Below are positions 1 to 64,000 of a DNA stretch of 64,000 nucleotides, one piece after another (the first letter of the stretch is position 1; every line of letters starts with the position of its first letter). Under the pieces are notes generated by a model. That model searched no databases and was not told the DNA's origin. It saw only the letters and a list, made by a program, of their open reading frames with translations. A program made the translations under genes and the position numbers. The DNA is from an uncultured Clostridia bacterium. GTDB lineage: Bacteria > Bacillota > Clostridia > Lachnospirales > Anaerotignaceae. The stretch is from NCBI GenBank assembly GCA_944383885.1, contig CALWRF010000020.1, positions 1 through 64,000 on the forward strand, in the 5' to 3' direction.

Positions 1-48
1 AGTATGAATACACAAATCATATAATTACCTCTTATAATTCCTGCTTCC

Positions 49-98
49 AACGCCCATGCGGTTTTATGCTGCATTGGCGTTTGTGGTTTTGCCCCCAC
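49..98 (+). repeat. Hairpins in the leader of the sigma-factor gene
   Basis: Arms at 49-59 and 71-81 (AACGCCCATGC and GCATTGGCGTT) pair with a single mismatch, and a short GTGG/CCAC hairpin follows at 83-98. They sit just before the ribosome binding site of the sigma-factor gene and could be a transcription or translation control element of the mobile element. No long T-run follows, so a simple terminator is less likely. Confidence 0.4.
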
Positions 99-114
99 TT
101 AGGGAAGAAAGGGT

Positions 115-564
115 GTGAGAAAGATGATGAATACAGAGCAGTATCGGGAACATATCGAGCGCACTTTCAACGCCTTTTGCAAGATTGTCCTTTATCATGC
201 GGCGCTGGGCGCTTACAAGAAAATACGGAAAAAGCAGCAGTTTGAAGTATCCCTCGACTATCTTCGGGAGTTTGATTTTGAGCCTGTTACTACAACCGAC
301 GAGTATTTCGTGAAATACGATGTGCCTACCACTTTTATCGTTCGCGGGAAAACGGTCATTGTGGAAAGCGAGCAGTTAGCAACCGCGCTTTCGCGTCTGC
401 CGAAAAAGCGGCGGGAAGTCCTGTTTTTACGGTACTATCTCGGTTACAGCGATACGGAAATCGGTTGGATATACGGCATTAGCAGAAGCGCAGTTTTCCG
501 CAGACGGAAAATTGCCTTGCGTTTCATGCGAAAAGAAATGGAGGTGTTAGAGAATGAAGAATAG
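115..564 (+). CDS. Small sigma-70-family factor of a conjugative element
   Basis: This 149-residue protein resembles the Tn916 Orf7-like sigma factors carried by conjugative elements. The C-terminal half (about 90-138) is a region-4-like helix-turn-helix: RLPKKRREVLFLRYYLGYS followed by a recognition helix near SRSAVFRRRK. Region 2 is poorly visible. The role in this family is transcription of element genes during transfer. The frame opens with GTG at 115; ATG at 124 is an equally plausible start behind GGGAAGAAAGGG. It overlaps the next gene by 11 bases, so the two are probably translationally coupled. The family call is confident; the promoter target is unknown. Confidence 0.8.
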   Translation: MRKMMNTEQYREHIERTFNAFCKIVLYHAALGAYKKIRKKQQFEVSLDYLREFDFEPVTTTDEYFVKYDVPTTFIVRGKTVIVESEQLATALSRLPKKRREVLFLRYYLGYSDTEIGWIYGISRSAVFRRRKIALRFMRKEMEVLENEE

Positions 565-763
565 GAAGTACAATTTGCTGCCCTATGAAACGATTGTAAA
601 GGCAACCGCCGGGGAGCCAGAAGCGGTGAACACCATCATTCAAACCTATACCGGCTACATCAAATATCTGTCCTACTTTCAAGGGAGTATCAACGACGAT
701 ATTCAAGATTACCTCAAAGCGTCCTTAATGGAAGCACTACCCAAGTTCCGCTTTGACAGATAA
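554..763 (+). CDS. Small helix-turn-helix protein of a conjugative element (Tn916 Orf8-like)
   Basis: This 69-residue protein has the pattern of the HTH_16 family found beside the sigma factor in Tn916/Tn1549-like elements: LLPYETIVKATAGEPEAVN, a Tyr-rich middle and the ending LPKFRFDR. It probably acts in regulation of element genes, though its exact role is not established. The start at 554 overlaps the sigma-factor stop, and the sigma-factor C-terminal codons supply its ribosome binding site (GGAGG at 540-544). The gene looks intact. The expected excisionase and integrase do not follow. Confidence 0.75.
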   Translation: MKNRKYNLLPYETIVKATAGEPEAVNTIIQTYTGYIKYLSYFQGSINDDIQDYLKASLMEALPKFRFDR

Positions 764-780
764 TGAATAGCAAAGGCAGA

Positions 781-828
781 AAAAGCCGTCAAGGATAAAC
801 TTCGCGCTTTGCGTCCTTGACAGCTTTT
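781..828 (+). terminator. Long hairpin after the HTH gene
   Basis: Arms at 781-795 and 814-828 (starting AAAAGCCGTC and ending GACAGCTTTT) pair over 15 bases with one mismatch; the loop contains a smaller CGC-rich stem. It follows the end of the element's regulatory operon and probably stops transcription, possibly in both directions because A and T runs flank it. Confidence 0.5.
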
Positions 829-1153
829 CCCGTCTTTACTGTTGGGTAGACAAGGAAGCGCAAACAGATAACCCCCTTGCGCCCTCAATCTATGATGATG
901 TGTTACGCAATAGAGAGCGAGAGTGCCTTACACAACGCGACTTTGCAGACCTGAAAACACAAGAGTTGAGAGTTTATATTCCCACCCTCAAAAATGGCGG
1001 TCTACTGCGTAACCTTTTGCTATGCCAGCATGGACATTTAGACGGGCAAAAAACCTTGATTTATGTGGCTTGCATAGGGCGGAAATAGAGCAAGTAGCAT
1101 CATATCCCTCGGAAGCGCAAAAATGCCTTTCTATCGTTCCACGCAGTACAGAA

Positions 1154-1190
1154 AAAGCGGGCAAGAAGTTTTTGACCTCTTACCCGCTTT
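1154..1190 (+). terminator. Hairpin near the element end
   Basis: AAAGCGGG at 1154-1161 pairs with CCCGCTTT at 1183-1190, extended by an AAGA/TCTT inner stem after one mismatch. It looks like a terminator that insulates the element from the chromosome. The T-run is short. Confidence 0.45.
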
Positions 1191-1324
1191 CTGTTGCAAC
1201 CTGTTTGCCAGCCGTTAAGTTAGTTTGTTTTCAATACTTCCTTATCAGTGGTTGCCTTTTCTTATGCGGGGCTGTTTAATAAGTTTGTTTAATATGCGGC
1301 ATTAAAATATATAAGCATTAAAAC

Positions 1325-2359
1325 TTAAAGAGATGCTATGTCTTTTACAAGCTCGTCTATTTCAACATCTTTTGTAGCCCAGCTTGTGCAAAAACGCACA
1401 ATGCTGTGGCTTTCGTCAACTCTTTTTTCATATTCATAAAAATATTTTTTGCCTAATTTTTCAAGGTCGCTGTCTTTCATTATTACAAACTGCTGATTTG
1501 TAGGACTGTCACTATTAAGAGAAATTCCTTTTTCTTTAAAAGCTTTTTTAATTCTTAAAGACTGCTCTACAGCTTTTTTTCCTATTTTAAAATACAGTCC
1601 GTTTTTAAACATTTCATTAAACTGTATGCCTAAAAGCCAGCCTTTTGCAAGCATAGCGCCTTTTTGCTTCATGTAGTGCCTAAAACAAGGTTTAAGCTCA
1701 TCATTAGTTATAATAACGGCTTCACCGAAAAGAAGACCGCATTTTGTGCCGCCTATAAAGAAAATATCGCAAAGGGCAGCTATGTCTTCTATTGTAACAT
1801 CATTGTTTTCTCCTGATAAGCCATAGCTTAATCTTGCGCCGTCCATAAAAAGATAAAGTCCGTGTTTATGGCATGCACTGCTTATTTCCGTAAGCTCTTT
1901 TTTGCTGTAGAGAGTGCCAAGTTCTGTAGGAAATGATATGTATACAAGTTTTGGCTCGGTTATATGTTCCTGAACAACGCTTGTTTCATAATCAACGGCT
2001 ATTTTTTCTATTTCTGAAGCACTGATTTTTCCGTCTTCTCCCGGGACAGTTAATATTTTAAAGCCGCAGTTTTCAACGGCGCCTGTTTCATGCGCGTTTA
2101 TATGACCGCTTTGGACACATACGGCGCTTTGGTACGGACGCAGAGCGGCAGATATTACAAGAAGGTTTGTCTGGGTTCCGCCTGTAATAAAGTGCACATC
2201 AGAGTTGGGCGAAGCGCATGCTCTTTTTATATTTTCGGCAGCTTCTTTACAGTGTTCATCAATGCCATAGCCGGGGTTTGCCTCATTATTATACTCACAA
2301 AGCGCTTTTAATATATTTTCATGGGCGCCGAAGCAGTAATCGTTGTTAAGCCTTATCAT
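1325..2359 (-). CDS. Low-specificity threonine aldolase / beta-eliminating lyase family
   Basis: This 344-residue PLP-dependent fold-type I enzyme matches the threonine aldolase (beta-eliminating lyase) family, which cleaves L-threonine or L-allo-threonine to glycine and acetaldehyde in the cytoplasm. The PLP lysine is K206 in FIGGTKCGLL. The Asp and Arg of the FMDGARL motif (D173, R176) and the cofactor-phosphate region ITGGTQTN (59-66) are present. Length is normal. The ATG at 2359 follows AAAAGGAGAG. It is the first host gene beside the conjugative element and is transcribed towards it. Substrate preference cannot be read from the sequence. Confidence 0.88.
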   Translation of the reverse strand: MIRLNNDYCFGAHENILKALCEYNNEANPGYGIDEHCKEAAENIKRACASPNSDVHFITGGTQTNLLVISAALRPYQSAVCVQSGHINAHETGAVENCGFKILTVPGEDGKISASEIEKIAVDYETSVVQEHITEPKLVYISFPTELGTLYSKKELTEISSACHKHGLYLFMDGARLSYGLSGENNDVTIEDIAALCDIFFIGGTKCGLLFGEAVIITNDELKPCFRHYMKQKGAMLAKGWLLGIQFNEMFKNGLYFKIGKKAVEQSLRIKKAFKEKGISLNSDSPTNQQFVIMKDSDLEKLGKKYFYEYEKRVDESHSIVRFCTSWATKDVEIDELVKDIASL

Positions 2360-2393
2360 TATAATCTCTCCTTTTAAAGTAGTTAATAATTAA

Positions 2394-2422
2394 ATGATAT
2401 AACGCAAATATACACCCGTCAA
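2394..2422 (-). promoter_or_regulatory. Promoter of the aldolase gene
   Basis: On the minus strand TTGACG (2422-2417), a 17-base spacer and TATCAT (2399-2394) form a good sigma-A promoter upstream of the start at 2359. Confidence 0.6.
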
Positions 2423-2490
2423 CTTAAAGAGGAATTATATTTGATATTAAACAATAGAATTGAAATAACCATTATTTTCAGGCGGCAAGT

Positions 2491-2748
2491 ATGGAAAAGT
2501 TCTGTGAGTTTAAAAAGAAAGAAGTAATTAATATATGTGACGGAATGAAAGTGGGGTATGTTTATGATTTGGAGATAGATATACGAACTGGCAGGATTTG
2601 CAGTATTATTATACCTGCAGGCAACCGATGTTTAAGCTTTTTATGTGTAAACAGCGTATATGTTATTCCATGGGAAAAAATAGTAAGAATTGGAGATGAT
2701 ATTATACTTATAGACGTATGTCTTTCTAACTATGAAAGGGATTGTTAA
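2491..2748 (+). CDS. YlmC/YmxH-family sporulation protein (PRC-barrel)
   Basis: This 85-residue protein has the PRC-barrel-like pattern of the YlmC/YmxH family: an N-terminal EFKKKEVINICDGMKVGYV strand region, a central DLEIDIRTGRICSIIIP and a C-terminal VIPWEKIVRIGDDIILID. Family members are found in endospore-forming Firmicutes and are annotated as sporulation proteins; their molecular role is not known. The start ATG at 2491 is preceded only by a weak GGCGG. It stands alone and ends in a terminator shared with the convergent acetyltransferase gene. Confidence 0.8.
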   Translation: MEKFCEFKKKEVINICDGMKVGYVYDLEIDIRTGRICSIIIPAGNRCLSFLCVNSVYVIPWEKIVRIGDDIILIDVCLSNYERDC

Positions 2749-2749
2749 A

Positions 2750-2779
2750 AAGAGCGGTTGTTTTAAGCCGCTCTTAACA
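2750..2779. terminator. Bidirectional terminator between convergent genes
   Basis: AAGAGCGG (2750-2757) pairs with CCGCTCTT (2768-2775). It begins directly after the YlmC stop and ends just before the acetyltransferase stop, so it probably serves both genes. Confidence 0.7.
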
Positions 2780-2780
2780 T

Positions 2781-3260
2781 TTACTCAGCTAATTTCTTAA
2801 TTTTATCTTTGGTAAGGCGGTATACTGTCCATTCACTCATAGGCACAGCACCTATATGTGTATAAAAATCAATGCTCGGTTTATTCCAGTTTAAGCAGCT
2901 CCACTCCATTCTGCCGCAGCCGCGTTCAACCGCTATCTGTGCAAGCTTTTTAAATACAGCTTTGCCATAGCCTTTTTTTCTGTATTCAGGCATTATGTAA
3001 ACATCTTCAACATATAACCCAGCTCTGCCGACAAATGTGGAAAAATTATGGAAAAATAAGGCAAACCCTATTTCTTTGCTTTTTTCCATAACAAAGAAAA
3101 CTTCAGCCTTTTTTTCTTCAAATATCCAGTGATTTAAAATGTCTTCTGTAGCTATTACCTCATCGCTCATTTTTTCATAAGAGGCAAGCTCTTTAATAAA
3201 ATGAAGTATAAGCGGAATGTCATTTTTTTCCGCATTGCGGAATAATAAATCATTGTTCAT
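2781..3260 (-). CDS. GNAT acetyltransferase, diamine acetyltransferase-like
   Basis: From the ATG at 3260 (preceded by AAAAGGAG) the protein has 159 residues; an upstream extension to 3302 has no ribosome binding site. It is a GNAT fold with the acetyl-CoA loop in VEDVYIMPEYRKKGYGKAVF, followed by AVERGCGRMEWSCLNWNKPSIDFY and IGA. The GCGRxEW...DWN/LNWN pattern is typical of spermidine/diamine N-acetyltransferase-like GNATs. It would transfer acetyl from acetyl-CoA to a small amine; the true substrate is unknown. It is a single-gene unit convergent with the YlmC gene. Confidence 0.8.
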   Translation of the reverse strand: MNNDLLFRNAEKNDIPLILHFIKELASYEKMSDEVIATEDILNHWIFEEKKAEVFFVMEKSKEIGFALFFHNFSTFVGRAGLYVEDVYIMPEYRKKGYGKAVFKKLAQIAVERGCGRMEWSCLNWNKPSIDFYTHIGAVPMSEWTVYRLTKDKIKKLAE

Positions 3261-3292
3261 GCAAATTCTCCTTTTATGCAGTATTAAAAAAT

Positions 3293-3321
3293 ATAATATC
3301 ACAATATTAAAAATAGGACAA
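3293..3321 (-). promoter_or_regulatory. Promoter of the GNAT gene
   Basis: On the minus strand TTGTCC (3321-3316), a 17-base spacer and TATTAT (3298-3293) sit about 35 bases before the chosen start at 3260. This supports the shorter protein, because the longer frame would begin inside the promoter. Confidence 0.55.
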
Positions 3322-3374
3322 TTAAAGAATTTATTGTCTGATAAAAATTAATTTCTATAAAATGAATTATTTTG

Positions 3375-3402
3375 TTGACAAAAAGTGATATTTAATTATA
3401 TT
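3375..3402 (+). promoter_or_regulatory. Promoter region of nrdR
   Basis: A consensus TTGACA at 3375-3380 is followed after 16 bases by TATATT (3397-3402); an overlapping TATAAT lies at 3402-3407 with a longer spacer. A TGTTATT/AATAACA inverted repeat occurs downstream in the leader. No classical NrdR box was recognised. Confidence 0.55.
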
Positions 3403-3504
3403 ATAATTCATTAGAGTGTTATTTTTGTTTTGCAATAACAATTTTATTAATATATTTTCTGTTGATTTAAGGCATGTTATATATCCAGTGGGAGGTTAAA
3501 TTGT

Positions 3505-3972
3505 ATGAAATGCCCTTTCTGCAATAACGAAGATACCAAAGTTATAGATTCCAGAAGCCAAGATGACAATACAACTATACGCCGCAGAAGATACTGCGAA
3601 AAATGCGGAAAAAGATTTACTACTTATGAGAGAATAGATACAATACCAATGACTGTTATTAAAAGTAACGGCACAAGGGAAACATTTGACAAAAACAAAC
3701 TTATAAGCGGTATAATGAAAAGCTGCAATAAACGGCCTATAACAGCAAAACAGATTCAGGATATAGCAGATGATGTTGAAAATGCTGTAATGAGTTCTAT
3801 GGATAAGGAGATAGAAAGCAAAGAAATAGGCAGCATGGTAATGGACAGGCTTAAAGATATAGATGAGGTAGCTTATGTAAGGTTTGCTTCTGTTTACAGG
3901 CAGTTTAAGGATATTAACACATTTATGGAAGAACTTAATAAAATTATGGATGAAAAGAAAAAAGAAAAATAA
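3505..3972 (+). CDS. nrdR: Transcriptional repressor NrdR
   Basis: This 155-residue protein is a full-length NrdR, the ATP/dATP-responsive repressor of ribonucleotide reductase genes. The zinc ribbon has cysteines C3, C6, C31 and C34 (CPFC...CEKC), followed by RRRR-type basic residues and the ATP-cone domain from about 47 to 137 ([20 protein letters not shown]). The start follows GGGAGG. It is monocistronic between a sigma-A promoter and a strong terminator. No ribonucleotide reductase gene lies in this window, so its targets are elsewhere. Confidence 0.96.
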
Positions 3973-3977
3973 GAATT

Positions 3978-4022
3978 ACAGCACAGAACAGTTTATAAAA
4001 AATTGATTCTGTGCTGTTTTTT
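3978..4022 (+). terminator. Terminator of nrdR
   Basis: ACAGCACAGAA (3978-3988) pairs perfectly with TTCTGTGCTGT (4007-4017), followed by six T. It lies just before the end of the convergent rqcH. Confidence 0.85.
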
Positions 4023-4025
4023 GAT

Positions 4026-5801
4026 TTAATTCTCTTCTTTTTGCATTTGGCTTACCATGTTCTCATCTGGAGTAATGTAAACTGTGCTGTTTGTTTCGTA
4101 AATTACCATTCCAGGTTTTGCGCCGGAAGGTTTTTTAACAAATTTTTTAAGCGTGTAGTCAACAGGCACGTTTGTGCTGTTTTTGGCTTTGCTGAAATAA
4201 GCTGACAGGTTGGCAGCTTCAAGAAGCGTTCTATCAGGCACTTTGCCTGAGCCGTTTGTAAATATAATAACATGCGAGCCGGGTATATTTTTTGTATGAA
4301 GCCAAATATCGCTGTTTCTTGCTGTACGCAGCGTAAGCTCATCGTTTTGAGTATTGTTTTTACCTACAAAAATATCAAACCCATCGGAGGAAATAAAATG
4401 ATACGGCTTTGACTTTTTAATTTTTAATCCCTTGTTTCTGTTGATATTTTTATTTTTCATAAAGCCTTGGCTAACAAGTTCTGCTTTAATTTCGTTTAAA
4501 TCAGCATCATCTTTAGCGGAGTCGATATAAGACAGAACACTTTCAAGGTACGCCATTTCATCATCGTTCTGCTTTTTCTGCACTTTTATTGCAGCGATGG
4601 TTCTTTTGGCTTTATTGTATTTATTGTAATATTTCTGCGCATTTTCAGAAGGAGTCAGATTTTCGTCAAGCGTAATTTCTATTTCCGGCATTTTTTCGTC
4701 ATAGTAATTAACGGCTTTGAATTTTTTCATTCCTTTTTTTACAGCAAATATATTTGCTGTTATAAGTTCGCCTTTAAGACGCCATAAATCCATATTTTCT
4801 GTGTCTTTAATTGTTTTAAGCTGTATGTCTTTCTTTTTGGCGCATCGTTCAATATTATTCATAACAATACGGCGCATGTCGTGGGCTTTTTGCTGAATAT
4901 GGTATGCGTTGTCTTTTGAGTAATAAAAGTCCTCAAGCAGCTGGCTTATAGAATTATATTTCTTTTTTACAAAACCGGTAAACTGTTTTGACTCAAAAGG
5001 AAAAAATTCTATAACATTGTTGGAATTTGGTGCAAATATAATTTCAGGCGAAAAACAGCCGTTTTTTACATTATTCATTATATTGCCAAAGGAGATAAAA
5101 AGTTTTTTAAGACCTTCTTCGGAAATCTGTGCCGTATAGTCATCACCGTTTATTCCGGCATCAAATGCTATTTCATTTGCGGCAGCCGGACTTATGCCTG
5201 TATAGTTTTTATATATATATTGCTGTACTTTCATTCCTTCATTGTTATAAAATTTATTTTTGAATGTTTCATAGTCAAGCTCAAGAGGGTTTAATTTGTT
5301 TTGCGACGGCGGAAGGGCATAAGATTTACCCGGAAGTACTTCTCTTACAGAACTGGTTTCATGGGTTATATGTTTTATTGAATCTATAATTTTTCCGTTT
5401 TCGTCCACAAGTATAATATTGGAGTGTTTACCCATTATCTCTATAATAAGACTGCGTTTTACCATATCGCCCATTTCATTCATTGCCTCAAGCTGTATTT
5501 CAGCTATTCTCTCAAGTCCGTACTGGGATATGTTTATAATGCGGCTGCCGGCTATATGCTTTCTTAAAACCATACAGAACATAGGCGCTGAAGCCGGGTT
5601 TTCACGCTGTATATTTGTAATATGCATTCTTGGGTGACTCGGGTTTGCCGAAAGAAGAAGTTTGTAAACACACGAATTATTTCTTACGGAAATTACTATT
5701 TCGTCTTTTTGCGGCTGATAAATTTTATCCATTCTGCCGCCTTTAAGCAGGCTGTTTAGCTCATAAACGATATTTGATACGGTTATTCCGTCAAGTGCCA
5801 T
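4026..5801 (-). CDS. rqcH: Rqc2/RqcH homologue, NFACT family (ribosome quality control)
   Basis: This 591-residue protein has the NFACT layout: N-terminal NFACT-N (MALDGITVSNIVYELNSLLKGGRMDKIYQP), a helix-hairpin-helix and coiled-coil middle (about 330-440), and C-terminal NFACT-R with SDGFDIFVGKNN and DIWLHTKNIPGSHVII. RqcH binds stalled 60S-type (50S) complexes and recruits alanine-tRNA to add C-terminal Ala tails for degradation; older names are FbpA or fibronectin-binding protein. The ATG at 5801 was chosen because GGAGGTTTTT precedes it; the frame extends seven codons further upstream without a site. It is divergent from yicC. Confidence 0.93.
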   Translation of the reverse strand: MALDGITVSNIVYELNSLLKGGRMDKIYQPQKDEIVISVRNNSCVYKLLLSANPSHPRMHITNIQRENPASAPMFCMVLRKHIAGSRIINISQYGLERIAEIQLEAMNEMGDMVKRSLIIEIMGKHSNIILVDENGKIIDSIKHITHETSSVREVLPGKSYALPPSQNKLNPLELDYETFKNKFYNNEGMKVQQYIYKNYTGISPAAANEIAFDAGINGDDYTAQISEEGLKKLFISFGNIMNNVKNGCFSPEIIFAPNSNNVIEFFPFESKQFTGFVKKKYNSISQLLEDFYYSKDNAYHIQQKAHDMRRIVMNNIERCAKKKDIQLKTIKDTENMDLWRLKGELITANIFAVKKGMKKFKAVNYYDEKMPEIEITLDENLTPSENAQKYYNKYNKAKRTIAAIKVQKKQNDDEMAYLESVLSYIDSAKDDADLNEIKAELVSQGFMKNKNINRNKGLKIKKSKPYHFISSDGFDIFVGKNNTQNDELTLRTARNSDIWLHTKNIPGSHVIIFTNGSGKVPDRTLLEAANLSAYFSKAKNSTNVPVDYTLKKFVKKPSGAKPGMVIYETNSTVYITPDENMVSQMQKEEN

Positions 5802-5856
5802 AATAAAAACCTCCTTATGCATGTATTGCTACAGGGCATAAATTTTTTTAATATCT

Positions 5857-5891
5857 CTTGATTATATTACTTGAATTGATTTATAATCAAG
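5857..5891. promoter_or_regulatory. Perfectly symmetric divergent promoter (rqcH / yicC)
   Basis: CTTGATTATA (5857-5866) and TATAATCAAG (5882-5891) form a perfect 10-base inverted repeat around 15 bases. On the plus strand this gives TTGATT, 18 bases, TATAAT (5882-5887); on the minus strand it gives exactly the same elements with TATAAT at 5866-5861. The two promoters occupy the same DNA face to face and lead to rqcH at 5801 and yicC at 5922. Confidence 0.65.
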
Positions 5892-5921
5892 TATATATGA
5901 CTAAAAAAGGAATGAATAATT

Positions 5922-6800
5922 ATGATAAAAAGCATGACAGGCTTTGGAAAAGGTGAAAATGAAGCTGAAGGTCGTAAATTCACAGTTGAAATTAAGTCTG
6001 TAAATCACAGATACAATGATATAAACATTAGACTGCCAAGGTTTATGATAAGCCTTGAAGATAAAATAAGAAAGCATATTATGCAGAAAATATCAAGAGG
6101 CAAAACTGATGTCTATATTAATTTTGAAACTTTTTCTCAGCAGGATATTGCAGTTAAGCTTAATGAACAGCTGGCGCAGGCTGTTGTTGAAAAATTAAAT
6201 TATCTTAAATCATCTTACGGGCTCAAAAGCGAGAATACTCTTGACCTTGTTTCTAAATTTCCTGAAGTGCTTACAACAGAAAATGTTGAAGAAAATGATG
6301 AAATAATGTATGATATACTTTTACCGGCTCTCGATGGCGCTTTGGAGCAGTTTACAGCTATGCGTGAGAGAGAAGGAGCAGCGTTAAAGGCGGATATACT
6401 TAAAAAATGCGCTGTTTTGCGTAATTTGACCGGAAAAATTGAGGAAAAGGCAGCTGCTGTGCCCGAAGAATACAGACAGAAGCTTAAAAGCAGGATAGAC
6501 GAGCTTTTAGGCGATGTGCCTGTTGACGAACAGAGAATAAGCCAGGAAGTGCTTTTGTTTGCCGACAGGTGCTGCATAGATGAAGAAATAACCCGCCTTT
6601 ACAGCCATATTTCACAGCTTGAAGAAATACTTGACAGTGACGGACCTGTAGGACGAAAACTTGATTTTCTTGTCCAGGAACTTAATCGTGAAGCTAATAC
6701 ATCGGCTTCCAAGTCAGGTGATTTATATATCACACAGGCAGCTATTGATTTGAAAAGTGAAATAGAAAAAATACGTGAACAGATTCAAAACATTGAATAA
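5922..6800 (+). CDS. yicC: YicC-family endoribonuclease
   Basis: This 292-residue protein carries the YicC N-terminal signature MIKSMTGFGKGE and KSVNHRYNDINIRLPR, plus the C-terminal DUF1732 region ending in NREANTSASKSGD and EIEKIREQIQN. Homologues (YicC, YloC) act as endoribonucleases in RNA turnover. Length is normal. It opens the conserved yicC-remA-gmk-rpoZ operon and is served by the divergent promoter shared with rqcH. Confidence 0.93.
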   Translation: MIKSMTGFGKGENEAEGRKFTVEIKSVNHRYNDINIRLPRFMISLEDKIRKHIMQKISRGKTDVYINFETFSQQDIAVKLNEQLAQAVVEKLNYLKSSYGLKSENTLDLVSKFPEVLTTENVEENDEIMYDILLPALDGALEQFTAMREREGAALKADILKKCAVLRNLTGKIEEKAAAVPEEYRQKLKSRIDELLGDVPVDEQRISQEVLLFADRCCIDEEITRLYSHISQLEEILDSDGPVGRKLDFLVQELNREANTSASKSGDLYITQAAIDLKSEIEKIREQIQNIE

Positions 6801-6812
6801 GGAGCTTTTAAA

Positions 6813-7082
6813 TTGGAAAGTAATTTTGTGGGTATTGGTTTTAAAAGCCTTATCAACTCAAGCCGTATAATAGCTGTTGTCAGCCCTGATTCTGCGCCTG
6901 TTAAAAGAATTATTTCTGACGCAAGGGCAAACAACATGCTTATTGACGCCACATACGGAAGAAAAACAAGAAGTGTTATTATTATGGACAGCGGGCATGT
7001 GGTTTTAAGCCTTATAGGTACTGATACTATAGGCGCAAGACTTGCTGCGCCTAAGGAATGTGAGGAACAAAAGCATGATTGA
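6813..7082 (+). CDS. remA: RemA family regulator (DUF370)
   Basis: This 89-residue protein matches RemA/YlzA, a DNA-binding regulator that in Bacillus subtilis activates biofilm matrix and osmoprotection genes. Recognisable parts are NFVGIGFKSLINSSRIIAVVSPDSAPVKR and DATYGRKTRSVIIMDSGHVVLS. It starts with TTG at 6813, eight bases after GGAG. Its last codons overlap gmk by eight bases. The biofilm role is inferred from the family and need not hold in this organism. Confidence 0.9.
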   Translation: MESNFVGIGFKSLINSSRIIAVVSPDSAPVKRIISDARANNMLIDATYGRKTRSVIIMDSGHVVLSLIGTDTIGARLAAPKECEEQKHD

Positions 7083-7674
7083 AAAAGGAACTCTTATTAT
7101 AATTTCAGGACCTTCCGGCTCCGGCAAAGGCACTGTAGTGGAAAGACTTATAGACAGCATGGCTTACTCTCTTTCTATTTCGGCTACCACAAGGCGCCCA
7201 AGGGATTACGAAAAAGAAGGAGTGCATTATTTCTTTAAATCAGTTGATGAGTTTAAAAATATGATTGAAAACGATGAGCTTCTTGAGTGGGCTGAGTTTT
7301 GCGGCAATTACTATGGCACGCCTAAAGAATATGTTATGGGAAGGCTCAATGAAGGTAAAAATGTAATTCTTGAAATAGAAGTTTTAGGCGCTTCGCAGGT
7401 TAAGGAAATATTTCCTGAGGCTGTAACTGTTTTCTTAATTCCGCCGGATAAAGAGGAGCTAAAAAAAAGGCTCATAGGCCGCGGAACAGAAGACTGTGAA
7501 ACAATAGAAAAAAGAATTAAGCGTGCTTCAGAAGAAATAGAGCTTCTGCCTAATTATGACTATGTTGTTATTAATGATGAGGTTGAAAACGCCGTTGAGC
7601 GCATAAACTGCATAGTTAAGGCAAGTAAATTTGAAAGCCGCAGATATATAGAAAAAATTAAAGACTTTAAATAA
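7075..7674 (+). CDS. gmk: Guanylate kinase
   Basis: This 199-residue enzyme phosphorylates GMP to GDP with ATP. The P-loop is GPSGSGKGT (12-20), followed by SATTRRPRDYEKEGVHYFF, the GMP-binding region with EWAEFCGNYYGTP, and the lid around RLIGRGTED. The ATG at 7075 follows GAGGAAC; an upstream extension to 7042 overlaps remA further and has no site. It sits between remA and rpoZ, the usual Firmicute order. Confidence 0.96.
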   Translation: MIEKGTLIIISGPSGSGKGTVVERLIDSMAYSLSISATTRRPRDYEKEGVHYFFKSVDEFKNMIENDELLEWAEFCGNYYGTPKEYVMGRLNEGKNVILEIEVLGASQVKEIFPEAVTVFLIPPDKEELKKRLIGRGTEDCETIEKRIKRASEEIELLPNYDYVVINDEVENAVERINCIVKASKFESRRYIEKIKDFK

Positions 7675-7695
7675 AAAGTTTGAGGAGAGATTAAA

Positions 7696-8049
7696 ATGTT
7701 AAGACCATCATACACAGACCTTTTAAGCGTTATTAATAAAGAAGGCGACGACACTTCAGTTACAGCCAGCAGGTATTCAATTGTTATTGCCGCTTCCAAA
7801 AGAGCAAGGCAGCTTGTAGACCATGCGGAGCCGCTTGTAAGCGTTACAAAAGACAGCAAGCCGGTTTCCATAGCTGTTAATGAGCTTTATCAGGGAAAAC
7901 TCAGGATAGTTGAAGACGGTGATATTGTCTGCGGCGAAAACTATCATCCGGAAGAACAAACTGAAGACGCTTCTGAGCAGGAAAAAGCAGCTTTGGAAAA
8001 TTCTGAAGAAATTGAAAACAAAGACGAAAACAATGAAAATGAGGAATAA
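7696..8049 (+). CDS. rpoZ: RNA polymerase omega subunit
   Basis: This 117-residue protein is an omega subunit, which helps assemble RNA polymerase around beta'. The core LRPSYTDLLSV...TASRYSIVIAASKRARQLVDH...KPVSIAVNELYQGKL is clear. A strongly acidic C-terminal tail (about 85-117, rich in Glu and Asn) extends beyond the conserved core and is common in clostridial omega. The ribosome binding site GAGGAGAG is 8 bases upstream. Here rpoZ is followed directly by priA, without coaBC. Confidence 0.92.
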   Translation: MLRPSYTDLLSVINKEGDDTSVTASRYSIVIAASKRARQLVDHAEPLVSVTKDSKPVSIAVNELYQGKLRIVEDGDIVCGENYHPEEQTEDASEQEKAALENSEEIENKDENNENEE

Positions 8050-8151
8050 TTAAATTACAGGCTGTATTTTCAAGATTAGTTATAATATAAAGTTATATAA
8101 GCTTGAAGATACGGCTTTTAAATTATTACGGCATTAAAAGGAGGCTCTTTT

Positions 8152-10404
8152 GTGGCTCTTTACGCCAGCGTTATTTTAGATAATCCAAGTCCTGAAATAG
8201 ACAGGATATTTGACTATGAAATACCTTTTGAGCTTTTAAATACTGTTGCGGCAGGGTGCAGAGTAAAAGTGCCTTTTGGACCAAAAAACAATATTGCAGG
8301 CGGATACTGTCTTGATATAAAACAAAGCAGCGATGTTCCAGAAGAAAAAATTAAAATGATTTATTCTGTTGTGGATAACGAACCCTTAATAAGCCGCAAA
8401 ATGATAGAGCTTGCCTGCTGGATGAAGGAAAAATATTTCTGCACTCTATCGCAATGTTTAAATGTTATTCTGCCTGCCGGAGCAAACCTTAAGTTAAAAA
8501 ATTTAAGCAAGGCTGTGTTTTTGAATATTGAAAAAGAAAAAGCATACGAGTTTATAAAAAAGCAGGAAGGAAATAAAAGAAACGCTTCACAAATTAAAGC
8601 TCTTAAATATGTTATTGAAAATAACGGCTGTAAAATATCGGATATTTTAATAAATGCCAAAATAAGCCGTTCTCCTGTTGATACACTTATTAAAAACGGC
8701 ATACTCTTTTTAGGCGAAAAACAGAAAGAGCATAATTTTGAAAACATAGCAATTTATGACAAAACGGATAAGCCTAATCTTAATGAAGAACAGAAAAATG
8801 CCGTTAATACTGTATTAAAAAGCGGCAATGAAAAGCCTTTCCTGCTTTTTGGAATAACAGGAAGCGGAAAAACCGAGGTATATTTAAGCATAATTGAAGA
8901 AATTACAAAAAATGGCAGACAGGCAATTGTTCTTGTGCCGGAAATATCACTTACACCTCTTATAGTAGGTCGTTTTAAAAATCGTTTTGGAAATAAAGCC
9001 GCTGTTACTCACAGTAAAATGAGCGATGGCGAAAGATACGAGGTATGGAGCAAAGCGAAAAATGGTGAAATTTCAATTGTTATAGGTCCGAGAAGTGCCG
9101 TATTTATGCCATTTGAAAATTTAGGCATAATAATAATTGATGAAGAACACGAAAGCTCTTATATTTCTGAATTATCGCCTAAATACAGTGCCTGTGAGGT
9201 GGCACAGGAAATATGCAGATTAAGCGGAGCTAAATTGATTTTAGGTTCAGCCACACCGCTTATAGACAGCTATCTTAAAGCGCAGAAAGGCGAATACAGG
9301 CTTTTAAAGCTTACAAAAAGAGCGGGAGAAGGAGCCTTGCCTGAAACAGAAATTGTAGACATGCGCCGGGAACTTGAAGAAGGCAACAGAACTGTTTTCA
9401 GCAGAAAATTATACTACGCAATTAAAGAAAAGCTTGACAAACATGAGCAAATTATGCTTTTCTTAAACAGACGGGGTTATTCGACTTTTGTTTCCTGTAG
9501 AAAATGCGGGCATGTAATGATGTGCCCTAACTGCTCTGTTGCGTATAAGTATCATTATAAAGGTAACTTTCTTATGTGCCATTACTGCGGAAAAAAAGAA
9601 AAAGTTCCAGCTGTCTGTCCGCAATGCGGTTCTAAATACATAAAGTATTTTGGAACAGGCACGCAGAAAATAGAAGACGAAGTTAAAAGAATGTTTCCGC
9701 AGGCAAGGGTTCTGCGAATGGATTTTGACACTGTTTCAAAAAAAGGAAGCCACAGGGCTATACTTAACGCTTTTGCAAATGGCGAGGCTGATATTCTTAT
9801 AGGCACGCAAATGATAGCGAAAGGGCATGATTTTCCTAATGTTACATTAGTTGGCATTATGGCTGCCGATGTATCCCTTAACGTAGGCGACTATAGAGGA
9901 AGCGAGGTTACATTTGAGCTTATAACCCAAGCGGCAGGACGCGCCGGAAGGAGTACGTCAAAAGGCAGGGTTATTATACAGACTTACCAAAGCGAGCACT
10001 ATGCAATAAAGTGCGCTGCTAAGCAGGACTATGAGGCTTTTTACAAAAAAGAATGCGCTGTAAGAAAAACTATGGGATATCCGCCGTTTTCTTTTGTATA
10101 TACACTGCTTTTCAGCGGCAAAGACGAAAATAAACTTAATGAAAAAATGGCTGATTTCAGCAATATCGTTATTAATAATAAATATACATTTGAAGGCAGC
10201 GGTATTAAAATAAATATAATTGGTCCCACAGAGGCTGTTATTTACAAAATTAAAAATGAATACAGAATGACTTTGTCGGTAAAATGCGTTAATGAATATT
10301 ATTTAAGGGAATTTATAAAAAAGTCCATGGCGGAATATAATGAAAAATATAAAAGCTCGGCAGTAACTGTTAATTTATATATGTCAGCAAGGAATATGTT
10401 TTAA
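8152..10404 (+). CDS. priA: Primosomal protein N' (PriA helicase)
   Basis: This 750-residue replication-restart helicase has the PriA N-terminal DNA-binding domain (1-190), Walker A GITGSGKTE near 235, the DEEH box in IIIIDEEHESSY, helicase motifs GSATP and QAAGRAGR, and the inserted zinc-binding cysteines CRKCGHVMMCPNC...CHYCGKK...CPQCG. It reloads the replisome at collapsed forks. GTG at 8152 follows AAAGGAGG. It is followed 19 bases later by def, as in Bacillus. Confidence 0.96.
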   Translation: MALYASVILDNPSPEIDRIFDYEIPFELLNTVAAGCRVKVPFGPKNNIAGGYCLDIKQSSDVPEEKIKMIYSVVDNEPLISRKMIELACWMKEKYFCTLSQCLNVILPAGANLKLKNLSKAVFLNIEKEKAYEFIKKQEGNKRNASQIKALKYVIENNGCKISDILINAKISRSPVDTLIKNGILFLGEKQKEHNFENIAIYDKTDKPNLNEEQKNAVNTVLKSGNEKPFLLFGITGSGKTEVYLSIIEEITKNGRQAIVLVPEISLTPLIVGRFKNRFGNKAAVTHSKMSDGERYEVWSKAKNGEISIVIGPRSAVFMPFENLGIIIIDEEHESSYISELSPKYSACEVAQEICRLSGAKLILGSATPLIDSYLKAQKGEYRLLKLTKRAGEGALPETEIVDMRRELEEGNRTVFSRKLYYAIKEKLDKHEQIMLFLNRRGYSTFVSCRKCGHVMMCPNCSVAYKYHYKGNFLMCHYCGKKEKVPAVCPQCGSKYIKYFGTGTQKIEDEVKRMFPQARVLRMDFDTVSKKGSHRAILNAFANGEADILIGTQMIAKGHDFPNVTLVGIMAADVSLNVGDYRGSEVTFELITQAAGRAGRSTSKGRVIIQTYQSEHYAIKCAAKQDYEAFYKKECAVRKTMGYPPFSFVYTLLFSGKDENKLNEKMADFSNIVINNKYTFEGSGIKINIIGPTEAVIYKIKNEYRMTLSVKCVNEYYLREFIKKSMAEYNEKYKSSAVTVNLYMSARNMF

Positions 10405-10423
10405 ACCGGAGGTATAATCAGAA

Positions 10424-10897
10424 ATGGCTAAAAGAAAAATAAGAATAAGCACAGATGAAGTTTTAAGAAAGATTTCAAAGCCTGTAAAGGCTATAACCCC
10501 AAATATTTTAACGCTTCTTGATGATATGGCGGAAACAATGTACGCAGCTAACGGTGTCGGTCTTGCGGCGCCTCAGGTAGGCATACTTAAAAGAATTGTG
10601 GTTATAGATATAGGCGATGGTCTTGTGGAGCTTATAAATCCAGTTATAGTTGAAACAAAGGGTTCACAGATAGGCAATGAGGGCTGTTTAAGCATACCGG
10701 GCTACAGCGCACCTGTTGAAAGACCTGAATATGTAAAAGTAACAGCATTAAACAGGAAGGGCGAGGAAATAACAGTAGAAGGAAAGGATTTAATGGCTGT
10801 GGCTTTGTGCCATGAAACAGACCATCTTGACGGCATACTGTATATTGATAAAGCACTTGAGGAAGCGGAACCGGTGGAAGAAGGGCAGGATGACTGA
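10424..10897 (+). CDS. def: Peptide deformylase
   Basis: This 157-residue metalloenzyme removes the formyl group from nascent proteins. All three motifs are present: GVGLAAPQ (44-51), EGCLS with metal ligand C88, and HETDH with H130, E131 and H134. The start follows CCGGAGGT. The stop overlaps the fmt start by one base (TGATG), which suggests translational coupling of formylation and deformylation genes. Confidence 0.96.
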
Positions 10898-11823
10898 TGA
10901 ATGTAATTTTTATGGGCACTCCGGAATTTGCCGTTGATACGCTTAAAATGCTTATTAAAAAGCATAATGTGCTTGCAGTTGTAACGCAGCCGGATAAACC
11001 TAAAGGCCGCGGCAAAAAAATGGTATATTCTGTTGTTAAGGAAATAGCCATTGAAAACGGCATTGATGTTTTGCAGCCGGTGAGCGCTAAAGCGCCGGAG
11101 TTTGCAGAAGAATTAAAAAAATACAATGCAGATATTTTTGTTGTTGCAGCTTATGGTCAGATACTGCCGGAGGAAGTGCTTAATATACCAAAATACGGTT
11201 CAGTTAATGTCCACGGCTCGCTTCTGCCGCTTTACAGAGGTGCGGCGCCTATGCAGAGAGCTTTGATTGATGGCTGCAAAGTTACAGGCGTTACTATTAT
11301 GCACATGGAAAAGGGTCTTGACTGCGGTGATATGATTTCCAAAAGAGAGGTTGAAATTACTGACGAGGACACTTATGGCACTTTAGGCAGTAAGCTTGCT
11401 TTATGCGGAGCGCAGCTTTTGGAAGAAACCTTAAAAGATATTGAAGACGGCACAGCAAAAAGAGAAAAACAAGACGATTCAAAAGCTACTTACGCGCACA
11501 TGATAACAAGGGATATGACCCATATCAACTGGAACAAAACGGCTTTTGAAATTTCATGTTTTGTAAGAGGGCTTAATCCTAACATGGGCGCTTACACGCT
11601 TTTAAACGGTGATGCCCTTAAAATTTGGAAAGTAAAGGCTTTGGACAAGGACTACAGCGGGGAAAACGGTTGTATTTGTGAAACAAATAAAAAAGGGTTT
11701 ATTGTAAAATGCGCCAAAGGCAGTATTGAAGTCCTTTCTGTACAGGCAAAAGGCGGCAAGGAAATGGATACAGGCGCATATATGAGGGGTCACGCAGTTG
11801 AAACAGGCACAGTTTTACAATAA
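10897..11823 (+). CDS. fmt: Methionyl-tRNA formyltransferase
   Basis: This 308-residue enzyme formylates initiator methionyl-tRNA using 10-formyltetrahydrofolate. It shows [16 protein letters not shown] at the N-terminus, the catalytic loop VNVHGSLLPLYRGAAPMQRAL and the C-terminal tRNA-binding domain from about 205 (THINWNKTAFEISCFVRGLNP). Length is normal. It is coupled to def and followed 16 bases later by the metallopeptidase gene. Confidence 0.96.
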   Translation: MNVIFMGTPEFAVDTLKMLIKKHNVLAVVTQPDKPKGRGKKMVYSVVKEIAIENGIDVLQPVSAKAPEFAEELKKYNADIFVVAAYGQILPEEVLNIPKYGSVNVHGSLLPLYRGAAPMQRALIDGCKVTGVTIMHMEKGLDCGDMISKREVEITDEDTYGTLGSKLALCGAQLLEETLKDIEDGTAKREKQDDSKATYAHMITRDMTHINWNKTAFEISCFVRGLNPNMGAYTLLNGDALKIWKVKALDKDYSGENGCICETNKKGFIVKCAKGSIEVLSVQAKGGKEMDTGAYMRGHAVETGTVLQ

Positions 11824-11839
11824 TGAGGAGTGATTCAAT

Positions 11840-12550
11840 ATGTTTTATTTCAATTTACAGTACATTTATATACTGATACCTGCATTTATACTTGCTTTAT
11901 ACGCCCAGTCAAAGGTAAACAGTACATTTAATAAATATTCGAGGGTAAGAAGCTCAAGCGGAATGACAGGAGCGGAAGTGGCTGAAGAACTTATGCACAG
12001 AGCCGGAATTTATGATGTAAGGATAGAGAGAGTACGCGGCAACCTAACGGACCATTACGACCCGGCACACAAGGTTCTGCGCCTTTCAGACCCTGTATAT
12101 TCCAGTACTTCTCTTGCGGCAATAGGCGTTGCAGCCCACGAAACAGGACACGCTGTCCAGCACAGTGTAGGTTATGCGCCGCTCTCTTTAAGAAGCGCTA
12201 TGGTTCCCCTTACAAATTTCAGCTCAAACCTTGCTATGCCTTTGATTTTTCTTGGCATACTTTTTGGATATAACAGCGGTTCAAATTTTGGATATATTTT
12301 AATTCAAGGCGGTATTATACTTTTTGCCCTTGCGGTGCTTTTTTCAATTGTTACGCTGCCGGTTGAGTTTAACGCATCGTCAAGAGCTGTTAAAATGCTT
12401 GGAAATTACGGAATACTTTCTTCAGACGAGCTTGAGCCTGTTAAAAAAGTACTGGGAGCCGCTGCTTTAACTTATGTTGCGGCAGCGATAAGTGCCATAT
12501 TATCGCTTTTGCGTCTTGTTCTTATTTTCGGCAGAAGAGATGATAGGTAA
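11840..12550 (+). CDS. YugP-family zinc metallopeptidase (membrane)
   Basis: This 236-residue membrane protein belongs to the neutral zinc metallopeptidase family (Zn_peptidase_2, B. subtilis YugP). The HExxH motif is AAHETGHAVQH, with H100, E101 and H104. There is one membrane segment near residues 7-20 and two or three more after 130, separated by the SLRSAMVPLTNF region. The substrate is unknown. It is encoded between fmt and a cupin gene, a position not occupied in Bacillus, where rsmB follows fmt directly. A good GAGGAGTG site precedes the ATG. Confidence 0.88.
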   Translation: MFYFNLQYIYILIPAFILALYAQSKVNSTFNKYSRVRSSSGMTGAEVAEELMHRAGIYDVRIERVRGNLTDHYDPAHKVLRLSDPVYSSTSLAAIGVAAHETGHAVQHSVGYAPLSLRSAMVPLTNFSSNLAMPLIFLGILFGYNSGSNFGYILIQGGIILFALAVLFSIVTLPVEFNASSRAVKMLGNYGILSSDELEPVKKVLGAAALTYVAAAISAILSLLRLVLIFGRRDDR

Positions 12551-12564
12551 AGGAGAGATTGTTT

Positions 12565-12894
12565 ATGGAAAAATTATTTGCTAAAAATATTGATACAAAG
12601 TCTGATTATGCCGGTGAGGGTGTAACAAGAAAAGTGCTTTCTTATACAGGCGAGCTTATGATTTGTGAAGTCAGATTTAAAAAGGGCGCTGTTGTATCTG
12701 CCCACGCCCATAAAAATGTCCAAAGCACTTATGTTTCAGAAGGAAAAATCTCTTTTACACTAAAGGATAAAACGCAGATACTTGAAAAAGGCGATACTGT
12801 TATTTCCCATGCTAATATTCCGCACAGTGTGGAAGCTTTGGAAGACAGTGTTTGTATTGATGTTTTTTCACCTATGCGTGAGGATTTTATATAA
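12565..12894 (+). CDS. Cupin-domain protein
   Basis: This 109-residue single-domain cupin has the beta-barrel motifs SAHAHKNVQSTYVSEGKISF (metal-site His residues H49 and H51 region) and GDTVISHANIPHSVEAL. Such small cupins bind metals and serve in varied roles; nothing here defines a substrate. The ATG at 12565 is 9 bases after AAGGAGAG, so it is preferred to a TTG two codons upstream. It follows the YugP gene by 14 bases and ends the operon before a probable terminator. Confidence 0.82.
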   Translation: MEKLFAKNIDTKSDYAGEGVTRKVLSYTGELMICEVRFKKGAVVSAHAHKNVQSTYVSEGKISFTLKDKTQILEKGDTVISHANIPHSVEALEDSVCIDVFSPMREDFI

Positions 12895-12903
12895 TTTTTT
12901 ATG

Positions 12904-12947
12904 GGCTTCGCTGTTTCACGGCGGAGCCTTAAGTTTATTATTTTTTT
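12904..12947 (+). terminator. Probable terminator after the cupin gene
   Basis: GGCTTCGC and GCGGAGCC (within 12904-12928) form an imperfect stem followed by a T-rich tract. A promoter for rsmB follows. Confidence 0.5.
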
Positions 12948-12959
12948 ATGCGTCAAGCG

Positions 12960-12988
12960 TTGTTAAAATGACTGGTTTGTCTTATAAT
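12960..12988 (+). promoter_or_regulatory. Promoter upstream of rsmB
   Basis: TTGTTA (12960-12965), a 17-base spacer and a perfect TATAAT (12983-12988). It gives a leader of about 80 bases before rsmB and would restart transcription after the preceding terminator. Confidence 0.6.
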
Positions 12989-13071
12989 GCAGCTTTATGC
13001 AAAAAGTAATTGTCTAATGCGGTTATTTGCTGTAAAATAATATATTAAGTTGGCTTTGGAAGGAAGATAGT

Positions 13072-14415
13072 ATGATTGTTATTAACCCGAGAGAGATATG
13101 CGCATCGGTACTTGAGGATATATTTGTAAACGGCAGTTACAGCAATATAGCATTGAAAAAAGCCCTTAAACAAAACGGCGCTATGCCGCAGCGTGACAGA
13201 GCTTTTGTTACCGAAAATGTAAACGGAACTTTACGGAACATAATCTATATTGATTATGTGATAAACAGTTTTTCAAATACCAATACATCTAAAATGAAAC
13301 CGTATGTAGCTTCTGTATTAAGAAGCGCTGTTTATCAGATAATATTTATGGATGTGCCTGAAAGCGCCGCCATTAATGAAGGCGTTAAGCTTATTAAGCG
13401 CCGCGGTCTTGGCGGTCTTGCAGGTTTTTCAAACGCGGTTTTAAGAAAAACAGCTCAAAGCTATAAAGATATTGAATTGCCTGAAGATATGGCTGAATAT
13501 ATAAGTATTAAATATTCTCATCCGCTTTGGCTGGTTAAAATGTGGATTAGTTATTATGGTGAGGATTTTACAAAAGAACTTTGCAAATCCAACTGCGGCA
13601 AGCCGCCAGTTACAATATGCCGGAATACTTTAAAAACGGATATGGAAGGGCTTTGCTTAAGCCTTTCTAAAGACGGCGTCGAATACAAAAAAGGACTTTA
13701 TTTAAAAAACAGCATTATAATAACCAAGGTTAACGGTATTTCATCACTGGAAGCTTTTAAAAAGGGGTATTTTCATGTTCAGGATGAAAGTTCATCGTTA
13801 GCCGTTAATGTGCTTAATCCTAAAGAAGGAGAAAAAATTCTTGACGTTTGCGCTTCTCCCGGCGGAAAAAGCGTGCTTATAGCTGAAAAAATGAATAATA
13901 AAGGAAAAATTGTATCAAGGGATATATTCGACCACAGGCTTGGTCTTATAAATGACAGTGCTTCAAGACTGGGAATAGATATAATTGAGACTCAAAACCA
14001 TGACGCGGCAGTATTTAATCCGGAAGATGTTGAAAAGTACGACAGGGTTATTGTTGATGCGCCTTGTTCCGGTTTTGGTCTTATGCGCAAGAAAGCTGAT
14101 ATAAGGCTTAAAAAAGATGGAAACGACATTGACAGTTTAATTAAACTGCAAAGGGATATTCTTTCAACTGTTTGGAAATATGTAAAAAAAGGCGGTGTGC
14201 TTGTTTACAGCACATGCACAGTTTCTAAAAAAGAAAATCAGAATAACGTTAAATGGTTTTTGGAAAATTTTCCTTTTGAAGCGGAAAATATACAAAACTA
14301 TCTGCCGGATAATATTAAAGCGCCGGATGGCGAAAGAGGTTTTATACAGCTGTTTACCAATGTGCATGGCACAGACGGATTTTTTATAGCAAGGCTTAGA
14401 AGAAAGGAGCAGTAA
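13072..14415 (+). CDS. rsmB: 16S rRNA (cytosine-967-C5)-methyltransferase RsmB
   Basis: This 447-residue enzyme has an N-terminal NusB-like RNA-binding domain (about 5-140, with PQRDRAFVTENVNGTLRN and ESAAINEGVKLIKRRG) and a C-terminal SAM methyltransferase domain with DVCASPGGKSVLIAEKM, the DAPCSGFGLMRKK motif and the STCTV motif; the two cysteines are the catalytic and release residues of this family. The start follows GGAAGGAAG. It runs one base before rlmN, so the two rRNA methylation genes are co-transcribed. Confidence 0.94.
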   Translation: MIVINPREICASVLEDIFVNGSYSNIALKKALKQNGAMPQRDRAFVTENVNGTLRNIIYIDYVINSFSNTNTSKMKPYVASVLRSAVYQIIFMDVPESAAINEGVKLIKRRGLGGLAGFSNAVLRKTAQSYKDIELPEDMAEYISIKYSHPLWLVKMWISYYGEDFTKELCKSNCGKPPVTICRNTLKTDMEGLCLSLSKDGVEYKKGLYLKNSIIITKVNGISSLEAFKKGYFHVQDESSSLAVNVLNPKEGEKILDVCASPGGKSVLIAEKMNNKGKIVSRDIFDHRLGLINDSASRLGIDIIETQNHDAAVFNPEDVEKYDRVIVDAPCSGFGLMRKKADIRLKKDGNDIDSLIKLQRDILSTVWKYVKKGGVLVYSTCTVSKKENQNNVKWFLENFPFEAENIQNYLPDNIKAPDGERGFIQLFTNVHGTDGFFIARLRRKEQ

Positions 14416-14416
14416 A

Positions 14417-15457
14417 ATGGCTAAGACTGATTTAAAGTCTATGTCGCTGGATGAATTAGAAGATTTGTTAGTTGGAATGGGTGAACAGAAGTTCAGAGCT
14501 AAACAGATATTCCAATGGCTTCATGAAAAGAGGGCCTGTTCATTTGATGAAATGACTAACCTGTCAAAGAGTTTAAGGGAAAAATTAGCTGAGGCAACTA
14601 AAATAAGTGATGTTAAAGTAGTTGAAAAGCTTGAGTCGCAAAAAGACGGCACATCAAAATATCTTTTTGCCCTTGATAATGATAATGTAATAGAAAGCGT
14701 CCTTATGCGGTATTCTTATGGAAATGCTGTTTGTGTATCTACTCAGGCTGGATGCAGGATGGGATGCGCTTTTTGCGCTTCTACGCTTAACGGCTTGGAA
14801 TACAACCTTTTAGCCGGTGAAATGCTCTCTCAGGTATATAAAATTCAGGAGGATATTGGGCAGAGGGTTTCAAGCATTGTGCTTATGGGAAGCGGAGAGC
14901 CGCTGGATAATTACAATAATGTGGTTAAATTTATAAAGCTTGTTAACTCAAATTCAGGAATTGGTATAGGTCAAAGACACATTACACTTTCAACATGCGG
15001 ACTTGCTGACGGTATAGACAGACTAAGGGAAGAAGATTTGCAGATAACCCTTGCTGTTTCACTCCATGCGCCTAATGATGAGATAAGAAACCGCATAATG
15101 CCAATTTCCAAAAAATATAATATGGATAGGCTTTTAACTGCCTGCAAAAATTATTCCGACTATACTAAAAGACGGATTACATTTGAGTACGCAATGATAA
15201 GAAATGTAAACGACAGCACAGAAAACGCATTAGAGCTTGCCGGCAAACTTAAAAACATGCTCTGCCATGTAAATCTTATACCGGTAAACGATGTTAAAGA
15301 GCGTAATTTTTTAAAAAGCAGTGAGGAAACGATACAGAATTTCGCATCTGTACTTAACTCAAAAGGCATACAAACAACTATCAGACGAAAGCTGGGAAGC
15401 GATATTAACGCCGCTTGCGGACAGCTTAGGAGAGGATATCTGAATAACAGGAGGTGA
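14417..15457 (+). CDS. rlmN: Dual-specificity RNA methyltransferase RlmN
   Basis: This 346-residue radical-SAM enzyme methylates C2 of A2503 in 23S rRNA and of A37 in some tRNAs. The iron-sulfur cluster ligands are C113, C117 and C120 (CRMGCAFC). The C-terminal catalytic cysteine is C334 in DINAACGQLR. The SAM region GEPLDNYNNV is present. The start follows AAAGGAGC overlapping the rsmB end. Its stop lies inside the ribosome binding site of prpC. Confidence 0.95.
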   Translation: MAKTDLKSMSLDELEDLLVGMGEQKFRAKQIFQWLHEKRACSFDEMTNLSKSLREKLAEATKISDVKVVEKLESQKDGTSKYLFALDNDNVIESVLMRYSYGNAVCVSTQAGCRMGCAFCASTLNGLEYNLLAGEMLSQVYKIQEDIGQRVSSIVLMGSGEPLDNYNNVVKFIKLVNSNSGIGIGQRHITLSTCGLADGIDRLREEDLQITLAVSLHAPNDEIRNRIMPISKKYNMDRLLTACKNYSDYTKRRITFEYAMIRNVNDSTENALELAGKLKNMLCHVNLIPVNDVKERNFLKSSEETIQNFASVLNSKGIQTTIRRKLGSDINAACGQLRRGYLNNRR

Positions 15458-15465
15458 CCGTTAAA

Positions 15466-16203
15466 ATGTACGCTGCCGGAAAAAGCGTTACCGGGTTGCT
15501 GAGGAAAAACAATGAGGATTCGATATATATATCCGATAATGACTGTAAATTAAAAAATGTATATATAGTAGCAGATGGCATGGGAGGACATAAAGCCGGC
15601 GAGGTGGCAAGCAGGTATTCCATTGAAGTTTTTAAGGAATTTATTAATTCCAAAAATTATGAGGAACTTAATGAGGAAAACATACTTGATACTATGGTTG
15701 AGGCTGTTTCAGTATGCAATCAAAAGCTATATGAAAAATCAACGGAATATGAAACACTTGAAGGCATGGGCACAACTTTTACGTGTGCCGTTATAATAAA
15801 TTATACATTATACGCCGTTCATGTAGGCGACAGCAGAGCCTATGTATTTTCAAGCGGTTCTTTGCGCCAGATAACAAGGGACCATTCTTTTGTTATGGAA
15901 ATGGTTAAGCAGGGGAAAATTACTCTTGAAGAAGCTGAAAGGCATCCTAACAGAAATGTTATTACAAGAGCTGTAGGCAGTGAAAAAAGTGTTCTTGTTG
16001 ATACTGCGATAGAAAAACTCTCAAAAGGCGATATGGTTCTTTTGTGTTCAGACGGTCTTACAAATATGGTTAATGACAGCAAAATTACAGATATATTCAA
16101 AAATGGCGGTAGTGCCGAATTAATGTTAGACAGACTTATTAATGCCGCTAACGACATGGGCGGGAATGATAATATTTCCGCAGTTATAATAGACATGAGG
16201 TGA
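15466..16203 (+). CDS. prpC: PP2C-family Ser/Thr phosphatase (PrpC/Stp)
   Basis: This 245-residue metal-dependent phosphatase reverses PrkC-type phosphorylation. PP2C motifs are all present: RKNNEDS, VADGMGGHKAGEVAS, GMGTTFTCAV, VGDSRAYVF, LCSDGLTNMV and GGNDNISAVII, including the metal-binding aspartates. The frame extends to a GTG at 15454, but that lies inside the AGGAGGTGA site, so ATG 15466 is the start. It is followed four bases later by prkC, the usual kinase-phosphatase pair. Confidence 0.95.
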   Translation: MYAAGKSVTGLLRKNNEDSIYISDNDCKLKNVYIVADGMGGHKAGEVASRYSIEVFKEFINSKNYEELNEENILDTMVEAVSVCNQKLYEKSTEYETLEGMGTTFTCAVIINYTLYAVHVGDSRAYVFSSGSLRQITRDHSFVMEMVKQGKITLEEAERHPNRNVITRAVGSEKSVLVDTAIEKLSKGDMVLLCSDGLTNMVNDSKITDIFKNGGSAELMLDRLINAANDMGGNDNISAVIIDMR

Positions 16204-16207
16204 AATT

Positions 16208-18607
16208 ATGATTCTTAGCGCTGGTACAGTCCTAAGCGGACGTTATGAGATACAGGAAAAAATAGGAACAGGCGGCATGGCCGTAGTTTACAGGGGCAGA
16301 GACCTTAAACTTGAAAGAAATGTTACAGTTAAAGTTCTTAAAGAAGAGTTTACTCAGGAAGAGGACTTTAAATCAAGATTTACAACTGAAGCGCGTTCTG
16401 CTGCTAAGTTATCCCATCCCAACATTGTAAATGTATATGATGTGGGAGAGGATAATGGAATATATTACATAGTAATGGAGTATATTCATGGCGATACACT
16501 TAAACAGGTTATTAAAGAGAACGCCCCGCTTGATGAGGTTGTTGCTTTAAGTATTGCCATTCAAATGGTCGCAGCCCTTGCTAACGCGCATAAAAACGGA
16601 GTTGTGCACAGGGATATTAAACCTGAAAACATATTAATAAGCGTAGACGGCACAATTAAAATAACCGATTTCGGAATCGCTCGTGCAGCCGATGTTTCTA
16701 CAATTACAATGACTACAAATGCTGTCGGTTCAGTGTATTACTTTTCACCTGAGCAGGCAAGGGGCGGCTATGTAGATGAAAAAAGCGATATTTACTCAGT
16801 AGGCATTACCATGTTTGAGATGCTTACAGGACACGTCCCTTTTGACGGGAACAATTCTGTTGCTATTGCCTTAAAGCATCTTAACAATGAAATGCCGGAT
16901 ATACGCCAGTACAATCCAAATGTGAGCGATGCTGTTATATCAATAATAAATAAAGCTTCAGCTAAGAAAAAAGATGACAGGTACGACTCAAGCGAAGATT
17001 TGCTTTCTGATTTGAAATTAGCTTTAGCTGAAAAAACATCACTTCAAAAAAATAACGACAAAGTTACTAATGTTGCAAAAGATGAGGTTTCAATAAATGA
17101 TGCAGCCGGGAATGTGGCTGAAAATATCACTCCGGCGGAAGTGCTGCATAATAAAGACAATGTTGAAGAACTTAAAGTGGCTAACTTTGCAAAACAGGAT
17201 GAGCCGGAAGATGACGGAATTAAAATAGAAATTTCAGGAAACAAAAAGAAGAGTTTAGCCAAAGACGCGTCGGATAAATTTGAGGAATACAGTAAAAAAA
17301 TTGTTATTTCAAAAGATGACGACTATGAAGATGACGACTATCAGGATAATTCTTATGACGACAACTATGATGAGGAGATTGATTATTCGTTGAAATCAAA
17401 GCAAAAATACAAACAAAACGATGCTAAAACATATAATAAAAAGACCTCCCGTAATTATGATGACGATTATTACGACGAGGAAGATGACGAGTACTACAGG
17501 CAAAAAGAAAAGAAAACAATTATAGCCGCTGTTATAACTGCTCTTGTAATAATTGGGATAATAAGCTTTTTCGGCGCTAAATTCCTTGCCGGTCAGGGCA
17601 TTATATCAAACGGAAGCAGTTCATCGTCCCAAGATATAGCTGAGGGAAATATTAAAGTGCCTAATTTTGAGAGATACACTCTTGAAATGGCTCAGAATGA
17701 GGCAGAAAGGCTTGGTCTTAAAATTAATGTTGCTGAGCAGGACTACAGCGATTACGATGAAAATACTATTATTACGCAGTCGCCAGAAGCCGGCACTATG
17801 GTTGCAGAAGGTCAGGTTATAGATGTTGCCGTAAGTCTTGGGCAGAAGACATTCACAATGCCTAATGTTGTATATGAAGAACTTGATAATGCTGTTGAAA
17901 TGATTACATCTCTCGGCGGTCAAAAACCGGAGGTACAGTATGAGTTCAGCGATTCTATACAAGAAGGGATAGTTATGGAACAAACCCCTGCCGCACAGAC
18001 GGAAATTGATTCTACAGTAAAGATTATACTTACTGTAAGCAAAGGTCCTGAAGATGTTAATATAGTAGTTCCTAATTTTGTGGGCAAAGATATTTCGGCT
18101 GTTAAATCAGAGCTTGACGCGGCAGGTCTTAAACTTGGGTCTATAAGCTCTGTTGATTCAGACCGTCCAAAAGATGAAGTAACAGGGCAGTCGCTTAGTT
18201 CAGGCAGTGAGGTTGCTAAAGATTCTACAATTAATTTTGAAATAAGCAAGGGAGTAACTGAGCCGGTGGAAGAACCTGAAACTACTGAGCCTGCCGAAAC
18301 AACTGATGATACAGGCAGCACAGCTGATGAAAATACTGACCAGACCCAAGAACCGGCTGAGACAGAAAAAACTCTTACTTTTACTGTTGAGGCACCGGCT
18401 TCATACACAGATATAAACAGCATACCTGTTAAAATTTTGAAGATAATAAACGGAAGCTCAGTTGAGGTTGTTTATGATGATAAAAGACCGCTTTCAGATT
18501 TTCCGTTTACTGTAAGCATAAAAGGCACTGGTCAAGCTGAAATTCAGCTTTATATAGACAATGTTTACCAGTGGAGTCAGAATGTTAATTTCTCGGAGGG
18601 CAATTAA
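16208..18607 (+). CDS. prkC: PASTA-domain Ser/Thr protein kinase PrkC
   Basis: This 799-residue membrane kinase senses wall fragments or lipid II through extracellular PASTA repeats. The kinase domain (1-275) has GTGGMAVVY, K42 in VTVKVL, HRDIKPEN (catalytic D136), DFG (D154) and a Thr-rich activation loop STITMTTNAVGS. A juxtamembrane linker (about 365-433) is extremely rich in Asp, Glu and Tyr. One membrane helix spans about 438-457. Three PASTA repeats follow (about 482-545, 548-613, 618-681), then an acidic Thr-rich linker and a C-terminal domain (725-799). It overlaps rsgA by one base. The acidic Tyr-rich linker is the unusual part. Confidence 0.95.
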   Translation: MILSAGTVLSGRYEIQEKIGTGGMAVVYRGRDLKLERNVTVKVLKEEFTQEEDFKSRFTTEARSAAKLSHPNIVNVYDVGEDNGIYYIVMEYIHGDTLKQVIKENAPLDEVVALSIAIQMVAALANAHKNGVVHRDIKPENILISVDGTIKITDFGIARAADVSTITMTTNAVGSVYYFSPEQARGGYVDEKSDIYSVGITMFEMLTGHVPFDGNNSVAIALKHLNNEMPDIRQYNPNVSDAVISIINKASAKKKDDRYDSSEDLLSDLKLALAEKTSLQKNNDKVTNVAKDEVSINDAAGNVAENITPAEVLHNKDNVEELKVANFAKQDEPEDDGIKIEISGNKKKSLAKDASDKFEEYSKKIVISKDDDYEDDDYQDNSYDDNYDEEIDYSLKSKQKYKQNDAKTYNKKTSRNYDDDYYDEEDDEYYRQKEKKTIIAAVITALVIIGIISFFGAKFLAGQGIISNGSSSSSQDIAEGNIKVPNFERYTLEMAQNEAERLGLKINVAEQDYSDYDENTIITQSPEAGTMVAEGQVIDVAVSLGQKTFTMPNVVYEELDNAVEMITSLGGQKPEVQYEFSDSIQEGIVMEQTPAAQTEIDSTVKIILTVSKGPEDVNIVVPNFVGKDISAVKSELDAAGLKLGSISSVDSDRPKDEVTGQSLSSGSEVAKDSTINFEISKGVTEPVEEPETTEPAETTDDTGSTADENTDQTQEPAETEKTLTFTVEAPASYTDINSIPVKILKIINGSSVEVVYDDKRPLSDFPFTVSIKGTGQAEIQLYIDNVYQWSQNVNFSEGN

Positions 18608-19491
18608 TGCTTGACGGTACAATTATTAAAGGAATAGGCGGGTTTTATTATATAAATACAAAAAGCGGCATATATGAATGCCGTGCCCGCGGAAAGTTCC
18701 GTAAAGAAAAAATCACGCCAACAGTTGGGGATTATGTACAGATAAGTGTTTTAGATGAAAAAAATAAAAAAGGCAGCCTTGATGTTATTAAGCCAAGAAA
18801 AAACCAGCTTATAAGACCTAAAGTTGCCAATGTAGACCAGGCGCTTATAATATTTGCGGCTGTAAGCCCGCAGTTTAATCCTGATTTGCTTGACAGGTTC
18901 CTTATTCTATCTGAAGAGCAGAAGCTTGAAATAACTATATGCATTAACAAAATTGACCTTGACAAAAAGCGTGAATTTGAAAAATATAAAAATCTATATA
19001 CTGAGGCTGGATACAGGGTAATACCTGTATCTGCCTATGAAAAAATTAATATAGACGAATTGAAAAAAAGCGTCCAGAACAAAATATCTGTTGTAGCCGG
19101 TCCTTCCGGAGCGGGTAAAAGCAGTTTAATTAACTGCCTTAATCCTGATTTTTCACTTAAAACAGGTGAGGTAAGTAAAAAAATAGAAAGAGGCAGGCAC
19201 ACTACAAGGCATGCTGAGTTAATGGAAATATTCGACAACAGCTTTATAGTTGATTCTCCTGGGTTTACATCTTTATATCTTGATAATATTGAACCTAAGA
19301 AACTTCAGGAATATTTTCCTGAATTTAAGCCGTATTATAATAACTGCCGTTTTTCATCATGTGTCCATATTAATGAGCCTGACTGCTGTGTTAAAGAGCA
19401 TGTGGGGAAAGATATAAATCCTGTAAGATATGAAAAATACGTAACACTTTACAATGAAATAAACGAAATTTATCAAGAAAGGAAGAAATAA
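18607..19491 (+). CDS. rsgA: Ribosome small-subunit-dependent GTPase RsgA
   Basis: This 294-residue circularly permuted GTPase matures the 30S subunit. Order of parts: OB-fold (1-70, with CRARGKFRKEKITPTVGDYV), then G4 (CINKIDL), G1 (GPSGAGKSSLIN), G3 (DSPGF) and a zinc domain with CRFSSCVHINEPDCCV. The start overlaps the prkC stop (TAATG), so translation is coupled. It lies in the prpC-prkC-rsgA-rpe-thiN arrangement known from Bacillus. Confidence 0.95.
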   Translation: MLDGTIIKGIGGFYYINTKSGIYECRARGKFRKEKITPTVGDYVQISVLDEKNKKGSLDVIKPRKNQLIRPKVANVDQALIIFAAVSPQFNPDLLDRFLILSEEQKLEITICINKIDLDKKREFEKYKNLYTEAGYRVIPVSAYEKINIDELKKSVQNKISVVAGPSGAGKSSLINCLNPDFSLKTGEVSKKIERGRHTTRHAELMEIFDNSFIVDSPGFTSLYLDNIEPKKLQEYFPEFKPYYNNCRFSSCVHINEPDCCVKEHVGKDINPVRYEKYVTLYNEINEIYQERKK

Positions 19492-19494
19492 TAA

Positions 19495-20157
19495 GTGAAA
19501 ACTTTATCACCGTCGCTTTTGTCAGCTGATTTTTCAAAATTGGCTGAAGAACTGTCAACTGTTGAAAATGCCGGAGCCAAGTATATTCACCTTGATATTA
19601 TGGACGGGCATTTTGTGCCTAATATCACTTTTGGGGCGCCTGTTTTAAGAAGTATAAGAAAAGTAACTAATTTAGTTTTTGATGTGCATCTTATGATAGA
19701 AAACCCTGAAAATTATATTGCGGACTTTGCTTCCGCCGGAGCAGATATATTAAACGTGCATTTTGAGGCGTGCACAGACCTTGGAAGGATAATCGATAAA
19801 ATACATTCTCTCGGCTGCAAAGCAGGTGTTACGGTTAAGCCTGATACACCGGTTGAAGCTGTGGCTTCTGTGCTTGATAAGGTTGATATGGTTCTGGTTA
19901 TGACAGTTTATCCGGGCTTCAGCGGACAAAAGTTTATACCTGAGGCATTAAACAAAATACCTGCCCTTGTTAAGGCAAGAAAAGAGAGAAAGCTTAATTT
20001 CGACATACAGATTGACGGCGGGGTAAGCTTAAATAACCTGCGTCAGGTTCTTGATGCAGGAGCCGACAGCATTGTAGCCGGCTCAGCAGTTTTTGGCGCT
20101 GAAAATCCTGGTGAGGCTGTAAAAGAATTTATGAATATTATCAGGGAGTATGAATAA
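19495..20157 (+). CDS. rpe: Ribulose-phosphate 3-epimerase
   Basis: This 220-residue TIM-barrel enzyme interconverts ribulose 5-phosphate and xylulose 5-phosphate. Key motifs are LSPSLLSADFSKL near the start, HLDIMDGHFVPNITFG (metal and catalytic residues), VHLMIENPE, MTVYPGFSGQKF and the phosphate site QIDGGVSLNN...VAGSAVFG. It starts with GTG at 19495 after AAGGAAG, three bases after rsgA. Confidence 0.95.
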   Translation: MKTLSPSLLSADFSKLAEELSTVENAGAKYIHLDIMDGHFVPNITFGAPVLRSIRKVTNLVFDVHLMIENPENYIADFASAGADILNVHFEACTDLGRIIDKIHSLGCKAGVTVKPDTPVEAVASVLDKVDMVLVMTVYPGFSGQKFIPEALNKIPALVKARKERKLNFDIQIDGGVSLNNLRQVLDAGADSIVAGSAVFGAENPGEAVKEFMNIIREYE

Positions 20158-20159
20158 TA

Positions 20160-20795
20160 ATGAGAGCTTTTGTTTTTGGCGGCGCAGACATAAAGGACTA
20201 TTCATTTTGCCAAAAATATATTGAAAACAGTTTTATTGTATGCTGTGACGCCGGAATGAAACACGCCAAAGAGCTTGGCGTTACACCTAATGTAATAGTA
20301 GGCGATTTTGATTCTGTAGACAGCGATGTGCTGGAATATTTTAAAAACCAGAATTTAGATATTAAACAGTATCCATGCAAAAAAGATGAAACGGATATGG
20401 AGCTTGGTCTTGAGGAAGCAATCAATGCCGGCTGCGACGAGATAATAATCACTGCCGGAATAGGAAGCCGCATGGACCACACATTAGCTAATCTTCAGCT
20501 CTTATTTAATCTTTTAGAAAAAGGCATAAATGCTAAAATAGTTAATGAATACAATGAAGTATGGCTTATAAATAAAAAAACAGTCATAACGGGTAAGGCT
20601 GGGGATATTGTATCATTGGTGCCTATGACACAGGAAGTAAAAGGTGTTACAACTTATAATCTTGAATATCCTCTTAACGATGCTACACTGTTTTTTGGCA
20701 GCCGGCTTTTGGCTGTAAGCAATGTAATGCTTTCTGACAGGGCGGAAGTTGAAATAAAAAGCGGCTATTTGTATGTTATGAAATGCCATGACTGA
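20160..20795 (+). CDS. thiN: Thiamine pyrophosphokinase
   Basis: This 211-residue enzyme makes thiamine diphosphate from thiamine and ATP. It shows CCDAGMKHAKELGVTPNVIVGDFDSVD, the acidic KDETDMELGLEEA motif and GIGSRMDHTLANLQLL, then the C-terminal beta-sandwich domain. It follows rpe by two bases and ends the long operon before a strong terminator. Confidence 0.94.
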   Translation: MRAFVFGGADIKDYSFCQKYIENSFIVCCDAGMKHAKELGVTPNVIVGDFDSVDSDVLEYFKNQNLDIKQYPCKKDETDMELGLEEAINAGCDEIIITAGIGSRMDHTLANLQLLFNLLEKGINAKIVNEYNEVWLINKKTVITGKAGDIVSLVPMTQEVKGVTTYNLEYPLNDATLFFGSRLLAVSNVMLSDRAEVEIKSGYLYVMKCHD

Positions 20796-20804
20796 GTATA
20801 AAAT

Positions 20805-20841
20805 GCGTTTGAAGCTTTATTAAGCTTTAGGCGCTTTTTTT
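20805..20841 (+). terminator. Terminator of the prpC-thiN operon
   Basis: GCGTTTGAAGCTT (20805-20817) pairs along its full length with AAGCTTTAGGCGC (20822-20834) when G-T pairs are allowed, leaving a 4-base loop, then seven T. Confidence 0.85.
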
Positions 20842-20889
20842 GTGCTCTAAATAAAAAGTAACGAATATAATAGATGTGGGGGAATGTTT

Positions 20890-21030
20890 ATGGAATTTAG
20901 GATTATTGGAGTAATACTTGTTTCTGTTGGGACAGGTATGCTTATTGTTGAGTTTTTCCCATGGTGGGGATTTCTTGCGGCAGCAGCTCTTGTTGCTGTT
21001 GGAATTTATATTATACTAAAAAAATGCTAA
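20890..21030 (+). CDS. Small hypothetical membrane protein (46 aa)
   Basis: A short frame between thiN and rpmB encodes 46 residues: MEFRIIGVILVSVGTGMLIV, then EFFPWWGF, then LAAAALVAVGIYIILKKC. This is two hydrophobic helices around a Phe-Pro-Trp-Trp turn with a basic C-terminus. GGGGG at 20878-20882 is 7 bases upstream of ATG 20890 (another ATG at 20884 is too close), and TATAAT occurs at 20866-20871. It sits after the thiN terminator and so has its own transcription. In Bacillus spoVM occupies this slot; this protein does not resemble SpoVM. Function is unknown. Confidence 0.65.
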   Translation: MEFRIIGVILVSVGTGMLIVEFFPWWGFLAAAALVAVGIYIILKKC

Positions 21031-21035
21031 AAAAA

Positions 21036-21054
21036 CTCCCGTTAAAAACGGGAG
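21036..21054 (-). terminator. Terminator of rpmB
   Basis: CTCCCGTT and AACGGGAG (21036-21043, 21047-21054) pair perfectly. Read on the minus strand the hairpin is followed by a T-run, so it terminates rpmB; it also lies directly after the small membrane gene's stop. Confidence 0.8.
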
Positions 21055-21067
21055 CAGGTTTGTATAA

Positions 21068-21268
21068 TCAAATGGCGCGAGTAACTTTACCTGAACGAAG
21101 ACATCTTGTACAAATGTATATAGATCTGATAGTACCGTTGTCATTGATTTTTACTTTCTTGACATTAGCTTTCCAAGTCTTGTTAGCGCGTCTGCTGACC
21201 TGGCTACGGTTAATGCTTATTCTATGACCTGTCTGCATAGTTTTATCGCAGATTTCACATTTTGCCAT
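21068..21268 (-). CDS. rpmB: 50S ribosomal protein bL28
   Basis: This 66-residue ribosomal protein begins MAKCEICDKTMQTGHRISINRSQ and contains the KTWKANVKKV core. Two cysteine pairs (CEIC near the start and CTRC near the end) indicate the zinc-binding C+ form. ATG at 21268 follows AAGGAGGTG; an in-frame extension to 21301 runs through this site and is not used. It is transcribed opposite to its neighbours from its own promoter. Confidence 0.95.
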   Translation of the reverse strand: MAKCEICDKTMQTGHRISINRSQVSRRANKTWKANVKKVKINDNGTIRSIYICTRCLRSGKVTRAI

Positions 21269-21310
21269 TACTTGCACCTCCTTAAATTCTATCCATGACA
21301 TAACGATATT

Positions 21311-21339
21311 ATTCTAACAGAAAGAATAGATTTTGGCAA
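21311..21339 (-). promoter_or_regulatory. Promoter of rpmB
   Basis: On the minus strand TTGCCA (21339-21334), a 17-base spacer and TAGAAT (21316-21311) lie about 45 bases before the rpmB start. Confidence 0.65.
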
Positions 21340-21513
21340 GTAAAAAATAATATTTTCTTAAATTTTTTAACTTATATATGCCTGCTCTTTTAATTTCTTA
21401 TAGTTTGTGATAAACTAAATTCAAGTATTGATAAAAAATAATGCAGATTGCAGAGCTTATTAATTTATATTTAAACAGAACAGCACCGCAATATTTTTGC
21501 AGGAGGGAATAAT

Positions 21514-21876
21514 ATGTCAGCTAAAATTGAAACAAATTTAGGTACTATATCTATAGAAGAAGAAGTTATAGCAAGAGTTGCAGGCTGCGCGGCTATGGAC
21601 TGCTACGGAATTGTAGGCATGGCAGCTAAAAATATGAAAGACGGTTTGTTCCAGCTTCTTAAAGTTGAAAGCCTTACAAAAGGCATTAAAGTTTATGTTA
21701 ATGATGAAGAAGGCACTTTAAGCCTTGATTTTCACATTATTGTGGAATACGGAACTAATATTTCGGTTATTGCGGATAATATAGTAAATACAGTAAAGTT
21801 TAAATTAGAGGACTGCTTTGATATTAAAACCGATAAAATAAATATTTTTGTTGAAGGCGTAAGGGTCGACAGCTGA
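21514..21876 (+). CDS. Asp23/Gls24 family envelope stress protein (YloU)
   Basis: This 120-residue protein matches the Asp23/Gls24 (DUF322) family: N-terminal ETNLGTISIEEEVIARVAGCAAMDCYGIVGMAAK and a C-terminal DFHIIVEYGTNISVIADNIVNTVKFKLED. Family members are abundant, envelope-associated and linked to alkaline or wall stress. It is encoded right before the DAK2-domain gene, as yloU-yloV in Bacillus. The start follows GCAGGAGGG. Confidence 0.9.
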   Translation: MSAKIETNLGTISIEEEVIARVAGCAAMDCYGIVGMAAKNMKDGLFQLLKVESLTKGIKVYVNDEEGTLSLDFHIIVEYGTNISVIADNIVNTVKFKLEDCFDIKTDKINIFVEGVRVDS

Positions 21877-21893
21877 TTAGGGAGGAAGTTTAA

Positions 21894-23543
21894 GTGGGGC
21901 TTAAAAGCATTAACGGTCATATTCTGCGCAGGCTTGTTATAGCCGGCGCTAATGAGCTGAGCAAAAATAAGCAGTTGGTTGACGCTCTTAATGTTTTTCC
22001 AGTGCCTGACGGCGATACAGGGACAAATATGTCATTAACTATTATTTCGGCTGCAAAAGAAGCTGAAAAGAATATGTCGGAAAGCATTTCAGACATAGCT
22101 TCAGTATGCGCAAGCGGAGCTTTAAGGGGCGCCAGAGGGAATTCCGGCGTTATACTTTCACAGCTTATACGCGGTTTTTCAAAGGCTGTTTCGGGAAAAG
22201 ATGAGATTGACACAGCTGATTTGGCGCAAGCATTTCAGAAAGCCTCTCAAACTGCGTATAAAGCAGTTATGAAACCTAAAGAAGGAACCATATTGACAGT
22301 AGCTTCTTCCTGTGCTCAAGCATCGCAAAGTGCGTGTCTTGAAACAGATGATATTGAGAGTTTTCTGGAATATGTAATTGAATATGCCGATGAAACTCTG
22401 CTTAAAACAACGGACATGCTTCCGGCTTTAAAAGAAGCTGGGGTTGTTGACGCAGGCGGAAAAGGGCTTTTGTTTATACTTAAAGGAGCGCTTTATAGCT
22501 TAAAAAGCAACGATGAGGCAGTTTTAAACACAGAAAGCCAAGAAACTGAAAATATTGATATAAGCACTTTGTCAAAAATTAAGCCTGAAGATATTAAGTA
22601 TGGGTACTGCACAGAATTTTTCATACTTAAACCAAACGCATCTGAAAAAGATATGAGCGACTTAAAGGAGTTTTTGCTTTCTATGGGCGATTCCATTATG
22701 CTTGTGTCTGATGATGAAGTTATTAAAGTACACGTGCATACTAATCATCCGGGATTAGTTATAGAAAAAGCTCTTAAAACAGGCGCTCTTAACGGCTTAA
22801 AAATAGACAATATGCGTATTCAGCATACTAACAAAATAGATTTTACAAATTCTGTTAGTGTAAAAGAAGAAAAATCAGAGCCTAAAAAAAGAGGTTTTGT
22901 AAGTGTTTCTGCCGGAAGCGGGTTTGATAAGATTTTTAAGGATATAGGCGTTGATGAAGTTATAACCGGCGGGCAGACAATGAATCCCAGTACAGATGAT
23001 ATTTTAAGGGCTGTTGAGAAAGTAAATGCCAAAACAGTTTTTATACTTCCTAACAATAAAAATATAATTTTGGCTTCTCAGCAGGCTTCAAAGCTTGCAA
23101 AAGACAAGAATGTTATTGTTATAGGCACTAAGAGCGTGCCGGAAGGCATATCGGCTATGCTTAACTATGATGATTCCATGACTGATGATGAAATTAAAGA
23201 TTCAATGGAAGAAGGCATGGAATATGTTAAGACATTAAGTGTTACATTTGCTGTTAGGGATACGGTTTTAGACGGCAGAAAAATTCATGAAGGCGACATT
23301 ATAGGAATGATGGATAGCAGCATAGTTTCTGTTGAAAATAATGTTTCAAAATGCGCAGAGGAATTAATAAAACATGCTGTTGATGAAGATGCCGAGGTAG
23401 TAACAATATACTACGGTGAAGATATTAATGAAAGCGACGCAAAAAAAATTAAGGAATATGTCGAAACGGAGTTTGAACATTGTGAGGTTGAACTGCATTA
23501 CGGAGGTCAGCCTCTTTACTACTATCTTATTTCAGTAGAGTAA
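21894..23543 (+). CDS. fakA: DAK2/DegV-domain protein YloV (fatty acid kinase FakA-like)
   Basis: This 549-residue protein has an N-terminal DhaL/DAK2 ATP-binding domain (1-200) with VFPVPDGDTGTNMSLT and GARGNSGVILSQLIRGF, and a C-terminal region (about 330-549) related to DegV-type domains with GGQTMNPSTDDIL. FakA phosphorylates fatty acids presented by FakB proteins. It starts with GTG at 21894 after GGGAGGAAG. No fakB gene is nearby. The kinase role is inferred from family. Confidence 0.87.
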   Translation: MGLKSINGHILRRLVIAGANELSKNKQLVDALNVFPVPDGDTGTNMSLTIISAAKEAEKNMSESISDIASVCASGALRGARGNSGVILSQLIRGFSKAVSGKDEIDTADLAQAFQKASQTAYKAVMKPKEGTILTVASSCAQASQSACLETDDIESFLEYVIEYADETLLKTTDMLPALKEAGVVDAGGKGLLFILKGALYSLKSNDEAVLNTESQETENIDISTLSKIKPEDIKYGYCTEFFILKPNASEKDMSDLKEFLLSMGDSIMLVSDDEVIKVHVHTNHPGLVIEKALKTGALNGLKIDNMRIQHTNKIDFTNSVSVKEEKSEPKKRGFVSVSAGSGFDKIFKDIGVDEVITGGQTMNPSTDDILRAVEKVNAKTVFILPNNKNIILASQQASKLAKDKNVIVIGTKSVPEGISAMLNYDDSMTDDEIKDSMEEGMEYVKTLSVTFAVRDTVLDGRKIHEGDIIGMMDSSIVSVENNVSKCAEELIKHAVDEDAEVVTIYYGEDINESDAKKIKEYVETEFEHCEVELHYGGQPLYYYLISVE

Positions 23544-23559
23544 TTATATCTGTAAGTTT

Positions 23560-23597
23560 AAGGGTGTCGGTTTTTGCCGGTGCCCTTAATTGATTTT
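23560..23597 (+). terminator. Terminator after yloV
   Basis: AAGGGTGTCGG (23560-23570) pairs fully with CCGGTGCCCTT (23577-23587), with three G-T pairs, followed by a T-rich stretch. Confidence 0.7.
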
Positions 23598-23648
23598 TAA
23601 TTTGTATTGTTTAAATTGTATCAATACAACTTTTGGAGGATTTTTGTC

Positions 23649-25700
23649 ATGCTGCTTAATGAGCCTATTACAGCCATAAAAGGCGTTGGAGAAAAAAAAG
23701 CGCAGCTTCTTAATAACTTAGGTATATTCACTGTTGAGGATATTATAGAATATTTTCCACGGGATTATGAAGACAGGAGCATTGTGTGCAAAATAGACCA
23801 GCTGCAAGAGAATGAGGAAAACACTTTTTTTGCATGGGTAGATAATGTGCCTGAAAATGTGCATATAGGCAGAATGTCGATTACAAAAGCGAGGTTAAGC
23901 GATGAAACAGGTAAGATTAACGCGGTGTGGTATAATCAGGCTTTTTTAAAAAATGCTTTAAAAAAAGATGGCAGATACATATTTACAGGTATATACCGCA
24001 TAAAAAACGGACGCAGGGAAATTGTTTCACCTGAGTTTGAAAAGGCAGAAAGCGGAGAAATATTGGGCGCAGGCAGAATAGTGCCTGTTTATCACTTAAC
24101 AGCCGGCATAAGCCAAAAAGTTATAAGGGCTCTTGTAAAAAAAACATTGGACAGTGTAAAAACACAGCTTCCTGATTTTATGCCTTTAGATATAAGAAAA
24201 AAATACTGTCTTTGCGAAAGAAATTTTGCTATAAGCAACATACATTTCCCTGAAAACTCGGACAGCTTTTTTATGGCGCGAAAAAGGCTTGTTTTTGATG
24301 AGCTTTTTATACTTCAAATGGCGCTTTTTAAACTGAAAGGCGCTAATAACAGAAATGGCGGCATTGTTTTTAAATGCGGTAATGTTTTGGAAGAAACACA
24401 GGAGGCACTGGGATTTGAATTTACAAACGCTCAGAAGAAAGTTACTGGCGAAATAATTAATGATGTGTCAAAAGGAACTCTTATGAACAGGCTTATACAG
24501 GGTGATGTAGGCAGCGGAAAAACGGCTGTTGCCATGGCTGCCTGCTTAATGGCTGTTAAAAATGGGTATCAGGCGGCTTTAATGGCTCCTACTGAGGTTT
24601 TGGCAAGCCAGCATTATGAGGTGTTCAGCGCTTTTTTTCAAAAATTCGGCATTGAAGTCTGTCTTTTAAAGGGCTCATTAAAGAAAAAAGAAAAAGAAGC
24701 CGCTAAAGAAAGCATACTAAGCGGCAGAACTAAAATGGTTATAGGCACTCACGCAATTATACAAAAAGATGTGGAATTTAAAAATCTTGCCCTTGTTATA
24801 ACTGATGAACAGCACCGCTTTGGTGTTAAGCAAAGAAACGTATTGGCGGAAAAAGGCGCTAATGCCCATGTGCTTGTTATGACGGCTACACCGATTCCAA
24901 GAACATTGGCACTTATTTTGTATGGCGACCTTGAAATATCTGTTATAGACGAGCTTCCGCCGGGCAGAGAGAAAATACTTACTTATGCTGTTAACAGCTC
25001 ATACCGCAAAAGAGCGTATGCTTTTATACGAAAAGAAGTGGAAAAAGGCCGTCAGGCGTATATGGTCTGTCCTATGATTGAAGAAAGCGACGCCATTGAG
25101 GCTAAAGCTGTTGAAACAATGATTGACGAAGTGTCCCAAACAGACTTTAAGGGATTAAATGTTTCTGTTTTGCATGGAAAAATGAAGCCTGAGGAAAAAG
25201 AGGCTATTATGAGTGAGTTTGCCGCAAATAAAATTCAGGTTTTAATTTCCACAACTGTAATTGAAGTCGGCATTAATGTGCCTAACGCTACAATTATGCT
25301 TATAGAAAACGCTGAAAGATTTGGTCTTTCGCAGCTTCATCAGCTTAGAGGCCGCGTAGGGAGAGGAAAATATCAGTCATATTGTATTTTAGTTACGGAT
25401 TCCAAAAGCCAAGTTACTAAAGAGCGAATGAAAGTTATGCAGAAAACAAATGACGGTTTTGAAATTTCTGAAACAGACCTGAAGCTTAGGGGACCGGGAG
25501 AGTTTTTTGGTACAAGGCAGCACGGACTTCCGCAGCTTAAAATAGCAAATCTTTATAAAGACGCGGATATGCTCTCGCTTTCACAAAATGCGGCTAAAGA
25601 GCTTAATAAAATTAAAGATTGGCATAAAGAGCCGAAATACAAGCAGCTTTCGGAAAAAATAGACTCGCTTTTTCTGAACAGCCAGAGAATTGGAATATAG
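23649..25700 (+). CDS. recG: ATP-dependent DNA helicase RecG
   Basis: This 683-residue branch-migration helicase rescues stalled forks and processes Holliday junctions. The wedge domain occupies about 1-250 (ITAIKGVGEKKAQLLNNLG, then an OB fold). The motor has GDVGSGKTAVA, DEQHRFGVKQR, MTATPIPRT, and QLHQLRGRVGRG, with the RecG-specific C-terminus. ATG 23649 follows TTGGAGGA; the frame extends 14 codons upstream without a site. Length is normal. Confidence 0.96.
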   Translation: MLLNEPITAIKGVGEKKAQLLNNLGIFTVEDIIEYFPRDYEDRSIVCKIDQLQENEENTFFAWVDNVPENVHIGRMSITKARLSDETGKINAVWYNQAFLKNALKKDGRYIFTGIYRIKNGRREIVSPEFEKAESGEILGAGRIVPVYHLTAGISQKVIRALVKKTLDSVKTQLPDFMPLDIRKKYCLCERNFAISNIHFPENSDSFFMARKRLVFDELFILQMALFKLKGANNRNGGIVFKCGNVLEETQEALGFEFTNAQKKVTGEIINDVSKGTLMNRLIQGDVGSGKTAVAMAACLMAVKNGYQAALMAPTEVLASQHYEVFSAFFQKFGIEVCLLKGSLKKKEKEAAKESILSGRTKMVIGTHAIIQKDVEFKNLALVITDEQHRFGVKQRNVLAEKGANAHVLVMTATPIPRTLALILYGDLEISVIDELPPGREKILTYAVNSSYRKRAYAFIRKEVEKGRQAYMVCPMIEESDAIEAKAVETMIDEVSQTDFKGLNVSVLHGKMKPEEKEAIMSEFAANKIQVLISTTVIEVGINVPNATIMLIENAERFGLSQLHQLRGRVGRGKYQSYCILVTDSKSQVTKERMKVMQKTNDGFEISETDLKLRGPGEFFGTRQHGLPQLKIANLYKDADMLSLSQNAAKELNKIKDWHKEPKYKQLSEKIDSLFLNSQRIGI

Positions 25701-25785
25701 TGGAATATAGCTGTTTTTTAATTGTAATTTTACATTATTTGACAAATTTGAGGTATAAAAAAATCCGCAGTAAATAATAGAAGTA

Positions 25786-25814
25786 TTGTTTTTTACTTTG
25801 CAGTCTGATATAAT
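25786..25814 (+). promoter_or_regulatory. Extended -10 promoter before rsmD
   Basis: TGA-TATAAT (25806-25814) is an extended -10 element with a weak TTGTTT 17 bases upstream (25786-25791). It precedes rsmD, coaD and the coiled-coil gene. Confidence 0.55.
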
Positions 25815-25854
25815 TTAATATATTTATGTGTTGATTATGGTTTTGGAGGACTCA

Positions 25855-26415
25855 ATGAGAGTAATATCTGGTATTTCAAGAGGCTGTAAGCTAAAATCTC
25901 CTGAAGGTTTAGCTACAAGACCCACAACTGACAGAATTAAAGAGTCTTTGTTTAACATACTGGCGCCGGATTTATACGAGTGCAGGTTTCTTGATATATT
26001 CAGCGGCAGCGGCGCTATAGCTATTGAGGCTTTAAGCCGCGGCGCTAAAGAAGCTGTGCTTATTGATAATTCAGATAAAGCCATGGCTGTTATTAAGGAA
26101 AACCTTATCCACACGAAGCTAAATGATAAAGCCGAAACAATAAAAAGCGATGTTTTTGCGGCGCTTAGAGTTTTAGGCACAAAAGGAAGGCAGTTTGACA
26201 TTATATTTTTAGACCCGCCTTATGCTTCAGGGCTTTATTCCGAAGTGCTTAGCGCTATAGCAGAGTTTAAGCTTCTGGATAAAAACGGGTACATAGTTGC
26301 TGAACAGTCGGCAAATGACGTTCCTTATGAGGTAAGGGGTCTTGTAAATTACAGGGTTAAAGATTATAAAACAAGCAAAATGACCTTCTATGCTTTGGAG
26401 GAAAACAATGATTAA
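25855..26415 (+). CDS. rsmD: 16S rRNA (guanine-966-N2)-methyltransferase RsmD
   Basis: This 186-residue SAM methyltransferase modifies G966 of 16S rRNA. It has MRVISGISRGCKLKSPEGLATRPTTDRIKESLFNIL, the SAM site FLDIFSGSGAIAIEALSRGA and the catalytic motif LDPPYASG. ATG 25855 follows TTGGAGGA; the longer frame from 25828 lacks a site. It overlaps coaD by eight bases, the usual rsmD-coaD pair. Confidence 0.95.
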   Translation: MRVISGISRGCKLKSPEGLATRPTTDRIKESLFNILAPDLYECRFLDIFSGSGAIAIEALSRGAKEAVLIDNSDKAMAVIKENLIHTKLNDKAETIKSDVFAALRVLGTKGRQFDIIFLDPPYASGLYSEVLSAIAEFKLLDKNGYIVAEQSANDVPYEVRGLVNYRVKDYKTSKMTFYALEENND

Positions 26416-26902
26416 GGCAATTTATCCGGGCAGTTTTGATCCGGTAACAAACGGGCATCTTGATATTATTAAAAGAGCCGCTAAACTTGTGGACAAGCTT
26501 GTTGTAAGCGTGCTTGAAAACCCGCATAAGTCAGGTTCTCTTTTTACAATAGATGAAAGGATAGATCAGCTTAAAAGAGTAACAAATAATATAAAAAATG
26601 TCGAAGTATCCTCGTTTAACGGGCTGCTTGTTGATTATGCCAAACAAATAAACGCCCAGGCAGTTATTAGGGGGCTAAGGGCGGTTACTGATTTTGAAAA
26701 TGAGTTTCAAATGGCGCTTACAAACAGAAGTCTTATGCCGGTTCTGGAAACATTATTTATTCCTACAAGTGTTGAGTATCTGTATTTAAGCTCAAGTACA
26801 CTTAAAGAGGTTGCTATGTTTGGGGGCAATATCTGCTCTATGGTACCGTGTGAGATAAAACAGGATGTTTTGGATAAATTTGCAAAGCGAGGGGTTAGAT
26901 AA
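26408..26902 (+). CDS. coaD: Phosphopantetheine adenylyltransferase
   Basis: This 164-residue enzyme makes dephospho-CoA from 4'-phosphopantetheine and ATP. The nucleotidyltransferase motif is YPGSFDPVTNGHLDII, with RGLRAVTDFENEFQMA and the second motif YLSSSTLKEVA. ATG 26408 follows GGAGGAAA inside the rsmD end. It has the standard length. The other CoA gene usually near here, coaBC, is not in this window. Confidence 0.96.
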   Translation: MIKAIYPGSFDPVTNGHLDIIKRAAKLVDKLVVSVLENPHKSGSLFTIDERIDQLKRVTNNIKNVEVSSFNGLLVDYAKQINAQAVIRGLRAVTDFENEFQMALTNRSLMPVLETLFIPTSVEYLYLSSSTLKEVAMFGGNICSMVPCEIKQDVLDKFAKRGVR

Positions 26903-27415
26903 ATGGACGCAGTTTTAAAATTGCTTGAAGAACTTGAGGATATACTTGACCAGAGCCGCGCTGTACCGTTTTCAAGCAAGGTGGCGGTTGATAAAGATGA
27001 GATATATGATATTATTGCCGAAATAAGATTAAGGCTCCCGAATGATATTAAGCAGAGTAAATTTATTGTATCGGAAAGGAACAAAATACTTCTTGACGCC
27101 CAAAAAGAGGCTGACGAGCTTTTGGATTCAACTAAAGATAAAATAGCAAAACTTGTTGATGACCACGAGATTACAAAACAGGCTTATGAACATTCAGCTC
27201 AGATTGTTGATAACGCTAAAAAAACCGCTAAGGAAATGAGAATAGGCGCTACTGAATATGCTGATGAAGTTTTGGCTCTTGCCGAAAGCAGGCTTAAAAA
27301 TATGATGGAAGAACTTAGGAAAGAGAGTATTGAAATAGATAATTTCTTTAATCACAGTCTTGATGTAATTTATGAAAACCGTCAGGAGCTGAGAGGTATA
27401 GACAGTGACAGATAA
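26903..27415 (+). CDS. Coiled-coil protein, V-/F-type ATPase subunit-like, unknown function
   Basis: This 170-residue soluble protein is largely helical. A coiled coil runs from about 65 to 145 (KILLDAQKEADELLDSTKDKI and DNAKKTAKEMR patterns). Homologues after coaD in clostridia are often labelled ATP synthase subunit b-like, from coiled-coil similarity. No ATPase genes are nearby and there is no membrane anchor, so that name is probably misleading. ATG at 26903 directly follows the coaD stop. It sits at the edge of the division cluster, which makes a DivIVA-like scaffold role thinkable but unproven. Confidence 0.6.
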   Translation: MDAVLKLLEELEDILDQSRAVPFSSKVAVDKDEIYDIIAEIRLRLPNDIKQSKFIVSERNKILLDAQKEADELLDSTKDKIAKLVDDHEITKQAYEHSAQIVDNAKKTAKEMRIGATEYADEVLALAESRLKNMMEELRKESIEIDNFFNHSLDVIYENRQELRGIDSDR

Positions 27416-27427
27416 AATAAATTTATT

Positions 27428-27472
27428 ATCCTGATTTGGACCAAGTCTGAATTGGGATTTTTTATTTTTTAA
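27428..27472 (+). terminator. Terminator after the coiled-coil gene
   Basis: ATCCTGATT (27428-27436) pairs with AATTGGGAT (27450-27458), two G-T pairs included, followed by TTTTTTATTTTTT. Confidence 0.7.
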
Positions 27473-27553
27473 TGCTGAATTTTGTCGTATTTTGCAGTTG
27501 TAAAATTTGATTTTATGCCCAATCGTGGATTTCTTAAAAAAAGTATAAAAAAG

Positions 27554-27620
27554 TTAAACATTTGTTAGTATTTTATGGTATAATGTCCAAAAACAAATTT
27601 AATACATTAGATTTGTTTTT
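27554..27620 (+). promoter_or_regulatory. Promoter and start-proximal hairpin of the hlyD-like/sepF operon
   Basis: TGG-TATAAT (27576-27584) is an extended -10 element with TTAAAC (27554-27559) at -35 distance, though with a long spacer. Starting about five bases after the -10, AAAAACAAAT (27589-27598) pairs perfectly with ATTTGTTTTT (27611-27620), followed by TT. The transcript would therefore begin with a terminator-like hairpin about 50 bases before the TTG start at 27669. Confidence 0.5.
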
Positions 27621-27668
27621 TTAATGCCACAGCTTAAATTTTATTAATCAGCCTTTGGAGGTAATGCT

Positions 27669-29219
27669 TTGAAAAAAAGAACCAAACAGCAAAAACATCA
27701 AAAAGCTTATCGTTCTAAACGGCAGGCTGTAGAAAGAGAGAGGGTCAGCGCGCCTAAAAAGAAAAAAAGCCCAAAAAGCACAACAAAATATAAAGCTTTA
27801 ACAGTAGTGGTTTTTGCCATGCTTATGTTTTATCTGCTGGGATATATATTTGTTTTTATGGGTAAGCCATCTGTGCCTACTGAAACGGTTAATTATGGCA
27901 GTATAGATAACCCGCAGACTATAGAAGGCGTAATTGTGCGGGATGAATATGTTGTAAACAGCACTATGGACGGAGAAATTTCTTTTAATTATGCGGAAAA
28001 CTCCAAAGTGCCTAAAGGCGCTGTTGTATGCATAATTAAAGACAAAGGCGTTGCTGATGATATAGAAAGCCAGATAAAAAAATTAGATAAAGATATATTA
28101 AGCGCTCAGAAAAACAGGATAGACTTATCTAAAAACAAAGAAGAAATTGAAAAAATAGAAAGTGAAATTTCAGTTTCTATAGATAACGCAGTTTATAAGC
28201 TGACGCCGGACAGTTTAACCGATATGTATTCTTTAAAAAACAATATAGAAGGCTATATTGAAACACGAAACGAGATACTAATTAACGAAATTACAGGAAC
28301 CACATCGGACCTTACGGCGCAGAGAAAAGAGTACGAGCAGGAACTTTCCGAAAATGTTTCGTCATACACAGCTGATGAAAGCGGCATACTTTCATTTATG
28401 ATAGACGGAAAAGAGACAGAATTTACGCCGGATATGCTGGATAGCATTACTGAAAAACAGACAACTGATGAAGTAGTGCCGCAATATGTTTCAAAAGGCG
28501 TAAATGTAAAAACGGACAGTCCTATATTTAAAATAGTAAAAAGCAACACTTGGTATATTGCCTGTTATGTGCCTAACGAAATGTCGGCTAAATGGGAAGC
28601 TGGCGACAGCCTTGAAATATATACCATGTATGACGATGAAGAACTTTCATCGGATGTAACAATAGAAAGTATTTCATTAGGCGAAAATGAGTCTTATGTT
28701 GTGCTTTCATCAGATGAAAACTTGATTGATTTTATGCCGCTTAGGACATTTACATTTAATGTCCGGCAGAATGCGTATACCGGTCTTAAAATACCAAATA
28801 CAGCTATTATAGAAAAGACATTTTTAAAAATACCTTTAAGCTGCATTGTGGATAATCTGGGTCAGAGCACAGTTATACTTAGGAACGGCTCGTCTGACCA
28901 GACGGTCAGCGTTTCAATATTTACTGCCGATGAGCAGTATGCTTATGTTCTTCAGGATTATGACACGCTGAAACTTGGAGATGTCATTCTTATGGGCACT
29001 GGTGAAAACGCTTCTGAATTTACCATAAGCGAGGTTGAAAATTATAAATGTGTTTATGTGGCTAACAGCTCTATGGCTGAATACGCCGTAATTGATATAA
29101 TAGGACAGAACGCAGAATATTCCATTGTCAGACCGTCCTCATCAAGCTATGGTTTGAAAGTCTATGACAGCATAGTTTCTGACGCTAAGTCCATAGAAAA
29201 TGACGAGGTTTTAAGTTGA
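27669..29219 (+). CDS. HlyD-like membrane adaptor protein in the division cluster
   Basis: This 516-residue protein has a very basic N-terminus (1-42, KKRTKQQKHQKAYRSKRQ), one membrane helix (about 43-64) and an extracellular part with the HlyD pattern: a biotinyl-lipoyl-like segment (VVNSTMDGEISFNYAENSKVPKGAVVCII), a coiled-coil hairpin (about 130-230) and beta-barrel strands. Membrane fusion proteins normally work with an ABC transporter, and none is adjacent. In many clostridia such a gene precedes ylmE-sepF, which suggests a division or envelope role. TTG start follows TTTGGAGGT. Function is unknown. Confidence 0.72.
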   Translation: MKKRTKQQKHQKAYRSKRQAVERERVSAPKKKKSPKSTTKYKALTVVVFAMLMFYLLGYIFVFMGKPSVPTETVNYGSIDNPQTIEGVIVRDEYVVNSTMDGEISFNYAENSKVPKGAVVCIIKDKGVADDIESQIKKLDKDILSAQKNRIDLSKNKEEIEKIESEISVSIDNAVYKLTPDSLTDMYSLKNNIEGYIETRNEILINEITGTTSDLTAQRKEYEQELSENVSSYTADESGILSFMIDGKETEFTPDMLDSITEKQTTDEVVPQYVSKGVNVKTDSPIFKIVKSNTWYIACYVPNEMSAKWEAGDSLEIYTMYDDEELSSDVTIESISLGENESYVVLSSDENLIDFMPLRTFTFNVRQNAYTGLKIPNTAIIEKTFLKIPLSCIVDNLGQSTVILRNGSSDQTVSVSIFTADEQYAYVLQDYDTLKLGDVILMGTGENASEFTISEVENYKCVYVANSSMAEYAVIDIIGQNAEYSIVRPSSSSYGLKVYDSIVSDAKSIENDEVLS

Positions 29220-29233
29220 AAGGAGATATGAAT

Positions 29234-29938
29234 ATGTCATCTATCAAAGAAAATATTGAAAGCATTAATGCTAAAATTGAGGCAGCATGCCAAAGAAGCG
29301 GAAGAAAAAGGGAAGATGTGCTTTTTCTTGTTGTCAGCAAAACAGTTGATGTGCCTCGTATTAAAGAGGCAGTTGCCTGCGGAATGACAAGCCTTGGCGA
29401 AAACAAGGTTCAGGAAATAATGGACAAATACGAGCCGATGGGTGAAGGTGTTAAGTGGCATCTTATTGGGCACCTTCAGACAAATAAAGTAAAATATATA
29501 ATTGATAAAGTAGTGCTTATTCATTCCGTGGACAGCGTAAAGCTTGCCGAAGAAATAAGCAAAAGAGCAGTTGCAAAAGGTGTAAATGCCAATATACTTC
29601 TTGAGATAAATATAGCCGCTGAGGAATCAAAGTTTGGCATTAAGCCTGAAGAATGCGAACAGATGGTTAGAGAAATAAGTGTTTTGCCTAATATTACAAT
29701 AAAAGGCTTAATGACAGTTGCGCCGGCTGTCGAAAATCCGGAGGAAAACAGGAAATATTTCAGACAAATGAAGCAATTACTTGTTGACATTAACAGTAAA
29801 AAAATTGATAATGTTAATATGACTGAACTTTCTATGGGAATGACCGGAGACTATGAGGTAGCCATTGAAGAAGGGGCTACTATTGTAAGAATCGGTACCG
29901 GTGTTTTCGGCGCAAGATACTATCCAAATAAAAACTAA
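29234..29938 (+). CDS. ylmE: YggS/YlmE-family PLP homeostasis protein
   Basis: This 234-residue protein is a PLP-binding TIM-barrel of the YggS family, which buffers pyridoxal phosphate. The PLP lysine lies in FLVVSKTVDV. Other motifs are GENKVQEIMDKYE, WHLIGHLQTNKVKYI, HSVDSVKLAEEI, GLMTVAP and LSMGMTGDYEVAIEEGATIVRIGTGVFG. ATG 29234 is 8 bases after AAAGGAG; ATG 29228 is too close and TTG 29216 overlaps the previous stop. It lies just before sepF, as in Bacillus. Confidence 0.92.
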   Translation: MSSIKENIESINAKIEAACQRSGRKREDVLFLVVSKTVDVPRIKEAVACGMTSLGENKVQEIMDKYEPMGEGVKWHLIGHLQTNKVKYIIDKVVLIHSVDSVKLAEEISKRAVAKGVNANILLEINIAAEESKFGIKPEECEQMVREISVLPNITIKGLMTVAPAVENPEENRKYFRQMKQLLVDINSKKIDNVNMTELSMGMTGDYEVAIEEGATIVRIGTGVFGARYYPNKN

Positions 29939-29955
29939 CTTAGGGGGAAAATATA

Positions 29956-30468
29956 GTGGCAGGCTTATTTGATAAAGTAAGAAATATATTCGGCGGAGAA
30001 TATGATGATGACGAATATGATGATGAGTATGATGAGGAATACGAAAACACTTCAAAAGGCGACAGGGATATGGACTATTCACCTGTTAGGCAGTCTTCTC
30101 AGTCTTTAAGAGGCATTTCATCATCTCAAGCCAGAAGAAATACATCTCAGGTAGTAAGCATACATACTAATGTCCAGATGCAGGTATGCATTGTTAAACC
30201 TGAATGTTATGAAGATGCGCAGGAAATATGTGATGAGGTTAAAGCAAGAAAACCCGTTGTTGTTAATTTAGAGAAAGTTGAATATCCTATAGCTCAAAGA
30301 ATAATGGACTTTTTAAGCGGTACATGCTATTCTTTAAATGGCTCTATACAAAGAGTTGCCAATAATATTTTTATTATAGCGCCTGAAAATGTTGATGTAT
30401 CAGGCGACTTTAAAGAGGAGCTTAAAACTAAAGGGATTATACTTCCTTGGGTAAGCCAGGGAAAATAA
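29956..30468 (+). CDS. sepF: Cell division protein SepF
   Basis: This 170-residue protein anchors FtsZ filaments to the membrane. The amphipathic N-terminal membrane helix is MAGLFDKVRNIFG (1-13). An Asp/Glu/Tyr-only tract follows (about 15-30), then a flexible linker, and the SepF core domain (about 72-165) with VCIVKPECYEDAQEICDEVKARKPVVVNLEKVE and RIMDFLSGTCYSLNGSIQRVANNIFIIAPENVDV. GTG start after TAGGGGG. No ftsA is present in the window, consistent with SepF serving as the main anchor. Confidence 0.95.
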   Translation: MAGLFDKVRNIFGGEYDDDEYDDEYDEEYENTSKGDRDMDYSPVRQSSQSLRGISSSQARRNTSQVVSIHTNVQMQVCIVKPECYEDAQEICDEVKARKPVVVNLEKVEYPIAQRIMDFLSGTCYSLNGSIQRVANNIFIIAPENVDVSGDFKEELKTKGIILPWVSQGK

Positions 30469-30488
30469 TATTTTGACTGGAGAGAAAT

Positions 30489-30770
30489 ATGCAGAATTTG
30501 TTGCTTCAATCAGTGGACAAGTTTTTTGATGTGCTGTATTTTCTTATATTAATAAGGATTGTGCTTTCGTGGATTCCTGGGATAAGGGATACTTCAGCAG
30601 GCGGAATTATATACAATTTGACAGAGCCTATTTTAGGACCGGTGCGCTCTATGATAGACAACTCACCTATAGGCGGCGGAATGATGCTTGATTTTTCGCC
30701 TGTTATAGCATTATTTATTATGAAAATATTGTGCAGTATAATAAAAGCTGTTATTATAGCTGTGCTTTAA
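30489..30770 (+). CDS. ylmG: YggT/YlmG-family membrane protein
   Basis: This 93-residue membrane protein has two hydrophobic helices (about 13-30 and 65-90) flanking the YggT motif RIVLSWIPGIRDTSAGGIIYNLTEPILGPVR. Homologues affect nucleoid or division placement and lie beside sepF. The start follows GGAGAGAA, twenty bases after sepF. Confidence 0.9.
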   Translation: MQNLLLQSVDKFFDVLYFLILIRIVLSWIPGIRDTSAGGIIYNLTEPILGPVRSMIDNSPIGGGMMLDFSPVIALFIMKILCSIIKAVIIAVL

Positions 30771-30788
30771 TGCCGGGCGGTGTTTTAA

Positions 30789-31574
30789 ATGGCTAAATCA
30801 TCAGGTGTTTTTGGCGTGCGCAGTGAAAACAGGGCTGCTGTTTCAAGAGTAGAGGATATAATTGAACAGTGCCTGAAAAAACATATCAAAATTTTTTCAG
30901 ACTTTATAACTCCTGCGCAAATGGAAGATGTAATTAAAACAGCACAGTCTTACAGGGATATTAAATATATGTCTTTTGGCGGCAACAGCCAATGCGAAAG
31001 GCGGATTATGGGTTTTTGTCCTGACTACATGGATATATGCCAATATGATTTCCCTATAGACATAATTGAAATAAACTCAAATAAGAAATTTTCTGCCGAG
31101 ATGAGCCACAGGGATTACCTTGGCTCAGTTCTCGGTCTTGGCATTGACCGCTCGAAAATAGGCGATATTGTTGTTTTTGACGGCAGTGCCCTTTGTTATG
31201 TTAAGAAAGAGATTTCGGGCTTTATAAACTTAAATCTTGTTAAAGTTGGAAGAAACAATGTTTCTACTAAAATTTTTGATATTAAAGAATTTGAATTTCC
31301 GGAAATTAAGACACAAGAAAAAATATATACGGTTTCTTCTTTGCGGCTTGATGCTGTTGCCGGCGGAGCTTTTAACTTAGCACGCGGCAAAATACAAAAT
31401 CTTATTGAAGGTGAAAAAGTTTTTTTAAACTTCATAACAGCGCTGTCGCCGTCGAAAAATATAGCCGAAGGCGATATGATTTCTGTTCGCGGTTACGGCA
31501 GAATAAAAATTTTATCAATAAACGGTAAGACTAAAAAAGACAGGATAAGCATAACTGTGCTTAAATATGTATAA
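30789..31574 (+). CDS. ylmH: YlmH-family S4-domain RNA-binding protein
   Basis: This 261-residue protein has the YlmH layout: an N-terminal region (1-80), a central domain with CPDYMDICQYDFPIDIIEI and HRDYLGSVLGLGIDRSKIGDIVV, and a C-terminal S4 domain (about 182-250, SSLRLDAVAGGAFNLARGKIQNLIEGEKVFLN). In Bacillus YlmH binds the 50S subunit and takes part in rescue of stalled nascent chains, parallel to RqcH, which is also in this window. It is the last division-cluster gene before aroB. Confidence 0.92.
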   Translation: MAKSSGVFGVRSENRAAVSRVEDIIEQCLKKHIKIFSDFITPAQMEDVIKTAQSYRDIKYMSFGGNSQCERRIMGFCPDYMDICQYDFPIDIIEINSNKKFSAEMSHRDYLGSVLGLGIDRSKIGDIVVFDGSALCYVKKEISGFINLNLVKVGRNNVSTKIFDIKEFEFPEIKTQEKIYTVSSLRLDAVAGGAFNLARGKIQNLIEGEKVFLNFITALSPSKNIAEGDMISVRGYGRIKILSINGKTKKDRISITVLKYV

Positions 31575-31589
31575 ACGGGAGGTATCCTC

Positions 31590-32672
31590 TTGAATAATAT
31601 ATATGTTAAAACAAAAGAAAAAAAATACCCTATATATTTTGCCAACAGCTTTAATGGGATTGAGAAAGCCGTTGAGGAAAATGATTTATCCGGCAGAAAA
31701 CTGTGTATAATTACAGACAGCAATGTAAGCGGAATTTATGCCCAAAATGTTAAAGATACTCTGGAAAAATATTTCGAGAGTGTTTTTGTATATACTTTTG
31801 ATGCTGGGGAAAAAAGCAAAAATTTGAACACAATATCTGATTTTTACAGCTTTTTTCTGGAAAACCATATAGACAGGAAAACCGTCGTAGCCGGTTTAGG
31901 CGGCGGGGTGTGCGGAGATATGGCAGGCTTTGCTGCGGCAACATATTTAAGAGGAATAAAATTTATTCAAATACCTACAACGCTCCTTGCGCAGGTTGAC
32001 AGCTCAGTAGGCGGAAAAGTAGGCGTTGATTTTAAAAACAGCAAGAATATAATAGGCGCTTTTTATCAGCCGGATTTTGTATACATAAATACTGAAACAC
32101 TAAATACACTGCCGGAAAGAGAGTTTAACGCCGGTATGGCAGAAGTTATAAAGTACGGACCTATATATTCCCATAACTTTACAGAATATATAGCTGACAA
32201 TAAAAAAGCAATAGCAGACAGGGAATACAGCGCATTAAAACATGTAATTAAAAAGTGCTGCAAAATAAAAGCCGAAGTTGTATCAAAAGATGAAAAAGAA
32301 GGCGGATTAAGGGAGATACTTAATTTTGGTCATACAATAGGTCATGCTATAGAAACAAAAATGAATTTTACTCTTCTTCATGGTGAATGTGTTGCTCTGG
32401 GAATGAAGGCTGTTTTTAATATATGCCTTAAAAGAGGGACAGTAAGTCAAAAAGAATATGATGAACTGCTTTCTCTTTTAGAATATTTTAACCTTCCGCT
32501 TAATATAAGCGGTATCACGGCAGATGAGATATACAGCCAGATGTTCCTTGATAAAAAGGTAAAGAACAACCAGCTCAGTTTTGTGCTGCTTGAAAGCTAT
32601 GGCAGACCTTTTAGCACAACAAATGTTGATAAAGAAGAAATTTACAGCGCTATAAACGCTGTTTTAAGGTGA
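31590..32672 (+). CDS. aroB: 3-dehydroquinate synthase
   Basis: This 360-residue NAD- and metal-dependent enzyme converts DAHP to 3-dehydroquinate in the shikimate pathway. Diagnostic segments are GLGGGVCGDMAGFAAATYLRG, IPTTLLAQVDSSVGGKVGVDF, the metal-binding EFNAGMAEVIKYG, and the His ligands in LNFGHTIGHAIE and LLHGECVALGM. TTG at 31590 follows GGGAGGT. It occupies the place where divIVA normally follows ylmH. Confidence 0.95.
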   Translation: MNNIYVKTKEKKYPIYFANSFNGIEKAVEENDLSGRKLCIITDSNVSGIYAQNVKDTLEKYFESVFVYTFDAGEKSKNLNTISDFYSFFLENHIDRKTVVAGLGGGVCGDMAGFAAATYLRGIKFIQIPTTLLAQVDSSVGGKVGVDFKNSKNIIGAFYQPDFVYINTETLNTLPEREFNAGMAEVIKYGPIYSHNFTEYIADNKKAIADREYSALKHVIKKCCKIKAEVVSKDEKEGGLREILNFGHTIGHAIETKMNFTLLHGECVALGMKAVFNICLKRGTVSQKEYDELLSLLEYFNLPLNISGITADEIYSQMFLDKKVKNNQLSFVLLESYGRPFSTTNVDKEEIYSAINAVLR

Positions 32673-32676
32673 TGAA

Positions 32677-33144
32677 ATGGTTTTAGTTGTTTTACCGGCT
32701 GTTATACTTACAGTTATAGACCAAATAAGCAAGTTTTTAGCTTTAGAGTATTTAAAGCCTGTTGGAAGCATTGGGCTTGTAAAAGGTTTTATGAACCTTA
32801 CATTTGTAGAAAACCGCGGTGCGGCTTTCGGAATGCTCAACGGCGCCAGATGGTTCTTTGTAATTATAACCGTTATTGTAACGGCGGCGGCTTTTGTATA
32901 TTTAAAAAAGTACATGCCTAAGGCAAAAGAATATTTTTATGTAAAAATTTCAATTATTTTAATACTTGCCGGGGCATGGGGAAACGCCATAGACAGGCTT
33001 TTAAGGGGATATGTTGTTGACTATTTTGAAACAACATTCATTAAATGGCCTGTATTTAATATTGCCGACATATACGTTGTTACAGGCACTATACTATTAG
33101 CTTTTATGTTCATATTTGTTATAAAAGATGATAATAAAAAATAG
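32677..33144 (+). CDS. lspA: Lipoprotein signal peptidase (signal peptidase II)
   Basis: This 155-residue membrane aspartyl protease cleaves prolipoproteins after lipid attachment. It has four predicted membrane helices, the conserved DQISKFLA near the first helix, VENRGAAFGML, and the catalytic aspartates in GNAIDRLLRGYVVDY and FNIADIYV. It follows aroB by four bases and is followed, after a terminator, by a pseudouridine synthase gene as in many Firmicutes. Confidence 0.95.
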   Translation: MVLVVLPAVILTVIDQISKFLALEYLKPVGSIGLVKGFMNLTFVENRGAAFGMLNGARWFFVIITVIVTAAAFVYLKKYMPKAKEYFYVKISIILILAGAWGNAIDRLLRGYVVDYFETTFIKWPVFNIADIYVVTGTILLAFMFIFVIKDDNKK

Positions 33145-33164
33145 CTTATAATTTTTGTTTATTT

Positions 33165-33220
33165 AAAGACGGTAAATCGGTACTGCATTTTGCGGCATTG
33201 GATGGAAACCGTCTTTTTAC
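33165..33220 (+). terminator. Terminator after lspA
   Basis: AAAGACGGT (33165-33173) pairs with ACCGTCTTT (33208-33216), then TTT. The 34-base loop holds a smaller TGC/GCA stem, so this may be a more complex element than a plain terminator. Confidence 0.6.
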
Positions 33221-33267
33221 GCTGAAAAGATATGTTTTTATTGATAAAATAATTTGTTGGAGATAAT

Positions 33268-34188
33268 ATGGAATATTTTACTGTTTCGCCGGAAAATGAA
33301 GATTCTGGAAAAAGAATAGACCTGTATGTTTCACTTTTAAGAGATGAGCTTTCAAGAAGCCAGGTGCAGAAACTTATTTCAGAAGGCAGGGTTACTGTAA
33401 ACTCAAAGTCTGTAAAAAGCAATTACCGCTTAAAAAAAGACGATATTATAGATATTGAAATTCCAGACCCGGAGCCTTTGGAAATTTTGGCTGAGGATAT
33501 TAAGCTTGACATATTGTATGAAGACGATGACATTATAGTTATTAATAAGCCTCAGGGAATGGTTGTCCATCCTGCGCCGGGGCATTACAGCGGCACAGTT
33601 GTAAATGCCCTGCTTTTTCACTGCAAAGGCAGTTTAAGCGGAATAAACGGTATGTTAAGACCGGGCATTGTGCATAGAATTGACATGAATACGTCTGGAA
33701 TAATTGTTGTTTCAAAAAGCGACGCTGCCCATAAATCACTTGCGGTGCAGTTTGCAAAGCACAGCATAAGCCGAAAATACAAAGCCATTGTTGCGGGAAA
33801 TATTAAAGAAGACAGCATAACAGTTGATAAGCCGATAGGCAGAAATCCTAAAGACCGGAAAAAAATGGCTGTTGTTGCCGGCGGAAGAAGGGCTGTAACT
33901 CATTTTAAAGTCATGGAGCGTTTTGGCAGATACACTTATGTAGAGGCTGAGCTTGAAACAGGCAGGACACACCAGATAAGGGTGCACATGGCATCAATAG
34001 GTCATCCTCTTTTAGGCGATAGTGTTTACGGCAGTGAAAAACAGCCGTATAAATTAACGGGACAGGTTCTACATGCGGCGCTTTTAGGCTTTAACCACCC
34101 TAAAACAGGCGAATATATGGAGTTTGAGTCACAAGTGCCGGAATACTTTGCTAAACTGCTTGACAGGTTTAGGAATAATCAGTTCTGA
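33268..34188 (+). CDS. RluA-family 23S rRNA pseudouridine synthase (RluD/YlyB type)
   Basis: This 306-residue enzyme has an N-terminal S4 domain (about 15-70, RIDLYVSLLRDELSRSQVQKLISEG) and a RluA catalytic domain. The catalytic aspartate is D139 in GIVHRIDMNTSGIIVV; the RKYKAIV and GRTHQIRVHMASIGHPLLGDSVYG motifs follow. The family makes pseudouridines in 23S rRNA; the exact positions cannot be told from the sequence. ATG follows TTGGAGA. The neighbour lspA gives the classic lspA-rluD pair. Confidence 0.92.
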   Translation: MEYFTVSPENEDSGKRIDLYVSLLRDELSRSQVQKLISEGRVTVNSKSVKSNYRLKKDDIIDIEIPDPEPLEILAEDIKLDILYEDDDIIVINKPQGMVVHPAPGHYSGTVVNALLFHCKGSLSGINGMLRPGIVHRIDMNTSGIIVVSKSDAAHKSLAVQFAKHSISRKYKAIVAGNIKEDSITVDKPIGRNPKDRKKMAVVAGGRRAVTHFKVMERFGRYTYVEAELETGRTHQIRVHMASIGHPLLGDSVYGSEKQPYKLTGQVLHAALLGFNHPKTGEYMEFESQVPEYFAKLLDRFRNNQF

Positions 34189-34196
34189 GGTGTTTT

Positions 34197-37100
34197 ATGT
34201 ATTTAAAAGAAATTGGACTTCATGGTTTTAAATCATTCCCTGATAAAGTAAGGCTTGAATTTAATAAGGGTGTTACAGCTGTTGTTGGTCCCAACGGAAG
34301 CGGAAAAAGCAATATTTCAGACTCTATAAGATGGGTTCTTGGCGAGCAGAGGGTTAAAATGCTCAGAGGCGATAAAATGGAAGATGTAATATTTTCCGGA
34401 ACAGACACAAGAAAGCCTATAGGGTTTGCGGAGGTTTATATTACACTTGATAATGAAGACGGCATGATACCGCTTAATTATTCCGAAATAACTGTTAAAA
34501 GGACAGTATTCCGCTCTGGGGAAAGCAAATACACAATTAACGGCACACCATGCAGGCTTAAAGATATTAATGAGCTTTTTATGGATACAGGCGTTGGGCG
34601 CGAAGGCTACTCAATTATAGGTCAGGGCAGAATAGACGAGATTTTAAGCACTAAGAGCGAAGACAGGCGCCGTATTTTTGAGGAGGCGGCTGGTATAGCA
34701 AAATTCAGGTCAAGACGGCTTGAGTCCATTGGAAAGCTTGAAAACGAGAAAGAAAACCTTCAGCGCGTGGAAGATATAATTTCAGAAATAGAAGGTACGC
34801 TTGAGCCTTTGCGAATACAAAGCCAAAATGCTGAAAAATATCTTACGCTTAAAGAAGAATTGAAAAAATGCGAGATAAACCTATTTTTAATTGACACAGA
34901 TAAGATAGAAGAAAAAATTAAAAATAATGAACAGAATATCTCTATAACTAAAAACGACATCGCAGAAAACGAAAGTAAATATAACGCTGATATTGAGCTT
35001 TCTAAAAACTTAAAATCTGAAGAAAACAGAATTAAGGATTTAATAGAAAAAAATGAAGAACTTATTAAGCTTGACACTGAGTCTTATCAGGAAAAAATAG
35101 GGCATGTCCGCCTTTTAGAGGAGCAGATTTCAAACTTTAACGAAAAAATACAAAAAACCGAAAGAGATTTTAAATCAGCAGGCATAAAAGCTGAAAAGAT
35201 ACAGGGCAATATAAGTGTCTTTGAATCAAAAAAATCTGCGTGTGATATTAAGCTTAACGAACTGCATAATGAACTTGGCAGAAAAGAAAATGAGTTTAAA
35301 AAATTCAGCGACGACTTAAATGAAAGCGAGGAAAAGCTTAATAAATACAAAAGCGATGTGTTTGAAAAAATGCGCGATTCGGCTGTTATTAAAACAGACA
35401 TAGAAAACAGCCGCATACATTTAAAACAGGCGCAAAATAAAAAAGAACAGCTTGAAAATGCGTTAAGTGTTGCAAAAGGCAAACTTAAACAATCTGAAGT
35501 GCATATTCTTTCTCTTGACAAAATGATTTCTGAAAACGCCAATAAGCTGAGTAAGCATAAAGACATACTTAGAAATCTGAACAAAGAAAAGGACAAAGTA
35601 ATTCTGAGCCTTGAAAAAGCCGAAACGGAACACAAGAAAATTTTATCGAAATATGCTGAAGCCATATCACGTTATAAAGTTTTGCAGGATATGAAAAATG
35701 ACTTTGACGGATACTACAAAAGCGTTAAAAATGTTCTGAAAGAAGGCATAAACGGAAGGCTAAAAGGCATAGAAGGCGCTGTAGGAGAGCTTATAAGTAC
35801 TGAGGCAAAGTATGAAACGGCAATAGAAACAGCTTTAGGCTCAGCTGTGCAGAACATAATAACAAGTGATGAGTACAGCGCAAAGGCGGCTATTGAGTAT
35901 CTTAAACGCACATCTCTTGGACGGGCTACATTTATGCCGGTTAATGTAATTAACGGACGGGAAATAGAAAACAAAAGCTCAGTGCTTAATTATTCAGGGG
36001 TATGCGGCATAGGAAGTGATTTGGTATCATTTAACAGCCGTTATTTAAAAATAGTACTAAGTCTTTTAGGCAGGGTTATAATAACTGAAAATATGGATTA
36101 TGCCATTAAAGTTTCGTCTTTTACAGGCAGAAAATACAGAATAGTGACTCTCGACGGCGATATTATAAATCCGGGCGGTGCTATGACAGGCGGCAGTACA
36201 GCAAAAAAATCATCAGGCATATTCGGCAGGAGCCGTGAGATAGATGAGCTCAAAAGCTTTATTTCTCAGCTTCAGGACAATTCCGAAAATTTAAAAAGCG
36301 ATATAAAAGACCTTTCTGAAAGCAAGAAAGAAATAGAAAGCCAAATAAATGACATTTATCTTGAACTGCATAAGTTTGATTTGCAGAAAAATTCTCTTGC
36401 TGAAGGTATTCAAAAAGCGCAAAGCGCAAAAAATGACTATGAGTTATTGGTTAAAAACAATGAAGATGAAAAGCTGTTTAATGAAAAAAATATTTCTGAA
36501 TTGGAAAACAGCATTAATGTTATGACTCAAAAACTTATAAAAGCTGAAACTGAAATTGAGCAGACTGACAAAGACATTGAAAACTTCAGACAGTTTATTG
36601 ATGAATCAAAAGAAAAAAGAGATGCAATTATTTCTGATATTACATCGGTTAAGGTGTCTATCTCCTCACTTGAGCAGGAGAGAAATTCTATAAGAGAAAA
36701 TATACTGCGCCTTAAAAATGAGCTTAGCGAGGCTGAAAAAGAAAATATTAATTACTCACAGCTTAAAAATGAATATAAAGAATCTGTTGAGGCTAAAAAA
36801 GACGAGCTGAAAAATACAGAATTTTTTATTTCGTCCCTTAAAGAAAAAATAGATGAATGCCAAAAAGAGCTTAAAGCATCATCTGATAAAAGAAATGAAA
36901 TAAACCGGCAGATTGAAAACACATCTGTGTTTATAAAAACAGGTTATGAAACTATTTCAAATCTTAAAAACGCTCTGTTTAAGTATGAAACTTCAGTTGA
37001 AAACTTGAAAAACGAAAGAGACAAGCTTTTTAATTCTATTTGGGAGCAGTATGAAATTACATACCATAATGCAAAAGAAATTCAAAATGTTAACACTGAT

Positions 37101-37766
37101 TACAGCACAGAAGAAAAGAAGGCGCGTGAACTGCGTTTAGGCATAAAAGAATTAGGCAATGTAAACATAAATTCCATAGACGAATATGCCAAAGTAAGTG
37201 AAAGGTATAATTTCCTTACATCACAAAGAGATGACATTAAAAAAGCCGAAGATAATCTTCTTAAAATTATAGATGATTTGGAAAGACTTATGAAAGAACA
37301 GTTTGAAAAACAGTTCGGGCTTATATCTGAAAACTTCAATGAAGTTTTCAGGGAAATGTTTGGAGGAGGAAAGGCTTTATTAAAATTGTCAGACTCGAAC
37401 GATATACTGGAAAGCGGAATTGATATTATAGTTCAGCCGCCGGGGAAAACAACCCAGAATATGATGCTCCTTTCAGGCGGTGAAAGAGCACTTACGGCAA
37501 TAGCTATATTGTTTGCTATATTAAAAATGAAGCCGTCACCGTTTTGTGTTTTAGACGAGATTGAGGCAGCTCTTGATGATGCTAATGTTAAAAGGTTTGC
37601 CAGATATTTACAGCGCTTTTCAGGTACAACACAGTTCATAGTTATAAGCCACAGGAAAGGCACTATGGAGGCGGCAGATGTGCTTTATGGTGTTACAATG
37701 CAGGAAAAGGGAATTTCAAAAGTATTGTCTGTTAAGTTTGACGACATAAAAGATACGGAGGTATAA
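34197..37766 (+). CDS. smc: Chromosome segregation protein SMC
   Basis: This 1189-residue ATPase is the core of the SMC-ScpAB condensin. The head has Walker A GPNGSGKSN (31-39). Two long coiled coils flank the hinge (about 515-660, with KGIEGAVGELISTEAKYETAIETALGSA and the glycine-rich NPGGAMTGGS). The C-terminal head carries the signature LLSGGERALTAIA and Walker B FCVLDEIEAALDD. Start is an ATG after TGAGGTG. Its partners ScpA and ScpB are encoded at 62448-63760. It is followed one base later by ftsY, the usual smc-ftsY pair. Confidence 0.97.
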   Translation: MYLKEIGLHGFKSFPDKVRLEFNKGVTAVVGPNGSGKSNISDSIRWVLGEQRVKMLRGDKMEDVIFSGTDTRKPIGFAEVYITLDNEDGMIPLNYSEITVKRTVFRSGESKYTINGTPCRLKDINELFMDTGVGREGYSIIGQGRIDEILSTKSEDRRRIFEEAAGIAKFRSRRLESIGKLENEKENLQRVEDIISEIEGTLEPLRIQSQNAEKYLTLKEELKKCEINLFLIDTDKIEEKIKNNEQNISITKNDIAENESKYNADIELSKNLKSEENRIKDLIEKNEELIKLDTESYQEKIGHVRLLEEQISNFNEKIQKTERDFKSAGIKAEKIQGNISVFESKKSACDIKLNELHNELGRKENEFKKFSDDLNESEEKLNKYKSDVFEKMRDSAVIKTDIENSRIHLKQAQNKKEQLENALSVAKGKLKQSEVHILSLDKMISENANKLSKHKDILRNLNKEKDKVILSLEKAETEHKKILSKYAEAISRYKVLQDMKNDFDGYYKSVKNVLKEGINGRLKGIEGAVGELISTEAKYETAIETALGSAVQNIITSDEYSAKAAIEYLKRTSLGRATFMPVNVINGREIENKSSVLNYSGVCGIGSDLVSFNSRYLKIVLSLLGRVIITENMDYAIKVSSFTGRKYRIVTLDGDIINPGGAMTGGSTAKKSSGIFGRSREIDELKSFISQLQDNSENLKSDIKDLSESKKEIESQINDIYLELHKFDLQKNSLAEGIQKAQSAKNDYELLVKNNEDEKLFNEKNISELENSINVMTQKLIKAETEIEQTDKDIENFRQFIDESKEKRDAIISDITSVKVSISSLEQERNSIRENILRLKNELSEAEKENINYSQLKNEYKESVEAKKDELKNTEFFISSLKEKIDECQKELKASSDKRNEINRQIENTSVFIKTGYETISNLKNALFKYETSVENLKNERDKLFNSIWEQYEITYHNAKEIQNVNTDYSTEEKKARELRLGIKELGNVNINSIDEYAKVSERYNFLTSQRDDIKKAEDNLLKIIDDLERLMKEQFEKQFGLISENFNEVFREMFGGGKALLKLSDSNDILESGIDIIVQPPGKTTQNMMLLSGGERALTAIAILFAILKMKPSPFCVLDEIEAALDDANVKRFARYLQRFSGTTQFIVISHRKGTMEAADVLYGVTMQEKGISKVLSVKFDDIKDTEV

Positions 37767-37767
37767 A

Positions 37768-39066
37768 ATGGGTTTATTTGATTTTTTTAAAAACAAGAAT
37801 AAGGAAGTTAAAGAAGAAAATACTCAGGAAAATGTAATTTTTAACAAAGAAGCTGAAGCTGAAAAAGAAGAAACAACTGAAAGCCAAGCTTCTGAAGAAA
37901 ATTTGGAAGAATTAGAAGAAGTAAAAGAAGAGTTAAGTGAAATAGTGGAAGAAACTGTTTTAGAAGAGGCTGAAGAAGAATTAGAAGAAAACTCAGAAAA
38001 TAATAAAGAAGAATTAAATGCCAATTATTCAGATGAAAAAACAGAAGAAACAGCTGAAGAAATTTCTGTAAAAGAAAATACAAAAGAGACTGAAATTAAC
38101 AACGAAACCGCAGAAGATACCGAAATCAAAGAAATAAACGAAACGCCTAAAAAAGGATTTTTCGCAAGACTTAAAGAAGGACTCGGCAAAACACGGAAAA
38201 ATATTCTTGGCAGTGTAGACAGTGTTTTAGGGGCGTTTACTAAAATTGACGAAGACCTTTTTGAAGAACTTGAAGAAGCTTTAATTATGGCAGACTTAGG
38301 TGTTCAGACAACAATGGATATTTGCGATAATCTTAGAAAGCGTGTTAAAAAAGAAAATGTCACAGACCCTTCAAAAATTAAAGATATGCTTTGTGAGGAA
38401 ATAAGCGCCATACTTACAGAAGGCTGTGAAGAAGGATTTGAACTTAAAAAACCTACAGTTATGCTTGTAATAGGCGTAAACGGTGTTGGAAAAACGACAA
38501 CAATAGGAAAGCTCGCTTCTGTTTATAAAAAGGAGGGCAAAAGCGTTATTCTTGCGGCAGCCGATACGTTCCGTGCGGCAGCTATTGACCAGCTTATGGT
38601 ATGGGGCAGAAGGTGCGGCGCAGATGTAATTAAGCATGAAGAAAACTCAGACCCGGCAGCAGTTGTTTTCGACGCTGCCAACGCGGCTAAAAACAGAAAA
38701 ACCGATGTCCTTATATGCGACACAGCCGGAAGGCTCCATAATAAGAAAAACCTTATGGAAGAGCTTAAAAAGATTTCAAAGGTTATAGAAAGGGAATATC
38801 CTGAGGCTAATAAAGAGGTATTTCTTGTTCTTGACGCTACAACAGGTCAAAATGCGCTTCAGCAGGCTAAGCTTTTTAAAGAGGTAATCGATATAACAGG
38901 TATTATACTTACAAAACTTGACGGTACGGCAAAAGGCGGTATTGTAGTAGCTATTAAGTCTGAACTTCAAATACCAGTCCGTTACATAGGTGTCGGTGAA
39001 GGAATAGACGATTTGCAGAAGTTCAATCCTGAAAGCTTTGCAAAAGCTCTTTTTGAGGCTGAATAA
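37768..39066 (+). CDS. ftsY: Signal recognition particle receptor FtsY
   Basis: This 432-residue SRP receptor GTPase has a hydrophobic start (MGLFDFFKNK), then a strongly acidic, Glu-rich A region (about 15-128), then the NG domain (about 130-432). GTPase motifs are GVNGVGKTTTIGKLA (236-250), AADTFRAAA, DTAGRLHNKKNLMEEL, TKLDGTAKGG and GVGEGIDDLQKF. It docks SRP-ribosome complexes at the membrane together with Ffh, encoded 0.5 kb downstream. Confidence 0.96.
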   Translation: MGLFDFFKNKNKEVKEENTQENVIFNKEAEAEKEETTESQASEENLEELEEVKEELSEIVEETVLEEAEEELEENSENNKEELNANYSDEKTEETAEEISVKENTKETEINNETAEDTEIKEINETPKKGFFARLKEGLGKTRKNILGSVDSVLGAFTKIDEDLFEELEEALIMADLGVQTTMDICDNLRKRVKKENVTDPSKIKDMLCEEISAILTEGCEEGFELKKPTVMLVIGVNGVGKTTTIGKLASVYKKEGKSVILAAADTFRAAAIDQLMVWGRRCGADVIKHEENSDPAAVVFDAANAAKNRKTDVLICDTAGRLHNKKNLMEELKKISKVIEREYPEANKEVFLVLDATTGQNALQQAKLFKEVIDITGIILTKLDGTAKGGIVVAIKSELQIPVRYIGVGEGIDDLQKFNPESFAKALFEAE

Positions 39067-39095
39067 ATTTATTTGGCTTTGTAAAGGAAAAATGC

Positions 39096-39124
39096 TTGAC
39101 AGACGGTCTTAAATATTGTATTAT
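39096..39124 (+). promoter_or_regulatory. Strong promoter of ylxM-ffh-rpsP-khpA
   Basis: Consensus TTGACA (39096-39101), a 17-base spacer and TATTAT (39119-39124). Confidence 0.75.
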
Positions 39125-39131
39125 ACTTCCT

Positions 39132-39153
39132 TGTAAAGTAATTTTACTTTACA
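39132..39153. promoter_or_regulatory. Palindrome at the transcription start of ylxM
   Basis: TGTAAAGTAA (39132-39141) and TTACTTTACA (39144-39153) are perfect inverted 10-base arms around two T. It begins 7 bases after the -10 element, at the expected transcription start, so it could be an operator or a start-proximal RNA hairpin. Its length and AT content make a terminator unlikely. Confidence 0.55.
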
Positions 39154-39174
39154 TATTAAACAGGGGTCACTGAT

Positions 39175-39528
39175 ATGGATGATATTTTGAAGGCCACACT
39201 TTTATATGACTTTTATGGAGAACTGCTTACACAAAAGCAAAAGACAATTTTTGAATACTACTATCTTAACGACTGCTCGCTTACGGAAATAGGTGAGGAG
39301 CTGGACATAAGCCGCCAAGCCGTTAGGGATTTGCTTAAAAGGACAGAAAATATACTTTTAAGCTATGAACAAAGGCTAAAGCTGGTGGAAAAATTCGGTG
39401 TTCAAAAAGAATCTGTACGCAGAATTAAAAGTCTTGCTCAGGAGATAGAAAAAAGCCGCGGCATAAGCGGTGAGGCAATAGAAAAAATTGAAGAGATTAA
39501 AAACATTGCCGACGAAATTTTGGATTAG
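39175..39528 (+). CDS. ylxM: YlxM-family DNA-binding protein (UPF0122)
   Basis: This 117-residue protein has a sigma-region-4-like helix-turn-helix at about 20-63: LLTQKQKTIFEYYYLNDCSLTEIGEELDISRQAVRDLLKR, and a helical C-terminus. The family is always linked to ffh and is thought to modulate SRP genes or function. ATG at 39175 follows a weak GGGG. It is the first gene after a strong promoter with a palindrome, and autoregulation is a reasonable guess. Confidence 0.9.
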   Translation: MDDILKATLLYDFYGELLTQKQKTIFEYYYLNDCSLTEIGEELDISRQAVRDLLKRTENILLSYEQRLKLVEKFGVQKESVRRIKSLAQEIEKSRGISGEAIEKIEEIKNIADEILD

Positions 39529-39539
39529 GAGGTTTCCTG

Positions 39540-40880
39540 ATGGCATTTGAAAATCTTTCTAATAAACTGCAGGAAGTTTTCAAACAGCTCAGGGGTAAGG
39601 GAAAACTGTCAGAAGCCGATGTTAAGGCGGCTATGCGCGAGGTTAAAATAGCCCTCCTTGAAGCCGATGTTAACTTTAAAATAGTAAAGCGGTTTATTAA
39701 CAACGTGACTGAAAGAGCCATTGGCAGTGAGGTTATGGAAAGCCTTACTCCGGGACAGCAGGTTATAAAAATAGTAAATGAAGAACTTATTGAGCTTATG
39801 GGCAGCACCCAAAGCAAGCTCACATTTGCAAACCATCCGCCTACAGTTTATATGATGGTAGGTTTGCAGGGCGCTGGAAAAACAACTACAAGTGGCAAGC
39901 TTGCGGGACTTTTAAGGAAACAGGGGAAAAAGCCTTTGCTTGTAGCATGTGATGTTTACAGACCGGCGGCTATCAAACAGCTTCAGGTTGTAGGCAAAAC
40001 TTATGATATACCGGTTTTTGAAATGGGCGATAAGGTCAGCCCTGTTGAAATTTCAAAAAAAGCTTTGGAATATGCCGAGCAGAACAGGAATGATGTAATA
40101 CTTATAGATACAGCCGGACGTCTTCATATAAACGAAGAGCTTATGGACGAGCTGAAAAATATTAAGGATGCAGTTAAACCGCAGGAAATACTGCTTGTTG
40201 TAGACGCTATGACAGGACAGGATGCCGTAACGGTTGCAGAAGGTTTCGACGGTCAGCTGGGTATAGACGGTATTATACTTACAAAGCTCGACGGTGATGC
40301 CAGAGGCGGTGCTGCGCTTTCTGTAAGAAGCGTTACAAATAAGCCTATAAAGTATATAGGTATGGGTGAAAAGCTTGAGGACTTAGAGCCATTTTATCCT
40401 GACCGTATGGCTTCAAGAATACTTGGAATGGGAGATGTCTTATCCCTTATAGAGAAAGCACAGCAGAATATTGATGCCAAAGAAGCGGCTGCTATGGAAA
40501 AAAAATTAAGGGAAAATGACTTTACTCTTGATGATTTTTTAAGCCAAATGCAGAATATACGGAAAATGGGTCCGCTTAAAGATTTAATAGGCATGATGCC
40601 GGGCATGAATGCCATTAATATGGACGCCCTAAATAAGGTTGATGCTGAAAAGGAAATGAGTCATGTTGAGGCTATAATTCAGTCTATGACAAAAGAAGAA
40701 CGCTCTAATCCTTCAATATTAAACGGTCCGCGTAAAAAGAGGGTAGCTCTTGGAAGCGGGCGTTCCATAGCCGAAGTTAACAGGCTTATTAAACAATTTG
40801 AGGAAATGAAGAAAATGATAAAACAGGTTTCTTCAATGACAAAGGGCAAAAAAGGAAAATTCAAGTTTCCTTTTAGATAA
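39540..40880 (+). CDS. ffh: Signal recognition particle protein Ffh
   Basis: This 446-residue SRP GTPase binds 4.5S RNA and signal sequences. The N domain is at 1-90, G domain motifs are GLQGAGKTTTSGKLA (near 107), DVYRPAAIKQL, DTAGRLHINEELM and TKLDGDARGG, and the Met-rich M domain (about 295-446) has MGPLKDLIGMMPGMN and the RNA-binding RKKRVALGSGRS. Start follows TTAGGAGGT. No SRP RNA gene was seen in the window. Confidence 0.97.
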   Translation: MAFENLSNKLQEVFKQLRGKGKLSEADVKAAMREVKIALLEADVNFKIVKRFINNVTERAIGSEVMESLTPGQQVIKIVNEELIELMGSTQSKLTFANHPPTVYMMVGLQGAGKTTTSGKLAGLLRKQGKKPLLVACDVYRPAAIKQLQVVGKTYDIPVFEMGDKVSPVEISKKALEYAEQNRNDVILIDTAGRLHINEELMDELKNIKDAVKPQEILLVVDAMTGQDAVTVAEGFDGQLGIDGIILTKLDGDARGGAALSVRSVTNKPIKYIGMGEKLEDLEPFYPDRMASRILGMGDVLSLIEKAQQNIDAKEAAAMEKKLRENDFTLDDFLSQMQNIRKMGPLKDLIGMMPGMNAINMDALNKVDAEKEMSHVEAIIQSMTKEERSNPSILNGPRKKRVALGSGRSIAEVNRLIKQFEEMKKMIKQVSSMTKGKKGKFKFPFR

Positions 40881-40910
40881 AACAGTTTATTTTTCAGGAG
40901 GTGAAAAGAA

Positions 40911-41159
40911 ATGTCAGTAAGAATCAGATTAAAAAGATTAGGCGCTAAAAAGGCTCCTTTCTATAGAATCGTAGTTGCTGATTCAAGGTCAGCAAGAAAC
41001 AGCAAATCAATCGATGAAATCGGATACTATAATCCGACAACTGAGCCTGCATCTTTAAAAGTTGACGCTGAGGCAGCATCTAAATGGATTGCAAACGGCG
41101 CTCAGCCATCAGATACTGTTAAGGCTTTATTGAAAAAAGCAGGCGTTATCAAAGATTGA
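40911..41159 (+). CDS. rpsP: 30S ribosomal protein bS16
   Basis: This 82-residue ribosomal protein has the full bS16 sequence pattern: [42 protein letters not shown] and [13 protein letters not shown]. The site CAGGAGGTG is strong. It follows ffh and is followed by khpA, as in other Firmicutes. Confidence 0.97.
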
Positions 41160-41185
41160 TTTTCTTCTTCCTCGGGAGGATGTAT

Positions 41186-41416
41186 ATGAAAGAGTTATTG
41201 GAAGTTATTGCAAAAAATCTTGTTGACCACCCGGAAGATGTGGTAGTTACAGAGGTTCAGGGTGAAAAATCACTTATTCTTGAACTAAAGGTAGCTCCTG
41301 ATGATATGGGTAAAGTAATTGGTAAGCAGGGAAGAATTGCAAAAGCCATCCGAACGGTTGTTAAGGCGGCTGCTGTCCATGAGGATAAGCATATTGTAGT
41401 AGAAATAGTACAATAA
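41186..41416 (+). CDS. khpA: KH-domain RNA-binding protein KhpA
   Basis: This 76-residue protein is a single type-II KH domain with the GxxG loop in DDMGKVIGKQGRIAKAIRTVVKAAA. KhpA, usually with KhpB, binds many small RNAs and mRNAs and affects cell elongation and division. ATG 41186 follows CGGGAGGA; the open frame back to 41156 overlaps rpsP and is not used. It is the last gene before a long structured intergenic region. Confidence 0.93.
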   Translation: MKELLEVIAKNLVDHPEDVVVTEVQGEKSLILELKVAPDDMGKVIGKQGRIAKAIRTVVKAAAVHEDKHIVVEIVQ

Positions 41417-41449
41417 AGAGCGCATACATCAACTGTTTAAATAAAAGCC

Positions 41450-41680
41450 CCGGTTTTAATGGCTGGCGCCATAAGAAAACATAAATACACTGTAAGGTAT
41501 GCAAATCAGCCTTTCAGGTGTTTTTAATGAAATGCTTCTTTGGCGCGTTCCATCGGTGTTTGGTTTAAGAAGATTATAAAGCCAATAATTTTGGTTTATT
41601 AAATCAAGCCGCCTTAAATCGCGGCTTTTATTAATAATAATGTTAAATCGTGTGCGAGCTTTAAGGCTCGCATTTTTATA
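41450..41680 (+). ncRNA. Candidate structured RNA between khpA and rimM
   Basis: The 288 bases between khpA and rimM hold a row of paired elements. P1: 41453-41457 with 41476-41480 and ATGGC/GCCAT inside. P2: 41487-41497 with 41510-41521 (one bulge, one mismatch), then TTTTT. P3: CTTCTT 41535-41540 with AAGAAG 41567-41572. P4: AAGCCA 41579-41584 with TGGTTT 41592-41597. P5: AAGCCGC/GCGGCTT (41606-41627). P6: TGCGAGC/GCTCGCA (41653-41672), then TTTTT. P1's GCGCC (41466-41470) can also pair with GGCGC (41542-41546). P2, P5 and P6 resemble terminators. It matches no family I recognise; a leader controlling rimM-trmD or tandem terminators are the main options. Confidence 0.45.
41653..41680 (+). 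terminator. Terminator-like hairpin just upstream of rimM
   Basis: TGCGAGC (41653-41659) pairs with GCTCGCA (41666-41672), followed by TTTTTAT, only about 12 bases before the rimM ribosome binding site. No promoter is evident between it and rimM, so expression of rimM would require read-through. Confidence 0.6.
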
Positions 41681-41704
41681 TATTTATATTTAGGAGGTAT
41701 TTAA

Positions 41705-42214
41705 GTGGGTTTTTTCTGTATAGGAAAAATTACATCAACACACGGCATACGCGGTACTGTAAAAGTATTCCCAACTACGGATGATGTAAAGAGATTTGAA
41801 CTTCTGAAAGAAGTTATATTTGATTTAAACGGAAATAAGCAGACTTTTAATGTAGGCAAAGTTGCTTACCAGAAAAACATGGTGCTCCTTACAGTAAAAG
41901 AAATAGATGATATAAATACAGCTGAAAAATTCAGAGGAGCCAGCATACTGATACCTGATGATAAAGCGCTGCCGCTTGAAGAAGACGAATACTATGCCCG
42001 GGACCTTTACGATATGGAAGTTTATACAACTGACGGAGTGTATTTAGGCAAAATAGATGATATATATTTTACGGCGTCTAACGACGTGTATGCTGTTAAA
42101 CGAGATGAAAATACCAAAAATGACATACTTATACCTGCCATAAAAGACTGTATTATTGACGTAAATGTTAAAGAAAATAAAATGACAGTTAAGCTTTTAG
42201 AAGGAATGATGTAA
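41705..42214 (+). CDS. rimM: Ribosome maturation factor RimM
   Basis: This 169-residue protein helps assemble the 30S head around uS19. It has the RimM N-terminal domain (FCIGKITSTHGIRGTVKVFPTTDD) and a C-terminal PRC-barrel (about 95-165, YYARDLYDMEVYTTDGVYLGKIDDI and DILIPAIKDCIIDVNVKENKMTVKLLEG). GTG at 41705 follows TAGGAGGT. It is next to trmD, the invariant order. Confidence 0.95.
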   Translation: MGFFCIGKITSTHGIRGTVKVFPTTDDVKRFELLKEVIFDLNGNKQTFNVGKVAYQKNMVLLTVKEIDDINTAEKFRGASILIPDDKALPLEEDEYYARDLYDMEVYTTDGVYLGKIDDIYFTASNDVYAVKRDENTKNDILIPAIKDCIIDVNVKENKMTVKLLEGMM

Positions 42215-42215
42215 T

Positions 42216-42962
42216 ATGAACTTTTATGTGCTTACACTTTTTACCCAAATGATTGATGACTGCATGAAATACAGCATAATGGGCAGGGCACAAAAGGAAG
42301 GCATTATTAACATAAAAACTGTGGATATGCGTGATTTTTCCAATGACAAGCACCGTCATGTAGATGATTACCCTTACGGCGGAGGGGCAGGCATGGTTAT
42401 GAAGCCAAAGCCTGTTTATGACGCTTTTAAAAGCCTTAATGCTGAAAAAGCCAGAGTTATATATATGACGCCTCAGGGAAAACCTTTTAATCAAAAAACT
42501 GCAAAAGAGCTTTCAAAAGAAAACGATATTGTCATTATATGCGGTCATTATGAAGGCATTGACGAAAGAGTAATAGAAGAGATAGTTACAGATGAAATAT
42601 CTGTAGGTGACTTTGTGCTTACAGGCGGTGAAATAGCTGCCATGGCTGTTATAGATGCTGTAGCAAGACTTAAACAAGGTGTTTTGGGAAAAGAGGAATC
42701 TTTTATGGACGAGAGCTTTTCAGAAGGGCTTCTGGAATACCCTCAGTACACACGTCCGCCGGAATTTATGGGGCGAGCCGTTCCTCCAGTGCTTTTAAGC
42801 GGTGACCACGCGAAAGTTGATAAATGGCGGCATGAACAGTCTTTAATAAGAACATATAATAAGCGCCCAGATATTTTTGAGAGTATTGAGCTTAGCAAAG
42901 ACGACAGGGATTTTATAAAAAAATATATTACAGAAAATAGTACAGACACTAATATTGATTAA
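42216..42962 (+). CDS. trmD: tRNA (guanine-37-N1)-methyltransferase TrmD
   Basis: This 248-residue SPOUT-fold enzyme makes m1G37 in tRNAs to prevent frameshifting. Motifs include HRHVDDYPYGGGAGMVMKP, the knot region CGHYEGIDERVIE, SVGDFVLTGGE and EYPQYTRPPEFMG. It starts one base after the rimM stop. In most Firmicutes rplS follows trmD; here murA follows instead. Confidence 0.96.
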   Translation: MNFYVLTLFTQMIDDCMKYSIMGRAQKEGIINIKTVDMRDFSNDKHRHVDDYPYGGGAGMVMKPKPVYDAFKSLNAEKARVIYMTPQGKPFNQKTAKELSKENDIVIICGHYEGIDERVIEEIVTDEISVGDFVLTGGEIAAMAVIDAVARLKQGVLGKEESFMDESFSEGLLEYPQYTRPPEFMGRAVPPVLLSGDHAKVDKWRHEQSLIRTYNKRPDIFESIELSKDDRDFIKKYITENSTDTNID

Positions 42963-42964
42963 AA

Positions 42965-42973
42965 TGTTATAAT
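42965..42973 (+). promoter_or_regulatory. Extended -10 promoter before murA
   Basis: TGT-TATAAT (42965-42973) is an extended -10 motif in the 42-base gap after trmD. No clear -35 element is seen. Confidence 0.4.
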
Positions 42974-43004
42974 AGTAGTAAACATGTATCCGGGATTTGA
43001 TTAA

Positions 43005-44258
43005 ATGGGCAGATATATTGTTTACGGCGGTAAAAAGCTTTTTGGCATTACTGATATTCATGGCAGTAAAAACGCCGCTCTTCCTGTTTTGTGCGGGTGT
43101 ATTATTAATTCAGGGCTGAATGTTATCCATAACTGCCCAAAAATAACCGATGTGTTTAATACCTGCCATATACTGGAAAGAGCCGGCTGTAAAATTAAAT
43201 GGGATGGTTCTACTGTAATTGTAGACTCTTCTAAAGCAAGATTTATAGTAATTGATGACGAACTTACAGGCAGCATGCGTTCTTCAATAATATTTATGGG
43301 CGCTTTCTGCGGCAGGTTCAAAAAAGCGGTTGTATCAAAGCCCGGCGGATGCAGGATAGGCAAAAGACCAATTGACATTCATATTGAGTCTTTAGAGCAG
43401 ATGGGCATAGTTATAACTGAAGGTCTTAACTGTTTTTCGTGCAGCGCAGGCGCAATAAAGCCGTGCGAAATCAATTTAAGGTTTCCAAGCGTTGGCGCTA
43501 CAGAAAATATAATGCTGTCGGCATCTTGTGCAGATGGCGTTACTGTTATTAAAAATGCAGCCTGCGAGCCTGAAATAGAAGCTTTAGCCGGTTTCTTAAC
43601 ATCTATTGGAGCTAAAACAGTTTGTGAAAATGGAAAAATTACTGTATGCGGCACAGATAAGTTTAATGATACGGAATATACGATTATACCGGACAGAATA
43701 GAAGCCGGAACATATATTGCAGCCTGCGGCTGTGCTGGCGGAGAGATTTTTTTAAAAAACGCCAATGCTGCACACATGAGGGAAGTTGTTAATGTTTTTG
43801 GCAAAATCGGCTGTAAAATATCATTTTGTGATGGCGGAATTTATGTAAAATCGTCGGGAAAGGATATAATGCCGCAAAATGTGAAAACAGGCGTATACCC
43901 GTATTTTCCAACCGACATGCAGCCGCAGCTTATGAGCGTATTGACATTGGCGCAAGGAACAAGTATTATTAATGAGTCGGTATTTGAAAACAGATTTAAC
44001 CACGCTCTTGAGCTGAATAAAATGGGAGCCAATATAGAAATAGAAGGCTCCGAAGCCACAATAAAAGGTGTCACAAAGCTTGAAGCAAGTGAAATTTCAG
44101 CTTTTGATTTGCGTGCCGGAGCAGGTCTTATAATAGCAGCCCTTACATGCGACGGAATGTCAGCTGTAAACGGAGCGGAATATATAAAAAGAGGCTATGA
44201 AGCTATAGATGAAAGCTTTAAAGATTTAGGAGCTAATGTCAGGTATGAAAGCAGGTGA
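43005..44258 (+). CDS. murA: UDP-N-acetylglucosamine 1-carboxyvinyltransferase
   Basis: This 417-residue enzyme starts peptidoglycan synthesis by adding enolpyruvate to UDP-GlcNAc. It has the HGSKNAALPVL N-terminus and the active-site loop KPGGCRIGKRPIDIH with C116, the cysteine that fosfomycin modifies, so this copy is not of the Asp type. Also present are DRIEAGTYIAA and FPTDMQPQLMSVL. The ribosome binding site is weak (CGGGAT). It is followed directly by ftsQ, so wall synthesis and division genes are joined. Confidence 0.94.
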   Translation: MGRYIVYGGKKLFGITDIHGSKNAALPVLCGCIINSGLNVIHNCPKITDVFNTCHILERAGCKIKWDGSTVIVDSSKARFIVIDDELTGSMRSSIIFMGAFCGRFKKAVVSKPGGCRIGKRPIDIHIESLEQMGIVITEGLNCFSCSAGAIKPCEINLRFPSVGATENIMLSASCADGVTVIKNAACEPEIEALAGFLTSIGAKTVCENGKITVCGTDKFNDTEYTIIPDRIEAGTYIAACGCAGGEIFLKNANAAHMREVVNVFGKIGCKISFCDGGIYVKSSGKDIMPQNVKTGVYPYFPTDMQPQLMSVLTLAQGTSIINESVFENRFNHALELNKMGANIEIEGSEATIKGVTKLEASEISAFDLRAGAGLIIAALTCDGMSAVNGAEYIKRGYEAIDESFKDLGANVRYESR

Positions 44259-44263
44259 CTGCT

Positions 44264-45034
44264 ATGAATAAAAACAAACATGAAAACAGTGTTGAAAATA
44301 AACATGTTAAAAAAAGAAAAAGGAAACTGTTAAATCCAAAAAATATAGCTGTTATTATTTGTGTGCTTTTCGGAGCTGTGCTTTTTATGCTTTCGCCGGT
44401 ATTTACCATAAAAAATATAGAAATTACAACTATGGATAAATATTCAAAAGATGAGCTTTGCAGCATGCTGAACTTAAAAACAGGCACAAATATGTTTTTG
44501 TTTAATCGTTTTTCAGCTTCTAAAGTACTTAAAAACAATAATTATGTAGAAGACTATAATATTTCTTATAAATTTCCCGATACAATTAAGATTGATATAA
44601 CAGAAAGAAAAGTAAGAGGGTATGTTCCTTATATGGGTTCATACCTTTACATAGACGAGTATGGACGCGTTTTGGAAATTAACAGCCAAATGTCATCGGC
44701 ACTGCCTGTTGTTGAGGGACTTAAGTTTGATACATTTGTTCTTGGTGAAAAAATAAATGCTGAAAACAAAGAAGCTTTTGATATAATGGTTACAATAGCT
44801 CAGCTTATGAATAAATATGAGCTTTTGGATATTGTAGTGAAAATCGATGTAAGTGATATAAACAAAGTAACGGCATTTGTAAACAATATTGAAGTCAACT
44901 TAGGCGATATGTCAAACGGCGACCAAAAAATACGTACTATGGGAGAGGTAGTAAAAAATCTTGGTCCAAATGACAGAGGTGTCCTTGATTTAAGCGACTT
45001 GTCAAAGCCGATTGTGTTTAAATACCTTACATGA
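44264..45034 (+). CDS. ftsQ: Cell division protein FtsQ/DivIB
   Basis: This 256-residue bitopic protein has a basic cytoplasmic N-terminus (KKRKRKLLNPK), one membrane helix (about 27-46) and an extracytoplasmic POTRA domain (about 50-120, VFTIKNIEITTMDKYSKDEL...TGTNMFLFN) followed by the FtsQ beta domain. It recruits FtsL and FtsB/DivIC to the septum. ATG 44264 follows AGGTGA with 6-base spacing; the GTG at 44255 lies within that site. Confidence 0.9.
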   Translation: MNKNKHENSVENKHVKKRKRKLLNPKNIAVIICVLFGAVLFMLSPVFTIKNIEITTMDKYSKDELCSMLNLKTGTNMFLFNRFSASKVLKNNNYVEDYNISYKFPDTIKIDITERKVRGYVPYMGSYLYIDEYGRVLEINSQMSSALPVVEGLKFDTFVLGEKINAENKEAFDIMVTIAQLMNKYELLDIVVKIDVSDINKVTAFVNNIEVNLGDMSNGDQKIRTMGEVVKNLGPNDRGVLDLSDLSKPIVFKYLT

Positions 45035-45049
45035 TGGGAGATGTAATTT

Positions 45050-45766
45050 TTGATTAAGTTTAAACGTGATATTGTTTTAGCTTCCGCAGTCTGTCTGTTT
45101 GCCGGATTTCTGTCATGTTCTGCGTTGGTATTTGCCTATACAAAAATGAATGAGGCTAATGTTGACAATATCAATAATTTAACGCAGCTATTAAAAAGCG
45201 CTGACGATAAAAACAAAGAATTAATGGATGAAATAGAATTAAAAAACAAAATGGTTGCTGATTATGAAGATGCTGTATCAAAAGATGATGCAGCCCTTAA
45301 TTTAATGAAAGAAGAACTTGAGAAAACAAGAAAAGCTTCAGGCGAAACTGAGCTGAAGGGCAAAGGCATAGTAGTAACCGTTAACGACAGTAAAGCCGAT
45401 GCTGACGGCGCGGCTTCAGCCTCGTTTGTTATTCATGACGAGGACTTGCTTTTGTTTGTAAATGAACTAAACAGCGCTGGGGCTGAGGCTGTATCTATTA
45501 ACGGGCAGAGAATTACATCAAGAAGTTCAATTAAGTGCGCAGGCTCTATAATAAATGTAAATGGAGTAAGGATTGCGGCTCCGTTTATAATTAAGGCGAT
45601 AGGCGAACCGGAAGTTCTTGAGTCTGCGCTGAGATTTAAAGGAGGAGTTATTGATTCGCTTCTGCCATGGGGCTTCTCAATTGATGTAAGTCAGGAAGAT
45701 GAGGTAGTAATTGAGGCTTATACACAGTCTTTTAATTATAAGTATGCTTCTGAAACTGAAAGCTAA
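45050..45766 (+). CDS. DUF881-domain membrane protein
   Basis: This 238-residue protein has one N-terminal membrane helix (about 7-27), a coiled-coil segment (about 35-90, TQLLKSADDKNKELMDEIEL) and a C-terminal DUF881 domain (about 100-235) with GIVVTVNDSK, LLLFVNELNSAGAEAVSINGQRIT and VNGVRIAAPFIIKAIG. DUF881 proteins flank ftsQ and ftsZ in many Firmicutes and actinobacteria and are thought to act in division; the molecular role is unknown. TTG start after TGGGAGATG. Confidence 0.87.
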   Translation: MIKFKRDIVLASAVCLFAGFLSCSALVFAYTKMNEANVDNINNLTQLLKSADDKNKELMDEIELKNKMVADYEDAVSKDDAALNLMKEELEKTRKASGETELKGKGIVVTVNDSKADADGAASASFVIHDEDLLLFVNELNSAGAEAVSINGQRITSRSSIKCAGSIINVNGVRIAAPFIIKAIGEPEVLESALRFKGGVIDSLLPWGFSIDVSQEDEVVIEAYTQSFNYKYASETES

Positions 45767-45871
45767 GATGAATAATTTTGGGATTTATTGTATAAAATTA
45801 TCATTTTTGTAACATTATGTGGTTTTTTGTATATATAATCACAAAAAAATTTTTATATTATAAGATTTTAG

Positions 45872-45963
45872 TTGAATTACTTTAAAAAAAAGGATAGAAT
45901 ATATAATGTAATTTTTGTGTTTTCAGGCATTTATCAAAATATGGGTACTATATGATTATAGTA
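45872..45963 (+). promoter_or_regulatory. Promoter and inverted repeat in the ftsZ leader
   Basis: TTGAAT (45872-45877), 17 bases, TAGAAT (45895-45900) is a good promoter in the very AT-rich 284-base gap before ftsZ. Downstream, TACTATA (45946-45952) and TATAGTA (45957-45963) form a perfect 7-base inverted repeat around four bases, a possible operator within the 5' leader. Confidence 0.5.
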
Positions 45964-46050
45964 TTGTTTTGATTTATTTATACATATAAGTCAGAATACA
46001 TTAAATTAAAAATAATTTCTTCTTTTAGAATATATGGGGAGGTAATGGCT

Positions 46051-47274
46051 GTGCTCGAATTTGTAAGCCAGGGCAATGCGGCAGTAATTAAAGTAGTAGG
46101 TGTCGGCGGCGGTGGCAACAACGCTGTTGACAGAATGATTGAAGATAATATGGACGGAGTTGAATTTATAGCGGTAAATACTGATGTGCAGGATTTATCA
46201 AAGTCAAAAGCTCCGACAAAAATACAGATAGGTGAAAAACTTACTAAAGGTCTCGGCGCAGGCGGCAACCCTGAAATTGGTGAAAAGTCAGCTGAGGAAA
46301 CAAAAGAGGAAGTGTCAAAGTCTTTAAGCGGCGCTGATATGGTATTTATTACAGCCGGCATGGGCGGAGGCACAGGCACCGGGGCTGCGCCTAAAATAGC
46401 TGAAATTTCAAAATCAATGGGTATTCTTACGGTTGCAGTTGTTACAAAGCCTTTTAATTTTGAAGGTAAAAAAAGAATGTCTAATGCTGAAAGAGGCTTA
46501 TCGGAGCTTAGAAAACATGTTGACACACTTGTTATTATACCGAACCAAAGGCTTCTTGCTATTATTGATAAAAAGACAAGCATTATAGATTCATTCAGGA
46601 AAGCCGATGAGATTTTAAGGCAGGGAGTCCAAGGCATAGCAGACCTTATTTCTAAACCTGGTGTTATTAACCTTGATTTTGCCGATGTTAAAACCGTTAT
46701 GTCTGGAAAAGGCGTGGCTCACATGGGTATCGGTCATGGTACAGGAGAGGATAAGGCTGAAATCGCAGTTAAGGCTGCTATACAAAGTCCGCTTCTTGAG
46801 ACAAAGATTAATGGTGCCCGTTATGTTCTTATTAATTTTGCAGGCGATGCAAATCTTGGACTTCTTGAGGCAGATGAGGCGGCTAACCTTATTAAGGAAG
46901 CTATTGACCCGGATGCAGAGATTATATTTGGTACTACAATTAATGAAAATCTCAAAGATGAAGTTATTGTTACAGTTATAGCTACAGGCTTTGAAGATGA
47001 AGAAAAAGGTCTTCCGCCTAAGAGTTTAAGAAGTGCTTTTGATTTTGCCGGTTCTGAAAGAAGCCTTAGGGACAACGCAGGTTACGACAGAACTGTAAGA
47101 TATGATTATGGTCAGGATACGCAGGGCGCTCATGAACAGGAAAATATGTCTTCTGAATACAAACAGGAAGAGCCTTCAAGAGAGAATGAAACAGAAAAAC
47201 CAAGAAGACCTGTTTATAATTTTGAAGATGAGGGCGAAATACATATACCTTCTTTCCTCCGTAAAAAGTCATAA
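46051..47274 (+). CDS. ftsZ: Cell division GTPase FtsZ
   Basis: This 407-residue tubulin homologue forms the Z ring. It has [15 protein letters not shown], the tubulin signature [12 protein letters not shown], the T7-loop segment around [15 protein letters not shown] and a variable linker from about 315. The C-terminal peptide [12 protein letters not shown] is the docking site for SepF and other partners. GTG 46051 is preferred because GGGGAGGT ends eight bases before it; ATG 46045, two codons upstream, is only two bases from that site. In many clostridia spoIIGA-sigE follow; here murJ does. Confidence 0.96.
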
Positions 47275-47345
47275 TTATCAATGCGCACGGTTTTAATAGA
47301 TAAAAAAATTTAATTTAAACCAGTTTTATTTATATTCTAAAAGAG

Positions 47346-47385
47346 TAAGCGTGCTGATTAAAACGGCACGCTTAAATTTTGTTGA
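47346..47385 (+). terminator. Terminator of ftsZ
   Basis: TAAGCGTGC (47346-47354) pairs perfectly with GCACGCTTA (47366-47374), then AATTTTGTT. The T-run is imperfect. Confidence 0.7.
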
Positions 47386-47491
47386 ATTTTATTAATATTG
47401 TTTTACAAAGCTTGAATTTTAGTATATTATATAATCTAAAAATAGCTTGGCAGTTTTTAAGCCGCCAGTTTGTTTGGAGTGGTTAATATAT

Positions 47492-49060
47492 ATGGAAAAC
47501 GACAGCAAAAGCGCTGTTAAAGCAGCCGGCTTAATGATGGTTATAACCCTTATAGGCAAAATACTTGGTCTTGTAAGGGAGATGTTTTTAGCCGGTAATT
47601 TTTCGGTAGGCATGGAAGCAAGCGCATTTGTAGCTGCAAGCCAGATGCCGCGAATATTTTTTGATGTGGTTTTTGCTTCGGCAATTTCCGCGAGTTTTAT
47701 ACCTGTTTTTAACGAGTATATGAAAAAGAAAGGCAAAAAAGAAGCTTTTCTTTTATCAAGCAATTTTGTTACGATTATAGGCTTATTAACAACATTAATT
47801 ACTGTTTTAGGAATTATATTTGCACCATACATTACAACAATTTTTGCAAGAGGTTTTGATGAACAGACGGCGGCATTATGCACTATGCTTTTAAGAGTGC
47901 TTTTTCCAACAACTATATTTACTGGAATAGCATTCTCATTTGTAGGCATACTTCAGTCAATGGATGAGTTTAACGTCCCTGCCGCCATGAGCATAGCTTC
48001 AAACTTGGTTATTATAGTGTATTTTATATTTTTCAATGACAGGTTTGGAGTATATGGTTTAACAATAGCGTTTCTTATAGGCTGGGCAATGCAGGCTGTT
48101 ATACAGATTCCATCGCTTTTTAAAAAGGGGTATAAATATAAGTTTTATATTAATCTTAAAGATGAAGGCTTAAAAAAGATACTCGTTCTTATGCTTCCTG
48201 TTATGGTGGGAACATGGGTTCAGCCTATAAATCTTGCAATTAACACAAATTTTGCTTCCGGGCTTTTTGACGGTTCAGGTGTATCAGCAATTAATTATGC
48301 AAATACTGTTTATTCCATAATAGTAGGAGTTTTTGTGCTTTCAATAGCCAATGTGATTTTCCCGAGGCTTTCAAGAATGTCAATTGACAAAGATGGTGAA
48401 AGCTTCAGCAGAACAATATCGGGTACACTGGAGGCTATGGCATTTTTAATTATACCTATGATGTTAGGGCTTATGATATTAAGCGAGCCTGTTGTTAAGA
48501 TAATTTACCAGCGCGGAAAATTTGACGATTTTGCAGCTGAAATAACTTCAAGGGCACTGTTTTATTTCTGTCTTGGCATGCCGGGTTTTGGTGTGCAGAA
48601 TATTTTAAGCCGTGCTTTTTACGCAAGGCAGAAAGGGAAAATGCCTTTAATAAGCGGATTAATATCAATAGCTGTTAATGTTATACTGTGCATGGCTTTA
48701 ACAGACAAAATGGATGTTGGAGGTTTAGCTGTTGCTTCAGCAGTATCTCAAACGGTGGCAGCGGTTATACTTTTTATACCTATGCAGAAAGAAAGCAGAA
48801 TTATAACAGGTCCATTTATAAAAGAAATTATTAAGATGTGTATTTCTTCGGCATTTATGGCTGCTGCTGTAATTTTGGTTAAAGAAACAGCCGGCGGATT
48901 TTTAGAAGGCGGGCTTATATCAAATATTATAATTTCAGCGTGCTCTGTTTTATCCGGCATAGCTGTATACGGAATCTGCGCTGTTATTTTAAAAATTAAC
49001 TCAATGAGTTTTTCTATAGGCATAGTTTCTAAATTTTTAAAGAGAGGTGGTAATTCTTGA
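47492..49060 (+). CDS. murJ: Lipid II flippase MurJ
   Basis: This 522-residue MOP-superfamily membrane protein has about 14 predicted helices. The N-terminus is AGLMMVITLIGKILGLVREMFLAGNF with the conserved Arg of the GLVRE motif, and the SGVSAINYANTVYSI, YQRGKFD and LSRAFYARQKGKMPL segments fit MurJ. It flips lipid II, or a related lipid-linked sugar, across the membrane. ATG 47492 follows TTTGGAGTGG; the frame from 47447 lacks a site. Being first in a polymer locus, it might instead serve that polymer. Confidence 0.87.
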   Translation: MENDSKSAVKAAGLMMVITLIGKILGLVREMFLAGNFSVGMEASAFVAASQMPRIFFDVVFASAISASFIPVFNEYMKKKGKKEAFLLSSNFVTIIGLLTTLITVLGIIFAPYITTIFARGFDEQTAALCTMLLRVLFPTTIFTGIAFSFVGILQSMDEFNVPAAMSIASNLVIIVYFIFFNDRFGVYGLTIAFLIGWAMQAVIQIPSLFKKGYKYKFYINLKDEGLKKILVLMLPVMVGTWVQPINLAINTNFASGLFDGSGVSAINYANTVYSIIVGVFVLSIANVIFPRLSRMSIDKDGESFSRTISGTLEAMAFLIIPMMLGLMILSEPVVKIIYQRGKFDDFAAEITSRALFYFCLGMPGFGVQNILSRAFYARQKGKMPLISGLISIAVNVILCMALTDKMDVGGLAVASAVSQTVAAVILFIPMQKESRIITGPFIKEIIKMCISSAFMAAAVILVKETAGGFLEGGLISNIIISACSVLSGIAVYGICAVILKINSMSFSIGIVSKFLKRGGNS

Positions 49061-50469
49061 TAGAAAGCAGTATTGTATATACTTTTTTATCAAAAATAGG
49101 TAATTTTTTATTGGATTTAGTAAAAAACAGTGCCTTGGGCAGAATTTTTTTATCGCCTAACGAAAATATCTCTGAATCAAGAGGAAGTATATTTTTTAAG
49201 ATATACAGGCTTGTGAGAGGCATTTTGTGGAAAATTTTTGACACACTTAAAATAACAAAGCTTTTTGAAGGCAGCATATTTAAAATGGTTTTCCTTTGGA
49301 CGTCAGTTACTGTTGTTCTTGCGCCTGTTGCGCCTACAATGGTGATTATACTTTTTGCTTTAGCAGGCTTTGGTTCTCTTACATTAAGGCTTTTGTGTAA
49401 TCCAAAAGCTAAACTAAGGTACTTTCCGCTTAATAAATATGTATATGCCTTTGCGGCAGTATATTTTATATCAGTTTTTATATCTGTAGATGTAAAGGGA
49501 AGCCTTTACGGCGGATTGCTAACTGTTTTGTTTATTATGTTTTATGCCGTTGTGACAAACAGTATAAGGAAAAAGGTACAGTTTAGGTCAATGCTGTTAT
49601 TCATAGTAATTATAGGTGTTGCAGTTTCGTTTTACGGTTTTTATCAGTTCCTTAACCAAAGCAAGTTCGGCGGCGTTTGGGTTGATACTGATATGTTTGA
49701 GTCAATACAGTTCAGGGTTTACTCAACACTTGACAATCCTAATGTGCTGGGGGAATATTTCCTGCTTGTTATACCTACTGCCGTTGCATGCTTTTTTGTT
49801 ACAAAAAACAATTTAATGCGCATTTTTTATTTTTTGGCTACTGCGGTTATGATGGTATGTCTTGTACTTACTTATTCAAGGGGATGCTATATAGGCATTA
49901 TAGTTGCCGCAGGTGTATTTCTTGTGCTTTTGGACAGAAGGTTTATACTCCTTGGAGTGGCTGCTCTTTTATTAATGCCTTTTGTACTGCCTGATACAAT
50001 TGTAAACAGATTTATGAGCATTGGAAATATGGAAGACAGTTCTACTTCATACAGATTTTATATTTACATGGGTACAATACACATGCTTAATGATTACTGG
50101 CTCTCTGGCATAGGTCCGGGTCAGAGTGCATTTAACAAGGTTTATCCGTATTACGGATATAACGGAATAAGCGCGCCGCATGCGCATAATACATTCCTTC
50201 AGGTAATGTGCGATACAGGAATAACAGGCATAATACTGCTTTTAGCTGTTATTTACCAGTTTTATAAGCTTCTTTTCCGTTCTTATCTTGATACAAAGGA
50301 TAAAGCTGCCAGACTTTTTACAATAGGCTTTATGTCGTCCTTATCCGGATTTCTGGTACAAAGTTTATTTGATTATACATTCTATAATTACAGGGTAATG
50401 ATTTTCTTCTGGATATATGTGGCTTTAGGGGCAGTTGCTACAAGCTATGCTTCACTTAAGGAGGAGTAG
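49057..50469 (+). CDS. O-antigen ligase/polymerase-like membrane protein
   Basis: This 470-residue polytopic protein belongs to the O-antigen ligase family (Wzy_C-type). About 10 to 12 hydrophobic helices are visible. A central extracytoplasmic segment with DNPNVLGEYFLLVIP, LTYSRGCYIG and the loop GIGPGQSAFNKVYP...APHAHNTFLQVMCDTG matches the family's conserved Arg/His region. It would polymerise or transfer lipid-linked oligosaccharides at the outer face. TTG 49057 overlaps the murJ stop. Acceptor and donor are unknown. Confidence 0.82.
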   Translation: MIESSIVYTFLSKIGNFLLDLVKNSALGRIFLSPNENISESRGSIFFKIYRLVRGILWKIFDTLKITKLFEGSIFKMVFLWTSVTVVLAPVAPTMVIILFALAGFGSLTLRLLCNPKAKLRYFPLNKYVYAFAAVYFISVFISVDVKGSLYGGLLTVLFIMFYAVVTNSIRKKVQFRSMLLFIVIIGVAVSFYGFYQFLNQSKFGGVWVDTDMFESIQFRVYSTLDNPNVLGEYFLLVIPTAVACFFVTKNNLMRIFYFLATAVMMVCLVLTYSRGCYIGIIVAAGVFLVLLDRRFILLGVAALLLMPFVLPDTIVNRFMSIGNMEDSSTSYRFYIYMGTIHMLNDYWLSGIGPGQSAFNKVYPYYGYNGISAPHAHNTFLQVMCDTGITGIILLLAVIYQFYKLLFRSYLDTKDKAARLFTIGFMSSLSGFLVQSLFDYTFYNYRVMIFFWIYVALGAVATSYASLKEE

Positions 50470-50471
50470 TT

Positions 50472-51590
50472 TTGATTAAGGTACTTAATATTATAAGCGA
50501 CAGCAATATAGGCGGCGCCGGTAAGTGCGTTCTTAATTTTCTTAAATATTATGACAGAAAAAAATTTTCAGTTAAGGTTATAGTGCCGAGAGGCTCTCTT
50601 TTAAAACCTGAAATAGAAAAACTTAAAACAGATGTTATAGAAGTTGACGGCATTACAGATAAGTCTTTTGATTTAAAAGCTGTTAAAAACTTAAAAAGAA
50701 TTATTAAACGGCTTAAACCGGATATTGTTCATACTCATGGAACAATGAGCGGAAGAATAGCGGCTAAAATGTGCGGAGCAAAGATTATATATACAAGGCA
50801 TTCGGTTTTTCCGCTTAGCGCGAGAATAAAGAAAGGCTTGGGACAAAAGGCTAATAAGTTTGCAAATGAGTTTTTTTCTGACAGGATTATTGCTGTTGCT
50901 GAAGCTGCGAAAGATAACCTTACAGAAGGCGGAATTAATCCAGATAGAATTGATGTTATATTAAATGGTGTAGAGCCTCTTAGTGAGGTTTCTGAAGAGA
51001 GAAAACAAGATATTCGCTCTGTCTATTCAATATCTCAAAATGATTTTGTTGTAGGCATATTAGCCCGTCTTGAGCCGTATAAAGGTCATATTTATGTTAT
51101 AGAAGCGGCTGAAATGCTTAAAGACAAAGGAATACCTATTAAAGTTATTATAGCCGGAACTGGAAGCTGTGAAGAAGAACTTAAAAACACAATTAAAGCT
51201 AAAAATTTGGAAGATACGGTAATTATGGCTGGTTTTGTAAATGATGTCCAGGGTCTGCTTTCTGTTATTGATGTGCAGGTAAACGCGTCATACGGCACAG
51301 AGGCGACAAGCCTTTCGCTTCTTGAGGGAATGAGTCTTGGCATACCGGCTGTTGTAAGTGATTTTGGCGGCAATCCAGGTGTTATAACAGATGGAGAAAA
51401 CGGTTTTATTTTTCCGCTTAAAAATTCTACAAAACTGGCGCTGCTTATAAGGGAGCTTTATGAAGACACAAATATATATAACAAAATGAGCAAACGCGCT
51501 AAGGAAATATTTAATGAAAAGTTTACGGCGCAGATTTACGCGCGCAATATAGAAAAAGAATATGAAAAAGTTTTAAAAGGAGGCAAATAA
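50472..51590 (+). CDS. GT4-family glycosyltransferase
   Basis: This 372-residue cytoplasmic enzyme has a GT-B fold: N-terminal Rossmann domain (ISDSNIGGAGKCVLNFLKYYDRK) and C-terminal GT4 domain (about 180-365) with ILARLEPYKGHIYVIEAAEML, IAGTGSCEEELK and the donor-binding TEATSLSLLEGMSLGIPAVVSDFGGNPGVI (the E-x7-E motif). It probably adds a sugar to a lipid-linked intermediate of the surface polymer. TTG start two bases after the ligase gene, after GGAGGAG. Confidence 0.88.
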   Translation: MIKVLNIISDSNIGGAGKCVLNFLKYYDRKKFSVKVIVPRGSLLKPEIEKLKTDVIEVDGITDKSFDLKAVKNLKRIIKRLKPDIVHTHGTMSGRIAAKMCGAKIIYTRHSVFPLSARIKKGLGQKANKFANEFFSDRIIAVAEAAKDNLTEGGINPDRIDVILNGVEPLSEVSEERKQDIRSVYSISQNDFVVGILARLEPYKGHIYVIEAAEMLKDKGIPIKVIIAGTGSCEEELKNTIKAKNLEDTVIMAGFVNDVQGLLSVIDVQVNASYGTEATSLSLLEGMSLGIPAVVSDFGGNPGVITDGENGFIFPLKNSTKLALLIRELYEDTNIYNKMSKRAKEIFNEKFTAQIYARNIEKEYEKVLKGGK

Positions 51591-51591
51591 C

Positions 51592-52056
51592 GTGGAACGA
51601 AAAAAACGCGGAATAAATTTATTTGATATAGTTATTATAGTTGTAATCTGTGCTGTTGGCTTTGCAGGATATAAATATTTTAACAGGGAAAAAGTAATGG
51701 AAACAAAAACTATAAGATATACATTTGAGTTTATAGACAACTACGAGGGCTTTTCAGATTTAATAAATATAGGCGACGATATAACCGATAACGTAAAAAA
51801 CTATTACATGGGTAAAGTTGTTGATGTAAAAACCGAGCCTTATAAAAAAATCGTTGAGGATAAAACAACTGGAACATACAAAGAGTCTGTTATGCCGGGA
51901 AAGGAAAGAGCGATAGTAACTGTTGAAGCAAATGTAACAGAAAGCAATTCAGATATTAAAGTTAATGGTTATTATACTGTAAAAGTAGGTCTTGAAATAT
52001 CCGCCAAGGGCAACGGCTATTCAGGCAAAGGTTATATTCTGGACATAGAAAGATAA
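51592..52056 (+). CDS. DUF4330-domain membrane protein, first copy
   Basis: This 154-residue protein has a short basic N-terminus (MERKKRGINLFD), one membrane helix (about 11-27) and an extracytoplasmic beta-rich domain with GDDITDNVKNYYMGKVVDVKTEPYKK and VTVEANVTESNSD. It belongs to the DUF4330 family, which has no known function. It starts with GTG one base after the glycosyltransferase gene. With its tandem relative it separates two glycosyltransferases, so a role in export or assembly of the polymer is plausible. Confidence 0.8.
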   Translation: MERKKRGINLFDIVIIVVICAVGFAGYKYFNREKVMETKTIRYTFEFIDNYEGFSDLINIGDDITDNVKNYYMGKVVDVKTEPYKKIVEDKTTGTYKESVMPGKERAIVTVEANVTESNSDIKVNGYYTVKVGLEISAKGNGYSGKGYILDIER

Positions 52057-52068
52057 GGAGGCCCGGAA

Positions 52069-52560
52069 ATGAAATTTTTAGATAAAAAAGGAAAGCTTTT
52101 TGGAAAAATCAATATAATTGATTTATGCGTTATAATAATTGTTATTATACTTATAGCAGGTGCTGTTTATAAGTTTAAGTTTATGGATAAAACAAGCAAT
52201 AATGTAGCTATGCAGCCTATTACTTATACAGTTAAAATCGAAAAGGTTAGGGATTACGCCCTGAATAATATTGAAATAGGCGATACACTTTTTGATAAAA
52301 CAAGCGGTAACGCCATTGGCACAATTACTAATGTTGAAAGTGAGCCTGCTACAGATTATGTAATTATGACTGACGGAAGCATTGTAAAAGGCAGTGTTGA
52401 AAACCGTATTAATATTATTCTTACTGTAGAAGCTGAAGCTGTGGAAAACAGCTCGGGATGTTATGTAAATAGGACTTATGAACTTCTCAGAGGTACTCAG
52501 AAGAAATTTATGACTAAATATTTTGAGTGCGATGGTTATATTAACTCTATCCAAGAGTAA
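52069..52560 (+). CDS. DUF4330-domain membrane protein, second copy
   Basis: This 163-residue protein starts MKFLDKKGKLFGKINIIDLC, has one membrane helix (about 17-36) and an extracytoplasmic DUF4330 domain with EIGDTLFDKTSGNAIGTITNVESEPATDYV and VEAEAVENSSGCYVN. It shares organisation with the gene 12 bases upstream but clearly diverges in sequence; the two may form a heteromer. The start follows AAGGAGGCCC. Function is unknown. Confidence 0.82.
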   Translation: MKFLDKKGKLFGKINIIDLCVIIIVIILIAGAVYKFKFMDKTSNNVAMQPITYTVKIEKVRDYALNNIEIGDTLFDKTSGNAIGTITNVESEPATDYVIMTDGSIVKGSVENRINIILTVEAEAVENSSGCYVNRTYELLRGTQKKFMTKYFECDGYINSIQE

Positions 52561-52572
52561 GGTGAGCTGAAA

Positions 52573-54804
52573 ATGAAAAAGCATTATTCAATATTAATGG
52601 CTTTAAACGGTCTTGATATAGGAGGGGCAGAAACACACGTTGTTGAGCTGAGCAAAGAGCTTACAAGACTCGGCTTTAGGGTTGTTGTGGCTTCAAATGG
52701 CGGTGTATATGAAAAAGAGCTGGCTTTGAATAAAATAAAGCACTATAAAGTGCCTATGAATAAAAGAAGCCTGCCAAGAATGCTCAAGTCATATTTCCTG
52801 CTTAAAAAAATAATACGTAAAGAAAAAATAGACATAGTGCATGCCCACGCAAGAATACCGGGTTTTTTGTGCGGTCTTTTGAAAAAAAGAATGCGTTTTA
52901 CTTTTGTTTCAACTGCGCATTGGGTTTTCGATACACATGGAGGTCTTAAATATCTTACAAACTGGGGACAAAAGACTGTAGCTGTAAGCGATGATATAAA
53001 AAAATATTTAATTGACAACTATGGCGTAAAAGAAGAAAATATTTTTGTTACTATAAACGGAATAGATACTGAAAAGTTTTCTCCGCAGCAGGATTATACC
53101 GATTTTGCCAAAGAATATAATCTTCAGGAAAACGAAAACAGGCTTGTTTATGTAAGCCGCATGGACGAAGACAGGGCTTATGCCGCAAGGCTGATTATAA
53201 ATATCGCTCAAAAGCTTAATAATGTTATACCTAATTTAAGAATAATAATAGCCGGCGGCGGAAATGTTTTTGATGAGCTTAAAAAACTTTCTGACGAAGT
53301 TAACCGCAAAATAGGCAGAAAATGTATTATAATGACAGGCGCGAGAACAGATATTAATAAAATAGTTGCTTCCGGAAAAGTATTTGTTGGTGTAAGCCGT
53401 GCGGCACTTGAAGCTATGGCGGCTGAAAAGCCGGTTATACTTGCCGGAAATGAAGGATATATTGGTCTTTTTAATAAAGAAAGCTTTGCAAAGGCGGTTG
53501 ACAATAATTTCTGCTGCCGCGGCTGTGAAATGTCTACAGAAGAAAGCCTATACAGAGATATTGTATATACATTTAACAGCATAGACGATAATGAAAGAAA
53601 GCGCCTTGGCAAGTATGGCAGGGAAGTTATATTTAAGTATTATTCCGTAAATAAAATGGCTAACGACTGTATTGAGGCTTATAAAGCGGCTTTGGCTGAA
53701 AAGAAAAAGAGAAAGTACAAAGTGCTTATGAGCGGTTATTACGGTTTCAGCAATTCAGGTGATGACGCCATTTTAATTTCAATATATTCCAATATAATGA
53801 AATCAGGGAGGAATATAGAAGTAACGGTTCTTGCAAATAAGCCTGAACAGACGGCTGAAAAATACGGCGTAAATGTTACTTACAGGTACAATGTGTTTAA
53901 AGTGGCTTTGGCGATATTAAACTGTGATTTGCTTATAAGCGGCGGCGGAAGCCTGCTTCAGGACAGGACAAGTACAAGGTCTTTGATTTATTATCTTTCG
54001 ATTATTAAAATGGCAAAAATGTTTCATAAAAAGGTTATGCTTTACGCTAATGGAATAGGACCTGTTGAAAAAGAGCGTAACAGACATCTTGTAAAACGTG
54101 TTGTAAGCCGTGCCGATTTTATTACATTGAGAGAAGAAAACTCTCTTGAGGAATTAAGAAAAATAGGCGTTAAAAATAAAAACGCTGTAGTCACTGCCGA
54201 CCCTGTTTTTTCTATGGAAAGCGTAAGTGAAGAGGAAGCAAAAAAGGCATTTTTAAATTCAGGAGTGCCTATTGATAAGCCGATAATAGGCGTATCTGTG
54301 AGAAATTGGAAAGATATAGAGCCGTTTTTGAAAGATATGGCAGCTTTTTGCGATAGAATATATGATGAGCTTGGCAGGAACATTGTGTTTATACCTATGC
54401 AGATGCCTTATGACGCATCTGTAAGCGAAAAAGTGAGAAAAATGATGAGGCGCCCGTCATATATGCTTTCTGTTAACTGTACGCCGAAAGAAATAATGGG
54501 TGCTATAGGTTTAATGGAAGCTGTTGTGAGCATGAGGCTCCATACACTTATATTTGCCGCTAACAGAGCCGTACCTATGCTTGGATTTATTTACGACCCT
54601 AAAATTGAGTACTACCTTAACTTATTTAAAATGCCTTCAGGCGGAGATATGAAGGACTATGACATGAATAAAGCGTTTGAAAGTTTAAAAGACCTTATAA
54701 ATAATAGACAGAAGTACAGTGAAGGCTTAAAAGAAATATCAGATGTTATGAAAAAGCGTTCTGAGGATAATGTTAAATATCTTCTTAAACTACTTGACAG
54801 ATAA
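52573..54804 (+). CDS. csaB: GT4 glycosyltransferase fused to CsaB-type pyruvyl transferase
   Basis: This 743-residue protein joins two enzymes. Residues about 1-372 are a GT4 glycosyltransferase (ALNGLDIGGAETHVVELSKEL, VHAHARIPGFL, AALEAMAAEKPVILAG). Residues about 377-743 are a polysaccharide pyruvyl transferase of the CsaB kind (VLMSGYYGFSNSGDDAILISI, LLISGGGSLLQDRTS, EAVVSMRLHTLIFAA). CsaB pyruvylates the secondary wall polymer so SLH-domain proteins can bind. The fusion would couple sugar addition to pyruvylation. No stop, frameshift or internal start site separates the halves. Confidence 0.88.
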   Translation: MKKHYSILMALNGLDIGGAETHVVELSKELTRLGFRVVVASNGGVYEKELALNKIKHYKVPMNKRSLPRMLKSYFLLKKIIRKEKIDIVHAHARIPGFLCGLLKKRMRFTFVSTAHWVFDTHGGLKYLTNWGQKTVAVSDDIKKYLIDNYGVKEENIFVTINGIDTEKFSPQQDYTDFAKEYNLQENENRLVYVSRMDEDRAYAARLIINIAQKLNNVIPNLRIIIAGGGNVFDELKKLSDEVNRKIGRKCIIMTGARTDINKIVASGKVFVGVSRAALEAMAAEKPVILAGNEGYIGLFNKESFAKAVDNNFCCRGCEMSTEESLYRDIVYTFNSIDDNERKRLGKYGREVIFKYYSVNKMANDCIEAYKAALAEKKKRKYKVLMSGYYGFSNSGDDAILISIYSNIMKSGRNIEVTVLANKPEQTAEKYGVNVTYRYNVFKVALAILNCDLLISGGGSLLQDRTSTRSLIYYLSIIKMAKMFHKKVMLYANGIGPVEKERNRHLVKRVVSRADFITLREENSLEELRKIGVKNKNAVVTADPVFSMESVSEEEAKKAFLNSGVPIDKPIIGVSVRNWKDIEPFLKDMAAFCDRIYDELGRNIVFIPMQMPYDASVSEKVRKMMRRPSYMLSVNCTPKEIMGAIGLMEAVVSMRLHTLIFAANRAVPMLGFIYDPKIEYYLNLFKMPSGGDMKDYDMNKAFESLKDLINNRQKYSEGLKEISDVMKKRSEDNVKYLLKLLDR

Positions 54805-54824
54805 AAGGCAGGGCTGGTGTATTT

Positions 54825-55556
54825 ATGAACGATGTAGTAAAGATTATGAATGTACCTTTTGATACTTCAGGAATGAACGGTGCGGTAAAAAAAATAATGG
54901 GCTATTTTGAAGATGGCGGAGAACACATTATATGTACTCCAAATCCTGAAATTGTAATGGAAGCGCAGAAAGATAAAACTCTTCTTGGAATACTGCTTGC
55001 CGCTGACTTAGTGGTTCCTGATGGAGTAGGAATTGTATGGGCGTCTAAATTTTCTAAAAATAAGCTTAAGGAACGTGTTTCCGGTTATGATTTATGCCTT
55101 AAGCTCTTTGAAAAAATGAAGGATACTGACAAAACGATTTATTTTTTTGGCGGAAGTCCGGGCGTTGCTGCCGAAGCGGCTAAAAAGATGATGGCTAAAT
55201 ATAAAGGCTTGAAAATTGTTGGATACAGAAACGGTTATTTTTCGCCTAAAGATGAAAACCAGATTCTCTCTGACATACGTAATGCTTCTCCTGATTTGCT
55301 TCTGGTTGGCTTAGGTTCGCCAAAGCAGGAAAAGTGGATATATGACAATCTCCGGTTTACATGCGCCAAAGCTGCTATTGGCGTTGGAGGCTGCTTTGAT
55401 GTTATGGCAGGCAATATTAAAAGAGCGCCTAAAATATACAGGAAGTTTGGTCTTGAATGGCTTTACAGGCTTATTAAGCAGCCTTCAAGATTTAAAAGGA
55501 TGCTTAAACTTCCTGAATTTGCTATTCTTATTATTTTAAAAAGAAACGTAAAATAA
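54825..55556 (+). CDS. tagA: WecG/TagA/CpsF-family glycosyltransferase (GT26)
   Basis: This 243-residue membrane-peripheral enzyme adds N-acetylmannosamine or a related sugar to GlcNAc-diphosphoundecaprenol, the second step of wall teichoic acid or secondary polymer linkage synthesis. Family motifs are TPNPEIVMEAQKD, VPDGVGIVWASKF, FFGGSPGVA, LLVGLGSPKQEKWI and GVGGCFDVMAGNIKRAPK, and the basic C-terminal tail (RLIKQPSRFKRMLKLP) targets the membrane. It ends the polymer operon before a strong terminator. Confidence 0.9.
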   Translation: MNDVVKIMNVPFDTSGMNGAVKKIMGYFEDGGEHIICTPNPEIVMEAQKDKTLLGILLAADLVVPDGVGIVWASKFSKNKLKERVSGYDLCLKLFEKMKDTDKTIYFFGGSPGVAAEAAKKMMAKYKGLKIVGYRNGYFSPKDENQILSDIRNASPDLLLVGLGSPKQEKWIYDNLRFTCAKAAIGVGGCFDVMAGNIKRAPKIYRKFGLEWLYRLIKQPSRFKRMLKLPEFAILIILKRNVK

Positions 55557-55559
55557 AAT

Positions 55560-55615
55560 AGGGGGATGCTTTATTGATACAAAAAATCAATGGGCGTTCC
55601 CCTTTATTTTATTTA
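55560..55615 (+). terminator. Terminator between tagA and the YitT gene
   Basis: AGGGGGATGC (55560-55569) pairs over ten bases (two G-T) with GCGTTCCCCT (55594-55603), and the inner ATTGAT/ATCAAT extends the stem; TTATTTTATTT follows. Confidence 0.8.
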
Positions 55616-55633
55616 CGAAAAGAGGCTGGATAT

Positions 55634-56476
55634 ATGTATACAAATAAAAAAAATAACTTTATAATGCTTGCTGCCGGTATATTTTCAATAGCTGTATCTG
55701 TAATAGTATTTTTTGAGCCAAACAATATAGTCGTAGGCGGATTTTCCGGTTTGGGCATTATTATAAACCGTTCTTTTGGAATACCGGTTTGGATTTCTAA
55801 CATAATTTTAAATATACCGCTTTTTTTATTTGGTTTTAAAATAATGGGAAGAAGATATATATTAAAAAGCGCTGTATGCGCTTTTGGGCTTTCGGCAGCG
55901 TTTAATATAGCGGCTTTTCTGCCGGAATTTAAGGGCGATATTATGCTTGTATTAGTATACGGCGCACTTTTTGACGGCTTGGGCACAGGTTTGGTTTTAA
56001 AAAGCGTATCAAGCACAGGGGGAGTAGACCTTTTGGCGTCAATAGTTCATAGCGGCAAGCAGTATTTGTCAATATCAGCCATTATATTTGTCATAAATTC
56101 CATAATTATTATGACAGGGTTATTTGTTTTCGGCTCCCAAAGGGCGCTTTATGCTGTAATAGCGGCTTTTATATCCGGAAAAATATCAGGTATTGTGCTG
56201 GACGGGCTTTCGTTTTCAAAGGCAGCTGTTATTATATCCGAGAAAAGTGAAGATATAGCGGAGAGTTTAATGCGCAATATAGAACGTGGAGTAACCGCAT
56301 TTAAGGCAAACGGCATGTATACTGGCAATGAAAAGAATGTGCTACTCTGCGTATTTGGATATAAAGAAACATCAATTGTTAAAGACATTGTACGTAGTAT
56401 AGACTCAAATGCGTTTTTAATAGTAACAGATGTTAAGGAAGTACTGGGTGAAGGGTTTAAAGATGTAAAGCATTAA
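55634..56476 (+). CDS. YitT-family membrane protein
   Basis: This 280-residue protein has five or six helices (YitT membrane domain, about 8-195, with GFSGLGIIINRSFGIPVWISN and SVSSTGGVDLLASIV) and a C-terminal cytosolic DUF2179 domain (about 200-275, GVTAFKANGMYTGNEKNVLLCV and IVTDVKEVLGEGF). Transport function is suspected but unproven. The frame opens with TTG at 55574, inside the terminator hairpin, so ATG 55634 is preferred although its site (AGAGGCTGG) is weak. Confidence 0.85.
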   Translation: MYTNKKNNFIMLAAGIFSIAVSVIVFFEPNNIVVGGFSGLGIIINRSFGIPVWISNIILNIPLFLFGFKIMGRRYILKSAVCAFGLSAAFNIAAFLPEFKGDIMLVLVYGALFDGLGTGLVLKSVSSTGGVDLLASIVHSGKQYLSISAIIFVINSIIIMTGLFVFGSQRALYAVIAAFISGKISGIVLDGLSFSKAAVIISEKSEDIAESLMRNIERGVTAFKANGMYTGNEKNVLLCVFGYKETSIVKDIVRSIDSNAFLIVTDVKEVLGEGFKDVKH

Positions 56477-56841
56477 AAGTGATTGGTAATTTTTTTACAT
56501 GTTAAAATGCCGCATTGTATTATTGTCGCATACTATTTGAACAATTGAGGAAGCTGATTTTTAGAGAAAAAAATATTAATTTTAAAATTTCTGAAAAAAA
56601 TGTCTTTTTTTTATAGATTATTTTCAAAGTTTTTGGTATTATGTTATAAAGCAGTACAAAAATATGGTTAAATTGGCTAAAGTGATTTTTTTATGATTTG
56701 GTTTTACATTAATTGTTAAATTTTCACAAAGATTTTTCTGCTTTGTTGGAAACTGAGGCAGGCTTAAACAGTATGCCTGTGGTATAGTTGTGAATTGCAA
56801 TTAAGTGTGTGTATGCTAAAAATAAGGACGGGGTGAAATTT
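56477..56841. other. AT-rich intergenic region before the CdaR-like gene
   Basis: No gene is seen in these 365 bases. The left two thirds is T-rich without clear stems. Towards the right, CAGGC (56759-56763) and GCCTG (56775-56779) form an inverted repeat directly upstream of an extended -10 element TGG-TATAGT (56780-56788). This is the likely promoter and operator of the next gene. Confidence 0.5.
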
Positions 56842-57933
56842 ATGATTTCAAATCAAATTTTACAAAGCACTATTGACGGACTCAAAAATATTACAAGAAA
56901 GGATTTAAGCGTTATTGAAAAAGAAGGAAAAGTTATAGCCACAACAGAAGAAGAAATGACAGGCGAACAGCTGGAAGGGATAAATGATTTTGTAAGCTCG
57001 GCTGCTGAAAGCCAGATGGTATCAGGATACCAGTACTTTAAGGTTTATGATAATGGTGTGCCGGAGTACATTGTACAGGTAAAGGGCGATGATGAAGAAA
57101 GCTATAGGATAGGTAAAATTACATCATTTCAAATCCAAAGCCTTCTTGTGGCATATAAAGAAAGATATGACAAAGACAATTTTATCAAAAATCTTCTTCT
57201 TGACAATCTTCTTTTAGTTGATATATACAGCAGGGCTAAAAAGCTGCACATAGAAAACAATGTGAGAAGAATAGTTTTCCTTATTGAAACAAATATTGAC
57301 AAGGAAATGAATATTGTTGAAATGGTAAGGAATATTTTTCCTGCCAAAACTAAGGACTTTGTAACAGCTGTTGACGAGCATTGTATAATACTTGTTAAGG
57401 AAATCCGTGAAAAAGAAGCAACTGATGAAATAATGAAAACAGCTAAAACAATTTCTGACACCATAAGCGCTGAAACAGGCAGCAAAGTATTTATCTCAAT
57501 AGGTACTGCCGTAAATGACCTTAAAGACGTTTCCCGTTCGTATAAAGAAGCTAAAATGGCTCTTGAAGTAGGACGTATATTTGATTCTGAAAAGAATATT
57601 GTTAATTATGAGCAGCTTGGAATAGGAAGGCTTATTTATCAGCTTCCGCTTCCGCTTTGCAAAATGTTTATTAGAGAGGTGCTCCACGGTCTTACTATAG
57701 ACGATTTTGACGAGGAAACTCTTACTACAGTCGGCAAGTTCTTTGAAAATAACCTTAATGTTTCTGAAACATCAAGGCAGCTCTATATTCATAGAAATAC
57801 TCTTGTTTACAGACTTGACAAGCTTCAGAAAATGACTGGTCTTGATTTAAGGAATTTCGATGACGCCATTATATTTAAAATAACGCTTATGGTAAGCAGA
57901 TATATGCTTTTTATGGAAAAAATGTCTTATTAA
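56842..57933 (+). CDS. CdaR/PucR-family transcriptional regulator
   Basis: This 363-residue protein has an N-terminal sensor region (about 1-130) resembling the sugar-diacid recognition domain (QILQSTIDGLKNITRKDLSVIEKEGKVIATTEE), a GGDEF-like middle (about 135-255) and the C-terminal PucR-type HTH: FFENNLNVSETSRQLYIHRNTLVYRLDKL. Family members sense organic acids and activate metabolic operons. ATG 56842 follows ACGGGGTG. It lies 30 bases before ftsE and may be co-transcribed with ftsEX, which is unusual. Ligand unknown. Confidence 0.83.
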   Translation: MISNQILQSTIDGLKNITRKDLSVIEKEGKVIATTEEEMTGEQLEGINDFVSSAAESQMVSGYQYFKVYDNGVPEYIVQVKGDDEESYRIGKITSFQIQSLLVAYKERYDKDNFIKNLLLDNLLLVDIYSRAKKLHIENNVRRIVFLIETNIDKEMNIVEMVRNIFPAKTKDFVTAVDEHCIILVKEIREKEATDEIMKTAKTISDTISAETGSKVFISIGTAVNDLKDVSRSYKEAKMALEVGRIFDSEKNIVNYEQLGIGRLIYQLPLPLCKMFIREVLHGLTIDDFDEETLTTVGKFFENNLNVSETSRQLYIHRNTLVYRLDKLQKMTGLDLRNFDDAIIFKITLMVSRYMLFMEKMSY

Positions 57934-57963
57934 GTTTTTATAAGGCAGGAAAGGGAGTATTAA

Positions 57964-58650
57964 ATGATTACCATCAATAATGTGTCAAAGGTTTACCCCA
58001 ATGGCTCACAGGCGGTAAAAAATATAACGCTGCATATTGAAAAAGGCGAGTTTGTATTTATTATCGGCTCAAGCGGCTCAGGTAAATCAACTCTTATTAA
58101 AATGCTTATGAAGGAGCTGGATCCTACAAGCGGAGAAATTATAATTAACGGCATAAACACAACTAAAATGAGCAGAAGCCAGGTTCCATATTTAAGAAGA
58201 AACCTCGGCATAGTTTTTCAGGACTTTAGGCTACTGCCTAAAAAAACAGTTTATGAAAATGTGGCTTTTGCAATGCGTGTTACAGAGGCGTCTTCAAGGC
58301 ATATAGCAAGGAATGTGCCTACAGTCCTTTCACTTGTAGGTCTTCAGAATAAGTCAAGAGCATATCCTAATGAGCTTTCAGGCGGTGAGCAGCAGAGGAC
58401 GGCTCTTGCAAGGGCTATAGTTAATAATCCGCCTATACTTATTGCGGACGAGCCTACAGGCAACCTTGACCCTGAAACTGCTTGGGATATTATGTATCTT
58501 CTTGATGAAATTAATAAACGTGGGACAACTGTTGTAGTGGCTACCCATGCCAGTGATATTGTTGACGAAATGCAAAAGAGGGTTGTTATGCTTAATCATG
58601 GAAATATCGTAAGAGATGTGGAAAGAGGTGGATATTTCGATGAAGCTTAG
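57964..58650 (+). CDS. ftsE: Cell division ATP-binding protein FtsE
   Basis: This 228-residue ABC ATPase pairs with FtsX at the septum. It has GSSGSGKSTLIK (Walker A), the Q-loop VFQDFRLLPKKTVYENV, the signature ELSGGEQQRTALARAIV, Walker B ILIADEPTGNLD and the H-loop VVATHA. Start follows AAGGGAG. It overlaps ftsX by 11 bases. Confidence 0.95.
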   Translation: MITINNVSKVYPNGSQAVKNITLHIEKGEFVFIIGSSGSGKSTLIKMLMKELDPTSGEIIINGINTTKMSRSQVPYLRRNLGIVFQDFRLLPKKTVYENVAFAMRVTEASSRHIARNVPTVLSLVGLQNKSRAYPNELSGGEQQRTALARAIVNNPPILIADEPTGNLDPETAWDIMYLLDEINKRGTTVVVATHASDIVDEMQKRVVMLNHGNIVRDVERGGYFDEA

Positions 58651-59539
58651 TTCGGTTAGGTATTACATACACGAAGGCATTTCAGGTTTGTTAAGAAACA
58701 GTCTTATGACTGTGGCTTCAATTGCAACAGTTGCCGCATGTATTTTTATAGTTACTGTTTCATGCTGTCTTATAGGCAATCTTCATGCGATGCTTAAACA
58801 GCTTGAAAGCGACATAGGAATTGTTGTTTTCCTTGACGATGACGCTGACTCGAATTTAATTAATAAAGTAAGTGATGAGCTTAATCAAATTGAACATGTT
58901 ACGCTTGTAACATATATTTCGCCGCAGGAAGCTCTTGACGGGCTTAAAGAAGAATGGGATGCAGATGATATATTAAGCGGATTTGACGGAGAAAATAACC
59001 CGCTTCCGCATTCGTTTGAGGTTTCTATAGACAGCATAGAAAACCAAGCTGGAATACTTGATGCCATAGAGCAGATAGACGGCATTAGAAATGTTAAAAA
59101 TGCCCAGGCGGCTACAGATGTGCTTCTTAAACTTAATAAAGTTGTAAGTATTGTGGGCGTGATTGGTATTGCCATACTTGGCATTATTTCTGTTGTTATA
59201 ATTACAAACACTATTAAAATATCTGTTTATAACAGAAGAACTGAAATTAATATTATGAAGTATGTAGGTGCAACAGACTGGTTCATAAGGTGGCCTTTTG
59301 TTGTGGAGGGAATTGTAATAGGAGTTATTGGGGCTGCTATTCCGCTTATAATTTCTTGGCCGCTTTACAGCAAATGCGTATCTCTTGCTTATGAACACTT
59401 TTCAATACTTACTAATATTGCTTCTTTCCTTGGAAGTTATGAGATATTCTCAAAGATTGTTCCTTTAGGACTTTTAGCAGGAATTGCTTTGGGTGTACTT
59501 GGAAGCGTTACATCTATACGTAAATATCTTAAAGTTTAA
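58640..59539 (+). CDS. ftsX: Cell division protein FtsX
   Basis: This 299-residue membrane protein has four helices: one near 20-45, then an extracytoplasmic loop (about 50-165), and three from about 170 to 295. FtsEX activates peptidoglycan hydrolases by ATP-driven conformational change. It shows the conserved NTIKISVYNRRTEINIMKYVGATDWFIRWPFVVEG. ATG 58640 follows AGAGGTGG within the ftsE end; the frame back to 58616 is not needed. The protease gene ctp follows after a terminator. Confidence 0.94.
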   Translation: MKLSSVRYYIHEGISGLLRNSLMTVASIATVAACIFIVTVSCCLIGNLHAMLKQLESDIGIVVFLDDDADSNLINKVSDELNQIEHVTLVTYISPQEALDGLKEEWDADDILSGFDGENNPLPHSFEVSIDSIENQAGILDAIEQIDGIRNVKNAQAATDVLLKLNKVVSIVGVIGIAILGIISVVIITNTIKISVYNRRTEINIMKYVGATDWFIRWPFVVEGIVIGVIGAAIPLIISWPLYSKCVSLAYEHFSILTNIASFLGSYEIFSKIVPLGLLAGIALGVLGSVTSIRKYLKV

Positions 59540-59575
59540 TGGTATTTTGTTTTGAATAGGGATTTATTGTTGGTA

Positions 59576-59612
59576 AAAGGGGCATACTGTTTAATATGCC
59601 CCTTTATTTAGT
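59576..59612 (+). terminator. Terminator of ftsEX
   Basis: AAAGGGGCATA (59576-59586) pairs perfectly with TATGCCCCTTT (59595-59605), followed by ATTTAGT. Confidence 0.8.
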
Positions 59613-59671
59613 AATAAATTAAAGCTGCATAAAATATAAATTATTTATCAATGATTAAGGAGCTATTTAAA

Positions 59672-60856
59672 ATGAATAAAAAAAGTTTCTATAGCGGTGT
59701 TATAACCGGTGTTCTTTCCGCTGCTGTTGTGTTCGGTGTTTTGAGCTTTGCCAGTGCGGGAATAATGGCTAAAACCCGTGAAACATTTTCGCAGGAGAAT
59801 AAGCTTACATATATTTCATCTTTGCTTAATAAGTATTATGTTGACGATATTGACAGCAGCAAACTTGTTGAAGGTGCTTGCGAGGGTCTTGTAAACGGCG
59901 TGGGCGACCCATATACAACTTACTTTTCAGCTGAGGAAACAGAAGAATTTATGAATGCTACAAACGGTGAATTCTGCGGCATAGGTGTTGGGATTTTGTA
60001 TAATAACCAAGACAAAACTGCGACTGTTTCATACCTTATGGACAACAGTCCGGCAGGAGACGCTGGCATTCTTCCTGGGGACAAAATAACAAAAGTAAAT
60101 GGAAAAAGCACTATAGGCATGGAGCAGGATACAATAGTAAATAATGTACGCGGACCGGAAGGAACAACAGTTGAAATAACTGTTTACAGGGATTCTGACG
60201 CAAAAGAGCATACATTTAATATTAAAAGAGCGGCTATAGACATACAAAGTGTTGACGGCGAAGTAATAGACGGAGATATAGGGTACATATACCTAAGCGG
60301 TTTTAAGGCTAATACTTACGACCAGTTTATGGAATGCTACAACAATCTTGTTGCACAGGGGATAAAAGGTCTTGTTTTAGATGTAAGGGACAATCCGGGC
60401 GGACTTTTAAATTCTGTGGAAAAAATAGCTGATGAAATTATACCTGAAGGCAATGTTGTTTATACTATTGATAAAGAAGGAAACAGAAAGGATTTTAATG
60501 CCGATTCGCATTATATTGATATTCCTCTTGTAATGCTTGTAAATGGAAACAGCGCCAGCGCGTCGGAAATATTGTCGGGAGCTGTACAGGACAGGGGCAG
60601 AGGAAAACTTGTGGGAACGCAGACATTCGGCAAGGGTCTTGTTCAAAATCTTTACAGCATACCTGATGGTTCATCTGTTAAAATAACTATAGAAAAATAT
60701 TATACGCCTAAAGGCGTATGCATTCAGGGTGTTGGAATAACACCGGATTATGTAGTTGAAAGAACAGATAATCTGCCGAGCGTTATGCTTCTTGACCATA
60801 GCGAGGATATTCAGCTCAGCAAGGCAATAGAGGTTTTAAGGACAGAAATGAAATAA
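59672..60856 (+). CDS. Carboxyl-terminal processing protease (S41 family)
   Basis: This 394-residue serine protease has an N-terminal membrane helix (about 5-28), a PDZ domain (about 95-175, GVGILYNNQDKTATVSYLMDNSPAGDAGILPGDKITKVNG) and the S41 catalytic domain with DVRDNPGGLLNSV, the nucleophile serine in NGNSASASEILSGAVQDRG and the catalytic lysine in TFGKGLVQ. Such proteases trim envelope proteins, including peptidoglycan hydrolases. ATG 59672 is nine bases after AAGGAG; ATG 59651 lacks a site. The FtsEX genes are upstream, a common arrangement. Confidence 0.93.
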   Translation: MNKKSFYSGVITGVLSAAVVFGVLSFASAGIMAKTRETFSQENKLTYISSLLNKYYVDDIDSSKLVEGACEGLVNGVGDPYTTYFSAEETEEFMNATNGEFCGIGVGILYNNQDKTATVSYLMDNSPAGDAGILPGDKITKVNGKSTIGMEQDTIVNNVRGPEGTTVEITVYRDSDAKEHTFNIKRAAIDIQSVDGEVIDGDIGYIYLSGFKANTYDQFMECYNNLVAQGIKGLVLDVRDNPGGLLNSVEKIADEIIPEGNVVYTIDKEGNRKDFNADSHYIDIPLVMLVNGNSASASEILSGAVQDRGRGKLVGTQTFGKGLVQNLYSIPDGSSVKITIEKYYTPKGVCIQGVGITPDYVVERTDNLPSVMLLDHSEDIQLSKAIEVLRTEMK

Positions 60857-60869
60857 TTATTAATTATAC

Positions 60870-60907
60870 CGGCTTCTTGCAATTATATTTGTAAGAAGCC
60901 GTTTTTT
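60870..60907 (+). terminator. Terminator of the ctp gene
   Basis: CGGCTTCTTGCAA (60870-60882) pairs over 13 bases (one G-T) with TTGTAAGAAGCCG (60889-60901), then TTTTTT. Confidence 0.85.
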
Positions 60908-60961
60908 AGTTTAAAATAAATGTATAATACTTTTGTTTTATTATTTTATGAGGTGAAAAAC

Positions 60962-61642
60962 ATGAGTTTGCAAAAGATAATAAGGCGAATTATAAAAGCT
61001 GTACTCTTGCTTTTTGTAATTTCTTTAGGCGGCATAGCAGCAATTAATATTTATGTGATAAAAACGACGGAAAAATGGATATTATCTATAGATGAAGCCG
61101 GACAAATTGAAAATATTGACTGCATACTCGTTTTAGGCGCTGCTGTAAGAAATAACGAAATACCGAGCGCAATGCTTAACGACAGACTTGAAACAGGCAT
61201 TGAGCTTTATAAACAAAATGTTTCAGATAAAATATTAATGAGCGGCGACCATGGCAGAAAGGAATATGATGAGGTTAATGTTATGAAAAATTTTGCTATA
61301 AAAAGCGGTGTTCCATCTGAAGATATATTTATGGATCACGCCGGTTTTTCTACATACGAAAGCATGTACAGGGCAAAAGAGATATTTCAAGCCGATAAAG
61401 TAATTATTGTTTCACAGAAATATCATTTATACAGGGCTGTTTATATAGCCCGCAGCCTTGGCATGGAGGCGTATGGCGTACCTTCTGATGTACGTATATA
61501 CAGAGGACAGGAGTATCGTAATTTAAGAGAAGCTGCGGCAAGGGTAAAAGACTTTTTTATTGTTATAATTAAGCCTGAGCCTACTTATCTTGGCGAAGCA
61601 ATACCTGTAAACGGAAACGGAGATATAACAAATGACAAATAG
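60962..61642 (+). CDS. SanA/YdcF-like DUF218 membrane protein
   Basis: This 226-residue protein has a basic start, one membrane helix (about 11-33) and a DUF218 domain: DCILVLGAAVRNNEIPSAMLNDRLETGIELYKQN, ILMSGDHGRKEYDEVNVMKNFAIKSGVP and VIIVSQKYHLYRAVYIARSLGMEAYGVPSD. SanA-like proteins influence envelope permeability and vancomycin response; the biochemistry is unknown. ATG 60962 follows TGAGGTG. It is monocistronic between two terminators. Confidence 0.87.
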   Translation: MSLQKIIRRIIKAVLLLFVISLGGIAAINIYVIKTTEKWILSIDEAGQIENIDCILVLGAAVRNNEIPSAMLNDRLETGIELYKQNVSDKILMSGDHGRKEYDEVNVMKNFAIKSGVPSEDIFMDHAGFSTYESMYRAKEIFQADKVIIVSQKYHLYRAVYIARSLGMEAYGVPSDVRIYRGQEYRNLREAAARVKDFFIVIIKPEPTYLGEAIPVNGNGDITNDK

Positions 61643-61661
61643 TAATTAATTATTTAGATTT

Positions 61662-61692
61662 AACTGGCATATATGCATATTGCCGGTTTTTT
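61662..61692 (+). terminator. Terminator of the SanA-like gene
   Basis: AACTGGCA (61662-61669) pairs with TGCCGGTT (61681-61688), one G-T, followed by TTTT; the loop is itself palindromic. Confidence 0.75.
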
Positions 61693-61814
61693 AACAAAAG
61701 TGAGTATATTATAGACTATATTTAAAAAATTTGTTATTATTAAAGTTAGTGATTTATGCATTAGAGATAATATATTTACAAAATATTAAATAAAGGAAAG
61801 GACAAACTTTTTAT

Positions 61815-62423
61815 ATGGCATCTATCGTAAATCTTATTATTTTAGCACTGCAAATACCGGCGGTTTTATTCGCTACTACACTGCATGAATTTTCAAGGGC
61901 GGCTGTATCAACTGTACTTGGAGATAAAAAACCTAAAAATGAAGGGCGTCTTACATTAAATCCTGTAAAACATTTTGAACCTGTAGGCTTTATACTTATG
62001 TGGGCAACTGGTTTCGGCTGGGGCAAACCGGTGGAAACAAGCCCTATGTTTTATAAGAACAGAAAAAGAGATACACTAATTACAGCTGTTGCTCCAACGG
62101 TTATTAACTTAATCGCCGCTTTTATTTCTTCTGTAATATATTATATTGCGCCTTTAGGGGAAATGGGAATTGCCGGAGTACTGCTTTCATACCTTTTAGT
62201 ATCAATTAAGCAGTTTAATATTTATATAGCAGTTTATAATATTGTTCCTGTTTCACCTATGGACTGTGTAAAGGTGCTTGCGTGCGTACTTCCTGCCAAT
62301 TCGTATTTTAAGTATATCCAGTATGAGAAGATAATTCAGATGGTATTTCTTCTTCTGCTTTTTATGGGATACACTAATTTTATAATTAATCCTATTGTCA
62401 GCTTTTTTATGGCTGTATTATAA
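61815..62423 (+). CDS. Site-2-protease-like (M50) membrane protein with altered zinc motif
   Basis: This 202-residue polytopic protein has the shape of the small M50 proteases upstream of scpA: TTLHEFSRAAVSTVLGDKKPKNEGRLTLNPVKHFEPVGFI, then helices and the C-terminal NIVPVSPMDCVK. In active members the first motif is HExxH; here it is HEFSR (H24, E25, then R28 from codon AGG). The third-ligand Asp of the PMDC motif remains but the usual Gly after it is Cys. Zinc binding and proteolysis are therefore doubtful. The frame is intact and the rest is well kept, so it is not a decaying pseudogene. Confidence 0.85.
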   Translation: MASIVNLIILALQIPAVLFATTLHEFSRAAVSTVLGDKKPKNEGRLTLNPVKHFEPVGFILMWATGFGWGKPVETSPMFYKNRKRDTLITAVAPTVINLIAAFISSVIYYIAPLGEMGIAGVLLSYLLVSIKQFNIYIAVYNIVPVSPMDCVKVLACVLPANSYFKYIQYEKIIQMVFLLLLFMGYTNFIINPIVSFFMAVL

Positions 62424-62447
62424 AATAAAACAGGCGGTGTCTGTATT

Positions 62448-63200
62448 ATGGAAGATATAACTCTCAAGCTTGAGAATTTTGAGGGCCCACTCAGCCTGTT
62501 GTATCATTTAATAGAAAAAAATAAAGTTGATATTTATGATATACCCATAGCCGAAATTACAAGGCAGTACATGGAAGTTATATATAATTCTGAAATAATG
62601 GATATGGACGTAATGAGCAGTTTTATCGTTATGGCGTCTACACTTATGGAGATTAAGTCAAAAATGCTTTTGCCTAAAGCCCAGAACGAGGAAAATGATG
62701 AGACAGACCCGCGTTCAGAACTTGTAAACCGCCTTATTGAGTACAAAAAATACTGCGAGTTTGCTAAAATGCTTAAAGAAAAAGAAAGCAGGTACTCTAA
62801 AAGACTCTTTAAAGAGCCGGATAAGGCTTTAAGCGAGATAAAAAATGAATATTCAACCGACATAGACTCTTTTATGAACGGCGTTACATTTGATGATTTG
62901 ATTAATGCTTTTAAAACTGTTATGGAAAGAAAAGATTTAAAAACTGATAAGATTAGAAGCGGTTTTAAATCTGTTTCCCATGATGAGTTTACAATAGAAG
63001 AAAAAATAGATTATCTTAAAGAACTTTTGTATTTAACGCCTAAAATACGGTTTAAAGAGGTTTTTACAAAGGATACTACAAAAGCTGAGGTTGCCGTTAC
63101 GTTTTTGGCTCTTTTGGAACTTATAAAAACAGGTTTTATGATTATAAGCCAAAGCGTTAATTTTGGCGAAATTATAATAACCAAAAATCAGGAAGTGTAA
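62448..63200 (+). CDS. scpA: Segregation and condensation protein A
   Basis: This 250-residue kleisin links the two Smc heads. The N-terminal kleisin motif is LENFEGPLSLLYHLIEKNKVDIYDIPIAEITRQYMEVI, a linker follows, and the C-terminal winged helix is about 175-245 (VTFLALLELIKTGFMIISQSVNFGEIII). It starts after CAGGCGG. It precedes scpB by two bases and works with Smc encoded at 34197. Confidence 0.94.
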   Translation: MEDITLKLENFEGPLSLLYHLIEKNKVDIYDIPIAEITRQYMEVIYNSEIMDMDVMSSFIVMASTLMEIKSKMLLPKAQNEENDETDPRSELVNRLIEYKKYCEFAKMLKEKESRYSKRLFKEPDKALSEIKNEYSTDIDSFMNGVTFDDLINAFKTVMERKDLKTDKIRSGFKSVSHDEFTIEEKIDYLKELLYLTPKIRFKEVFTKDTTKAEVAVTFLALLELIKTGFMIISQSVNFGEIIITKNQEV

Positions 63201-63202
63201 GT

Positions 63203-63760
63203 ATGAAAATTGAAGAAATGGAATCTGTTATTGAGGCTATGCTTTTTGTTTCAGGCACAGATGTACCGCTTACAGATATAGCTAATGCATTAAATATGGA
63301 TAAATCAACAACACGCGCTGTTATAAGGGCGTTGTCGGACAAGTACGTAACGCAAAAAAGAGGAATACGCATAATAGAGCTTGACAACAGTTTCCAAATG
63401 TGCTCAGCCCCGGAATGTTTTGAGTATGTGTCAGCTCTTTGCAAAATACCGCGCCAGCAGTTTATGACGCAGGCTCTTTTGGAAACGCTGTCTATTATTG
63501 CATATAAACAGCCGGTTACAAAAGCCCAAATTGAGGAAATACGCGGTGTAAATGCCGACCACGCGGTAAACAGGCTTGTGGAACGCAATCTTGTTTGCGA
63601 AGTAGGCAGGCTTGATGCGCCGGGGAAACCGCTGCTTTTTGGCACTACAAAAGAGTTTTTAAGATACTTTGGACTAAGGTCGCCAAAAGACCTGCCTGTT
63701 TTAGGAGAGCTTGACAGTATAAAGCCGGAAAGAAGCGATGTTCAAAATAATGAGCAATAA
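63203..63760 (+). CDS. scpB: Segregation and condensation protein B
   Basis: This 185-residue protein has two winged helices: ESVIEAMLFVSGTDVPLTDIANAL in the first and LETLSIIAYKQPVTKAQIEEIRGVNADHAVNRLVERNLV in the second. ScpB dimers bind ScpA in the Smc complex. Start codon ATG at 63203 lies two bases after the scpA stop, using the scpA end as its site (CAGGAAGTG). Length is standard. Confidence 0.95.
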   Translation: MKIEEMESVIEAMLFVSGTDVPLTDIANALNMDKSTTRAVIRALSDKYVTQKRGIRIIELDNSFQMCSAPECFEYVSALCKIPRQQFMTQALLETLSIIAYKQPVTKAQIEEIRGVNADHAVNRLVERNLVCEVGRLDAPGKPLLFGTTKEFLRYFGLRSPKDLPVLGELDSIKPERSDVQNNEQ

Positions 63761-63816
63761 ATTATATGCGCTCTTTTTATTATAAAAATATGCCGCTTAA
63801 ACAGACGTATTAAATA

Positions 63817-63846
63817 TTGCTGCCTGAAAGAATATAAATACATAAT
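63817..63846 (+). promoter_or_regulatory. Possible promoter after scpB
   Basis: TTGCTG (63817-63822), an 18-base spacer and CATAAT (63841-63846). It would start a roughly 140-base RNA ending at the terminator near 63992, or the leader of a gene beyond the window. Confidence 0.35.
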
Positions 63847-63913
63847 AAAAGGCTGTGATTTAATTAAAAAATTATGGAATAAGCTTTAATTAGTATTAAA
63901 AACGACCAGAAAA

Positions 63914-63992
63914 CAAAGGCTTGGATAATCCTTTGGCAAAATGGTGCCGTTTATTTGGTACCAACGGCGGAATACTGTGTATTCCGCTTTTT
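63914..63992 (+). promoter_or_regulatory. Structured leader or small RNA 3' part with terminator
   Basis: Three stems follow each other: CAAAGG/CCTTTG (63914-63919, 63930-63935); GCCGTT/AACGGC (63946-63951, 63963-63968), with GGTGCC/GGTACC (63943-63948, 63957-63962) as a competing pair; and the terminator GCGGAATA/TATTCCGC (63967-63974, 63980-63987) followed by TTTTT. The second and third stems share bases 63967-63968. TGGTACC resembles the core of a T-box, but the flanking T-box sequence and stem I were not found. The last stem is a convincing terminator; the rest is uncertain. Confidence 0.5.
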
Positions 63993-64000
63993 GAATGAAT

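Follow-up and report, generated by a model that had tools for sequence, protein, structure and literature searches.

A dispersed two-hairpin repeat interrupts a predicted intrinsic terminator between khpA and rimM in an uncultured Clostridia bacterium

Insertion sequences of the IS1397 type, which are autonomous and encode their own transposase, target REP sequences, where they enter the palindrome loop and generate a short duplication. Non-autonomous IS200/IS605 elements of the PATE type have a hairpin near each end, contain no open reading frame and leave no clear target duplication. REP sequences and the GTAG- and CGTC-tagged palindromic repeats are small dispersed hairpins, often found as dimers and largely intergenic (PMC3733652, PMC8266576); REP-like dimers have also been reported inside longer palindromes (PMC3733652), and the CGTC-tagged kind, which has no known transposase, is composed of units of 20-40 nt with stems of 8-9 bp (PMC3733652, PMC8266576). 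The BOX, RUP and SPRITE repeats of Streptococcus pneumoniae are structured, dispersed and less than about 200 bp in size; SPRITE consists of one long terminator-like hairpin found at gene ends, and no empty site could be shown for it (PMC3049150). Group IIC introns use a terminator stem-loop in their choice of site, inserting beside the stem (PMC7923331).

The window analysed here is a 64,000 nt stretch of DNA from an uncultured Clostridia bacterium, in which the gap of interest separates two genes on the forward strand (Table 1). We take these to be khpA, presumably encoding a KH protein, and rimM, and the wider gene order, ffh-rpsP-khpA-rimM-trmD, is likewise named from knowledge of the family. 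The original prediction described the gap as a row of six paired elements, three of them terminator-like. The stems and T-runs are indeed real: the gap folds at -77.4 kcal/mol, against -61.4 +/- 3.9 kcal/mol for dinucleotide shuffles (z -4.1), all 200 of which it beats, and T-runs are found at about 41521-41525, after 41627 and after 41673. However, they belong to two unrelated layers, native terminators and an inserted repeat, rather than to one array. Very probably, the native gap contains two intrinsic terminators 3' of khpA, the first of which has taken up a short, non-autonomous interspersed repeat in its loop.

Table 1. Features in and around the khpA-rimM gap, in positions of the window
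Feature	Position	Strand	Remarks
khpA	41186-41416	+	ATG at 41186 assumed as start
Gap, khpA stop to rimM GTG start	41417-41704		288 nt
T1 left arm, AATAAAAGCCCCGGTTTTA	41440-41458	+	same arm in uninterrupted terminators of G001, G003 and G004; pairs with right arm in predicted fold
TTA left of insert	41456-41458	+	possible 3-nt target duplication with 41614-41616; comparison of empty and filled sites here and at argG-argH
Dispersed two-hairpin repeat	41459-41613	+	155 nt; each end placed to within about 3 nt; missing from congener gaps
H1	41459-41553	+	ATGG/CCAT base, small internal loop, variable stem (GGCGCC here), ATAAGAAAA core, inner hairpin then T5 at 41521-41525
H2, GTGTTTGGTTTAA / TTAAATCAAGCCGC	41554-41613	+	both sides change across genera
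Alternative local hairpin AAGCCGC..GCGGCTT	41606-41627	+	repeat end plus T1 right arm; found by terminator scan
T1 right arm and T-run, TTAAATCGCGGCTTTTATT	41614-41632	+	congener comparison, fold
T2 and T-run	41652-41678	+	directly before rimM ribosome-binding site; stem kept with paired changes in congeners
rimM ribosome-binding site AGGAGG	41692-41697		
rimM	41705-42214	+	GTG start

The native arrangement is seen in the congeners. In G001 and G003, the khpA-rimM gap is only 135-136 nt long and contains two intrinsic terminators and no insert, T1 reading AATAAAAGCCCCGGTTTTTAAATCGAGGCTTTTATT and T2 TGCGGGC..GCCCGCATTTTT; a third congener, G004, has a nearly identical pair. T1 of the window is broken after CCGGTTTTA by 155 of the gap's 288 nt, that is, above half of it, and picks up again at TTAAATCGCGGCTTTTATT. 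DNA matches from G001 and G003 are contiguous and restricted to the two ends of the gap, the middle of which matches several other places in its own genome. A terminator scan of 2.5 kb returned two hairpins (41606-41627 and 41652-41673) where 1.9 would be expected by chance, hence the reality of the two terminators rests on their conservation in the congeners. On that comparison, T1 and T2 are predicted intrinsic terminators, each a GC-rich stem followed by a T-run and conserved with paired changes. Terminators separate khpA from rimM, as originally claimed, and two hairpins do pass the scan, but the T-run at 41521, counted as a third, lies inside H1 of the inserted repeat. The first hairpin found by the scan is an alternative pairing that depends on a single base of the T1 right arm, C here and A in G001, G003 and G004; the C creates a 7-bp hairpin with the repeat end, predicted at -10.7 against -6.1 kcal/mol. 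This substitution may have restored a compact terminator, although as a single change it is only suggestive.

Empty sites were found in G001 at three loci, khpA-rimM, argG-argH and L035, each being a plain terminator, and the khpA-rimM site is empty in G003 and G004 too. At argG-argH and L035, the genome studied here has a terminator plus the repeat where G001 has the bare terminator hairpin. The mobility of the repeat is thus deduced from sites present or absent between different species.

The repeat is matched by its covariance model at 41459-41612 (E 8.6e-22). The long-range pairing of GCGCC (41466-41470) with GGCGC (41542-41546), which had been noticed earlier, is genuine but forms the base of H1 instead of joining separate native elements. 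The pairs of H1 are conserved with both sides changing, and its inner hairpin resembles an intrinsic terminator in many copies of other genera. In H2 the outer stem varies, and most copies have a CTTAAGAAA/TTTTCTTAAG core. Outer stems are replaced between genera with their pairing kept (GTTCCCC/GGGGAAC, GTGCGG/CCGCCAC and GTTTGAC/GTCAAAC), unlike the AAGAAAA/TTTTCTT core, which is nearly invariant among copies. There were 12 double-change cells, against 3.6, in a first alignment and 17, against 3.7, in a second, with none of 500 shuffles as high in either case, these controls leaving the relatedness of the copies in place. As a plain MAFFT alignment across genera shifts the base of H1 by one column, cross-genus covariation was counted on H2 and the H1 core only.

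Copies range from 93 to 173 nt, the unit being one or two hairpins with the conserved core. The short copies L034-L036 have no clear H2, and in the solo hairpins L123, L254 (878-980), L261 and L266 the left arm of H1 is fused to the right arm of H2, apparently through recombination between the two similar cores. These two arms are roughly inverted relative to one another in copies of G076 and G028, and not clearly so in those of G063. Other sequences are also found in or beside the element: a second repeat, starting AACCTATCCGTAAATTATCTGCGCACAT, has inserted within copies L105 and L107 of G028, and the end of another insertion sequence, GATAGTGTCTACACAAGGTGAATGG, which we take to be IS5-like, is present inside copies L109, L113/L146 and L258. 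At L241, a cobalamin riboswitch (1259-1446, 99.7 bits) adjoins a weak copy of the repeat.

At least seven dispersed copies are present in the genome itself, copy numbers being lower bounds derived from searches. A covariance model of these copies reached a second genus (G076 and G028), in which DNA searches gave about 40 and 26 matches, respectively, partial ones counted. A second model (R2), built from 20 sequences of three genera, detected relatives in 18 of 392 order-level genomes, in several genera of one family only, and a class-level search of 391 genomes gave no matches outside that family. Two carriers correspond to public records, one being Lachnospiraceae bacterium B68 (CAJTKM01) and the other an uncultured Clostridia MAG (CAMQRG01), and these were the only two records in the genome collection with the exact end pattern, which was absent from the viral contigs; plasmids and phages searched with a G076 copy gave no match. 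The repeat is therefore short, non-coding and present in dispersed copies with both occupied and empty sites, as MITE/REP-like interspersed repeats are.

Copies sit inside host terminators far more often than expected by chance. In a set of 29 copies, the left flank pairs with the right flank of the same copy at -17.3 kcal/mol, against -11.3 +/- 0.66 kcal/mol when flanks are re-paired between copies, a difference equalled in none of 10000 permutations. Among 51 copies, the flanks of 24 form strict terminators, against 4.1 expected on re-pairing (maximum 12 in 5000), and the T-run is on the same side in the nested copies. Flanks vary in sequence from one copy to the next, which assigns the outer stem to the host site rather than to the repeat; when the gap is folded, the outer T1 stem is predicted to close around the insert. 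Nesting is not a rule: roughly half of the copies do not pass the strict test, and in some an outer stem is clearly absent.

This distribution makes it plausible, and we tentatively propose, that small hairpin-ended elements integrate into the loops of intrinsic terminators, these loops being recognised as a structure by an enzyme that reads the AAGAAAA/TTTTCTT core. The repeat would be mobilised in trans by this enzyme, which would recognise its hairpins, and would be joined at TTA/TTT in the exposed loop, the host stem then closing around it as a three-way junction. Such sites would constitute a safe harbour: because each end of the repeat is folded up on itself, closure of the host stem remains possible, hence termination probably survives and the insertion would be near neutral. 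Alternatively, the enrichment could reflect survival only, with insertions occurring widely and those in terminators being the least harmful. Some copies do lie outside terminators, and repeats are known to be tolerated in intergenic 3' regions (PMC3049150). However, the strict test is passed by 24 of 51 copies, against 0.23% of positions picked at random in those loci, a baseline that pools intergenic and other positions; this represents an approximately 200-fold excess, and it is the loop itself that has been struck, not merely the 3' region. We consider survival alone possible but somewhat doubtful, and infer targeting of terminators by an enzyme.

How the repeat moves is a narrower question, on which the junctions bear. 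These read TTTA/repeat/TTA and fit a 3-nt duplication or IS200/IS605-like joining equally well; TTA flanks the repeat on both sides at argG-argH and khpA-rimM, and can also be read as the element's own end. If the repeat were a non-autonomous relative of IS200/IS605, H1 would be its left and H2 its right end hairpin, and a Y1 transposase would move it by way of single-stranded DNA. This would account for the presence of two imperfect hairpins, one at each end, that have a core in common, and for junctions in which TTTA precedes an element ending in CTTA, as expected of insertion beside a short target with no duplication; IS200-type genes are also present in the genome itself. This origin nevertheless seems rather unlikely, given that the ends of the resident IS200-type elements differ from those of the repeat and that a 3-bp TTA duplication explains the junctions just as well. 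Y1 transposases as such were rejected as the mobiliser, there being no association: 8 of the 18 carriers, several of them 97-99% complete, have no match to PF01797, and the Y1-rich genomes G061, G016 and G029 lack the repeat. Searches of IS200-type loci and of partial matches found neither a mobilising enzyme nor an autonomous copy. The idea that the partial matches are halves of a larger parent element was also rejected, these being truncated copies or fused solo hairpins.

The strong covariation and the frequent inner terminator-like hairpin could instead suggest that the repeat is a functional RNA family, such as a module strengthening terminators or stabilising 3' ends, which has spread and been selected at gene ends. 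A crude open reading frame scan places many copies shortly 3' of a gene on the same strand, and some sites are common to G076 and G028. However, presence is patchy within a genus, many copies are degraded, fused or interrupted by insertion sequences, and no fixed gene association was seen. Selfish REP-like repeats are structured too, and we regard a selected function as unlikely.

The native terminators bear on the expression of the genes downstream. Most family members with a readable gap have a terminator-like hairpin and its T-run a short distance 5' of rimM, such that the khpA-rimM junction of the family usually carries one and the splitting of the operon predates the insertion. The family gaps (L195-L224) mostly contain one such hairpin near the rimM start and offer hardly any space for a promoter, hence partial read-through may be a family-wide arrangement; in the window, as originally stated, no good promoter was seen 3' of the last terminator. 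Expression of rimM-trmD by read-through, also part of the original prediction, is consequently plausible, but not by way of the inserted part. As elsewhere in the family, these genes would be reached either by leakage through the native terminators or from an unseen promoter, and the sequence fits equally a read-through that is constant, one that is regulated, or a promoter within the gap.

It is very improbable that the entire gap is one dedicated cis-regulatory RNA, either an attenuator or a ribosomal protein leader, governing read-through into rimM-trmD on sensing KhpA or a ribosomal protein: the stable fold, the terminators just 5' of rimM in most family members read and a weak L20_leader match (41600-41685), the best in Rfam but sub-threshold at 29.9 bits against a cut-off of 58.7, could be cited for it, yet the 155-nt insert is missing from the same gap in congeners and recurs at unrelated loci such as argG-argH, and Rfam gives no match at its cut-off. 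At both curated (gathering) and permissive thresholds, Rfam returned nothing relevant for the window or the other copies, in line with the initial failure to recognise a riboswitch or ribosomal leader; no result suggests that KhpA or a ribosomal protein is the ligand, and the literature covered gave no precedent for khpA/rimM. Covariance analysis had been suggested as a check on the putative six-part array, but the covariation found belongs to the repeat at unrelated loci and not to a khpA-rimM leader. The gap is very probably two ordinary terminators, the first of them split by a dispersed two-hairpin repeat, and a riboswitch-like regulatory array is rejected. For annotation, this means that a gap in these genomes can look complex and structured, and be mistaken for a new riboswitch, when it consists of a plain terminator and a repeat.

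The literature on repeats inserted in terminators yielded only partial precedents and, within its partial coverage, no description of this family. Like the REP, GTAG- and CGTC-tagged sequences, it is a small dispersed hairpin repeat; unlike REP and CGTC repeats, its copies are 93-173 nt long, comprise two different tandem hairpins with an AAGAAAA/TTTTCTT core and are nested in intrinsic terminators. No GTAG tag was seen at the repeat ends and no associated RAYT gene emerged, PF01797 showing no association, which separates it from REP; the CCGTC that lies between H1 and H2 no more than resembles the CGTC tag, and the text describing CGTC repeats does not mention Firmicutes. Judged by their description, BOX, RUP and SPRITE are similarly small, structured and dispersed, but in contrast to SPRITE it is here the host terminator that surrounds the repeat. 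IS1397 shares the insertion into a palindrome loop, but is autonomous, with its own transposase, and the target here is a terminator; PATE-type elements, likewise hairpin-ended and without an open reading frame, differ in that this repeat has neither matching IS ends nor an association with a Y1 transposase. Group IIC introns likewise involve a terminator, but are catalytic RNAs with a reverse transcriptase, and no copy of the repeat gave a group II intron match in Rfam. The family is thus set apart from the closest published kinds by its size, two-hairpin plan and core, taxonomic range and terminator nesting, and on these features we count it as a REP/MITE-like variant not previously described in the literature covered. 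If terminator loops are its real target, this would be a genome-friendly way of inserting that resembles the strategy of group IIC introns, except that it takes place within the hairpin, and the enzyme responsible would be worth finding.
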